Part shown: positions 1 through 37,769 of the stretch, in pieces
Position numbering within the stretch: position 1 is the stretch's first letter
Layout: each line of letters begins with the position of its first letter
From: Gammaproteobacteria bacterium
GTDB lineage: Bacteria; Pseudomonadota; Gammaproteobacteria; GCA-2400775
Assembly (NCBI GenBank): GCA_013151045.1
Contig: JAADIY010000049.1
Coordinates: forward strand, 1-37,769
Direction of reading: 5' to 3'
Length of the DNA stretch: 37,769 nucleotides
Notes under the pieces: model-generated
What the model was told of the DNA's origin: nothing
Database searches by the model: none
The model's input: only the letters and a program-made list of their open reading frames with translations
Position numbers and translations under genes: made by a program

Positions 1-152
1 TTTCTTTCCTTCGAATCTCAATAACTCTCAATGCAAGGCACATCAATTGTGATTTCTGACGCCAGAACAGTATTTATAACCATGAGATGGTTGTTATGAC
101 TAACAGTAGCTATATTTTTATTCTAAAGCTAAATATTCTTGCTGATTATTTA
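1..152. other. Non-coding flank downstream of tcmP
   Basis: AT-rich stretch past the stop codon of the TcmP gene. I see no convincing gene. A short inverted repeat AACCAT-GAG-ATGGTT lies at about 79-93; it could be a weak minus-strand transcription stop, but no clear T-run follows it. The other side of the accessory operon lies outside the window. Confidence 0.4.
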
Positions 153-1307
153 TCAGTCTTTCAAAGACCAAGTTTCATTATTTTTGGGCTTTATAATTTT
201 AGTTCTCCGCCTTGATACATCAGCATCAAGATTGACAACTAAATTTTCCTTGATTAACTCTTTCATCGCCATCTGAAAATCTTTAGGATACAAATCCGTT
301 TCTTCCAGAAAATCTGCCCATATTTCAGCATCTATCAATATAGGTGATGACGATAAACGCTTCAAAAGATACTCCTTCGCAAAAGGCCTGTCGTCAGCTA
401 TAAAACTATCTCCTACTCTAGATTCAACCCCAAATAAATCCTCCATCGGTGATTGTCCAATCTGCTGTCTCAATTTATTTTCATTTTGCACTATCCTTTG
501 GGTTATATTCATTTTTTCAGCTTCGGTTTTAAATACATCTAAACCGGTACTATGACGAGTGAGATAAACTAGGTAATAGTGAACCCTGTCCTTCCCACGT
601 TTCTCTATAGGAACATATGCAGTCCTACCACCATAATGGTTCTTCAAGTTTTTTCTATACAGCCCCAGCAAAATAGACTGTCTTTCGTAAGGCTCTTCAT
701 CAGTAAAATTAGGCACCTCACCAAACAAATCAATCATATCGCCAGCATGCTTTTCTAGAGAAATAAATCGATTTATAAAATCGTACATTAAGTTAATTAG
801 AAATTCAGAATTTTCAAGAGCAAGCAAATCACCTAATGCTCGAATACCTACTACGTTCTTCCATCCAGTAGGGTCAACAAAAAAGAAACTAAAATTAGAC
901 CCACACCAAGAGATGATGTCAGATGTCTTTTCTGAAAAATCACCGTTTATTGATTCTGCAACGATATTTGGATATGGGTTTTCCGATAAAAAATTCTGTA
1001 ATTTTTTATATGCGACAGGGTCTTTTTCTACATATAAGGCTCTGAAAGTCACCTTCCGACCAAATTGTTTCTCCAGCCCTTCCTGGCATTTAGCCATCTG
1101 CTCCAGGGAAATGCCTATGGATGTATCACTAAGCCTAGTATCGCTTTCTTGCCATGGCCCAGAAAAACAATCCACATAATTGAATACTTGCTGTCTACTC
1201 TGACCCACAATCATAAAAAGCCTTTGTAGGTAAGTTCTTAAAATTGTGTGTTTTACATAGGCTTGCTCTTTACCTATGTAATTAGATGGTATCAAGTTTT
1301 CGTTCAT
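153..1307 (-). CDS. tcmP: Three-Cys-motif partner protein TcmP
   Basis: 384 residues. The layout matches the TcmP family, named for its regular pairing with a three-cysteine Gp37/Gp68-type (DUF5131) protein. The N-terminal half reads like a Rossmann methyltransferase: YVDCFSGPW at 44-52 sits where family members have F-DxFAGPG, an acidic VEKD follows at 93-96, NGDF at 121-124 and FVDPTGW at 143-149. The family-typical INLMYDFINRF (171-181) and YYLVYLTRH (about 247-255) follow. The last 70 residues look like a winged helix. The last glycine of the usual FAGPG is replaced by tryptophan. The ATG is preceded by AGGGAAGG, and the gene starts 29 bp after its partner's stop, so the two form an operon. 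Biochemical activity is not established; methyl transfer or nucleic-acid modification is inference. The segment is visibly more AT-rich than the core genes, which suggests acquisition. Confidence 0.85.
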   Translation of the reverse strand: MNENLIPSNYIGKEQAYVKHTILRTYLQRLFMIVGQSRQQVFNYVDCFSGPWQESDTRLSDTSIGISLEQMAKCQEGLEKQFGRKVTFRALYVEKDPVAYKKLQNFLSENPYPNIVAESINGDFSEKTSDIISWCGSNFSFFFVDPTGWKNVVGIRALGDLLALENSEFLINLMYDFINRFISLEKHAGDMIDLFGEVPNFTDEEPYERQSILLGLYRKNLKNHYGGRTAYVPIEKRGKDRVHYYLVYLTRHSTGLDVFKTEAEKMNITQRIVQNENKLRQQIGQSPMEDLFGVESRVGDSFIADDRPFAKEYLLKRLSSSPILIDAEIWADFLEETDLYPKDFQMAMKELIKENLVVNLDADVSRRRTKIIKPKNNETWSLKD

Positions 1308-1336
1308 TCAACCTTCCCTATTAAATGACATTTAAA

Positions 1337-2068
1337 TTACATAGCTGCTGCCGGCATCATATCCCAGGTTTTTCCTTGTAAACTTCTTCCATTCCTTTTT
1401 TTATCTCGCTTCCTTCCATCTTCACCCCATGCACCCCATTGTTTGAAAAAGAAATCAATGCCTGCTCTATCACACTGATCTCTTACATCAACAGCCCATT
1501 CCGTTTTCATAGGCCTGGCACCGTATCCAGATTCACCACCGACGATAACCCAATGAATCTTTGCTAACGGTATTCTGCCTAAATTTTCCAATAATGGCTC
1601 TATAGATAAAAATCTGGTTTTTGATCTTATTTTTTGTAAATCATAAATTCTAGGCTTACCATATTTTTTATCTTCCACAGACACTCCTAACCAAGCATTA
1701 TCTGGAACAACACGTGATTCAAAATATTCACGCATTATTTCACTTCGTTTTGTGAGAATTTGATAGGTATGCCATGGTGTTTTTCGAATCACATCCATTA
1801 CTTGATCTATAAACGTAAATGGCACACTTTCTTGAAATAAGTCACTCATAGAGTTAACAAAATACATTGTTGGCTTTTTTCGACGTATAGGTTGTTCTAA
1901 TCGAGAAGGTATTAGGCTTAAATTAAATCCATTTTCATAACCTGGCACATCCATAGCTTGCAACCGCTTTGACATAGTCTCGGCATAACAATGTTTACAC
2001 CCAGGCGATACTTTAGTGCAACCAGTTACAGGATTCCAAGTTTTCTCGGTCCACTCAATTTTACTCAC
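1337..2068 (-). CDS. DUF5131 / phage Gp37-Gp68-type three-cysteine protein
   Basis: 243 residues from a GTG start at 2068, chosen because TTGGAG stands 7 nt upstream and the conserved family N-terminus (x-S-K-I-E-W-T) begins there. An ATG at 2143 would add 25 unconserved residues. Motif WNPVTGC followed by PGCKHCYAE gives Cys17, Cys24 and Cys27 (CX6CX2C), reminiscent of the iron-sulfur loop of radical-SAM enzymes, especially the spore photoproduct lyase type. Other family marks are LSIEPLLE, WVIVGGESG and FFKQWGAWGEDG near the C-terminus. Homologues occur in mycobacteriophages and bacterial islands, often beside TcmP, as here. Family assignment is strong. Radical-SAM chemistry is inference from the cysteines, because the spacing is not the classical CX3CX2C. 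Confidence 0.85.
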   Translation of the reverse strand: MSKIEWTEKTWNPVTGCTKVSPGCKHCYAETMSKRLQAMDVPGYENGFNLSLIPSRLEQPIRRKKPTMYFVNSMSDLFQESVPFTFIDQVMDVIRKTPWHTYQILTKRSEIMREYFESRVVPDNAWLGVSVEDKKYGKPRIYDLQKIRSKTRFLSIEPLLENLGRIPLAKIHWVIVGGESGYGARPMKTEWAVDVRDQCDRAGIDFFFKQWGAWGEDGRKRDKKRNGRSLQGKTWDMMPAAAM

Positions 2069-2089
2069 AATCAACTCCAAGAAACTTAA

Positions 2090-2109
2090 ATATGTATATT
2101 CATACAGTA
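2090..2109 (-). promoter_or_regulatory. Candidate LexA (SOS) box upstream of the DUF5131-tcmP operon
   Basis: Minus-strand sequence TACTGTATGAATATACATAT matches 15 of 20 positions of the gammaproteobacterial LexA consensus TACTGTATATATATACAGTA. The CTG arm is perfect; the other arm has CAT instead of CAG. It lies about 22-41 nt upstream of the GTG start, where a promoter would be. One arm is imperfect and the region is AT-rich, so chance is possible. Confidence 0.4.
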
Positions 2110-2169
2110 TTGAGAAGAATACACGAAAACCTATTACCATCACATATTAGCAGCGATTAATATAACTTA

Positions 2170-2400
2170 GCTATGCTAACCAACAGTTTTGCGGGTGGGC
2201 GACCTTCTCAGCAGCCGAAATTTTCAGCAAAGTACGCGGTCAAGCGAGGATTGTTTGAGCAGCGTTTTTTGCTGCGAGTTCCGCAGCGAGCGTTTTTTGC
2301 TAAAAATTTCGGGAACCGCATGGAATGCGGCTGCTGTGTGGGAGTTGGGGTTTTGGTTACTTTTGACCGCAAAAGTAACTCGCCCAAAAAGGGCGAAAAA
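2170..2400. repeat. Structured non-coding element, probably a dispersed repeat
   Basis: This stretch is dense with self-complementary segments. About 2215-2232 (CCGAAATTTTCAGCAAA) can pair with about 2295-2313 (TTTTGCTAAAAATTTCGGG) with one bulge. Inside is CAGC-GTTTTTT-GCTG. Beyond it are CCGCAT-GGA-ATGCGG (2316-2330), GTTACTTTTG-ACCG-CAAAAGTAAC (2356-2379) and CGCCC-AAAAA-GGGCG (2381-2395). Open frames through it have no ribosome site or recognisable protein. From memory, similar blocks (AGCGAGGATTGTTTGAGC..., then GTTACTTTTG..CAAAAGTAAC) recur between genes in many gammaproteobacteria and are often mis-called as short ORFs. I know no established name or function. This accounts for most of the 430-bp gap between the DUF5131 gene and slyD. 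Confidence 0.5.
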
Positions 2401-2428
2401 CAATGTTAAGGAAGAAAACCGATATATA

Positions 2429-2487
2429 TGGATACCCGCCTACGCGGGTATGGCAAGACAGTGGATTCCCGCCTGCGCGGGAATGAC
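2429..2487. repeat. Two REP-like palindromes in tandem
   Basis: ATACCCGC-CTAC-GCGGGTAT (2432-2451) and ATTCCCGC-CTGC-GCGGGAAT (2465-2484) are two near-identical hairpin units in the same orientation with 8-bp arms and 4-nt loops, 13 bp apart. The motif ATTCCCGC...GCGGGAAT is a very common intergenic palindrome in proteobacteria. The pair sits just past the slyD stop codon and may also slow or end transcription of the cluster. Confidence 0.7.
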
Positions 2488-2501
2488 GAGAAAGAAAAAG
2501 C

Positions 2502-2987
2502 CTAGTGGTCGTGACCACAACCTCCAGGAGCATGCACATGCCCATGCTCCAACTCTTCAGCAGTCGCTTCACGAATCGATTCCACCGTCACATCAAAATG
2601 CAAAGTCTCACCGGCTAAAGGATGATTACCATTGATCGTAATTTCTTCTTCACCAACTTCTTCAATCACCACCATTTGACGATGACCGTCGGCGCCTTCA
2701 GCATCAAAGCGCATCCCTTCTTTTAGTTCACCCATACCTTCGAACGCACTCAGTGGAACTTTACCCATCATCTCTGCTTTCTTTTCACCATAGGCTTTTT
2801 CTACGGTAACGTTCAAGCTATCGTCTATGTTTTTACCTAGCAATGCATCTTCTAGGCCTGGAATAATATTTCCGCAGCCGTGTAAATACACTAATGGTTC
2901 ACCTTCGCTAGAACCGTCTAACTCTTCGCCGCTATCATTTTTAAGGGTGTACTGAATACCAACAACTGATTTATCTGCAATGGCCAT
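2502..2987 (-). CDS. slyD: FKBP-type peptidyl-prolyl isomerase, SlyD type
   Basis: 161 residues. The layout is that of SlyD: an FKBP half-domain (1-67, with YLHGCGNIIPGLEDAL), an inserted chaperone (IF) domain at about 68-120, the returning FKBP strand (FDVTVESIREAT), and a metal-binding tail rich in His (HGHVHAPGGCGHDH, 147-161). SlyD isomerises prolyl bonds, chaperones folding in the cytoplasm and handles nickel. The His/Cys tail is shorter than in Escherichia coli. The ATG follows AGGAG with good spacing. The gene is 38 bp after plsC on the same strand and is probably the last gene of the glyQ cluster. Confidence 0.9.
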   Translation of the reverse strand: MAIADKSVVGIQYTLKNDSGEELDGSSEGEPLVYLHGCGNIIPGLEDALLGKNIDDSLNVTVEKAYGEKKAEMMGKVPLSAFEGMGELKEGMRFDAEGADGHRQMVVIEEVGEEEITINGNHPLAGETLHFDVTVESIREATAEELEHGHVHAPGGCGHDH

Positions 2988-3025
2988 AATGATCTCCTAA
3001 TATATAAATAATTAAATTGAATAAA

Positions 3026-3748
3026 TTAATTGGGTGGATTCGTCGAATAAATTTCTGCCATCATAGCCTCAATACTTTCTTCTGCGCGCGCATTGATCTC
3101 TCGTGCCGACAAGCCTTGGCAATCAATTGGCTTACCAATCGCAACAGTGATGAGACCTGGCTTTTTCAAAAAACCTTTTTTTGGCCAGTAGCTTCCTGCA
3201 TTGTGCGCAACTGGCAACACCAAACCAGCATGATGTTGTGCCAGCATAGCGCCACCAATTTGGTAAGCGCCTTTCTCACCCGGCGGCATACGCGTGCCTT
3301 CTGGAAAAATTACGATCCAGCGGCCATTTTGCATTCGCTTCTCACCTTCTTCTTTTAACTGTTTTAAGGCTTTACGGCCTGCACCACGATCTATCGCTAT
3401 AGGCTCTAGCATCGCTAAACCCCACCCAAAGAACGGGACTTTGAGTAATTCTTTTTTCATCACCCATACCTGGGGTGGGAAGATATTTTGTAACACCATG
3501 GTCTCCCACATTGATTGGTGTTTACAAAATATTATGGCATTGGTGTCAGGTATATTTTCTTTACCAACGATTTGATAATGGAGGCCACAACTAATTTTAA
3601 GCCACCATAAATTGATTCTCGCCCATTGCTTAATGAAGCCATAGCGCACTTCAAAGGGAAAGGGGATCGTCAACAAGCCAAGGACTGCGAAAATCACTAT
3701 CGTGATTAATGAAAATATCAAATAGAGTGTGGAGCGAAACAAAATCAT
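3026..3748 (-). CDS. plsC: 1-acyl-sn-glycerol-3-phosphate acyltransferase
   Basis: 240 residues. It transfers an acyl group to lysophosphatidate to give phosphatidate, at the inner membrane. Residues 1-30 form a hydrophobic anchor. The catalytic motif is HQSMWE (77-82), the HX4E variant common in this branch. Substrate motif FPEGTR is at 148-153 and LPVAHN follows at about 178. It lies 33 bp after gmhB and 38 bp before slyD on the same strand. Close lyso-lipid acyltransferases such as OlsA-like proteins share these motifs, but the gmhB-linked position favours PlsC. Confidence 0.88.
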   Translation of the reverse strand: MILFRSTLYLIFSLITIVIFAVLGLLTIPFPFEVRYGFIKQWARINLWWLKISCGLHYQIVGKENIPDTNAIIFCKHQSMWETMVLQNIFPPQVWVMKKELLKVPFFGWGLAMLEPIAIDRGAGRKALKQLKEEGEKRMQNGRWIVIFPEGTRMPPGEKGAYQIGGAMLAQHHAGLVLPVAHNAGSYWPKKGFLKKPGLITVAIGKPIDCQGLSAREINARAEESIEAMMAEIYSTNPPN

Positions 3749-3781
3749 AAGCGTTAAAAATAAATACTGTCGTTTAATGTG

Positions 3782-4342
3782 TTAAGCGTTAGCTATGTCG
3801 TTGATGCTGCCGTCAATAATGGCATCAGCCGCAGCCGAAAGGTCGTCATAAACTGGAATGCCTATTATTTCCTCTGGGCTTTCCAGTGTCTGCTCTCCAC
3901 GACCTGTACGCACCAGCACAGGCGTTGCACCCGCCGCTGACGATGCTTGCAGGTCACGCAAAGAATCACCAATCGCATGAACACCTTTTAGGTCAATATG
4001 TAAGCGCTCGGCAATATCGTTAAACAGTCCTGGCTTGGGTTTTCTGCATTCACATTGATCAGCAGGGCCATGCGGACAAAAAAAGATGGCCTCAATACTG
4101 CCACCGGCATCACTAACGTGTCGATGCATTTTTTCATGTATGCGGCCTAGCATACTGATGTCAAATAAGCCTCGTGCTATACCTGACTGGTTGCTTGCTA
4201 CGACAACACGAAAACCCGCTCGGTTAAGCCTTGCGATAGCAGCAATGCTCCTGGGGATGGGTTTCCATTCAACTGGCGACTTAATGAAACGATCCGATTC
4301 TTGGTTAATCACACCATCGCGATCAAGAATAACGAGTTTCAT
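3782..4342 (-). CDS. gmhB: D-glycero-beta-D-manno-heptose-1,7-bisphosphate 7-phosphatase
   Basis: 186 residues, HAD superfamily. It removes the 7-phosphate from heptose bisphosphate on the way to ADP-heptose for the lipopolysaccharide inner core. The nucleophile motif LDRDGVIN places Asp7 and Asp9 in the active site. The structural zinc site is CPHGPADQCEC (Cys89, His91, Cys97, Cys99), and KPKPG supplies the conserved lysine. It sits between glyS and plsC, the same order as around gmhB in Pseudomonas. Confidence 0.93.
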   Translation of the reverse strand: MKLVILDRDGVINQESDRFIKSPVEWKPIPRSIAAIARLNRAGFRVVVASNQSGIARGLFDISMLGRIHEKMHRHVSDAGGSIEAIFFCPHGPADQCECRKPKPGLFNDIAERLHIDLKGVHAIGDSLRDLQASSAAGATPVLVRTGRGEQTLESPEEIIGIPVYDDLSAAADAIIDGSINDIANA

Positions 4343-4419
4343 AACCTATCTCCGCCCATTTTCCAGACCATCACAATACGCAGCTATCCTTAGCCTAAAG
4401 TACAAGACTAGCCAAGCGC

Positions 4420-6510
4420 CTAGAGTTGTAAACAAGAAATATCCGCCACTTGCAAAAACAATCTTCTTATTGAAAGCAATAAGGCGATACGATTATTTTT
4501 AATCTTCTCATCGTCACACATCACCATGACGTTATCAAAGAACGCATCGATACTGTCTTTCAAGCTCGCAAGTTCTGACAACACTTTTTCGTAATTACCT
4601 TTAGCGATTAATGGTGTTATTGCCGCCGTCAGTGATTGCACTTGTTTATACAGTGTTTTTTCTGAATCGTCTTCTAGCAGACTCTCATCAACAGTTTGCG
4701 TGGCATCACTGTCTTCTGCGCTCTTCTTAAGAATATTAGCGATACGCTTATTGGCCGCTGCTAAGGCTGCTGCTTCTGGCAATGAGCGAAAAACTCCTAA
4801 TGCTTTGATGCGACGATCTATATCATGAGGTTGCAAACCGCTAACGCTGTCTACCGCCTCATAGGTATCGTGACTAATGCCTTGCTCTAAATAATAACCG
4901 CGTAAACGACCACGTATAAATCTGTCGATAGTGCTCAGCACTTTCTCTCTATCAAAATCGTTTGATAGCTGATTTAAAGCCGCGTCAAACAATGGGGCTA
5001 AATTTAGATTTAATGACTTTTCAACAACGATACGAATAACACCCAATGCTGCTCGACGCAATGCAAAAGGATCCCTCTCTCCTGTTGGTGCTTGATCTAT
5101 AGAAAACAAAGCTGCAATAGAATCAATACGGTCTGCCAAGGCTAAACTTTGTGAGACCTCACTATTCGGCAACTCATCACCAGAAAAACGTGGATAATAA
5201 TATTCTTTTAACGCTATCGCGACATTATCAGGCAAGCTGTTGGGCGAACGCTGTGCGTATTGGTAGCCCATTTCACCTTGCAGCTCTGGAAACTCGAACA
5301 CCATATGGCTTTGTAAATCTGCCTTACATAAGCTCGCAGCCTGTTCTAGCGCCTGACATGTTTTTTTAGATAGCTTTTGCGCAGCAGCAATATGCTGTGC
5401 TAAGCCACGTATATTCTGTACTTTTTCGTAAACCGAACCTAACTTATTTTGGAAGACAACCTTCTTCAAACCATCAACTAAATCTGCCAAAGGTGTTTCG
5501 AGATCTTTGTTAAAGAAAAATGCCGCATCATCGAGACGCGCTTTAACAACTCGCTCATTACCTGAAGCGACTACAGTTGGATTAGTACTATCAACGTTAC
5601 TGACGCTTATAAAATAAGGCAGCAATTTATTACCTTTTTTTACATGAAAGCATTTTTGATGGCCTTTTAATGCCGAAACAATAGCTGGCTCAGGCAATGT
5701 TAAAAAGCTATCGTCAAACTTGCCTAGTATCGGTGACGGCCATTCAACAATGCTGGCCACCAATTCTAATAATTCATCATCAATAACTGCTTCACCACCT
5801 GCCTCACTCGCGGCCGCATTGATGGCTGCAATAACGCGCTGGTTACGCACTTCAATATCAGCAAGTACATAGGCGCTTTCTAAGGTGGCTAAATAATCAC
5901 TGGGCTGCTTTATCTCAATAGCTTGCGGATAATGAAAACGATGGCCATAGCTTTTATTACCTGCGCTTTGACCAAACTGCGAATACGGTAAAACTTGATC
6001 ACCATAGAGCAACACTAGCCAATGCACAGGACGAACAAAAGTTTCGTCTAAATCACTCCAGCGCATACGTTTAGGTATTGGTAATTTCGCAATGGATTGC
6101 TTAATGATATCTGGTAAGAGTTCTGTCAGCGGCTTACCTTTAACGACGCTGCGATAAACAAACCAAGCGCCTTTATCCGTTTCTAGTTTTTCTAGATCAT
6201 TAACGTCAGCTCCGCATGAGCGAGCAAAACCTTGCATGGCTTTAGTTGGCTCACCCGCCTCATCAAAAGCAACCGCGACCGCTGGGCCTCTACGCTCACT
6301 ATCGACATCAGGTTGTTCTGCAGAAAGATCTTTAACGATAAACGCCAACCGTCTCGGCGAGGCATAATGTTGAATACTGTCAAATTCGAGCTTAGCTTGC
6401 GTTAAGCCAGCCTCAACTCCATCGGCCAGTGCTTTGGCCAAACGTGACAGGGCCATTGGCGGTAATTCTTCTGTGCCTATTTCAAATAAGAGGTCGTTGA
6501 GCGCGCTCAC
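4420..6510 (-). CDS. glyS: Glycyl-tRNA synthetase beta subunit
   Basis: 696 residues, normal length for the beta chain of the heterotetrameric bacterial enzyme. It begins with the family hallmark [12 protein letters not shown]. This chain binds tRNA-Gly and works with the GlyQ catalytic chain. The C-terminal 100 residues (about 590-690, with FFDNVMVM and [11 protein letters not shown]) match the anticodon-binding domain seen in class Ia enzymes. The start is GTG at 6510, overlapping the glyQ stop as GTGA, so the two subunits are translationally coupled. A 77-bp gap separates it from gmhB. Confidence 0.97.
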
Positions 6511-7475
6511 TTTGCATCCCCTTTTTGATCGGCATTAAGCCCTTTATCTAACCCCGTGTCTAACATGGGGAAACCGAGTGCTTCACGGCGCTCGTAATAC
6601 GTTGTTGCTACCGCCCGCGCTAAATTGCGTACGCGACCAATAAACCGTGCTCGCTCGGTGACACTAATTGCGCCGCGCGCATCGAGCAAATTAAAGCTGT
6701 GTGAAGCTTTCAACACCATTTCATAAGCAGGTAAAGCCAATCCAGCTTCGACTAATGCTTGGCTATCACTTTCGTATTGATCAAAATTTTTGAACAAAGC
6801 TTCAACGTCAGCATGTTCGAAGTTATAGGTTGATAGCTCAACTTCATTTTGATGAAAGACATCGCCATAACTGACACGCCCTGCTGGACCGTCTTCACAC
6901 CAGGTTAAGTCATAAACGCTATCAACGCCCTGCAAATACATGGCGATACGCTCTAAACCATAAGTGATCTCGCCTGTGACAGGCTTACAATCTAAACCAC
7001 CCACTTGTTGAAAGTAGGTGAACTGACTGACTTCCATTCCATCGAGCCACACTTCCCAGCCTAATCCCCAAGCACCTAAAGTCGGTGATTCCCAATCGTC
7101 TTCAACAAACCGTATATCGTGCTCAAGTGGATCGATACCTAATACTTTGAGCGATTCGAGATAGAGCTGTTGTATATCTAATGGTGAGGGCTTGATCACT
7201 ACCTGAAACTGATAGTAGTGCTGCAAGCGGTTGGGGTTTTCGCCATAGCGGCCATCTGTCGGTCGGCGGCATGGTTGCACATAGGCGGCTGCCCATGGCT
7301 CGGGCCCTATCGAGCGTAAAAAGGTCGCGGGATGAAATGTTCCTGCACCCATTTCCATATCGTAGGGCTGCATCAATACGCAGCCTTTGGCGGCCCAGTA
7401 TTGTTGTAATGCGAGGATCATGCCCTGAAACGAGGCAGACGGTGATGATTGTTGTAATTGCTGAGGCGCTGTCAT
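6507..7475 (-). CDS. glyQ: Glycyl-tRNA synthetase alpha subunit
   Basis: 322 residues from ATG 7475; an in-frame TTG at 7484 would add three residues and is less likely. This class II catalytic chain activates glycine with ATP. Conserved blocks include [12 protein letters not shown] near the N-terminus, [31 protein letters not shown] and [18 protein letters not shown]. The ribosome site is weak (GAG 6 nt before the ATG). It is the first gene of the cluster and is coupled to glyS by a 4-bp overlap. Confidence 0.96.
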
Positions 7476-7496
7476 GGTTCTCAATAGGCTTTATTT

Positions 7497-7510
7497 AGCG
7501 CGCATTATAG
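7497..7510 (-). promoter_or_regulatory. Likely -10 region for glyQ operon
   Basis: Minus-strand TATAAT occurs at 7504-7509, about 28 bp before the glyQ ATG. Upstream candidates for -35 (TAGACA, 19 bp away) are poor, so this could be an extended or activator-aided sigma-70 promoter with a very short leader. Confidence 0.4.
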
Positions 7511-7643
7511 CGGGTCGCTCACCTCAAATGTCTATTAAAATGTCTGTGATTTCATGGTTTTAGCGTGAACCTGAATTACACGCTGCTAATCTTATATCAA
7601 GATATTGCTCAAAACTGCCGTTAGAAGAAGTAGAGGTGTTGTT

Positions 7644-8231
7644 ATGAAGGAATCGTTTCAAACACTAAGTACTGATGCTCAATGGCATAGCCTAGTTCAT
7701 GAGGCACAAGCCAAAGCACATTTGCACCTTAGCGAAATGCTTGAGCATTATTTAGTGGTATTGCTTGCACGCTTTACCTGCCGCGCGGAATCTTTATGCG
7801 AGGCGGTGGCTCCGCATTACCTTAAAGCCATGCGCAACGACGGCCGTAATCGGCCTCGAGAACTACGCGATGTCGGTGATACCTGCTTATTACTATCCGG
7901 CTTATTCCCTGGCCGCACCAATAAATTCGCGGTAAACACTGACTACTATATTGGTCTTGGTCAATCTGCTTACGGTGAAGCCTCTACACACCTAGATACC
8001 GATGATCACCCTTTATTTCTCATGCTGGCACAACGCTTTGTCAGTGCAATGGATGTACTGATGACCATTCGCCTGATGAGCAATGAAAACTCGCTACTGC
8101 CCGACCCGCTTACTGCTTGCGAGCTTAATCAGCATTACGATAGTCAGGCGGCGATACAGGTGGTTAGCAAACACTGCAGCCCGACTAGTGCGATTATTCT
8201 TAACTCTGACGATAAACAAAACCTGCACTAA
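7644..8231 (+). CDS. Conserved protein of unknown function
   Basis: 195 residues from the ATG at 7644, which follows AGAGGTG; an earlier in-frame start at 7605 lacks a ribosome site. No signal peptide or membrane segment. It looks mostly helical and carries blocks I associate with a family of uncharacterised beta- and gammaproteobacterial proteins: YLVVLLARF, GDTCLLLSGLFPGR, YYIGLGQSAYGEAS. I cannot name a function or domain. It lies between glyQ (divergent) and glnA (same strand, 395 bp downstream), so it is probably a single-gene unit. Confidence 0.75.
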   Translation: MKESFQTLSTDAQWHSLVHEAQAKAHLHLSEMLEHYLVVLLARFTCRAESLCEAVAPHYLKAMRNDGRNRPRELRDVGDTCLLLSGLFPGRTNKFAVNTDYYIGLGQSAYGEASTHLDTDDHPLFLMLAQRFVSAMDVLMTIRLMSNENSLLPDPLTACELNQHYDSQAAIQVVSKHCSPTSAIILNSDDKQNLH

Positions 8232-8413
8232 GCTCATTTAACCCGTTGAATCGGCTAGTCTGTGTAGAAATAGCCACTTTTCAGCATTTCTTTCTGCCTA
8301 AACACTAGAGCGCTTCGCTTAAAATCGCTATGATGCCAACAGCAATCGTTTCGCTGTATTGGCTAGGTGAGCGTAACAAAACAAACTCAGCCAAATAATG
8401 ACACGGTTAATTT
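8232..8413. other. Intergenic region before the glnA control sites
   Basis: The gap between the unknown protein and glnA is 395 bp. This first half holds nothing I can name; the second half contains the NtrC-like site, an inverted repeat, a sigma-54 promoter and a leader hairpin, listed separately. Confidence 0.5.
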
Positions 8414-8429
8414 GCATTATATTGGTGCG
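8413..8429. promoter_or_regulatory. NtrC-binding site upstream of glnA
   Basis: TGCATTATATTGGTGCG is close to the NtrC consensus TGCACC-N5-GGTGCA. The right half (GGTGC) is good, the left half has changes, and the GCAY-N7-GTGC spacing is correct. It is centred about 105 bp upstream of the -24 element, a usual enhancer distance. Confidence 0.65.
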
Positions 8430-8437
8430 TATATATT

Positions 8438-8460
8438 TATGCGCCCTATTTTAGCGCATA
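8438..8460. repeat. Inverted repeat in the glnA control region
   Basis: TATGCGC-N9-GCGCATA has perfect 7-bp arms. The half sites recall NtrC boxes (TGCGCC) but the spacing is two bases too long. It could be a weak second NtrC site or the operator of another regulator. Confidence 0.45.
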
Positions 8461-8523
8461 TAAACAGCGATCCAGCCATCATCAGATGGTCGCATCCTAT
8501 TGAATTTTATAAATTTATTCTCG

Positions 8524-8539
8524 TGGCATACTAAATGCT
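8524..8539 (+). promoter_or_regulatory. Sigma-54 promoter of glnA
   Basis: TGGCATACTAAATGCT has the invariant GG (8525-8526) and GC (8537-8538) exactly 10 bases apart, as in TGGCAC-N5-TTGCA. The transcript would start near 8550, giving a leader of about 77 nt before the glnA ATG. Together with the upstream NtrC site this is the classic nitrogen-controlled arrangement. Confidence 0.75.
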
Positions 8540-8565
8540 TCGGTGAATTTACTTGCTTATTAGGC

Positions 8566-8593
8566 AATATTGGCTGCGCGAGCAGACAATATT
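8566..8593 (+). promoter_or_regulatory. Stem-loop with GNRA tetraloop in the glnA leader
   Basis: AATATTG (8566-8572) pairs with CAATATT (8587-8593). After one G/A mismatch, CTGC (8574-8577) pairs with GCAG (8582-8585), closing on a GCGA tetraloop. It lies inside the predicted leader and ends 33 nt before the glnA start. No T-run follows, so it is not an ordinary terminator. It could be an RNA regulatory or stability element, or a protein-binding palindrome in the DNA. Confidence 0.5.
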
Positions 8594-8626
8594 ACATTCT
8601 AAATAAATGTCCACTCTGGAGGAGAC

Positions 8627-10036
8627 ATGTCCGCAACTAAAGTGCAAAAGCTGATTAAAGACAGCAACGCCCAATTCGTCGACCTACGTTTCACTGACAC
8701 CATTGGTAAAGAACAGCATGTAACGATTCCTACCCATCAAGTCGATGCCGCCTTCTTTAAAGAAGGCAAAATGTTTGACGGCTCATCAATCGCCGGCTGG
8801 AAAGGCATTAATGAATCAGACATGATTTTGATGCCTGACACTAGCACTGGTGTAGTGGATCCATTTATGGATGAAATCACCGTTAATTTGCGTTGCGACA
8901 TTATCGAGCCAACAACAATGCAAGGCTACGAACGTGATCCTCGCTCTATCGCTAGCCGCGCTGAAGCCTATTTAAAATCAACTAAAATTGGTGACACCGC
9001 CTACTTTGGCCCTGAGAACGAATTCTTCATCTTTGACGATGTTCGCTGGGGCACGGATATGAGCGGCTCTTTCTATAAAGTAGGCTCAGAAGAAGCTTCT
9101 TGGTCTTCAGAAAAAGTTTTTGCTGACGGTAATATGGGGCATCGCCCTGGTGTTAAAGGTGGCTACTTCCCCGTTCCTCCGGTCGACTCTCTACAAGATA
9201 TTCGCTCTGCTATGTGTTTGTGCATGGAAGAGATGGGCCTTAAAACCGAAGTGCATCATCACGAAGTGGCAACTGCCGGTCAGTGCGAAATCGGCGCTGT
9301 ATTTAACACTTTAGTAAAAAAAGCTGACGAAGTTCAGCTCCTTAAATATGTCATCCATAACGTTGCTCATAGCTACGGTAAATCTGCGACCTTTATGCCT
9401 AAACCTTTGGTAGGTGATAACGGTAGTGGTATGCACGTTCACCAATCTATTGGTAAAGGCGGGAAAAACATCTTTAGTGGTAATAAATATGGCGGCCTGT
9501 CTGACAACGCCCTTTATTATATCGGCGGTTTAATCAAACATGCCCGTGCAATCAATGCTTTCGCTAATGCATCTACTAACAGTTATAAGCGTTTAGTACC
9601 TGGTTTTGAAGCACCCGTATTATTGGCTTACTCAGCTAAAAACCGCTCTGCTTCAATTCGTATCCCCTATGTTGCGAATCCGAAAGCACGCCGTATTGAA
9701 CTTCGTTTCCCTGATAACACCGCCAACCCATACCTTGCATTTTCAGCGATGTTGATGGCTGGCATTGATGGTATTAAAAACAAAATTCACCCTGGTGAAG
9801 CTGCTTCTAAAGACCTTTACGATCTACCACCAGAAGAAGAAGCTGAAATTCCAACCGTTTGTCATTCATTAGACCAAGCATTGGAAGCATTAGATAAAGA
9901 CCGCGCCTTCTTAACCGCTGGCGGCGTGTTTACTGATGATGCTATCGATAGCTACATTGACCTTAAGATGGAAGAAGTCACGCGCATGCGTATGACCACT
10001 CATCCTATTGAGTTTGATATGTACTACAGCTTATAG
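8627..10036 (+). CDS. glnA: Glutamine synthetase, type I
   Basis: 469 residues, the standard length of the dodecameric GSI-beta enzyme, which makes glutamine from glutamate, ammonia and [12 protein letters not shown] (about 50-58), the metal-site block GPENEFF (128-134), [10 protein letters not shown] (265-274) and NRSASIRIP (339-347) are intact. Tyr398 in [10 protein letters not shown] is the expected adenylylation site, so activity is probably controlled by GlnE. A strong ribosome site (GGAGGAG) precedes the ATG. Upstream are a sigma-54 promoter and an NtrC site; a terminator follows. It is transcribed alone, separate from ntrBC. Confidence 0.98.
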
Positions 10037-10052
10037 GCCTTCGGCTTATCAC

Positions 10053-10087
10053 AAAGCCCTGCTCATTCATTTGAGTGGGGCTTTTTT
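10053..10087 (+). terminator. Rho-independent terminator after glnA
   Basis: AAAGCCCTGCTCA pairs, with a small internal mismatch, with TGAGTGGGGCTTT, followed by a run of six T. It ends 50 bp past the glnA stop. Confidence 0.88.
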
Positions 10088-10171
10088 ATGCCTGTTAGAT
10101 TTGGCTAGCGGTTATAAAATGTTTAGAAAAAAGTGTGAAATCGAGCCTTGAGACTCTTACCACACTAGCGT

Positions 10172-10780
10172 ATGTTTAAGATCATGCGCCAATTACTATT
10201 AATCAGCTCATTATTTCTCAGCTCACTGTGCCTGGCTACTGGTACTATTTACCAAACTGTCGGGCCAGATGGCAGCATTGTATTTACTGATCAGCCGTCT
10301 AAAGGCGCAAAAGAGATTAAATTAAAGCCAATAACCACCTATAACGCGAAAGAAGCTAGTGGTGCGAATAAAAAAGCTGACCTAGGTTTATCGAATGACC
10401 CCGATCCTGATAAGAGCACTCATTACAAAACCTTTACCATCACTGGCCCTGCCGACGATACAACACTACAAACTGGCGTTGCCGGCAACACAACGATTCA
10501 ATCTAAAATAGACCCGCCATTACGCATTAAAAACGGCCATCGCTTATCAGCGCTTGTCGATGGCACCCAACTCGATTACTCGACTTCTACAAGCAGTATT
10601 GGCCTGAGAAACTTAGAGCGCGGCGCTCACAGCATTCGCACGGTAATCGTAAATGAGCGCGGCGATATCGTTCAGCTATCGAGCAATAGTGTCACCATTC
10701 ATGTTAAACGCGCATCTGTTTTCGCGCCATCCAATCCTCGTAACCCCAATACAAACCGACCGCCAGTCACGGCCCCATAG
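10172..10780 (+). CDS. DUF4124 domain-containing exported protein
   Basis: 202 residues. An N-terminal signal peptide (hydrophobic stretch LLLISSLFLSSLCLA, cleavage likely near residue 23) sends it to the periplasm. Residues about 24-60 form a DUF4124 domain (IYQTVGPDGSIVFTDQPSKGAKEI). The middle and C-terminal parts are beta-rich, with a region resembling a small Ig-like fold (about 95-180), then a Pro/Asn-rich tail. Neither of two close starts, 10172 and 10184, has a clear ribosome site. DUF4124 proteins commonly lie next to ntrB in this class, but their role is unknown. Confidence 0.8.
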   Translation: MFKIMRQLLLISSLFLSSLCLATGTIYQTVGPDGSIVFTDQPSKGAKEIKLKPITTYNAKEASGANKKADLGLSNDPDPDKSTHYKTFTITGPADDTTLQTGVAGNTTIQSKIDPPLRIKNGHRLSALVDGTQLDYSTSTSSIGLRNLERGAHSIRTVIVNERGDIVQLSSNSVTIHVKRASVFAPSNPRNPNTNRPPVTAP

Positions 10781-10787
10781 CTCCGAC

Positions 10788-10807
10788 TACGCACTAATTT
10801 GTGCGTA
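10788..10807. repeat. Small inverted repeat after the DUF4124 gene
   Basis: TACGCAC-TAATTT-GTGCGTA, 7-bp arms, 8 bp past the stop codon. No T-run follows. It could be a weak terminator; GCAC-N6-GTGC also resembles an NtrC half-site pair one base short. Confidence 0.35.
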
Positions 10808-10829
10808 ATGATTCCCTTGCATCTCAACA

Positions 10830-10846
10830 TGCACTATTATAGTGCA
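10830..10846. promoter_or_regulatory. NtrC operator upstream of ntrBC
   Basis: TGCACTATTATAGTGCA is a perfect palindrome with NtrC spacing and core (TGCAC-N7-GTGCA). It lies about 90 bp before ntrB and overlaps possible -10 hexamers (TATTAT, TATAGT). Such a placement usually means autorepression by NtrC, as at enteric glnLp. Confidence 0.75.
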
Positions 10847-10936
10847 TGCAGTGTGCGTTCCTCAAAAATACCCACTTAAATTTATGCTTTCTTTGGTTAA
10901 CATAAATCCCCACAAACCATTGATTTTTAACTATTT

Positions 10937-12106
10937 ATGCAAAATACAAAACCTTCCAATCCAAATGCTTTGCCTTCGAAAACCGATAAAGCAAGTTGGC
11001 TACCAAATTGCACTAACAATGATATGCCGCGCTCTGAAACTTCACTCAATCTACTTTGGCCGATTCTTGACAATCTAAGCACAGCGGTGCTGGCCTTCGA
11101 TAAAGATCTGAGACTGTTATTCATTAACCCTGCTGGCGAAAACCTACTTGCCATAAGCCGCAAACAAGCGGAGGGCATGCTGCTTAGCAGCCTAATGCCT
11201 CGCGCCCACGAACTAACAGAAAAGCTAAGTAACGCATTAGCACAGGGCAATATGTTCACTGAATACCAAACGACATTACCCGTTAACGGAACGCGCGATA
11301 TTACTGTCGACTATACCGTTACGCCGTTTGGTGAAAATTCGGATACAGAATCTTTGCTTCTCGAACTCGACGATATTGATCGGCATGCGCAAATTACTCG
11401 CGAAGAATACCGTCTCTCACAATACGAAATCTCACGCGAAGTCGTCCGCGGACTTGCCCATGAAATTAAAAACCCGCTCGGCGGTCTACGCGGTGCGGCA
11501 CAGCTGTTAGAAAGCGAATTAGCCGACCCTTCTTTAAAAGAATACACAGACGTCATTATCAGCGAAGCCGATAGGCTACAGAACTTGCTTAACCGCATGC
11601 TGGGACCAAATACGCTGCCGCATAAAGAAGAAATCAATATTCACCAAGCACTAGAACATGTACGAACATTGGTACTTGCCGAAGCTGAAGATACATTAAT
11701 TATTGAACGTGACTACGATCCTAGTATTCCAGACCTCCATGCTGATGCAGATCAGATGGTACAAATTATTCTCAATATCACACGCAATGCCGCTCAAGCC
11801 TTAAACGACAATGGAACAATTACTTTTTGCACACGCACTGAGCGTTACGTCACTATCGGTGGCAAACGCCATAAACTGGCCCTGCGACTTGAAATACGTG
11901 ACAACGGCCCTGGCATACCTGCCGACATGATTGAAAAAATCTTTTACCCCATGGTCAGCCTAAGCCCCAGCGGTAGCGGCTTAGGCCTGGCCATTGCACA
12001 ATCGCTACTGCATCAACACGGTGGCACCATTGAGTGTACTAGCGAACCGCAAAACACTATTTTCAGTATCAACTTACCCCTGGGGACCAGGTATGAGCAT
12101 GAATAA
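10937..12106 (+). CDS. ntrB: Nitrogen regulation sensor kinase NtrB
   Basis: 389 residues, cytoplasmic, no membrane segments. A PAS domain (about 38-150) precedes the dimerisation/phosphoacceptor helix with LAHEIKNPLGG (His175) and an HATPase domain with the N box (ITRNAAQAL) and G boxes (DNGPGIP, GSGLGLAI). It phosphorylates or dephosphorylates NtrC in response to PII. An alternative start at residue 30 would remove a poorly conserved leader; neither start has a good ribosome site. It overlaps ntrC by 14 bp. Also called glnL. Confidence 0.95.
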   Translation: MQNTKPSNPNALPSKTDKASWLPNCTNNDMPRSETSLNLLWPILDNLSTAVLAFDKDLRLLFINPAGENLLAISRKQAEGMLLSSLMPRAHELTEKLSNALAQGNMFTEYQTTLPVNGTRDITVDYTVTPFGENSDTESLLLELDDIDRHAQITREEYRLSQYEISREVVRGLAHEIKNPLGGLRGAAQLLESELADPSLKEYTDVIISEADRLQNLLNRMLGPNTLPHKEEINIHQALEHVRTLVLAEAEDTLIIERDYDPSIPDLHADADQMVQIILNITRNAAQALNDNGTITFCTRTERYVTIGGKRHKLALRLEIRDNGPGIPADMIEKIFYPMVSLSPSGSGLGLAIAQSLLHQHGGTIECTSEPQNTIFSINLPLGTRYEHE

Positions 12107-13499
12107 TATTTGGGTCATCGACGATGATAGATCAATACGATGGGTTCTCGACAAAGCCTTAACACGAGCGAAAATGGACGTCACAACCTTCGAAAATGCA
12201 GCAGGTGTCATGGACAAGCTCGCCATGCAAACACCCGATGCCATTTTAGCGGATATTCGCATGCCTGGCATGAGTGGGCTCGAACTATTAGACAATATAC
12301 ATGCTAATTATCCTGAGCTTCCGGTGATTATTATGACTGCTCACTCTGACTTAGATAGCGCAGTCTCGGCTTATAGTGGCGGCGCCTTTGAATATTTACC
12401 CAAACCCTTTGATGTCGACGACGCCATAGAACTTGTTCAGCATGCCGTTGATCAGCGTGGCACCAAACCCAGAAAAACTAAAGCAGAGCCCGAACACCCA
12501 AGCGAAATTATTGGTGAAGCGCCAGCCATGCAAGAAGTCTTTCGCGCAATTGGTCGCTTATCACGTTCAAATGTTTCAGTCTTAATTAATGGCGAAACCG
12601 GCACCGGTAAAGAACTCGTTGCTGCTGCATTGCATCGCCATAGCCCCCGCGCTAGTAGAGAGTTCATAGCTTTAAACATGGCTGCCATACCACGCGACTT
12701 ATTGGAGTCTGAATTATTTGGTCACGAGCGCGGCGCATTTACCGGCGCCAATACGCAACGTAAGGGACGCTTTGAGCAAGCAGATGGCGGTACATTATTT
12801 CTTGATGAAATTGGTGATATGCCTAGCGAATTGCAAACACGTTTATTACGTGTGCTCGCTGACGGTGTATTTTATCGTGTCGGCGGTCACACACCCATCA
12901 AAGTAGACGTTCGGATTATTGCTGCAACACACCAAAATCTAGAAAACCTAGTCAATGAAGGTCGTTTTCGTGAAGACCTCTTTCATCGCCTAAACGTCAT
13001 ACGTATACATATTCCATCATTACGCGAACGCTGCGAAGACATTCCATTATTACTCACACATTTTCTTAAAAGTGCCGCGCGCGAATTAGAAGTCGATAGA
13101 AAGGTACTAGGAAAAGAGGCATTAGAACTATTATCTCGCCTCGACTGGCGCGGCAACGTCAGACAACTTGAAAATACCTGCCGCTGGCTAACCGTGATGA
13201 CACCAGGACAAAGCATCCGAGTCGAAGACTTACCACCCGAACTTAAAAAAGAAACTGAGCTTGATTCCTTAGTTGAAAACCAACAAGACTGGCAGCAAAT
13301 ATTACGCCGCTGGGCAGAGAACAAACTGTCACAAGGTAACGAGAAAATTCTTGAAGAAGCCATCCCAGAATTTGAACGTATTATGATTGAGACGGCACTG
13401 CAACATTCAGGCGGCAAAAGACAAGTCGCTTCTCATCTTTTGGGCTGGGGGCGGAATACGCTAACGCGAAAAATAAAAGAGCTTAACTTATCTGTTTAA
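12093..13499 (+). CDS. ntrC: Nitrogen regulation response regulator NtrC
   Basis: 468 residues. Receiver domain with phosphoacceptor Asp54 (ILADIRMPG) and Lys104; sigma-54 AAA+ domain with Walker A GETGTGKE (167-174), the sigma-54 contact loop GAFTGA (214-219) and Walker B LFLDEIGD (235-242); C-terminal Fis-type helix-turn-helix ([21 protein letters not shown]). The start at 12093 was chosen because GGGG lies 7 nt upstream; a further in-frame ATG follows two codons later. Its likely targets here are glnA and its own operon. Also called glnG. Confidence 0.97.
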
Positions 13500-13540
13500 G
13501 CATCGTGCCTTTTCAGTCATGCCAGTGCTGCTTTTCGACA

Positions 13541-13575
13541 CATCAAGGAACCTCGCAACAAACAGTTCCTTGATG
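13541..13575. repeat. Inverted repeat between convergent ntrC and NTF2-like gene
   Basis: CATCAAGGAAC (13541-13551) and GTTCCTTGATG (13565-13575) form an 11-bp perfect stem around a 13-nt loop. Neither strand has a T-run, so it is at best an imperfect two-way terminator. It contains the last codons of the minus-strand gene. Confidence 0.5.
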
Positions 13576-13932
13576 ATACAAACTCTTCCATTGCGTATTA
13601 ATTTTGCGCCAAATAGCAGAGTGACGTGTTGTCCGTGAATTTTCGATTTGAATATAACTCAACAAATAACATTCAGAGGCAATTTCCAAACAATTAAAAC
13701 TGCCCATAGCCACTTTGGTAGATTCTTGACTGCGCACCTCTAGACAATCCAAAACAAAGGCCTTGTCATAAGCGCGGCCGGAGGCCCCTACCTCCCAAAA
13801 TACTTCATCCATCAAAGATTCAAAATCGACTCTTGTCTTATTAGCATCTGGATAATGAAACTGTTTTTCTAATTGTTTTAATTCTTCTAGCACACCAAAC
13901 AACTTCGGATCTGTCTTGGTCTCTGAATCCAT
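13543..13932 (-). CDS. NTF2-like protein, DUF4440 family
   Basis: 129 residues. The pattern fits small cone-shaped NTF2-like proteins of the DUF4440 type: LEKQFHYPDANKTRVDFESL, FWEVGASGRAYDK, a central beta stretch, RHSAIWRKI and the closing WKSLYHQGT. No signal peptide. Members bind small ligands or act as single-domain enzymes; no substrate can be deduced. It converges on ntrC and lies 44 bp downstream of ppnP. Confidence 0.7.
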   Translation of the reverse strand: MDSETKTDPKLFGVLEELKQLEKQFHYPDANKTRVDFESLMDEVFWEVGASGRAYDKAFVLDCLEVRSQESTKVAMGSFNCLEIASECYLLSYIQIENSRTTRHSAIWRKINTQWKSLYHQGTVCCEVP

Positions 13933-13976
13933 CAGCGTGCCCCTTAGTTATTTGATAACGTGTGTAGAAAATGGTT

Positions 13977-14285
13977 TTACGAAAGATAAGAACAGCAATA
14001 ATCTGTAATGGTTTTCACATTGACCTTAAACTTCGATGACGCTGGCACCTCAAATTCTTCTCCGCCATTAATCACTACCCATTCGGCCGACCCTGGCAGC
14101 AATATTTCAAGCTCGCCAGAGAGTATTTCCATTAACTCTCTAGCTTCTGTACCAAATTCATACTCACCTGGCATCATGATTCCTAAAGTCTTTTTTTCAC
14201 CCTCCGCAAAAATTACGGTTCGGCTAGTCACCTGACCGTCAAAATAGATATTGGCTTTTTTTACTACTGATACATCTTTAAACAT
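13977..14285 (-). CDS. ppnP: Pyrimidine/purine nucleoside phosphorylase
   Basis: 102 residues from the ATG at 14285, preceded by AAGGGATC; an upstream start would run into the preceding gene. It is a small one-domain cupin of the PpnP (YaiE/DUF1255) family, which splits nucleosides with phosphate. Typical blocks are [42 protein letters not shown] and [13 protein letters not shown]. The C-terminus (DYCCSYL) is normal for the family. Confidence 0.9.
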
Positions 14286-14302
14286 TAAAAGATCCCTTAT
14301 TA

Positions 14303-14605
14303 TTAATTTGAATACCAAATGCTATTAGTGAGCTGGCAATCTATTGTATCGAGAATAATATGAATACATAAACCAATACCAATAATTCGCGTCTTTAGCG
14401 GAACCAGTAAAAGAGCATAAAAAATTATCGGGAATAATGTATGCAAAGGATGGTATCCAATACTACAACGACCGGGGTCATAGATAGGGTCAGCCAATAA
14501 ATGATCTAAATCAATGGCCATACCTGTCATCAATAACAAATACGTCACACCCCAAGTTTTGCGATAAAACACTGCAACGACCATGAGCGGTATAGCAACA
14601 TGCAA
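14303..14605 (-). CDS. DUF6122 family small membrane protein (5' end uncertain)
   Basis: About 100 residues with three or four membrane helices. The conserved centre is [17 protein letters not shown], then [11 protein letters not shown] and HIILDTIDC; its Asp/His-rich motifs recall membrane hydrolases such as the YdjM/LexA-regulated metal-dependent group, but function is unknown. The only standard in-frame start is a TTG at 14605 with no ribosome site. The frame stays open upstream and reads family-like residues (ILHIALH) before it, up to a TGA at 14645. An ATG at 14634 is one base out of frame. The true start may be ATT near 14620, or a one-base indel has broken the start. Confidence 0.65.
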
Positions 14606-14650
14606 GGCTATATGTAAAATAATATATCTCTCATGGAAATTGTTTCATTT

Positions 14651-15481
14651 TTATACTATAGCCAAACGCAATTCTTCTGGTAGCGTATAAGACTTCTCTC
14701 CATTATCTACCGGTGATAAAAAAGATAACGAACACGAAGACAACCGAAGGTCAACACCCGTTGCGTCGTCCTGAATACCATACAGACGATCACCTACGAT
14801 TGGGTAGCCTGCTTCGGATAAGTGTCGACGAATTTGATGTTTTCGGCCTGTTTCTATTGAAATCTCAACAAACGAATATTTTTTATCTGCCAAATAATTT
14901 ATTTTTTTGCAATGACTCACTGCTGACTTACCTTCTATTAGGTTATCAAAAGTTTTTACTTCAGGAAAATCACCATGCACTAAAGCCTGGTAGCACTTAG
15001 TCAACTTTCTTTGCTCAAACAACCTTGAAAAATAAGCCGCTATTTTTTTCTTATGAGCAATAATCATCAAGCCTGTCGCGGCACGATCTAAACGATGAAC
15101 GATAAATGCCGGGCGCTGAGGAAGATGGTTTTGCTCAACCCAACGATTAATCGTGCAATGGTCGCCCCATTTTGAGCCTTGGCATAACATGCCGTAAGGT
15201 TTAACCCATATGCTGTAAACACCTTCATCGGCAACTAGCGTGGCACTATCAGGTCGTTTAGCTAAAATTTCGTCATTATAGTAGAGATGCAAACTGTCGC
15301 CATCTTTAAGTGTCTTGTCTACACGTCGAATACGTTGTGTCGTTTGCGCGCGAGTCAACCAAACAGCGCCCTGGGTCAGCGTTCGCTTAATCACTTGCTT
15401 ACTTAAGCCAGTAGCGTCTTGCAGGAGACCTATAACAGTCGCATCATCGCTATTGACTTCAATATGCCGCTCAAACTTCAT
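14651..15481 (-). CDS. RluA-family RNA pseudouridine synthase
   Basis: 276 residues. An N-terminal S4-like RNA-binding segment (about 1-70) precedes the catalytic domain with FIVHRLDRAATGLMI, whose aspartate is the nucleophile, and later ETGRKHQIRRHL and GDRLYG. It converts uridine to pseudouridine in rRNA or tRNA. The class is certain, but the target position cannot be told from sequence alone, so no symbol is given. The next gene downstream, DUF6122, starts within 50 bp. Confidence 0.88.
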   Translation of the reverse strand: MKFERHIEVNSDDATVIGLLQDATGLSKQVIKRTLTQGAVWLTRAQTTQRIRRVDKTLKDGDSLHLYYNDEILAKRPDSATLVADEGVYSIWVKPYGMLCQGSKWGDHCTINRWVEQNHLPQRPAFIVHRLDRAATGLMIIAHKKKIAAYFSRLFEQRKLTKCYQALVHGDFPEVKTFDNLIEGKSAVSHCKKINYLADKKYSFVEISIETGRKHQIRRHLSEAGYPIVGDRLYGIQDDATGVDLRLSSCSLSFLSPVDNGEKSYTLPEELRLAIV

Positions 15482-15569
15482 CGATATCGCAATACTGGTT
15501 CAGCAATTAAAGCGAAATGCAAATAAACCAAAACCGTATTTAAATAAATAATAATATAGATCGATACAG

Positions 15570-15920
15570 CTAAGACACTGCTTTATCTTGCACGCGCCCA
15601 ACCAGATAGGAACCCACAATACCTACTAACCAAGCAACGATCAAAGTAGCTGTGGCAATATTGAGCGCCTGCACATCCGATTCTGCAGCCTGCTTTAATA
15701 CCAGCTCAGTAATAATTGTAATATCTGGTGGGACCTCGCCACGTTGAGCCTGATCAACGATCTCTAATGCCTTCTCAACAACGTTTGAAACTAAAACATA
15801 AAGCGCAGTCACTCCAGCAATAATCAGCACTAGCCCAAAGATATATTTCTTTAAGAATAAATGCCCAGCACCTGGAAACAACAGCGCAGACAACAAAACA
15901 GCTTTCGTAGTTTTTTTCAT
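15570..15920 (-). CDS. Small membrane protein of unknown function
   Basis: 116 residues. The first 40 contain a membrane segment with the motif LLFPGAGHLFLKK, as in small membrane proteins with a PGxGxxYL hairpin (TM2-like). A second segment follows (about 30-50), then a short soluble loop, and a third segment at the end (ATATLIVAWLVGIVGSYLVG). It starts 82 bp after the M48 protease stop on the same strand and may belong to that transcript. No function can be assigned. Confidence 0.7.
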   Translation of the reverse strand: MKKTTKAVLLSALLFPGAGHLFLKKYIFGLVLIIAGVTALYVLVSNVVEKALEIVDQAQRGEVPPDITIITELVLKQAAESDVQALNIATATLIVAWLVGIVGSYLVGRVQDKAVS

Positions 15921-16002
15921 CTATCTCTATTGCGATAAAATATCGCTACTCAGATTATTCTACTCAACATACCTGCTCACCGTTGTTACAATCAAGTACT
16001 CT

Positions 16003-17139
16003 CTACCTAGAAATCTGGCGACTAAATTTCTCGGAATATTTCTTAGCTAACTCAATTCTCTCTTGAGACAGTGGATGAGAGGAAAAGTACTTGAACTGCT
16101 CCTCTGCATCAGCCTTGTCTTTCATCACCTCTTCATTCGAAGTGTTCTTTTTGCTACTCGACTCATGGTCTGGTTCGTTGCCATCATCTACTTTATCTTC
16201 GACAAGCGAATACTTGATCATCTTATCCATAATAGTACTGAAATATATAGGATCAATCCCTGCGTTAATCATATGTTCAAAGGCATAAACGTCAGACTCG
16301 GTTTCATTCTCACGCGAATAATGGCTTTCTAGCAGGAAAATGGGTATCGCTGCAGCTAAGCTATTTATCGCAGTGATATCACCTGACGCCAAAACAAGGG
16401 CAAAGGTGACAAAAGATGAATGCAATACACGCTGTAAGCCATGTCGATGCACTACATGACCGATCTCATGAAGCAATACGGAATCAATCTCTTCTTGGCT
16501 ATCGGCCAATTGTACTAATCTATCTGTAATAATGATATCACCCGACGGTAAAGCAAACGCATTGGGGATTTTTGGCATATCTCTAAAATGAAGTTCATAC
16601 TCAAAGCCTTCATTTTGCAGCGTGAGTAATTTTTCTTTAAAATGCTCTCGAATAGCATTTTGTTTATCAGGGTCAAGCTTACTTTCTTCCAAAATACTCT
16701 TATCAAGCAATGCTAAAGTCTGATCCGATATTGCCGCAGTGACAGCAACAGGCATTGAATAGGCTATTTTTTTGCTTGCATAGGGCATCCCCCAGTACAC
16801 CGTTGAAAACCCTACTGCTAAAGTCGCGACTAAAGCAATCGCCACCCACTGCCAACAAGATTCAAAAATGTGCAACATGCCAACATGGCGCGACTTATGA
16901 CCTGACGAGCTTAGCAAGCTATCAACCGCGTCATTCTCCGCCGTTTCAAATAGCGACCGATCTGGAAAAGTGATTTTACGCGGAATATTACCAACACGCT
17001 GACTGATCTCAAGCTCACTAATGCTACCCGAGACCGGCTCGCTTTCGCTTGATGTTAAGCGAAAGCTTTGCTCATCAGAAAATAGCTCGGCCTCCTTTCG
17101 GGCCGAACTGTTTTCCGTGTACAACCAGCCTTTGATCAA
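16003..17139 (-). CDS. Membrane-anchored M48 family metalloprotease
   Basis: 378 residues. An N-terminal soluble part of about 90 residues, a membrane helix at about 98-118, then a peptidase domain with zinc motif HEIGH (224-228) and likely third ligand Glu279 in ENETESD. After the catalytic core a low-complexity acidic/Ser/Lys insert (about 313-348) precedes the conserved FSSHPLSQERIE. Its ATG overlaps the yjgN stop by 4 bp, so the pair is translationally coupled. It is related in the catalytic region to BepA and HtpX-like proteases, but the yjgN linkage sets it apart; the substrate is unknown. Confidence 0.85.
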   Translation of the reverse strand: MIKGWLYTENSSARKEAELFSDEQSFRLTSSESEPVSGSISELEISQRVGNIPRKITFPDRSLFETAENDAVDSLLSSSGHKSRHVGMLHIFESCWQWVAIALVATLAVGFSTVYWGMPYASKKIAYSMPVAVTAAISDQTLALLDKSILEESKLDPDKQNAIREHFKEKLLTLQNEGFEYELHFRDMPKIPNAFALPSGDIIITDRLVQLADSQEEIDSVLLHEIGHVVHRHGLQRVLHSSFVTFALVLASGDITAINSLAAAIPIFLLESHYSRENETESDVYAFEHMINAGIDPIYFSTIMDKMIKYSLVEDKVDDGNEPDHESSSKKNTSNEEVMKDKADAEEQFKYFSSHPLSQERIELAKKYSEKFSRQISR

Positions 17140-18359
17140 AAGGAAAGACCAACATCCGCACCGACGTCAAATGCTTCACCCATTTCATCACCCAATGCCG
17201 ACTGATAATTTTGTTGTTGACTGATATAGTGATCAAGGTTTCCTGTTACATGAGCCAATGTTGCATCAGCGGAAAAACGAGCAATGCGAACCTTTACCCA
17301 CGGATAAGCCAAACCTAATGTCGCTACCATTAGCAAGAAATTGACTAAATAAAAAACGAATAAACGCATTACGCCCATATTCGACTCCAGCTGTATGACA
17401 TCGTCCATTTTTGTATTAGCAAAAACATGACTGCGAATTTTAGCTGTCGTATAAGCTTTAAACCAAATACCTACAAACAAAAATGGCAGGGATAGGGCCG
17501 CTAAAGTTCCTAACGTTGGTAAGGCTGATATATCAGGAGCACCCCCTACGCCAGCAGAAGCTAAACCTTGAAGCATAGGACTAGTATCAACACCAGCCAA
17601 AACCGCAACAACACCTATAGCAATACTTAGACCGATCATTATCAAAATAGACCAGCCGATCAAACTTAGATAAACCAAATAATATTTTCTTCCTGACAGC
17701 TCAGCACTCAGGTCACCTTGGCCATAGTTATGTCCATTAATGTAGTAAGCAGTAATGGCTTTTTGAATATAGGGCACCATCAGATACATTGCGAATAAAC
17801 CTATCGTAATAATAACAAACCCAGCAGTCCCAAAATAAGATGAACCTGATGAGTAAGATTGATAGCCAACCACCGCACCTATAATTACAGCAACAATCAA
17901 CGGTATAAAAGGCAGCAATAGTATATATTTATATAAACTGCCTAGCTTGCCATCGAATGAAAACCGAACATTTCGATAACTTGTCATACGAGCATTAAAC
18001 TGAATGCTGCGCCATATTACCCATGGCACCACCAAACTCAGCAGCACGGCAAAAACCAAACCCGCCACAGGAAACAAGTTTCCCAAAAATATATAGATTA
18101 ATAATAGCGCAACGGATATCAACCGGCCTTTTAGCAATACTATAGGGTCCGCATGATAATCAAAGCTAGAATTAGAAAGCTTCGTATTACCGTAAAAATA
18201 GCGATTAGTTCTAACCTTAGCCCACGCGGAGTAAACACCTAAAGTTAAAATGGTAAGAATAAGATTCATTATCCAAATCTTAAAAAACTCGCCTCCCGTC
18301 CCAGTGAATTCAAATGGTAGCGCACTCGCCGCCATCTGCGGCTGATCTACTTGATTCAT
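17136..18359 (-). CDS. yjgN: YjgN family (DUF898) multi-pass membrane protein
   Basis: 407 residues and about ten membrane helices. The family signature is repeated: FFKIWIMNLILTILTLGVYSAWAKVR-type sequence at about 26-51 and again, weaker, at about 332-360 (FYLVNFLLMVATLGLAYPW). This suggests an internal duplication. Function is unknown. AAGGGATATCAC precedes the ATG. It overlaps the downstream M48 protease gene by 4 bp. A 177-bp AT-rich gap separates it from the dihydroorotate dehydrogenase gene; I see only a weak CTGTG-TTT-CACAG hairpin (18469-18481) there. Confidence 0.85.
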   Translation of the reverse strand: MNQVDQPQMAASALPFEFTGTGGEFFKIWIMNLILTILTLGVYSAWAKVRTNRYFYGNTKLSNSSFDYHADPIVLLKGRLISVALLLIYIFLGNLFPVAGLVFAVLLSLVVPWVIWRSIQFNARMTSYRNVRFSFDGKLGSLYKYILLLPFIPLIVAVIIGAVVGYQSYSSGSSYFGTAGFVIITIGLFAMYLMVPYIQKAITAYYINGHNYGQGDLSAELSGRKYYLVYLSLIGWSILIMIGLSIAIGVVAVLAGVDTSPMLQGLASAGVGGAPDISALPTLGTLAALSLPFLFVGIWFKAYTTAKIRSHVFANTKMDDVIQLESNMGVMRLFVFYLVNFLLMVATLGLAYPWVKVRIARFSADATLAHVTGNLDHYISQQQNYQSALGDEMGEAFDVGADVGLSF

Positions 18360-18536
18360 GTGATATCCCTTTTTGTTAATTTATTATGAAAACACTATTT
18401 TGTGTCTCTTTTACCTAGAAACTACCTATCGGTAAAACATAAACTAACTTAAAAAATCTTCCTTAAAACTGTGAAACACAGCCTATAATTAAGCAATATA
18501 ACGATAATTTGTGCACCAACTGTTATTTATCCGCTA

Positions 18537-19484
18537 TTAATTTAACTTTAATGTGCCCACCAATTCAGTTACCGAACTCATATTATGCCTCTGCAAATAG
18601 TCAGCAATACCATCATTAATTTTGGTGCAGACAAGTGGGTCATAAAATAATGCCGTACCAACACCTACTGCTGTTGCACCTGCGAGCATAAATTCTATTG
18701 CGTCTGTGGCATTGGTCACGCCACCTTGTCCAATAATAGGAATATTGTGCGCTTTACACACTTGGTAAACTTGATGCACTTTGAGCAAGGCCATCGGTTT
18801 AATAGCAGGACCGGACAAACCGCCTTGGTTGTTACCAATAATTGTTTGTCGCTTCTCGGCGTCGATGGCCATACCCATTAAAGTATTGATTACGGCAAAG
18901 CCATCGCTACCGGCTTCTATGCAGCGTCGCGCATTTTCGGCGATATCTGTTTGGTTTGGTGAAAGTTTAGTAATAATCGGCTTATCGGTGACGGCGCGAC
19001 ATGCCGCAACAACTCGCGCTGACATATCGGGATCATTACCAAAGGTAACACCGCCTGCTTTGACATTAGGGCAGGAGATATTAATTTCGATAGCATCAAT
19101 CGGTGAATCATCAAATAAGCGTGTAACGTCGGCATATTCTTCAAGCGTAGAACCTGAAACATTGGCGATAAAACGGGTTTCATCAAAATCAAGATTGGGC
19201 AGTATGTCATTCACCACATAGCCAGCACCTGGGTTTTGTAAGCCAATGGCATTAAGCATACCCATGTCAGTTTCATAGATGCGGTGCGGTGGATTACCTA
19301 AACGCGGATCCATTGTTGTGCCTTTGAGGCAGACCGCGCCAACATCACAATTTGAAAAACCATCAATGCGCGTATACTCTTCACCAAAGCCAACGCATCC
19401 GGATAACAAAACCAAAGGGGTGGAAAATTCCATTCCACAAAATTTAAGTGCCAGCATATCCTTCGGCGACTGCTTATCTATCAT
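18537..19484 (-). CDS. pyrD: Dihydroorotate dehydrogenase, class 1B catalytic type
   Basis: 315 residues. FMN-binding TIM barrel that oxidises dihydroorotate to orotate in pyrimidine synthesis. The catalytic base is Cys138 in [11 protein letters not shown], which marks class 1; class 2 uses serine. [11 protein letters not shown] (76-86), [10 protein letters not shown] (199-208) and [10 protein letters not shown] (221-230) are typical of the NAD-linked 1B (PyrDB) branch. That form normally needs a PyrK iron-sulfur/FAD partner, which is not in this window. No membrane anchor, so it is cytoplasmic. It is divergent from trmL with only 19 bp between start codons. An alternative role in a related oxidation cannot be ruled out. 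Confidence 0.88.
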
Positions 19485-19503
19485 TCAAACCTGCCTACTC
19501 ATC

Positions 19504-19959
19504 ATGTTTAATATTGTTCTCTTTGAGCCAGAAATACCGCCCAACACCGGTAACATTATACGGCTATGCGCCAACAGTGGGGCATCGCTGCACCTAATAA
19601 AGCCATTAGGGTTTGAGCTGGACGATAAACGACTGCGTCGAGCAGGTCTCGATTACCATGAGTTCGCCAACATCGATCAACACGACTCGCTAGAGGCTTT
19701 TATTGCATCGGTCAAACCTCAACGTCTTATTGCCTGCTCAACTAAAGGCAAACTCACTCACGCTGAGTTTCAATTTAATGCTGACGATGCTTTATTGTTT
19801 GGCCCTGAAACTCGTGGTCTACCTTCTTCTGTTTTGCAATCGACACAAATTTCTGACGTGATTCGAATCCCCATGAAAGCGGATAGCCGTAGTCTCAATT
19901 TATCGAATTCCGTTGCCATTATCCTTTATGAAGCTTGGCGACAACATAATTTCCAATAG
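19504..19959 (+). CDS. trmL: tRNA (cytidine/uridine-34-2'-O)-methyltransferase
   Basis: 151 residues, SPOUT superfamily, usual TrmL length. It methylates the wobble ribose of the tRNA-Leu isoacceptors. The start [18 protein letters not shown] is the family hallmark and fixes the ATG at 19504. [11 protein letters not shown] and [18 protein letters not shown] form the knotted SAM site. There is no ribosome-binding sequence in the 19 bp before the start, so its own promoter must lie within the divergent gene, or the transcript is nearly leaderless. Confidence 0.95.
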
Positions 19960-20218
19960 CCGCCCTACCCCTATAGAGCCACTTTAGCGACTCAGCTTGC
20001 ATTCAAGCGCGCTGATGAATACTGCCTAATAGTGCTATTTAGTCAGAAATAAATCCACGCCTGTCGGCCATAAAAACTATAACTATTTGTTTTGTATATA
20101 AAAATAATATTTTGTAAACTATTCCGACACTAGACAAGAATAATATAGAGATGAGATGCTTGCGCCCAAATAATGGATAAATGCAACCAAAAAATAACAC
20201 CGTTGTAAGGAATCAATA

Positions 20219-22390
20219 ATGGATAGATTAACTAAGATATTAGCAACCACCCTAACTTTATTATTTATCAGCGCCTGTAGTGGCGGTGGTGGAAACAGTG
20301 CTGTAAGCGCCAGCGCCATCGTGAATGCCAACTTAGGACCAACAGTCGCGATTAATTTCCCTAGCGATAACAGCATTATTATTGGCGACAGCACAACCGT
20401 AAGTGGCACTGCAACTGATCCCGAAGGCGATGCTATAAATCCGGTCGTTATTAGTAGCGGAGGCAATGAAATTGAAGCGGCCGTTGATACTGATGGCAAT
20501 TGGTCAGCACCGAACTTACCTCTTAGCATAGGTGACAACACCATCACAGTTACCGCAACGGATGCCAATGGCGAGGTTTCGGTAACCACCATTAACGTTA
20601 CTGCACAAGCCACAATCATTTCGGCTCCAGGCTCAGCGATTGCTGATAATGACAGAAATCGAATCTTAGTCATTGATGCGGGCACAGGTGGCATTAATAT
20701 CATCGATGAGATCTCAGGAGAAATCACCCCTTTCCCTGTCGACTTTATTGGCGGTACATTGCCTGGCTCTGCTGATGGCACTCTATTCAACGCATTATCA
20801 GGTTCTGGCGAATTAGACGCCGCTAATAATCGTCTTTTTGTCGTCGAAAACACGCTGGCTGGCGATAACCTATTACAAATTGATCTTACTGACGATAGCG
20901 TAATACGACTGCCTATTCGTGTTGAACCAGGCATCGACCAATTCGCTGTCGATTCAGCAAACAATCGATTGCTAGCAATCGATCCAGCTGCACCGGCAAT
21001 CATCGCAATTGACCTTGATGATAACTCAAGCAGCGTTGTATCAAATAATACGGGTGTCGGTACCGGCCCAAATTTAGTGGCACCCACTCGTATCACGATT
21101 GATAACGATGGCACCAACATTCAGGCCATCGTTTATGACGAAGGCATTGCAGGCTTTTTAGCTATCGACCCTAATACCGGTGATCGTACTTTATTAGCAG
21201 GCATTACTACCGATCCCACATTAGTTCGCTCTATTGAAGTCGACCAAGCAAATGACCGTTTATTGGTTGTTACACCAACATCCATCTTTACCGTTGATTT
21301 AACTAACGGAACTTTAGGCCTGCTCTCAGGTGATGATGTGGTCACTCCCTCTGACGCAGTTATAGGTGGCGGGCCATTATTGGTCGACGCAAGCGCGATT
21401 ACCGTTGACGGAACGCGTGCATTAGTCAGCGACAATAACGGTGCCATCATCGCTATTGACCTTACGACAGGCGATCGCACTATCGTTGGCAGCAATGCTC
21501 CTGCGCTGTTAGCAGCAGAACGCTATACCAATGTCATTGTTGATGACGCAACCGGTAATGTCTTCCTCTATTCATTAGAGCCTGGTAGCAATGCATTAAT
21601 AATTAATGACACCGCGAGCGACATCACTTCATCAGTAACCATTGATCAAAGCACGATTGAAATTGACCCAACGCAATTTGTTGTCGATTTTACAAACAAT
21701 ATCGCTTATTTCTTCACGGCTGAAGGTGATGGAATTGCCGCATTAAACTTAGCATCTGGTTCGCTAATTATCGTTTCAGATAACACCAACGTCGGTTCTG
21801 GTATTGAGTTCCAGCTTCCTACAGCGCTGGCATTAGATGCTGCAAATAACCGTATCCTCTATACCGATGCTTATTATGGCAACCCAAGTGTTCGTGCAGT
21901 AGATCTGAGCAATGGTGAGCGTAGCGTATTTTTTGCTAACGATATTCCATGGCCTACAGCAATCATTGTCGATGCCGCGCAAAATCGCGCACTTGTCGCT
22001 GACGATGGTAATCAAACACTCGTTGTCATTGATTTAGACTCAGCAAATGGCACCGTATTTGATGCTCGAGCTAATGACGATTTAAATTTAGATTTTGCTG
22101 TGATCGCTGTAGACAGTGATAGCAACATTGCTTATCTACTTAGCCCAATAACGCGAGTCTTATCATCGGTCAATCTGGCAACCGGCGAGACTCAAGTTAT
22201 CTCTGCCATTGATGACAACGGACCTGAAGCTATAGGTGGCAATCAAGTCGGTAACGGACTCGGGTTTATCTTCCCTATCGCTATCGCTTGGGATGAAGCT
22301 GCGCAACGCTTATTGGTCGCCGACCCGGCTATCAAAGGAATTGTAACGGTAGAGCCTAACTCAGGTGACCGCGCTATCAGCGTAGACTAA
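20219..22390 (+). CDS. Ig-like / beta-propeller lipoprotein
   Basis: 723 residues. The signal peptide ends in the lipobox FISAC (Cys20), followed by SGGGG, so it is a lipoprotein, probably at the outer membrane. Residues about 40-130 form one Ig-like domain of the bacterial type (DGNWSAPNLPLSIGDNTITV). The remainder is a series of irregular repeats of about 45-60 residues with recurring ANNRLL(V/A)ID and TGDRTLL motifs, the signature of an NHL/YVTN-like beta-propeller, perhaps seven or eight blades. Such proteins bind ligands or partners at the surface; none can be named. The composition is rich in Asp, Asn, Thr, Ile and Ala and low in Lys and Cys. TAAGGA precedes the ATG. It is transcribed alone and ends in a strong terminator. 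Confidence 0.85.
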   Translation: MDRLTKILATTLTLLFISACSGGGGNSAVSASAIVNANLGPTVAINFPSDNSIIIGDSTTVSGTATDPEGDAINPVVISSGGNEIEAAVDTDGNWSAPNLPLSIGDNTITVTATDANGEVSVTTINVTAQATIISAPGSAIADNDRNRILVIDAGTGGINIIDEISGEITPFPVDFIGGTLPGSADGTLFNALSGSGELDAANNRLFVVENTLAGDNLLQIDLTDDSVIRLPIRVEPGIDQFAVDSANNRLLAIDPAAPAIIAIDLDDNSSSVVSNNTGVGTGPNLVAPTRITIDNDGTNIQAIVYDEGIAGFLAIDPNTGDRTLLAGITTDPTLVRSIEVDQANDRLLVVTPTSIFTVDLTNGTLGLLSGDDVVTPSDAVIGGGPLLVDASAITVDGTRALVSDNNGAIIAIDLTTGDRTIVGSNAPALLAAERYTNVIVDDATGNVFLYSLEPGSNALIINDTASDITSSVTIDQSTIEIDPTQFVVDFTNNIAYFFTAEGDGIAALNLASGSLIIVSDNTNVGSGIEFQLPTALALDAANNRILYTDAYYGNPSVRAVDLSNGERSVFFANDIPWPTAIIVDAAQNRALVADDGNQTLVVIDLDSANGTVFDARANDDLNLDFAVIAVDSDSNIAYLLSPITRVLSSVNLATGETQVISAIDDNGPEAIGGNQVGNGLGFIFPIAIAWDEAAQRLLVADPAIKGIVTVEPNSGDRAISVD

Positions 22391-22403
22391 GACGAAATAT
22401 ATC

Positions 22404-22448
22404 CGCTACCTTGATTCTTATCGAACAAAAATCAAGGTAGCGTTTTTT
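22404..22448 (+). terminator. Rho-independent terminator after the lipoprotein gene
   Basis: CGCTACCTTGATT pairs perfectly (13 bp) with AATCAAGGTAGCG, followed by TTTTTT on the plus strand. The 3' arm and T-run lie inside the last codons of convergent lysA (stop at 22432-22434). On the minus strand no T-run follows, so it serves mainly the plus-strand gene. Confidence 0.88.
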
Positions 22449-23682
22449 CACCCCGCATGAGATCAGCCATCGATTCGCGTGCACGCACCATATGAACTTG
22501 CTCACCATCAACAATGACCTCAGCAGCACGTGGTCGTGAATTATAATTAGAACTCATACTCGCACCATAAGCACCAGATGAACGCACTGCTAGTAAATCA
22601 CCTTCGTCCAATGCAAGCTCTCTATCCTTGCCAAGAAAATCGCCCGTCTCACAAACCGGTCCAACGATATCGTATAACTTAGTATCACCATCCGCTTTAA
22701 CATTAACCGGCACAATATCTTGCCAAGCTTGATATAAAGCAGGACGCATCAAATCATTCATCGCCGCATCAACAATAGCAAAATTCTTATGTGGACTGTG
22801 CTTGAGATACTCTACTCGCGTTAACAACACACCAGCATTAGCGACTATAGCTCGCCCAGGCTCAAGCAAAACTTTGATACCTGAGACAGGTTGCAGAGCC
22901 CGCAAAACCTCCGCAGCATAATCGTCGGGCAATGGTGGAACCTCATCTTGGTAACACACACCAAGCCCACCACCAATATCGATGTGACCAATATCAATGC
23001 CCTCATTTTTTAAAGTCTGAATTAACGTGACAACACGTCTTGTCGCATCAGCAAATGGTGCAATATCTGTTAGTTGCGAACCTATGTGACAATCAATACC
23101 CTGTACCGCGACATGACTCATTGATGTTGCATCACGATAAGCATCTAAGGCTTCAGAAAAATCGATGCCGAATTTATTCTCTTTTAAACCCGTAGAAATA
23201 TACGGGTGCGTCTTGGCATCAACGTCCGGATTGACGCGCAATGATACCGGCGCGGTGGTGCCCATTTTTTGCGCGACCTGCTGTATACGTATTAACTCTG
23301 AACGTGATTCAACATTAATACAATACACACCCTTCTCTAAAGCAAATTCTATTTCCTCACGACGCTTGCCAACCCCCGAGAAAACGACTTTATTTGCTTC
23401 GCCGCCTGCGGCTAAAACACGCTCCAACTCTCCGGCCGAGACAATATCAAAACCCGAACCTAATCGCGCTAACATATTAAGCACGGCGAGGTTACTGTTA
23501 GCCTTAACCGCATAACAAACTAAATGATCAACCTCAGCAAAGGCCTGGTCAAACGCATTCCAATGACGCTCAATGGTCGCGCGCGAATAAACATAACAAG
23601 GCGTATCGAACTGCTCTGCAATACTATTAAGTCCAACTTGCTCGCAAAAAAGTTGCTGCCCTTGGCGTGAAAAATAATCCAC
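22432..23682 (-). CDS. lysA: Diaminopimelate decarboxylase
   Basis: 416 residues. PLP enzyme that turns meso-diaminopimelate into lysine. The PLP-binding lysine is Lys60 in YAVKAN; HIDIGGGLG and LLEPGRAIVANAG are the phosphate and barrel motifs, and GPVCETGDF carries the active-site cysteine. The start is GTG, sharing one base with the lptM stop (TAGTG), so the genes are coupled. The usual downstream dapF is not present here; the 3' end overlaps the terminator of the convergent lipoprotein gene. Confidence 0.96.
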   Translation of the reverse strand: MDYFSRQGQQLFCEQVGLNSIAEQFDTPCYVYSRATIERHWNAFDQAFAEVDHLVCYAVKANSNLAVLNMLARLGSGFDIVSAGELERVLAAGGEANKVVFSGVGKRREEIEFALEKGVYCINVESRSELIRIQQVAQKMGTTAPVSLRVNPDVDAKTHPYISTGLKENKFGIDFSEALDAYRDATSMSHVAVQGIDCHIGSQLTDIAPFADATRRVVTLIQTLKNEGIDIGHIDIGGGLGVCYQDEVPPLPDDYAAEVLRALQPVSGIKVLLEPGRAIVANAGVLLTRVEYLKHSPHKNFAIVDAAMNDLMRPALYQAWQDIVPVNVKADGDTKLYDIVGPVCETGDFLGKDRELALDEGDLLAVRSSGAYGASMSSNYNSRPRAAEVIVDGEQVHMVRARESMADLMRGEKTLP

Positions 23683-23810
23683 TACTCAGCCTCGCGCTCG
23701 TCATTGACCGATGCATCATCAGATACACTATCTGGCAACACCAAATCGCCTTTTTGACCACAGCCAAACAAAATAAAAATGAGCGGAATTAGTATTAGCA
23801 AGAATTTCAT
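23682..23810 (-). CDS. lptM: LptM (YifL) small lipoprotein
   Basis: 42 residues, too short for many gene finders. The sequence begins MKFLLILIPLIFILFGC, a signal peptide with lipobox LFGC (Cys17), followed by the family motif CGQKGDLVLP. LptM assists disulfide maturation of LptD in the lipopolysaccharide transport machine at the outer membrane. The ATG at 23810 follows AGGTGGG. It sits just before lysA, as in other gammaproteobacteria, and overlaps its GTG start by one base. The acidic tail (about 27-42) is variable. Confidence 0.9.
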   Translation of the reverse strand: MKFLLILIPLIFILFGCGQKGDLVLPDSVSDDASVNDEREAE

Positions 23811-23881
23811 AAACCCACCTAAATAAGATAGGCGTAGTATAAACACTTGTGCCGAACGATGCCTAAGGATTTAGGCAAGCT

Positions 23882-26725
23882 CTACGCAGTAGAAGGCAAT
23901 GTGTGTGTATGAGCAAAAATCAACGCATCATTAAACTGGTGTTCGAGTTGTTTCTTATAGGCTAGATGATGAGAAGTGGCAGGCATTAACAACTTTTCAC
24001 CAGACAATATCGAATCAGGCATATTGAGATCGGTAACAACTATCTGTGACAATTTATAGCTATTGCCCTTATTATTAGTGCTATTAATTATATATTCAGC
24101 GACCTGAACGAAGATCAAATCTCCCAACTCCTTCGAATTGAATTCTTTATTATCACATAATATTTTTAACTCTAGTTCGCCTTCGCCATTGATAACGCCA
24201 CCCACCTGTAACGATGATTTATTGCTATGCAAACCTGGCTGACGCACCAATTTACGGCGCACAAGACGCCATGATTCTACGCCATGACCGGCCACTTCAT
24301 AATAATTTACCGGTAGCACTTCACCCGCAGTGCCTTTTTGTTTTTGCTTGCTCAAATATATCGATTCAAACAAATGATCATAATGCGTTAACAAAAATTG
24401 GCTGTTCGAATGTCTCAATTTTTGATGAAATAATGTTCCACGCTCATCTAGCACATACACTGACGCACGATCACCTTCCAAGTAATAAAAAAGTTGTATC
24501 TCATCACAATGATTTTGCTTATATATAATAGGTAAAATCGTGTTCTTCAAAGTATATCGATCAATCACCGTGTCTGAATATGCACAAGGCGCCTTAGCAA
24601 GGTGCTCCAACATATCAGAGTAGTCACCGATGCATTGATAACTTAACTCACCTTCCTGCATCGATAATGAATACAGTTCATCGCCAACTGCCAAAATATA
24701 TTGACCTTTAGATTGACTTGGCCTGACATAAAAGTAACGCATAATATCTTGAAACAATGTTTCAATACGCAAGCCAATCATCATCCCACGCGCTGATGAA
24801 AAACTACGACAAGTAAAAGGTAATGCCGCACTAGAAACTCCCGAAACAGTTAATCGTGAGTACTCACACAAACAATTGAGAATTGCATTATTACCTCTAT
24901 AATGTTGAGTTAGCACCTCACCCCAACTAGTGGTAATCAACATATCAATAGTGCCTACCAAGTTGTAATGCATACCGCTATAACATAGCGCATCACTTTG
25001 ATTGCTCATCAGTTGGCGCCCTTCACCTGATATTTGCGCCATGGGGTCAACCCCCATATTAATGATAGCTATGGCTTTTGTCACTCGGGCATTCTTAGCA
25101 TAATCATCGGTATTCTGAGAGCTCAGAGCAACACCTAAAAATGTAGTATTAATACAATCTACTACCGCTTGCAGCTCACGCGAGCTTAGTTTGCTCGCAC
25201 CGGCATAAACACCTACGCCAGAATATCCATCAAGCACTTTATTAAAATAAGCCCAGGCAATAACCTCTAACACGTTACCACCAACTTTAAGCGGAGCCAT
25301 ATTGTCGGTCTGATGAACATCCACTGTGCCGGGATAAAGCGCCCAAACCACTGAGCCCGCTTTATTAACTTCGTAATGCAAAGAAAGTCGGCTTTCCCAT
25401 AAATTACCGCTGATACCACGGTTAATAATGTCGACTTTACCGGCTTTACGTTCAAACGTTGCAAACAATTTTCTACCCAACAAATTCATATCTTCTTGTT
25501 CGATATTTGCTAGGGCAGAATTTTCACGGACAAAGTCTGACAAAAATCGATAGCAATGGGTAAGCTCATCAACTAGCATTTTTCTTTCATCGGTAACACG
25601 ATGAATTTTCCATTGCGCTCGCGAGTCAAGTATCTTGAGATAATTGGCATCCCAACCCCAAGACTGAACGGCATCGCGCATATAGTTCCAACGCCAATTA
25701 CGATTGCGCATACGCCCATATTCACTGACTTTTAAATTAACCTTAAAATAAAAGCAGCGACGCAATAGATCGATTCGATTTTCGTCACCAAATGTCTGCA
25801 AATGTTCATCGAGCTTTTTATACAACATGACGTAGGGATCTAATTCTGTTAGATCATTGCCGCCTTCATAGACTGCACGCTTATAACGTTGCGAAAGTAA
25901 ATCTCCACTATTTCGCTCACGGGCATAAACCTCCATCAACAATAGTTTGAGTACAGACTTATACGGCGAATCTATGGCTTTAAATAATTGCCATAATGAT
26001 GCGCCAAAAAACTCTTCTAACGGAATTGATGACAAACCACCAAAATCAACGCACTCACCTACTTTGATAAAACGATTATGTTTTAATTTATGGGCAATGG
26101 CTTCATAGTTATCTTCCTCCTCAGGCGGCACCAACCACCACAAAGGATAACAACCTGCCAATAAAACACTGGTGCGATAAAATTCATCTAACAATAAATG
26201 GTATTGCGCGCTACCACTGCTTTCGCCAGACAGATCACTCATTTCGCCCGCGCGAAATGTTTCTGGGTTCATTAGATAAATATTGATCTCAATGCCAATA
26301 CCATCCGCCCATTCTTCTACAGCTTTGGCTTTTTCTGATAACTCGAGCAAGTCTTTCTTTTTTAAGCTTGGCGCATGACACACCCAGACATCAAAGTCAC
26401 TCTTATCTGAATAGGCAACCGTTCCGCTACTACCCATCAAAAAAACAGAGCTGATGTCGTAACGCATTAACGGCCGGCGCTTATACTCAAAGCCTTTGCT
26501 TAAACGTATGGCGGCTTCTTTAACTACCTTGCTTGGACTGTAGTCGGCGATACCACTAGGTGTATCAGTGGCGATAAAACCTGGCAGCAAAGGGTGATTA
26601 ACATGGAAAAATAACGGCAATAAATCAAGTGCATCTCGCTGATGTTCACGCAGAGAATGTCGAGTACGCTCAATTCGGTCAAAATTTAGAGCGAGGAACC
26701 GTCTTTTTATTGCTTTTACTTCCAC
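23882..26725 (-). CDS. cyaA: Class I adenylate cyclase
   Basis: 947 residues, close to the enterobacterial length of about 850 plus insertions. It makes cAMP for CRP. The catalytic nucleotidyltransferase site is GSSGTVAYSDKSDFDVW (98-114) with Asp110 and Asp112. The C-terminal half is the regulatory region, which in enterics responds to the phosphotransferase system. The start is GTG at 26725 with AAGGGAA 14 nt upstream; enteric cyaA also uses a weak start. It is divergent from the PAS/GGDEF gene across 238 bp. I found no clear CRP site there. Confidence 0.95.
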   Translation of the reverse strand: MEVKAIKRRFLALNFDRIERTRHSLREHQRDALDLLPLFFHVNHPLLPGFIATDTPSGIADYSPSKVVKEAAIRLSKGFEYKRRPLMRYDISSVFLMGSSGTVAYSDKSDFDVWVCHAPSLKKKDLLELSEKAKAVEEWADGIGIEINIYLMNPETFRAGEMSDLSGESSGSAQYHLLLDEFYRTSVLLAGCYPLWWLVPPEEEDNYEAIAHKLKHNRFIKVGECVDFGGLSSIPLEEFFGASLWQLFKAIDSPYKSVLKLLLMEVYARERNSGDLLSQRYKRAVYEGGNDLTELDPYVMLYKKLDEHLQTFGDENRIDLLRRCFYFKVNLKVSEYGRMRNRNWRWNYMRDAVQSWGWDANYLKILDSRAQWKIHRVTDERKMLVDELTHCYRFLSDFVRENSALANIEQEDMNLLGRKLFATFERKAGKVDIINRGISGNLWESRLSLHYEVNKAGSVVWALYPGTVDVHQTDNMAPLKVGGNVLEVIAWAYFNKVLDGYSGVGVYAGASKLSSRELQAVVDCINTTFLGVALSSQNTDDYAKNARVTKAIAIINMGVDPMAQISGEGRQLMSNQSDALCYSGMHYNLVGTIDMLITTSWGEVLTQHYRGNNAILNCLCEYSRLTVSGVSSAALPFTCRSFSSARGMMIGLRIETLFQDIMRYFYVRPSQSKGQYILAVGDELYSLSMQEGELSYQCIGDYSDMLEHLAKAPCAYSDTVIDRYTLKNTILPIIYKQNHCDEIQLFYYLEGDRASVYVLDERGTLFHQKLRHSNSQFLLTHYDHLFESIYLSKQKQKGTAGEVLPVNYYEVAGHGVESWRLVRRKLVRQPGLHSNKSSLQVGGVINGEGELELKILCDNKEFNSKELGDLIFVQVAEYIINSTNNKGNSYKLSQIVVTDLNMPDSILSGEKLLMPATSHHLAYKKQLEHQFNDALIFAHTHTLPSTA

Positions 26726-26963
26726 ACGCTGATGTTTCCCTTAATTTGCAAATATATTGATCCGAAGCTAGGTAGCGTCACCCTGAATGAAATAACACAG
26801 ACTAAATCGACGTAATCTCAGTCATTTATCGGCAAATTGTGCGATTACTAGAGAGCAATCTCCACAAGGAAACAGACAGCAAAATCCGCCTCAAGCAGTC
26901 AACGACTTGGCCGTTAACCCCTATATAACAGACTGAAACACATGAAAATGTAGGAGACACAAA
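26726..26963. other. Divergent control region between cyaA and the PAS/GGDEF gene
   Basis: 238 bp that must hold both promoters. A TGTGA-like half site at about 26837 lacks a proper partner, so I do not call a CRP site. Nothing else stands out. Confidence 0.35.
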
Positions 26964-27827
26964 ATGGGGAAGGATGATATTTCTCTGATAAAGCACGCTC
27001 TCGAAGATGCTCCATTTGGTGTCGTCATACTCGATTACCAATCCAAATTGATTTGGCTAAACGACGTCATAGAAAACTACGTTGGTGTCTCATCGACAGA
27101 GCTCATCGGTCGCAGCCGCATGACGCTACCACCTGAATTTGAGTGGCTATTTAATCCAGAAAAACGTTTTTTCCTGCCGGCAACCTCTAATCGTCGTCCA
27201 CGCTGGTTAAAAGCGATAAACCGTACCCTACATTTACCTCAAGCTACCGCCTGCGTTCATTACTATATGGATGTTAGCGCCGAGCAACAGATTCGCCAAG
27301 AACGCGACAAATTGAATGGTGAATTAGAAGAAGTCAGTTTACGTGACCCATTAACCGGACTGCCAAACCGTCGCGCTTTATTGCATCTACTTGAGCCTTT
27401 GGTGTCTCGCAGTCGTCGTTATCACAATGCGCTGTCGGTAGTACGTATTAACGTCGGCAATATTGCTTTGCTTGCACAAAAACTAGGGCCTGCCGCTGCA
27501 GACCAAATTATTACCAATATTTCGCAAAGCTTGCGCGATCAAACACGCTGGGCTGATCATATCGGTCGCATCGGTTATGGCGAACTGCTAATGGTTTTGC
27601 CCGAAACGGGAGAAACTGCTGCACGCAGTCTTGCGCAAAAATTAGTCTCACATATTGAAGAAGCTGAAACCCACGCCGCCGCTGATCAACACCGCGCTAA
27701 AGCCGAACTGCATGTCGGCTCAGCCACTTGGGTCAATGGCGATGACGCCAAGCGTTTAATTCGCAAGGCCGAACACGAGTTACTCGCACATACAGTAGAA
27801 GATTTAAGCAGCGCCGACAGCGCTTAA
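26964..27827 (+). CDS. PAS protein with degenerate GGDEF domain
   Basis: 287 residues, cytoplasmic. A PAS domain occupies about 5-105 and a short linker leads to a GGDEF fold (about 122-275). [12 protein letters not shown] (128-139) is intact, but the GGDEF signature reads GYGEL (204-208) and the first metal-binding aspartate position is part of VRINVGNI, with no acid. It should therefore not make cyclic di-GMP; it may bind a nucleotide or act as a signal adaptor. GGAGAC precedes the ATG. Its stop overlaps that of convergent argH in the palindrome TTAA. Confidence 0.85.
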
Positions 27828-29209
27828 CTTTTTAATAGCTGGCGCTGTTTTGCTACCGCTGCACGTACAGCGGTAGGAGCAGTGCCGCCGATATGTTCGC
27901 GCGCGTTAACCGAACCTTCTAGGGTCAACACTGCAAATACCCCCTCATCGATGCCAGCATAAAATTGCTGTAACTCAGCCAAACTGAGTTCTGCTAAATC
28001 TTTTTCCTGCTCAACCGCATAAGCAACACTGCGCCCAACCACTTCATGGGCGTCACGAAAAGGAATGCCTTTACGCACCAAGTAGTCCGCCAAGTCAGTC
28101 GCCGTGGCATAACCTTTCAACGCAGCAGCACGCATATTGTCAGGCTTCACTTTAACCGTCGGCATCATATCGGCGTATACACGCAAACAAGCTTTAACCG
28201 TATCAATCGAATCAAATAAGGGTTCTTTATCTTCCTGATTATCCTTGTTATAGGCTAAGGGTTGTGCCTTCATCAGCATTAACAGACCCATAAGATGCCC
28301 CGTCACTCGACCCGTTTTGCCACGAACCAACTCAGGCACATCTGGGTTTTTCTTTTGCGGCATTATCGATGAACCCGTACAAAAACGATCCGGCAAATCA
28401 ATAAAATCAAATTGCGCCGACGCCCAAAGAATTAGCTCTTCGGAAAAGCGTGACAAGTGCATCAACAAAATAGATGAGACAGCAACAAACTCAATGGCAA
28501 AATCACGATCAGAAACCGCATCTAAGGAATTTTCACACACCCCATCAAAACCCAACTGCTCAGCGACAAATTCACGATCAATAGGATAACTTGTCCCCGC
28601 CAATGCCGCTGCACCTAATGGTAATTGGTTGACGCGTTTACGCGCATCAAGCAGACGATCAACATCGCGTAACAACATTTGATGCCAAGCCAACATATGG
28701 TGGCCAAAGGTCACCGGCTGCGCGGTTTGCAAATGCGTAAAGCCAGGCATAATCGTCGCCGCTTGCGCTTCGGCAAGATCGAGTAGACTGGCTTGCAAAC
28801 GCTTTGCTTCATCAATAATAAAATCAATCTCATCGCGCAAATAAAGTCGAATATCGGTAGCCACCTGGTCGTTTCGTGACCGCGCGGTGTGCAGCTTCTT
28901 GCCGACATCACCAATCAACGCGGTTAAGCGTGATTCAATATTCATATGCACGTCTTCAAGCGACACACTCCACTTGAAGTCTCCACTCTCAATTTCGGCA
29001 ATAACCTTGTCTAGGCCAGCTAAGATTTGTTGACAATCATCATCACTAATAATGCCGCAACGTGCCAACATCAGCGCATGCGCACGTGAACCAGCGATAT
29101 CATGACGATAAAGACGTTGATCAAAAGCCACCGAGGCTGTGAAATCTTCAACAAAGGCGTCAGTCGACTCGCTGAAACGCCCGCCCCATAATTTATCGTT
29201 ACCGCTCAC
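27824..29209 (-). CDS. argH: Argininosuccinate lyase
   Basis: 461 residues, usual length. It splits argininosuccinate into arginine and fumarate. The superfamily signature [12 protein letters not shown] (279-290) contains the catalytic serine loop; [13 protein letters not shown] (107-119) and [11 protein letters not shown] (156-166) are the other conserved blocks. GTG start preceded by GAGGAAA. The next gene, algZ, is divergent, as in Pseudomonas. Confidence 0.97.
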
Positions 29210-29336
29210 GCTATTTCCTCAAAAATCTATCGCCGCAGTATAACAACCTTGCTATGGCCCAGGGGCAAATAGCGTCTAACAAAAGACATGTCTTGACCGG
29301 CCGCTATAATGAACGAATTATTGGGATACGCGCATA

Positions 29337-30440
29337 ATGCCTTCAGAAACAAAACTCACTGCTAAAACCGCCAAGGGGGCTGATTCCCCTGTCGCATTTT
29401 TGCCTGATTTTTGCCAGATGCGGGCGCTGTTGTTGGTCGTCATTATTGCCGAGTTACTGGCCTTCGTTTTAGCACTGGCGCCTCTTAACAGCAGCAATCA
29501 GCGCTGGAGCAACCTCGGTCTTATCTCGCTGTTTGTGCAGTGGATTGCCTTATCCAGCACTGCGGTATTATGTCTAAGCCGACCTTGGATCAAACGTCTC
29601 AGCGTCTTGATGGCCACGCTATACAGCACCGTTATTATTACCGGCATCACCGCCTTAGTATCCGAAATGGCCTACCGCCTAACCATTCGCAACGCTTTGT
29701 TTGGCGTTGATGGGATAGCGCAAGATGCTTCACATACTAGCTTCATATTACGCAACGTTGCTATTAGCCTCATTATTTGTGCCGTAGCCCTACGCTATTT
29801 TTATATTCAGCATGAATCACGCTTATCGATTCGTGCTGAAGCACGCTCACGATTAAATGCCTTGCAAGCGCGCATTCGTCCACATTTCTTATTTAATAGT
29901 ATGAATACCATAGCCAGCCTAACTCGCAGCCAACCTGAATTGGCCGAAACGGTGGTTGAAGACTTAGCTGATTTATTCCGCAATAACCTTAATAACAACG
30001 ATAACGCGACACGCTTAGCCGATGAAATTGATCTAGCGCAGCGCTATCTCAACATTGAACAACTGCGCCTTGGCGATCGTCTACAAACCGATTGGCAAAT
30101 TGATTCGCTGCCTAAAGACGCCGCAGTACCACCGCTACTATTGCAGCCCCTAGTCGAAAATGCGGTATACCATGGCGTTGAGCCTTCTATTAAAGGCGGT
30201 TGTATCAGTATTCATGGCCACTTTGAACACGATCGAATTCATTTAACTATCAGTAACCCCGTTGCGGTCCAAAGCTCTGACAACTCACCAAACAGCAAAG
30301 GTCTGGGTATCGCACTCGAAAATACCCGTCAACGTCTAGCAGGCTGGTATGAAGGTGAAGGCCAGTTAACGGATAAAACCATTGACGGCCAATTTATCGT
30401 CAGCCTCACTTTGCCTTACCAACGCGAGGGTGAACGATGA
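29337..30440 (+). CDS. algZ: Sensor histidine kinase AlgZ (FimS)
   Basis: 367 residues. Four membrane helices lie between about 28 and 155, followed by a LytS-type kinase module: phosphoacceptor His183 in RIRPHFLFNSMN, the N box PLVENAVYHGV and the G box KGLGIALENTRQRL. It is the partner of AlgR, and the ATGA overlap at the end couples the two. In Pseudomonas the pair controls alginate, type IV pili and virulence traits; the regulon here is unknown. The start has no clear ribosome site. Confidence 0.9.
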   Translation: MPSETKLTAKTAKGADSPVAFLPDFCQMRALLLVVIIAELLAFVLALAPLNSSNQRWSNLGLISLFVQWIALSSTAVLCLSRPWIKRLSVLMATLYSTVIITGITALVSEMAYRLTIRNALFGVDGIAQDASHTSFILRNVAISLIICAVALRYFYIQHESRLSIRAEARSRLNALQARIRPHFLFNSMNTIASLTRSQPELAETVVEDLADLFRNNLNNNDNATRLADEIDLAQRYLNIEQLRLGDRLQTDWQIDSLPKDAAVPPLLLQPLVENAVYHGVEPSIKGGCISIHGHFEHDRIHLTISNPVAVQSSDNSPNSKGLGIALENTRQRLAGWYEGEGQLTDKTIDGQFIVSLTLPYQREGER

Positions 30441-31180
30441 AAGTGCTTATTGTCGACGACGAACCGCTGGCACGCGAACGTTTGCAACGTATGCTAGGCG
30501 AATTAAATGATTATCAACTTGTTGAAGTCGCTGGCAACGGCGAAGACGCCATACAAAAAGTCGAACAATACGAACCCGATATTTTACTGCTTGATATTCG
30601 CATGCCAGGCATGGACGGTCTTGAGGTTGCGGGGCACTTAAGCAGCCTAGAAAAACCACCGGCTATTATCTTTACAACGGCTTATGACGAACATGCGCTG
30701 GCAGCCTTTGAAACCCAAGCCATGGCCTATTTGCTCAAACCTATTAAACAAACACAATTAGCACAAGCCTTGGCGCGCGCCCACAGCCTCAATAAAGCCC
30801 AGCTACAAAGCTTAAATAAAGATAATGATAGTCTGCCACGTCGGCGTAGCCATATCAGCGCAACTAACGCCGGCCATATCGACCTCATCGCGCTCGACGA
30901 TATACTCTATTTTCAAGCCGATCAAAAATACATTACGGTCTGCCACCTCGACGGCAGCGTACTTATCGAAGACTCACTTAAAAAGCTAGAAGAGGAGTTT
31001 GGCGATAGCCTGTTACGCATCCACCGTAACGCCCTAGTCAGTGTTAAATACGTCAGAGGTATGGAACGCGGCGCCGAAGGACGCCAGTATTTGACCCTTA
31101 AACACTGCGATGAACACCTATTAATCAGCCGTCGCCACCTCGCAAACGTGCGCAAAATGCTAAAATCCCCCTTGGCTTGA
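30437..31180 (+). CDS. algR: LytTR response regulator AlgR
   Basis: 247 residues. Receiver domain with Asp53 (ILLLDIRMPG) and Lys102 (LLKPIKQ), a linker rich in charged residues (about 120-140), and a LytTR DNA-binding domain (about 145-245) with LDDILYFQADQKYI and LLRIHRNALV. It starts inside the algZ stop codon (ATGA). It is followed after 83 bp by hemC, the same arrangement as in Pseudomonas. Confidence 0.93.
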   Translation: MKVLIVDDEPLARERLQRMLGELNDYQLVEVAGNGEDAIQKVEQYEPDILLLDIRMPGMDGLEVAGHLSSLEKPPAIIFTTAYDEHALAAFETQAMAYLLKPIKQTQLAQALARAHSLNKAQLQSLNKDNDSLPRRRSHISATNAGHIDLIALDDILYFQADQKYITVCHLDGSVLIEDSLKKLEEEFGDSLLRIHRNALVSVKYVRGMERGAEGRQYLTLKHCDEHLLISRRHLANVRKMLKSPLA

Positions 31181-31263
31181 TCCTAGCCAGCTATTTATAG
31201 CGAATTTATTAACGAAGCGGGCTGCTCAACAGTGGTAGTAACCGTCATTTTGGTAGTGATTTC

Positions 31264-32193
31264 ATGAACAAAACGATAACAATCGCCACGCGCAAAAGCC
31301 CGTTGGCCCTATGGCAAGCAGAACATGTCAGCGCACGTCTACAAGCAGCCCACCCAGGACTCAAAGTAGAGCTGCTAAAAATGGTCACACAAGGCGATAA
31401 GATCCTCGACACACCACTCGCCAAAGTCGGCGGCAAAGGACTGTTTGTTAAAGAGCTAGAAGTTGGCCTGCTCGAAGGCGATGCCGATATTGCCGTTCAT
31501 TCTATTAAAGACGTCCCGGTGGAACTCCCTGAAGGACTGCATATGCCCGTCATTCTTGACCGCGAAGACCCACGTGATGCCTTCGTTTCAAACACTTACA
31601 AATGTTTTGCCGATCTGCCACAAGGCGCTTGTGTCGGCACATCAAGTCTACGTCGCCAAACTCAGCTATTAAGTAAGCGTCCCGATCTTATTATTAAGGA
31701 CTTGCGCGGTAACGTCGGCACACGACTGAAAAAACTCGATGATGGCAATTACGACGCCATTATTCTCGCCAGCGCCGGTTTGACTCGACTTGGCCTCAAT
31801 GAACGTATTGCCGAACATTTATCGACCGAACTCAGTCTTCCTGCCATCGGCCAAGGCGCTATCGGTATCGAATGCCGTCAAGGTGATAATGAAATCGAAG
31901 CACTTATCGCTGTACTCAACGATGATGATACCGCTACACGCATCATTGCTGAGCGCGCCATGAATCATCGCTTAGAAGGCGGTTGCCAAGTTCCTATTGG
32001 CGGTCATGCCACACTCAATGACGGCACACTGACATTACGCGGTCTTGTCGCGCGTAGCGACGGTTCTGAAGTCGTTAGTGGCAGCGTCAGTGGCAGCATC
32101 GATCAAGCAGAGTCACTTGGAATAGAGCTCGCCGATGACCTCTTAAGTCGTGGTGCTAAAGAGATACTCGCCGAACTTCATAGCGACCATTGA
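31264..32193 (+). CDS. hemC: Porphobilinogen deaminase (hydroxymethylbilane synthase)
   Basis: 309 residues. It joins four porphobilinogens into hydroxymethylbilane. Conserved blocks: [37 protein letters not shown] and [14 protein letters not shown]. The dipyrromethane cofactor cysteine is in [12 protein letters not shown]. First gene of the haem block; it overlaps hemD by 4 bp (TTGA). Confidence 0.97.
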
Positions 32194-32966
32194 TAACAAA
32201 CAATGCCTTAAACACGCTTTCGGTACTGGTGACGCGTCCGGCGCATCAGGCCGAAGGCTTTTGCCAATTAGTCGAAAATGCTGGCGGCAAGGCAATACGC
32301 TTTCCGGTAATCACCATCACAGCCGTCGCTGAAAACCCCGCCTTAACTCAGCAGATAGAAAACATCGCACAATATGATTACGCCATCTTTATCAGCACTA
32401 ATGCTGTGCATCATGCAATTTCACATTTACCAAAGGGTTTACCTGCTGATTTAAGAATTGCCGCTGTAGGCAAAAAAACCGCTGCCAGTTTAAGCGCACA
32501 TGACATAGCCGTTAGTATACTGCCTAAGCACAGTTTCAATACCGAGGCATTACTTGCCTGCCACGCGCTACAGGCGGTGAAAGATAAAAACATCGCCATC
32601 TTTCGCGGTGTCGGTGGCCGCGATTTACTAGCAGATACCCTGCGCCAACGCGGTGCTAATGTAAGCTATATAGAGGTCTATCAGCGCGTTCTAGCAAAAC
32701 AAGCCTTATCGTTAGCAACTATTCACCAAAACTGCGATATCATTACCGTTACAAGCCAGCAAGGACTACGTAACTTGATCACGCTGTGTGACAATAAGGA
32801 ATGGTTGTTTAATACCCCCTTGGCAAGTAATAGCCAACGCACCGCCGAACTTGCAATCGAGTTGGGATTTGTTAGCGATATCGTCGTCAGTTCAGAGCCT
32901 GGAGACGAAGCAATGGGTGCCATCATCGCAGATTGGTGGCAAAGCAAGAATAAGGCGAGGCCATAA
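32190..32966 (+). CDS. hemD: Uroporphyrinogen-III synthase
   Basis: 258 residues. It closes hydroxymethylbilane to uroporphyrinogen III with inversion of ring D. Sequence conservation is low, as always in HemD, but [45 protein letters not shown] and [10 protein letters not shown] are diagnostic. The start is TTG overlapping the hemC stop; no other usable in-frame start lies before VLVTRP. Confidence 0.92.
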
Positions 32967-32968
32967 GC

Positions 32969-34198
32969 GTGAGCAGCAAGAAAAAAACGAATACCGCAGA
33001 ATTAGATTCTCCGCAACCAAACGCTACAGAATCCGGCGTGGCAACATCTGAAACCAGTACCAATGATGCGCAAGACGTAGCACAAGAGCAAACCGATTCA
33101 GATCAAGGCACTGTAGAAACCACGCCTAAACAAAGTAGCTCCTTCTCTACTTTTGTCGCGATTATTGCCTTGCTCATCGCCATTGCTGCCGCCGGTGGCG
33201 CAGGATGGTTATGGCAGCAGCTACAACACAGCAAACAAACGCTTCACCAAACTGTTAGCCAACAAAAGCAAAACAGCCAAGACGAAATCAGCCAGCTACA
33301 AAGTCAAATTAAACAGCTTAGCGAAAACATTGGTACTGCCAGCGGTGAATTTGACACCAAACTAAGCGAACAAAATAGACAAATCTCAGCAATACAAACG
33401 ACTGTCGATGCCACGGCAGCCAACACAGAACAAATTGCTGAAACCGTTACCAGCTTACATAGCAAACTTAATATTAATCCCAAGACCGGCTGGCTTATCG
33501 CCGAAGCTGAATATTTATTATCAATTGCCAATCAACAATTGTTATTAGCTGGCGATATCGATACCAGCATTAACGCCTTACGTAGCGCTGACCAACGCCT
33601 ACGTGAAAGTGCAGATCCAACAGTACTCAACGTGCGTTCAATCATTAATGATGAAATCACCCAGCTGCAATCAGTACAAGTCACCGATATCACTGGCGCT
33701 GCATTAACACTTGCCAGCATGCAGTCTCGCGTCGACGAACTTGTCCTCGCCGGAAAAAATGAAGAACACAATGAAGCGGTGATTGACGACACCGAAGCAA
33801 GCACCATAGAGCAAAGCAAAGAAGGTTGGCGCGGCGCACTAGATACCGCATTGAATGCGGTAAAAGACCTTGTCGTGATTCGCCAACGCGGCAATGATGC
33901 GAGTGATCCATTACTAACGCCCGATCAACGCGCATTGGTCTACCAAAACCTACGCCTTAAATTTGAAAGCGCACGATTGTCATTGATACAAGGCGATGAA
34001 GCCACCTATCAACAAAGCCTCGATATTGCTAACGAATGGTTGCTCGAATATTTTGATAACGATGCAAAGCGTAGTGCCGTCAGCGACACACTAAATGAGT
34101 TAGGAAAAGTCTCGCTAACAATAACAATGCCCGATATCTCAACATCGCTTGATGCCTTACGTGCTTGGCAACTCCAGCAAAACAATAACGCGGAGTAA
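32969..34198 (+). CDS. hemX: HemX family membrane protein
   Basis: 409 residues, GTG start 2 bp after the hemD stop, preceded by AAGGCGAGG. An acidic/Thr-rich cytoplasmic head (1-50), one membrane helix (about 56-78), a coiled coil rich in Gln (about 82-155), and a periplasmic helical domain (TGWLIAEAEYLLSIANQQLLL; RLKFESARLSL). HemX was once annotated as a uroporphyrinogen methyltransferase but lacks the motifs; it probably organises or feeds the haem pathway at the membrane together with HemY. Confidence 0.9.
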   Translation: MSSKKKTNTAELDSPQPNATESGVATSETSTNDAQDVAQEQTDSDQGTVETTPKQSSSFSTFVAIIALLIAIAAAGGAGWLWQQLQHSKQTLHQTVSQQKQNSQDEISQLQSQIKQLSENIGTASGEFDTKLSEQNRQISAIQTTVDATAANTEQIAETVTSLHSKLNINPKTGWLIAEAEYLLSIANQQLLLAGDIDTSINALRSADQRLRESADPTVLNVRSIINDEITQLQSVQVTDITGAALTLASMQSRVDELVLAGKNEEHNEAVIDDTEASTIEQSKEGWRGALDTALNAVKDLVVIRQRGNDASDPLLTPDQRALVYQNLRLKFESARLSLIQGDEATYQQSLDIANEWLLEYFDNDAKRSAVSDTLNELGKVSLTITMPDISTSLDALRAWQLQQNNNAE

Positions 34199-34203
34199 AC
34201 ATC

Positions 34204-35412
34204 ATGAAGCTGCTGATTTATGTATTGATTGCTCTTGCCGCTGGCGTCAGCATCGCATTGTTCGCTAAAGATGACCCTGGCTATGTCGTGCTTAGCATTC
34301 AAAATTACACCATCGAAACCAGCATTGCGGTACTACTTGTCGTAGCCGCGATTTGCTTTGCCATATTATATGTAATATTTCGACTGCTCGGTGTCGCACG
34401 CAAAGCACCGAAAAAAATATCACGTTGGTCACATGATAGAAAACATAACAAAGCCAATCAATGCATGATCCGCGGTATGGTCGCATTGAATTCAGGACAG
34501 TGGGAAATGGCCGAGCAACTTTTACTCAGCCACGTCAGTGATTGTGATAAGCCCGCACTCAATTATATTTCTGCCGCGCGTGCTGCGCAGCAACAAGGCG
34601 CACATGAACGTCGCGATAATTATTTAAAAATTGCTCACCAACTTGACCCTGGTGTTGACATGACGATCGGCATTACGCAAGCCGAGCTACAACTCAATCA
34701 AGGCCAATACGAACAAGCGCTAGCCACCTTAAAACGGCTGCATGGTGAATCACCAAAAAATGCACTCATCATTAAATTATTAGCACGGCTTTATATCGAG
34801 CTAAAAGATTGGGAGCGACTTATAGAGTTACTGCCACTGGTGAAAAAACATAAAGTCATGCCGAACAAAGAATCTGATCAATGGCAAAAAGAAGCTTATA
34901 AGCAATTGTTAATTAGCGCTGGCTCTACCAACGATATTGATCATCTTAATAGTGCTTGGGAGCGCACACCGAAGTCGCTTAAACAAGACAGTGATATTGC
35001 TGCCAGTTATGCACAACAACTCGCTAGCTGCGGAGATATCAATAATGCCGTGCAATTGTTAGATCGACAAATCAACCATCACGGCAGCAACAATCAATTA
35101 GTTGATCTATACGGTCAACTACAAGGCTCAGAAGTGCTTACACAAATGGTTCATGCCGAAAAATGGTTGGGTGATGAACACGAAACACCGACACTATTTA
35201 TTACACTCGGTCGTTTAGCCATTGCCAATCAAATGTGGGCAAAAGCGAGAGATTATTTACAACGTGGCATTAACCAAGGTGCTGGGCCAGAGGCTTATCA
35301 ACTTATTGCTAGAGTATATGATGAATTAGGTGAAACTGACCAAGCCAACACCTCATACAAACTTGGATTAGAACGCGCAACCAACAATACGTCATTGCCT
35401 AGTTTACGTTAA
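34204..35412 (+). CDS. hemY: HemY TPR membrane protein
   Basis: 402 residues. Two N-terminal membrane helices (about 3-20 and 42-63) flank DDPGYVVLSIQNYTIETS, the HemY_N signature. The rest is a TPR-like helical array (from about residue 95). It starts 5 bp after hemX. This is the proteobacterial HemY, unrelated to the protoporphyrinogen oxidase of Gram-positives. Its exact role is unknown. Confidence 0.92.
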   Translation: MKLLIYVLIALAAGVSIALFAKDDPGYVVLSIQNYTIETSIAVLLVVAAICFAILYVIFRLLGVARKAPKKISRWSHDRKHNKANQCMIRGMVALNSGQWEMAEQLLLSHVSDCDKPALNYISAARAAQQQGAHERRDNYLKIAHQLDPGVDMTIGITQAELQLNQGQYEQALATLKRLHGESPKNALIIKLLARLYIELKDWERLIELLPLVKKHKVMPNKESDQWQKEAYKQLLISAGSTNDIDHLNSAWERTPKSLKQDSDIAASYAQQLASCGDINNAVQLLDRQINHHGSNNQLVDLYGQLQGSEVLTQMVHAEKWLGDEHETPTLFITLGRLAIANQMWAKARDYLQRGINQGAGPEAYQLIARVYDELGETDQANTSYKLGLERATNNTSLPSLR

Positions 35413-35458
35413 GAACGTTTCAAATCTATAGCTAACCTAAGGCCCACTCAAAGGCGTC

Positions 35459-35581
35459 ATGGAAGATTTGGGTTTCAGGCTACCTATTCAAGGTATCCAA
35501 ATCATCAAAAAAGTGGCTAAACTTGAATTCGATCTAGATCGTAACCTACTATTCAAAAAGCAACTGTATATAGCGAATTGA
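35459..35581 (+). CDS. Possible small ORF
   Basis: 40 residues starting MEDLGFRLPIQGIQ, with an AAAGG ribosome-like site 5 nt before the ATG. The rest reads as a charged helix (IIKKVAKLEFDLDRN). No family is recognised. It sits in the 283-bp gap after hemY, so it could be a small gene, a decayed remnant or chance. Confidence 0.2.
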   Translation: MEDLGFRLPIQGIQIIKKVAKLEFDLDRNLLFKKQLYIAN

Positions 35582-35695
35582 TACCCCTCATGAATATAAC
35601 TATAATAACAGAGCGCGAAATAGATATGGAGTAAGAACCTAGTCAGCGCTATAAAAACAATAAATGCTAACAGGACATAGCAAGGGAAAACCAAG

Positions 35696-37769
35696 GTGAC
35701 AGGGTATAAATTCGTAAAACCATTCTATTTGATCGTTCTTTCTTTGTTCGTTATTCAAGCAATACACGGTATTGATGCCAATGCACAAGATATCGCAGCG
35801 ACAATCAATGGTGATAAGACATCCCCTAGCAGGCCCTTATTGTTTTGGGTCAATAATGACTACAATGTAGTCAATAACTCTGGAGCAATCAATACAAACC
35901 TCGTCAGATGTCCGCCGCAAAGCCTGACCGAACAAGTGTGTGAACAGTGGGATGAAATACCCAGAGTTCAAGCCGGCACTTTTATCACCAATACCAGCCC
36001 AAACAACCTCTCACGCATAGAATCAGAACGCGACCTCGAAGATTTTCAGCCGCTCTTAATCAGCTTACCCTTAGAAACCGACCTCAAAGGCATACCGCAA
36101 TTACCTGAAAATACGACCGTAAGCCTACGTGCCAATAACCTCAGTATTAACCTCTTTCGTGGTTTATGGAATCAAGGTAACGATTATTTAACCGATCAAA
36201 CCGTCATGCGTAATCAAGTTCGCGTCGCATTTGACTTTAATGGCGATGGCAGTGTGCTCAGCGATGAATTTCTCTATGCCTTTCCACTCAATAGCAATAA
36301 TGCTCAACAGGCAGAAAAAGTATTGAACCAACAAGACATCGACCGATTCTTTTCCCAAGGTAAACAAGCTAAATTCATATTTGAAGGGGTAGAAAGCTCC
36401 CCCTTAAGTTGCATCACCACCCCGCAAGACTGTTATTTAGAAATAGCCATAAAACGCGGAAACCAAATTCTCGCCTCAGAGCGTATTTACCTACAACTCT
36501 ATGATGTGAAACACTTTTATGATCACTACACCGTAGGTATAGGCCAAGCACAAAATGGTGCAACGGTAGCAGCCACCGCAACAAACCTACACACCACCAC
36601 CCTACCGCATCAATATATCAACATTCACAGTGGACTTGACCAAGGCTTTGAAGAAGACTACATCATGTTTGTCCACGGCTGGCGACTACCCTTCAGTGAA
36701 CGTATTCATTTTGCCGAAACCTCCTTCAAACGCTTATATCTTTCTGGATACCGCGGACGTTTTGGTACCTATACCTGGCCTACAGGATTCTTTGAATTGC
36801 CAGCGCATATTTATCGTGACAATGAACTAGTCGGCTTTTTACGCGGTAATGAACAAAACTATGGTGACAGCGAGGCGATGGCCAGAGCAGCAGGTGTACC
36901 CTTAACAAATTTATTAAACGCCTTAAATGCTACCAACAACGTCAATATTTTTGCACACAGTATGGGGAATGTAGTGGTCAGCGAGGCATTAAGGAACGCA
37001 GGTAGTACCCAAATTGTCGCTAACTATATTGCCTCGCAAGCAGCAGAAGTAGCAAGTGCTTATAACCAAGACGCTAACTGGATGGATTACACATTCGATG
37101 TAGACCCGGTACCAATTCTAGGGGATATTGACCGAGATTTTGAGCAATCGGCGCAAGGTGTGCTAGATGCCTGGTACTTCTCTAATCCAGGCGAACTGTT
37201 TAGCCAAGATACCGTGTTCGATATGCCACCTAACTTCTATACTTATGACGTGCCTGATGAACACGGACCAACTATACCTCTATTAGAGCGACGCACTGCA
37301 TCGCAAGCGCAAGAAAATTGGGGGCCCAATTATTACCACACAATAGGCCAAGCCGCAGGTAATATTATTAATTTCTATAATGTTGCTGATGCTGCGCTAG
37401 ACGCGTGGCGTTTTAATCAGATAACCAAACCCGATTTTCTAGGCGGCCCACGCTGGAATTATGAGCATTTCCAACAAAATGTAGAAATAGATTTAGTCCA
37501 AAATATATTCCGAAAAGATCCGCCTAACACTATCGAGTGGGAACTCACTACACCTATCAATACTGCTTCAGCAGAAATACTCGGCCATATTATCCCTGCA
37601 AGAACTGACTCACTTGGACAAAGCGCGCAAATTAATACTACGGGGATATCCGTAGTTGGAGATAACTTCTCACTTAGAGGGTTTATTCCCTCTGATAGAG
37701 CTTTTGGTCAATCTAATCAAGGCCATAGCGCACAGTTTTATTTTCATTTTTTAGGCAGAGAGAATTATT
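35696..37769 (+). CDS. Secreted alpha/beta hydrolase, 3' end beyond the window
   Basis: Open from GTG 35696 to the window edge, at least 691 residues without a stop. AAGGGAAAACCAAG precedes the GTG. A signal peptide (hydrophobic FYLIVLSLFVIQAI, cleavage likely after IDANA) exports it. An EF-hand-like loop DFNGDGSVLSDE spans 180-191. The hydrolase core has FVHGW (325-329, oxyanion side), nucleophile elbow AHSMGN with Ser422, and a possible catalytic His677 in GHSAQF. Four cysteines precede the core, two near 80-93 and two near 241-248. It is probably a large extracellular or periplasmic esterase/lipase-like enzyme. The substrate is unknown. ATA and AGA codons are more frequent than in the hem genes. 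Confidence 0.75.
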   Translation, partial: MTGYKFVKPFYLIVLSLFVIQAIHGIDANAQDIAATINGDKTSPSRPLLFWVNNDYNVVNNSGAINTNLVRCPPQSLTEQVCEQWDEIPRVQAGTFITNTSPNNLSRIESERDLEDFQPLLISLPLETDLKGIPQLPENTTVSLRANNLSINLFRGLWNQGNDYLTDQTVMRNQVRVAFDFNGDGSVLSDEFLYAFPLNSNNAQQAEKVLNQQDIDRFFSQGKQAKFIFEGVESSPLSCITTPQDCYLEIAIKRGNQILASERIYLQLYDVKHFYDHYTVGIGQAQNGATVAATATNLHTTTLPHQYINIHSGLDQGFEEDYIMFVHGWRLPFSERIHFAETSFKRLYLSGYRGRFGTYTWPTGFFELPAHIYRDNELVGFLRGNEQNYGDSEAMARAAGVPLTNLLNALNATNNVNIFAHSMGNVVVSEALRNAGSTQIVANYIASQAAEVASAYNQDANWMDYTFDVDPVPILGDIDRDFEQSAQGVLDAWYFSNPGELFSQDTVFDMPPNFYTYDVPDEHGPTIPLLERRTASQAQENWGPNYYHTIGQAAGNIINFYNVADAALDAWRFNQITKPDFLGGPRWNYEHFQQNVEIDLVQNIFRKDPPNTIEWELTTPINTASAEILGHIIPARTDSLGQSAQINTTGISVVGDNFSLRGFIPSDRAFGQSNQGHSAQFYFHFLGRENY

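Follow-up and report, generated by a model that had tools for sequence, protein, structure and literature searches.

A LexA-type operator before a mobile DUF5131-TcmP gene pair points to a candidate DNA-damage-inducible pair of nucleic-acid enzymes

What process is served by the neighboring genes for a DUF5131 protein and a TcmP protein, found near one end of a gammaproteobacterial contig? The window discussed here is the whole 37,769-nucleotide stretch of contig JAADIY010000049.1, and its initial annotation described the two genes as an uncharacterized system in which a radical-SAM-like enzyme and a methyltransferase-like partner may modify a nucleic acid, perhaps in anti-phage defence or phage counter-defence. 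No function of DUF5131 was found in the papers searched, and no paper testing DUF5131 or TcmP was found in the open-access literature searched. Family membership is clear: DUF5131 scores 360 bits against PF07505 (gathering cut-off 28.9), TcmP, adjoining DUF5131, scores 111.4 bits against TIGR04474 (cut-off 53), and the winged helix of TcmP scores 29.2 bits against PF22560 (cut-off 27). By these sequence matches the pair is the PADLOC candidate PDC-M30 (TIGR04474 plus PF07505), a family defined by the same two adjacent genes, and the two genes match the models M30A (E=4e-12) and M30B (E=9e-110), an assignment judged on model matches and not on PADLOC's own thresholds. PDC-M30 is a defence candidate by prediction, and the papers found mention no SOS control of it. 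DUF5131 also gives a significant profile match (E=2e-24) to radical SAM mobile pair protein A (TIGR04471), likewise a mobile pair by name, but membership of that family was rejected at 86 bits against a cut-off of 355 bits. The features of the locus are as follows.

153..1307, minus strand: TcmP (TIGR04474) gene, 384 aa; predicted RlmJ-like methyltransferase fold and C-terminal winged helix
219..380, minus strand: C-terminal GMT-like winged helix (PF22560) of TcmP, residues 310-363
525..1268, minus strand: methyltransferase-like domain of TcmP, with K19-H20, D46-x-F-x-G50, S63, E94 and D145-P146
1312..1318, minus strand: Shine-Dalgarno-like sequence GGGAAGG of TcmP
1337..2068, minus strand: DUF5131 (PF07505) gene, 243 aa, GTG start; predicted radical-SAM-type fold like that of spore photoproduct lyase (SPL)
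1988..2020, minus strand: CX6CX2C motif of DUF5131 (C17, C24, C27; residues 17-27), putative [4Fe-4S] ligands
2075..2078, minus strand: Shine-Dalgarno sequence GGAG of DUF5131, 6 nt before the GTG
2092..2107, minus strand: LexA/SOS box CTGTATGAATATACAT just before the DUF5131 start; 15/16 positions agree with this genome's lexA operator, CTGTATAAATATACAT

Both reading frames are intact on the minus strand and are separated by a gap of 29 bp (1308-1336). The GTG start at 2068 agrees with the end coordinate given initially; a longer mechanical reading frame extending to 2143 is unnecessary. The GC content of the pair is 37.0% versus 44.4% in the remaining window. The elements that the initial annotation had read from the sequence, namely two adjacent same-strand genes, a CX6CX2C cluster in one, methyltransferase-like motifs and a winged helix in the other, and AT-rich local sequence, were thus all borne out.

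What the initial annotation missed is a linkage to LexA/SOS, which is the strongest signal found and points first to DNA damage. In a nearest-neighbor survey of homologous loci, Peptidase_S24 was the most frequent family, and LexA sites were tested for this reason. Upstream of DUF5131, the sequence TACTGTATGAATATACATAT (2090-2109) scored 17.1 with a matrix of LexA sites of the E. coli type; it is the top site of the window, the next scoring 11.7, and none of 2000 shuffles reached the same score. Comparison within the genome, a test which rests on this one site, showed 15 of 16 bases of the box to be identical to the lexA operator. The genome's own lexA has the promoter sites CTGTATAAATATACAT and CTGTATTTTTATACAT; a neighboring integrase gene carries CTGTATAGTTATACAT. 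Over the 1.95 Mb of the genome, MTGTATNNNNATACAK is matched at exactly four places, the two lexA sites, the integrase and the DUF5131 promoter, compared with 0.6 expected per genome under a first-order model (3e-5 per 100 bp) and one occurrence of a reversed-pattern control. The canonical CTGTN8ACAG has 13 sites in the genome versus 29 in the control, with lexA not among them, and so a genome-specific box was used. The placement of the box, which ends about 23-24 bp short of the DUF5131 start codon, would suit repression, and a scan of the promoter region found no sigma-70 consensus. Given the operator match, the pair probably belongs to the LexA regulon of its own genome, where it would be repressed by LexA and induced on its removal. 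Directly upstream of lexA in this genome (contig C7, locus L173, about 150-1140) is a tyrosine recombinase gene resembling integron integrases, with a LexA box in its promoter and a TAG in frame; lexA is followed by an imuA-like gene.

Links to the SOS response recur among homologous loci. A box scoring at least 13.5 lies upstream of 14 of 71 cluster leader genes versus 8 of 496 other leader genes at the same loci (Fisher p=1e-8), some of the control matches being divergent genes that share the same upstream region. LexA- or UmuD-like S24 genes lie no more than two genes away at 16/85 loci versus 1/381 control genes (p=6e-12). Both p-values are inexact, since the loci are related and one genome was counted twice (L012 and L169, apparently one contig). 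The 16 S24-linked loci do not overlap with the 14 box-bearing ones, and a strong E. coli-type box was found upstream of none of them but the umuDC locus L134. One locus reads SRAP (on the opposite strand), umuD, umuC, S24, DUF5131, TcmP, TcmP, and a Comamonas plasmid carries S24, DUF5131 and TcmP in line. The alphaproteobacterial operator GTTCN7GTTC, unrelated to the E. coli-type box, lies upstream of 3 of 31 leaders versus 1 of 157 in the phylum sample and plasmid loci. Most homologous loci have neither a LexA-type box nor an S24 neighbor. Among plasmid copies, which include those of Pseudomonas, Methylobacter and Rhizobiaceae, no convincing E. coli-type box was found at the operon in six from gamma- and betaproteobacteria, and no GTTC box in six from alphaproteobacteria. 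SOS control is therefore recurrent and not universal.

The predicted structures indicate what such an operon may encode. Alignments for AlphaFold2 were built from window and locus proteins, and the DUF5131 model reached a pLDDT of 94.2. In a Foldseek search of the PDB its six top matches were all SPL, a repair enzyme for ultraviolet damage in DNA, followed by lipoyl synthase and, lower, viperin; TM-scores were about 0.5. DUF5131 is accordingly predicted to form a radical SAM-type partial TIM barrel nearest to that of SPL, which upholds at the level of fold the radical-SAM-like character proposed initially. A sequence search of the PDB found no DUF5131 relative, and membership of the SPL family by sequence was rejected, profile comparison with TIGR03886-type and related proteins giving an hhalign probability of 0.4%. 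The profile does not reach SPL, so the claim is that DUF5131 works like SPL and not that it is one. The two also differ in their cysteines: the canonical CX3CX2C motif is present in 0 of 109 DUF5131 relatives, and CX6CX2C takes its place in 108, each of C17, C24 and C27 being conserved in 108/109. These residues are putative ligands of a [4Fe-4S] cluster, and the enzyme may use SAM chemistry. A further cysteine, C199, is conserved in 98 of 109 relatives and could serve as a hydrogen donor. SplB-like radical SAM repair genes are members of the SOS network in several bacteria (PMC8565304, PMC3765255), a second likeness to set beside the structural one. Its methyltransferase-like partner sets DUF5131 apart.

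The TcmP model (pLDDT 91.5) matched class I methyltransferases in Foldseek, including the RNA enzymes Trm1, RsmD and MnmM, and a sequence search of the PDB gave weak matches only. The closest characterized relative is RlmJ, the 23S rRNA m6A2030 methyltransferase, whose profile aligns to that of TcmP with 93% probability (E=3e-7). Motifs are collinear with those of RlmJ and Dam-type adenine methylases, namely the K-H of motif X, D-x-x-x-G, a serine, the motif II acid and the motif IV aspartate. RlmJ cannot transfer the methyl group without K18 and D164 (PMC3814359). Their aligned counterparts K19 and D145 do not vary among 85 TcmPs, all of which have Asp or Glu as the motif II acid. In contrast to RlmJ and the Dam-type enzymes, TcmP has a winged helix, a DUF5131 partner, and no DPPY in motif IV, which reads DPTG here and DPYG in most relatives. 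This replacement makes N6-adenine methylation by the standard mechanism uncertain. TcmP is thus best described as a protein with a predicted RlmJ-like methyltransferase fold and SAM-site motifs that may have methyltransferase activity, in keeping with the initial annotation.

The two proteins appear to work together. Of 249 genomes sampled from the phylum, 31 carry DUF5131 and 17 carry TcmP above the cut-off, each of these 17 having an adjacent DUF5131 (16 of 16 when the genome studied here is excluded; Fisher p=2e-17). With DUF5131 as bait, an adjacent TcmP was found at 70 of 80 genome loci, arranged as a DUF5131-TcmP tandem at 28, a TcmP-DUF5131 tandem at 23 and convergently at 19. Adjacency retained through repeated rearrangement argues for a joint function, and the wide co-occurrence noted initially extends well beyond this lineage. 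Seven loci (L114, L123, L131, L134, L137, L146 and L242) have two TcmPs around a single DUF5131, often one short (about 290 aa) and one long (about 420 aa), which suggests a three-subunit version of the pair. The pair is found on plasmids, on phages and on ICE-like, Tn7- and Tn3-like elements, and DUF5131 is present on hundreds of plasmids and phages. On viral contigs DUF5131 lacks a detected TcmP in 46 of 60 cases, and TcmP as a query gave no relatives in viral contigs (single-query search) or in phages (tblastn), where DUF5131 gave many. Some genomes, too, have DUF5131 with no detected TcmP, and its neighbors there are sometimes Dam- or Dcm-type methylases or SprT-like proteins. The latter, relatives of DNA-protein-crosslink proteases, adjoin DUF5131 at L108, L109, L127, L158 and L161, four of the five being without TcmP. 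In Gordonia phage Jablanski (L172), DUF5131 and an annotated "methyltransferase" are convergent with overlapping ends in the integrase region, the same layout as many bacterial DUF5131-TcmP pairs.

The reading that we favor, with a probability of roughly 0.45 and ahead of a plain anti-phage system, is a mobile, SOS-induced, LexA-repressed operon whose enzymes process nucleic acid that is damaged or modified. The SPL-like fold, the lexA-matching box and the translesion-polymerase-type neighbors in a relative all favor it. DUF5131 and TcmP would form one operon on a mobile accessory module, held off by LexA at the observed box; DNA damage would activate RecA, LexA would be cleaved and the operon would be switched on. 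DUF5131 would be the radical-SAM-type enzyme, its predicted SPL-like partial barrel bearing a [4Fe-4S] site of three cysteines, and TcmP may bind the nucleic acid, where it would present or mark an amino-base, with adenine the likeliest. The most likely joint role of the two is to reverse or process, in DNA, a lesion or a modified base, as SOS-regulated SplB repair enzymes do. We infer the chemistry, the substrate and the choice of DNA over RNA; the target might be RNA instead. Prophage, integron and toxin genes are also under SOS control, and SOS control alone is therefore no proof of repair. A bolder form of this reading, which we consider doubtful, is that the pair represents a new type of direct-reversal DNA repair, induced by SOS and carried on mobile elements. 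In it the radical-SAM enzyme would undo or rewrite a lesion or a modified base, and its adenine-methyltransferase-like partner would guide it by recognizing or flipping the base.

The pair may instead be an anti-phage system in which DNA damage serves as the infection alarm and the LexA-controlled enzymes modify or poison phage nucleic acid, a possibility that we rate clearly below the favored reading. The matches of both proteins to the PDC-M30A/B models speak for it, as does carriage on mobile elements; some copies lie beside hsdS, GIY-YIG or AbiE-like genes or an EcoRI-type methylase and DUF262, and DNA damage is known to control immune operons through other regulators (PMC13373217). The role in defence or counter-defence proposed initially nevertheless gained no specific support, as the neighbor survey gave scattered defence matches with none dominant, so that a dominant defence neighborhood was rejected and linkage to SOS/LexA is the stronger. 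Phages and prophages themselves carry DUF5131, and the papers searched held no functional test of PDC-M30, which appears there as a predicted listing. Either outcome matters, be it a new mobile repair chemistry or an SOS-triggered immune system; with the LexA box, the recurrent LexA/UmuD links and the SPL-like fold, "unknown, perhaps defence" gives way to a testable proposal, a DNA-damage-induced pair of nucleic-acid enzymes.

Two further readings concern the substrate. It seems unlikely that the two proteins make a modified base in mobile-element DNA, guarding that DNA against restriction during transfer or infection, with TcmP as an amino-base methyltransferase and DUF5131 acting on the base or methyl group by radical chemistry. 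Such a role would suit the kinship of TcmP with an m6A methyltransferase, the Dam- or Dcm-type DNA methylases that sometimes adjoin TcmP-less DUF5131 (L161, L163) and the Dcm-like gene that heads the operon in L104, but the SPL-like fold and SOS linkage suggest a response and not constitutive marking, and the altered motif IV of TcmP counts against it as well. Less probable still is modification or repair of rRNA or tRNA under stress, by analogy with RlmJ. That TcmP is nearest by profile to an rRNA enzyme and matches RNA methyltransferases in structure agrees with this idea, whereas its C-terminal winged helix, the DNA-repair neighbors (umuDC, SRAP and S24, with SprT-like proteins at some copies) and carriage on DNA mobile elements do not.

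The position of the pair fits an accessory module. Neither gene was found in four same-genus genomes; two of these (G001 and G004) align with the window at slyD-plsC-gmhB at about 74-75% identity and carry other genes beyond slyD, which makes the slyD-distal side a variable site. The accessory insertion beside slyD suggested initially is supported by this comparison with close relatives; the pair is not core in them, and its predicted folds do carry candidate metal and SAM sites. The window starts at the contig end, on the TcmP side of the pair, leaving the left end of the element out of sight. One of the two aligned same-genus genomes encodes a HipA-like protein (L085, 5147-6472) a few genes past slyD, on this side of its variable site. 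Between the pair and slyD lies a dispersed repeat of roughly 200-240 bp (2199-2437), with about 16 more partial copies across the genome that are 70-91% identical. A short inverted repeat, ATTCCCGCCTGCGCGGGAAT, is present at 2463-2488; it resembles the dRS3-type repeats of Neisseria, and one more near-copy was found.
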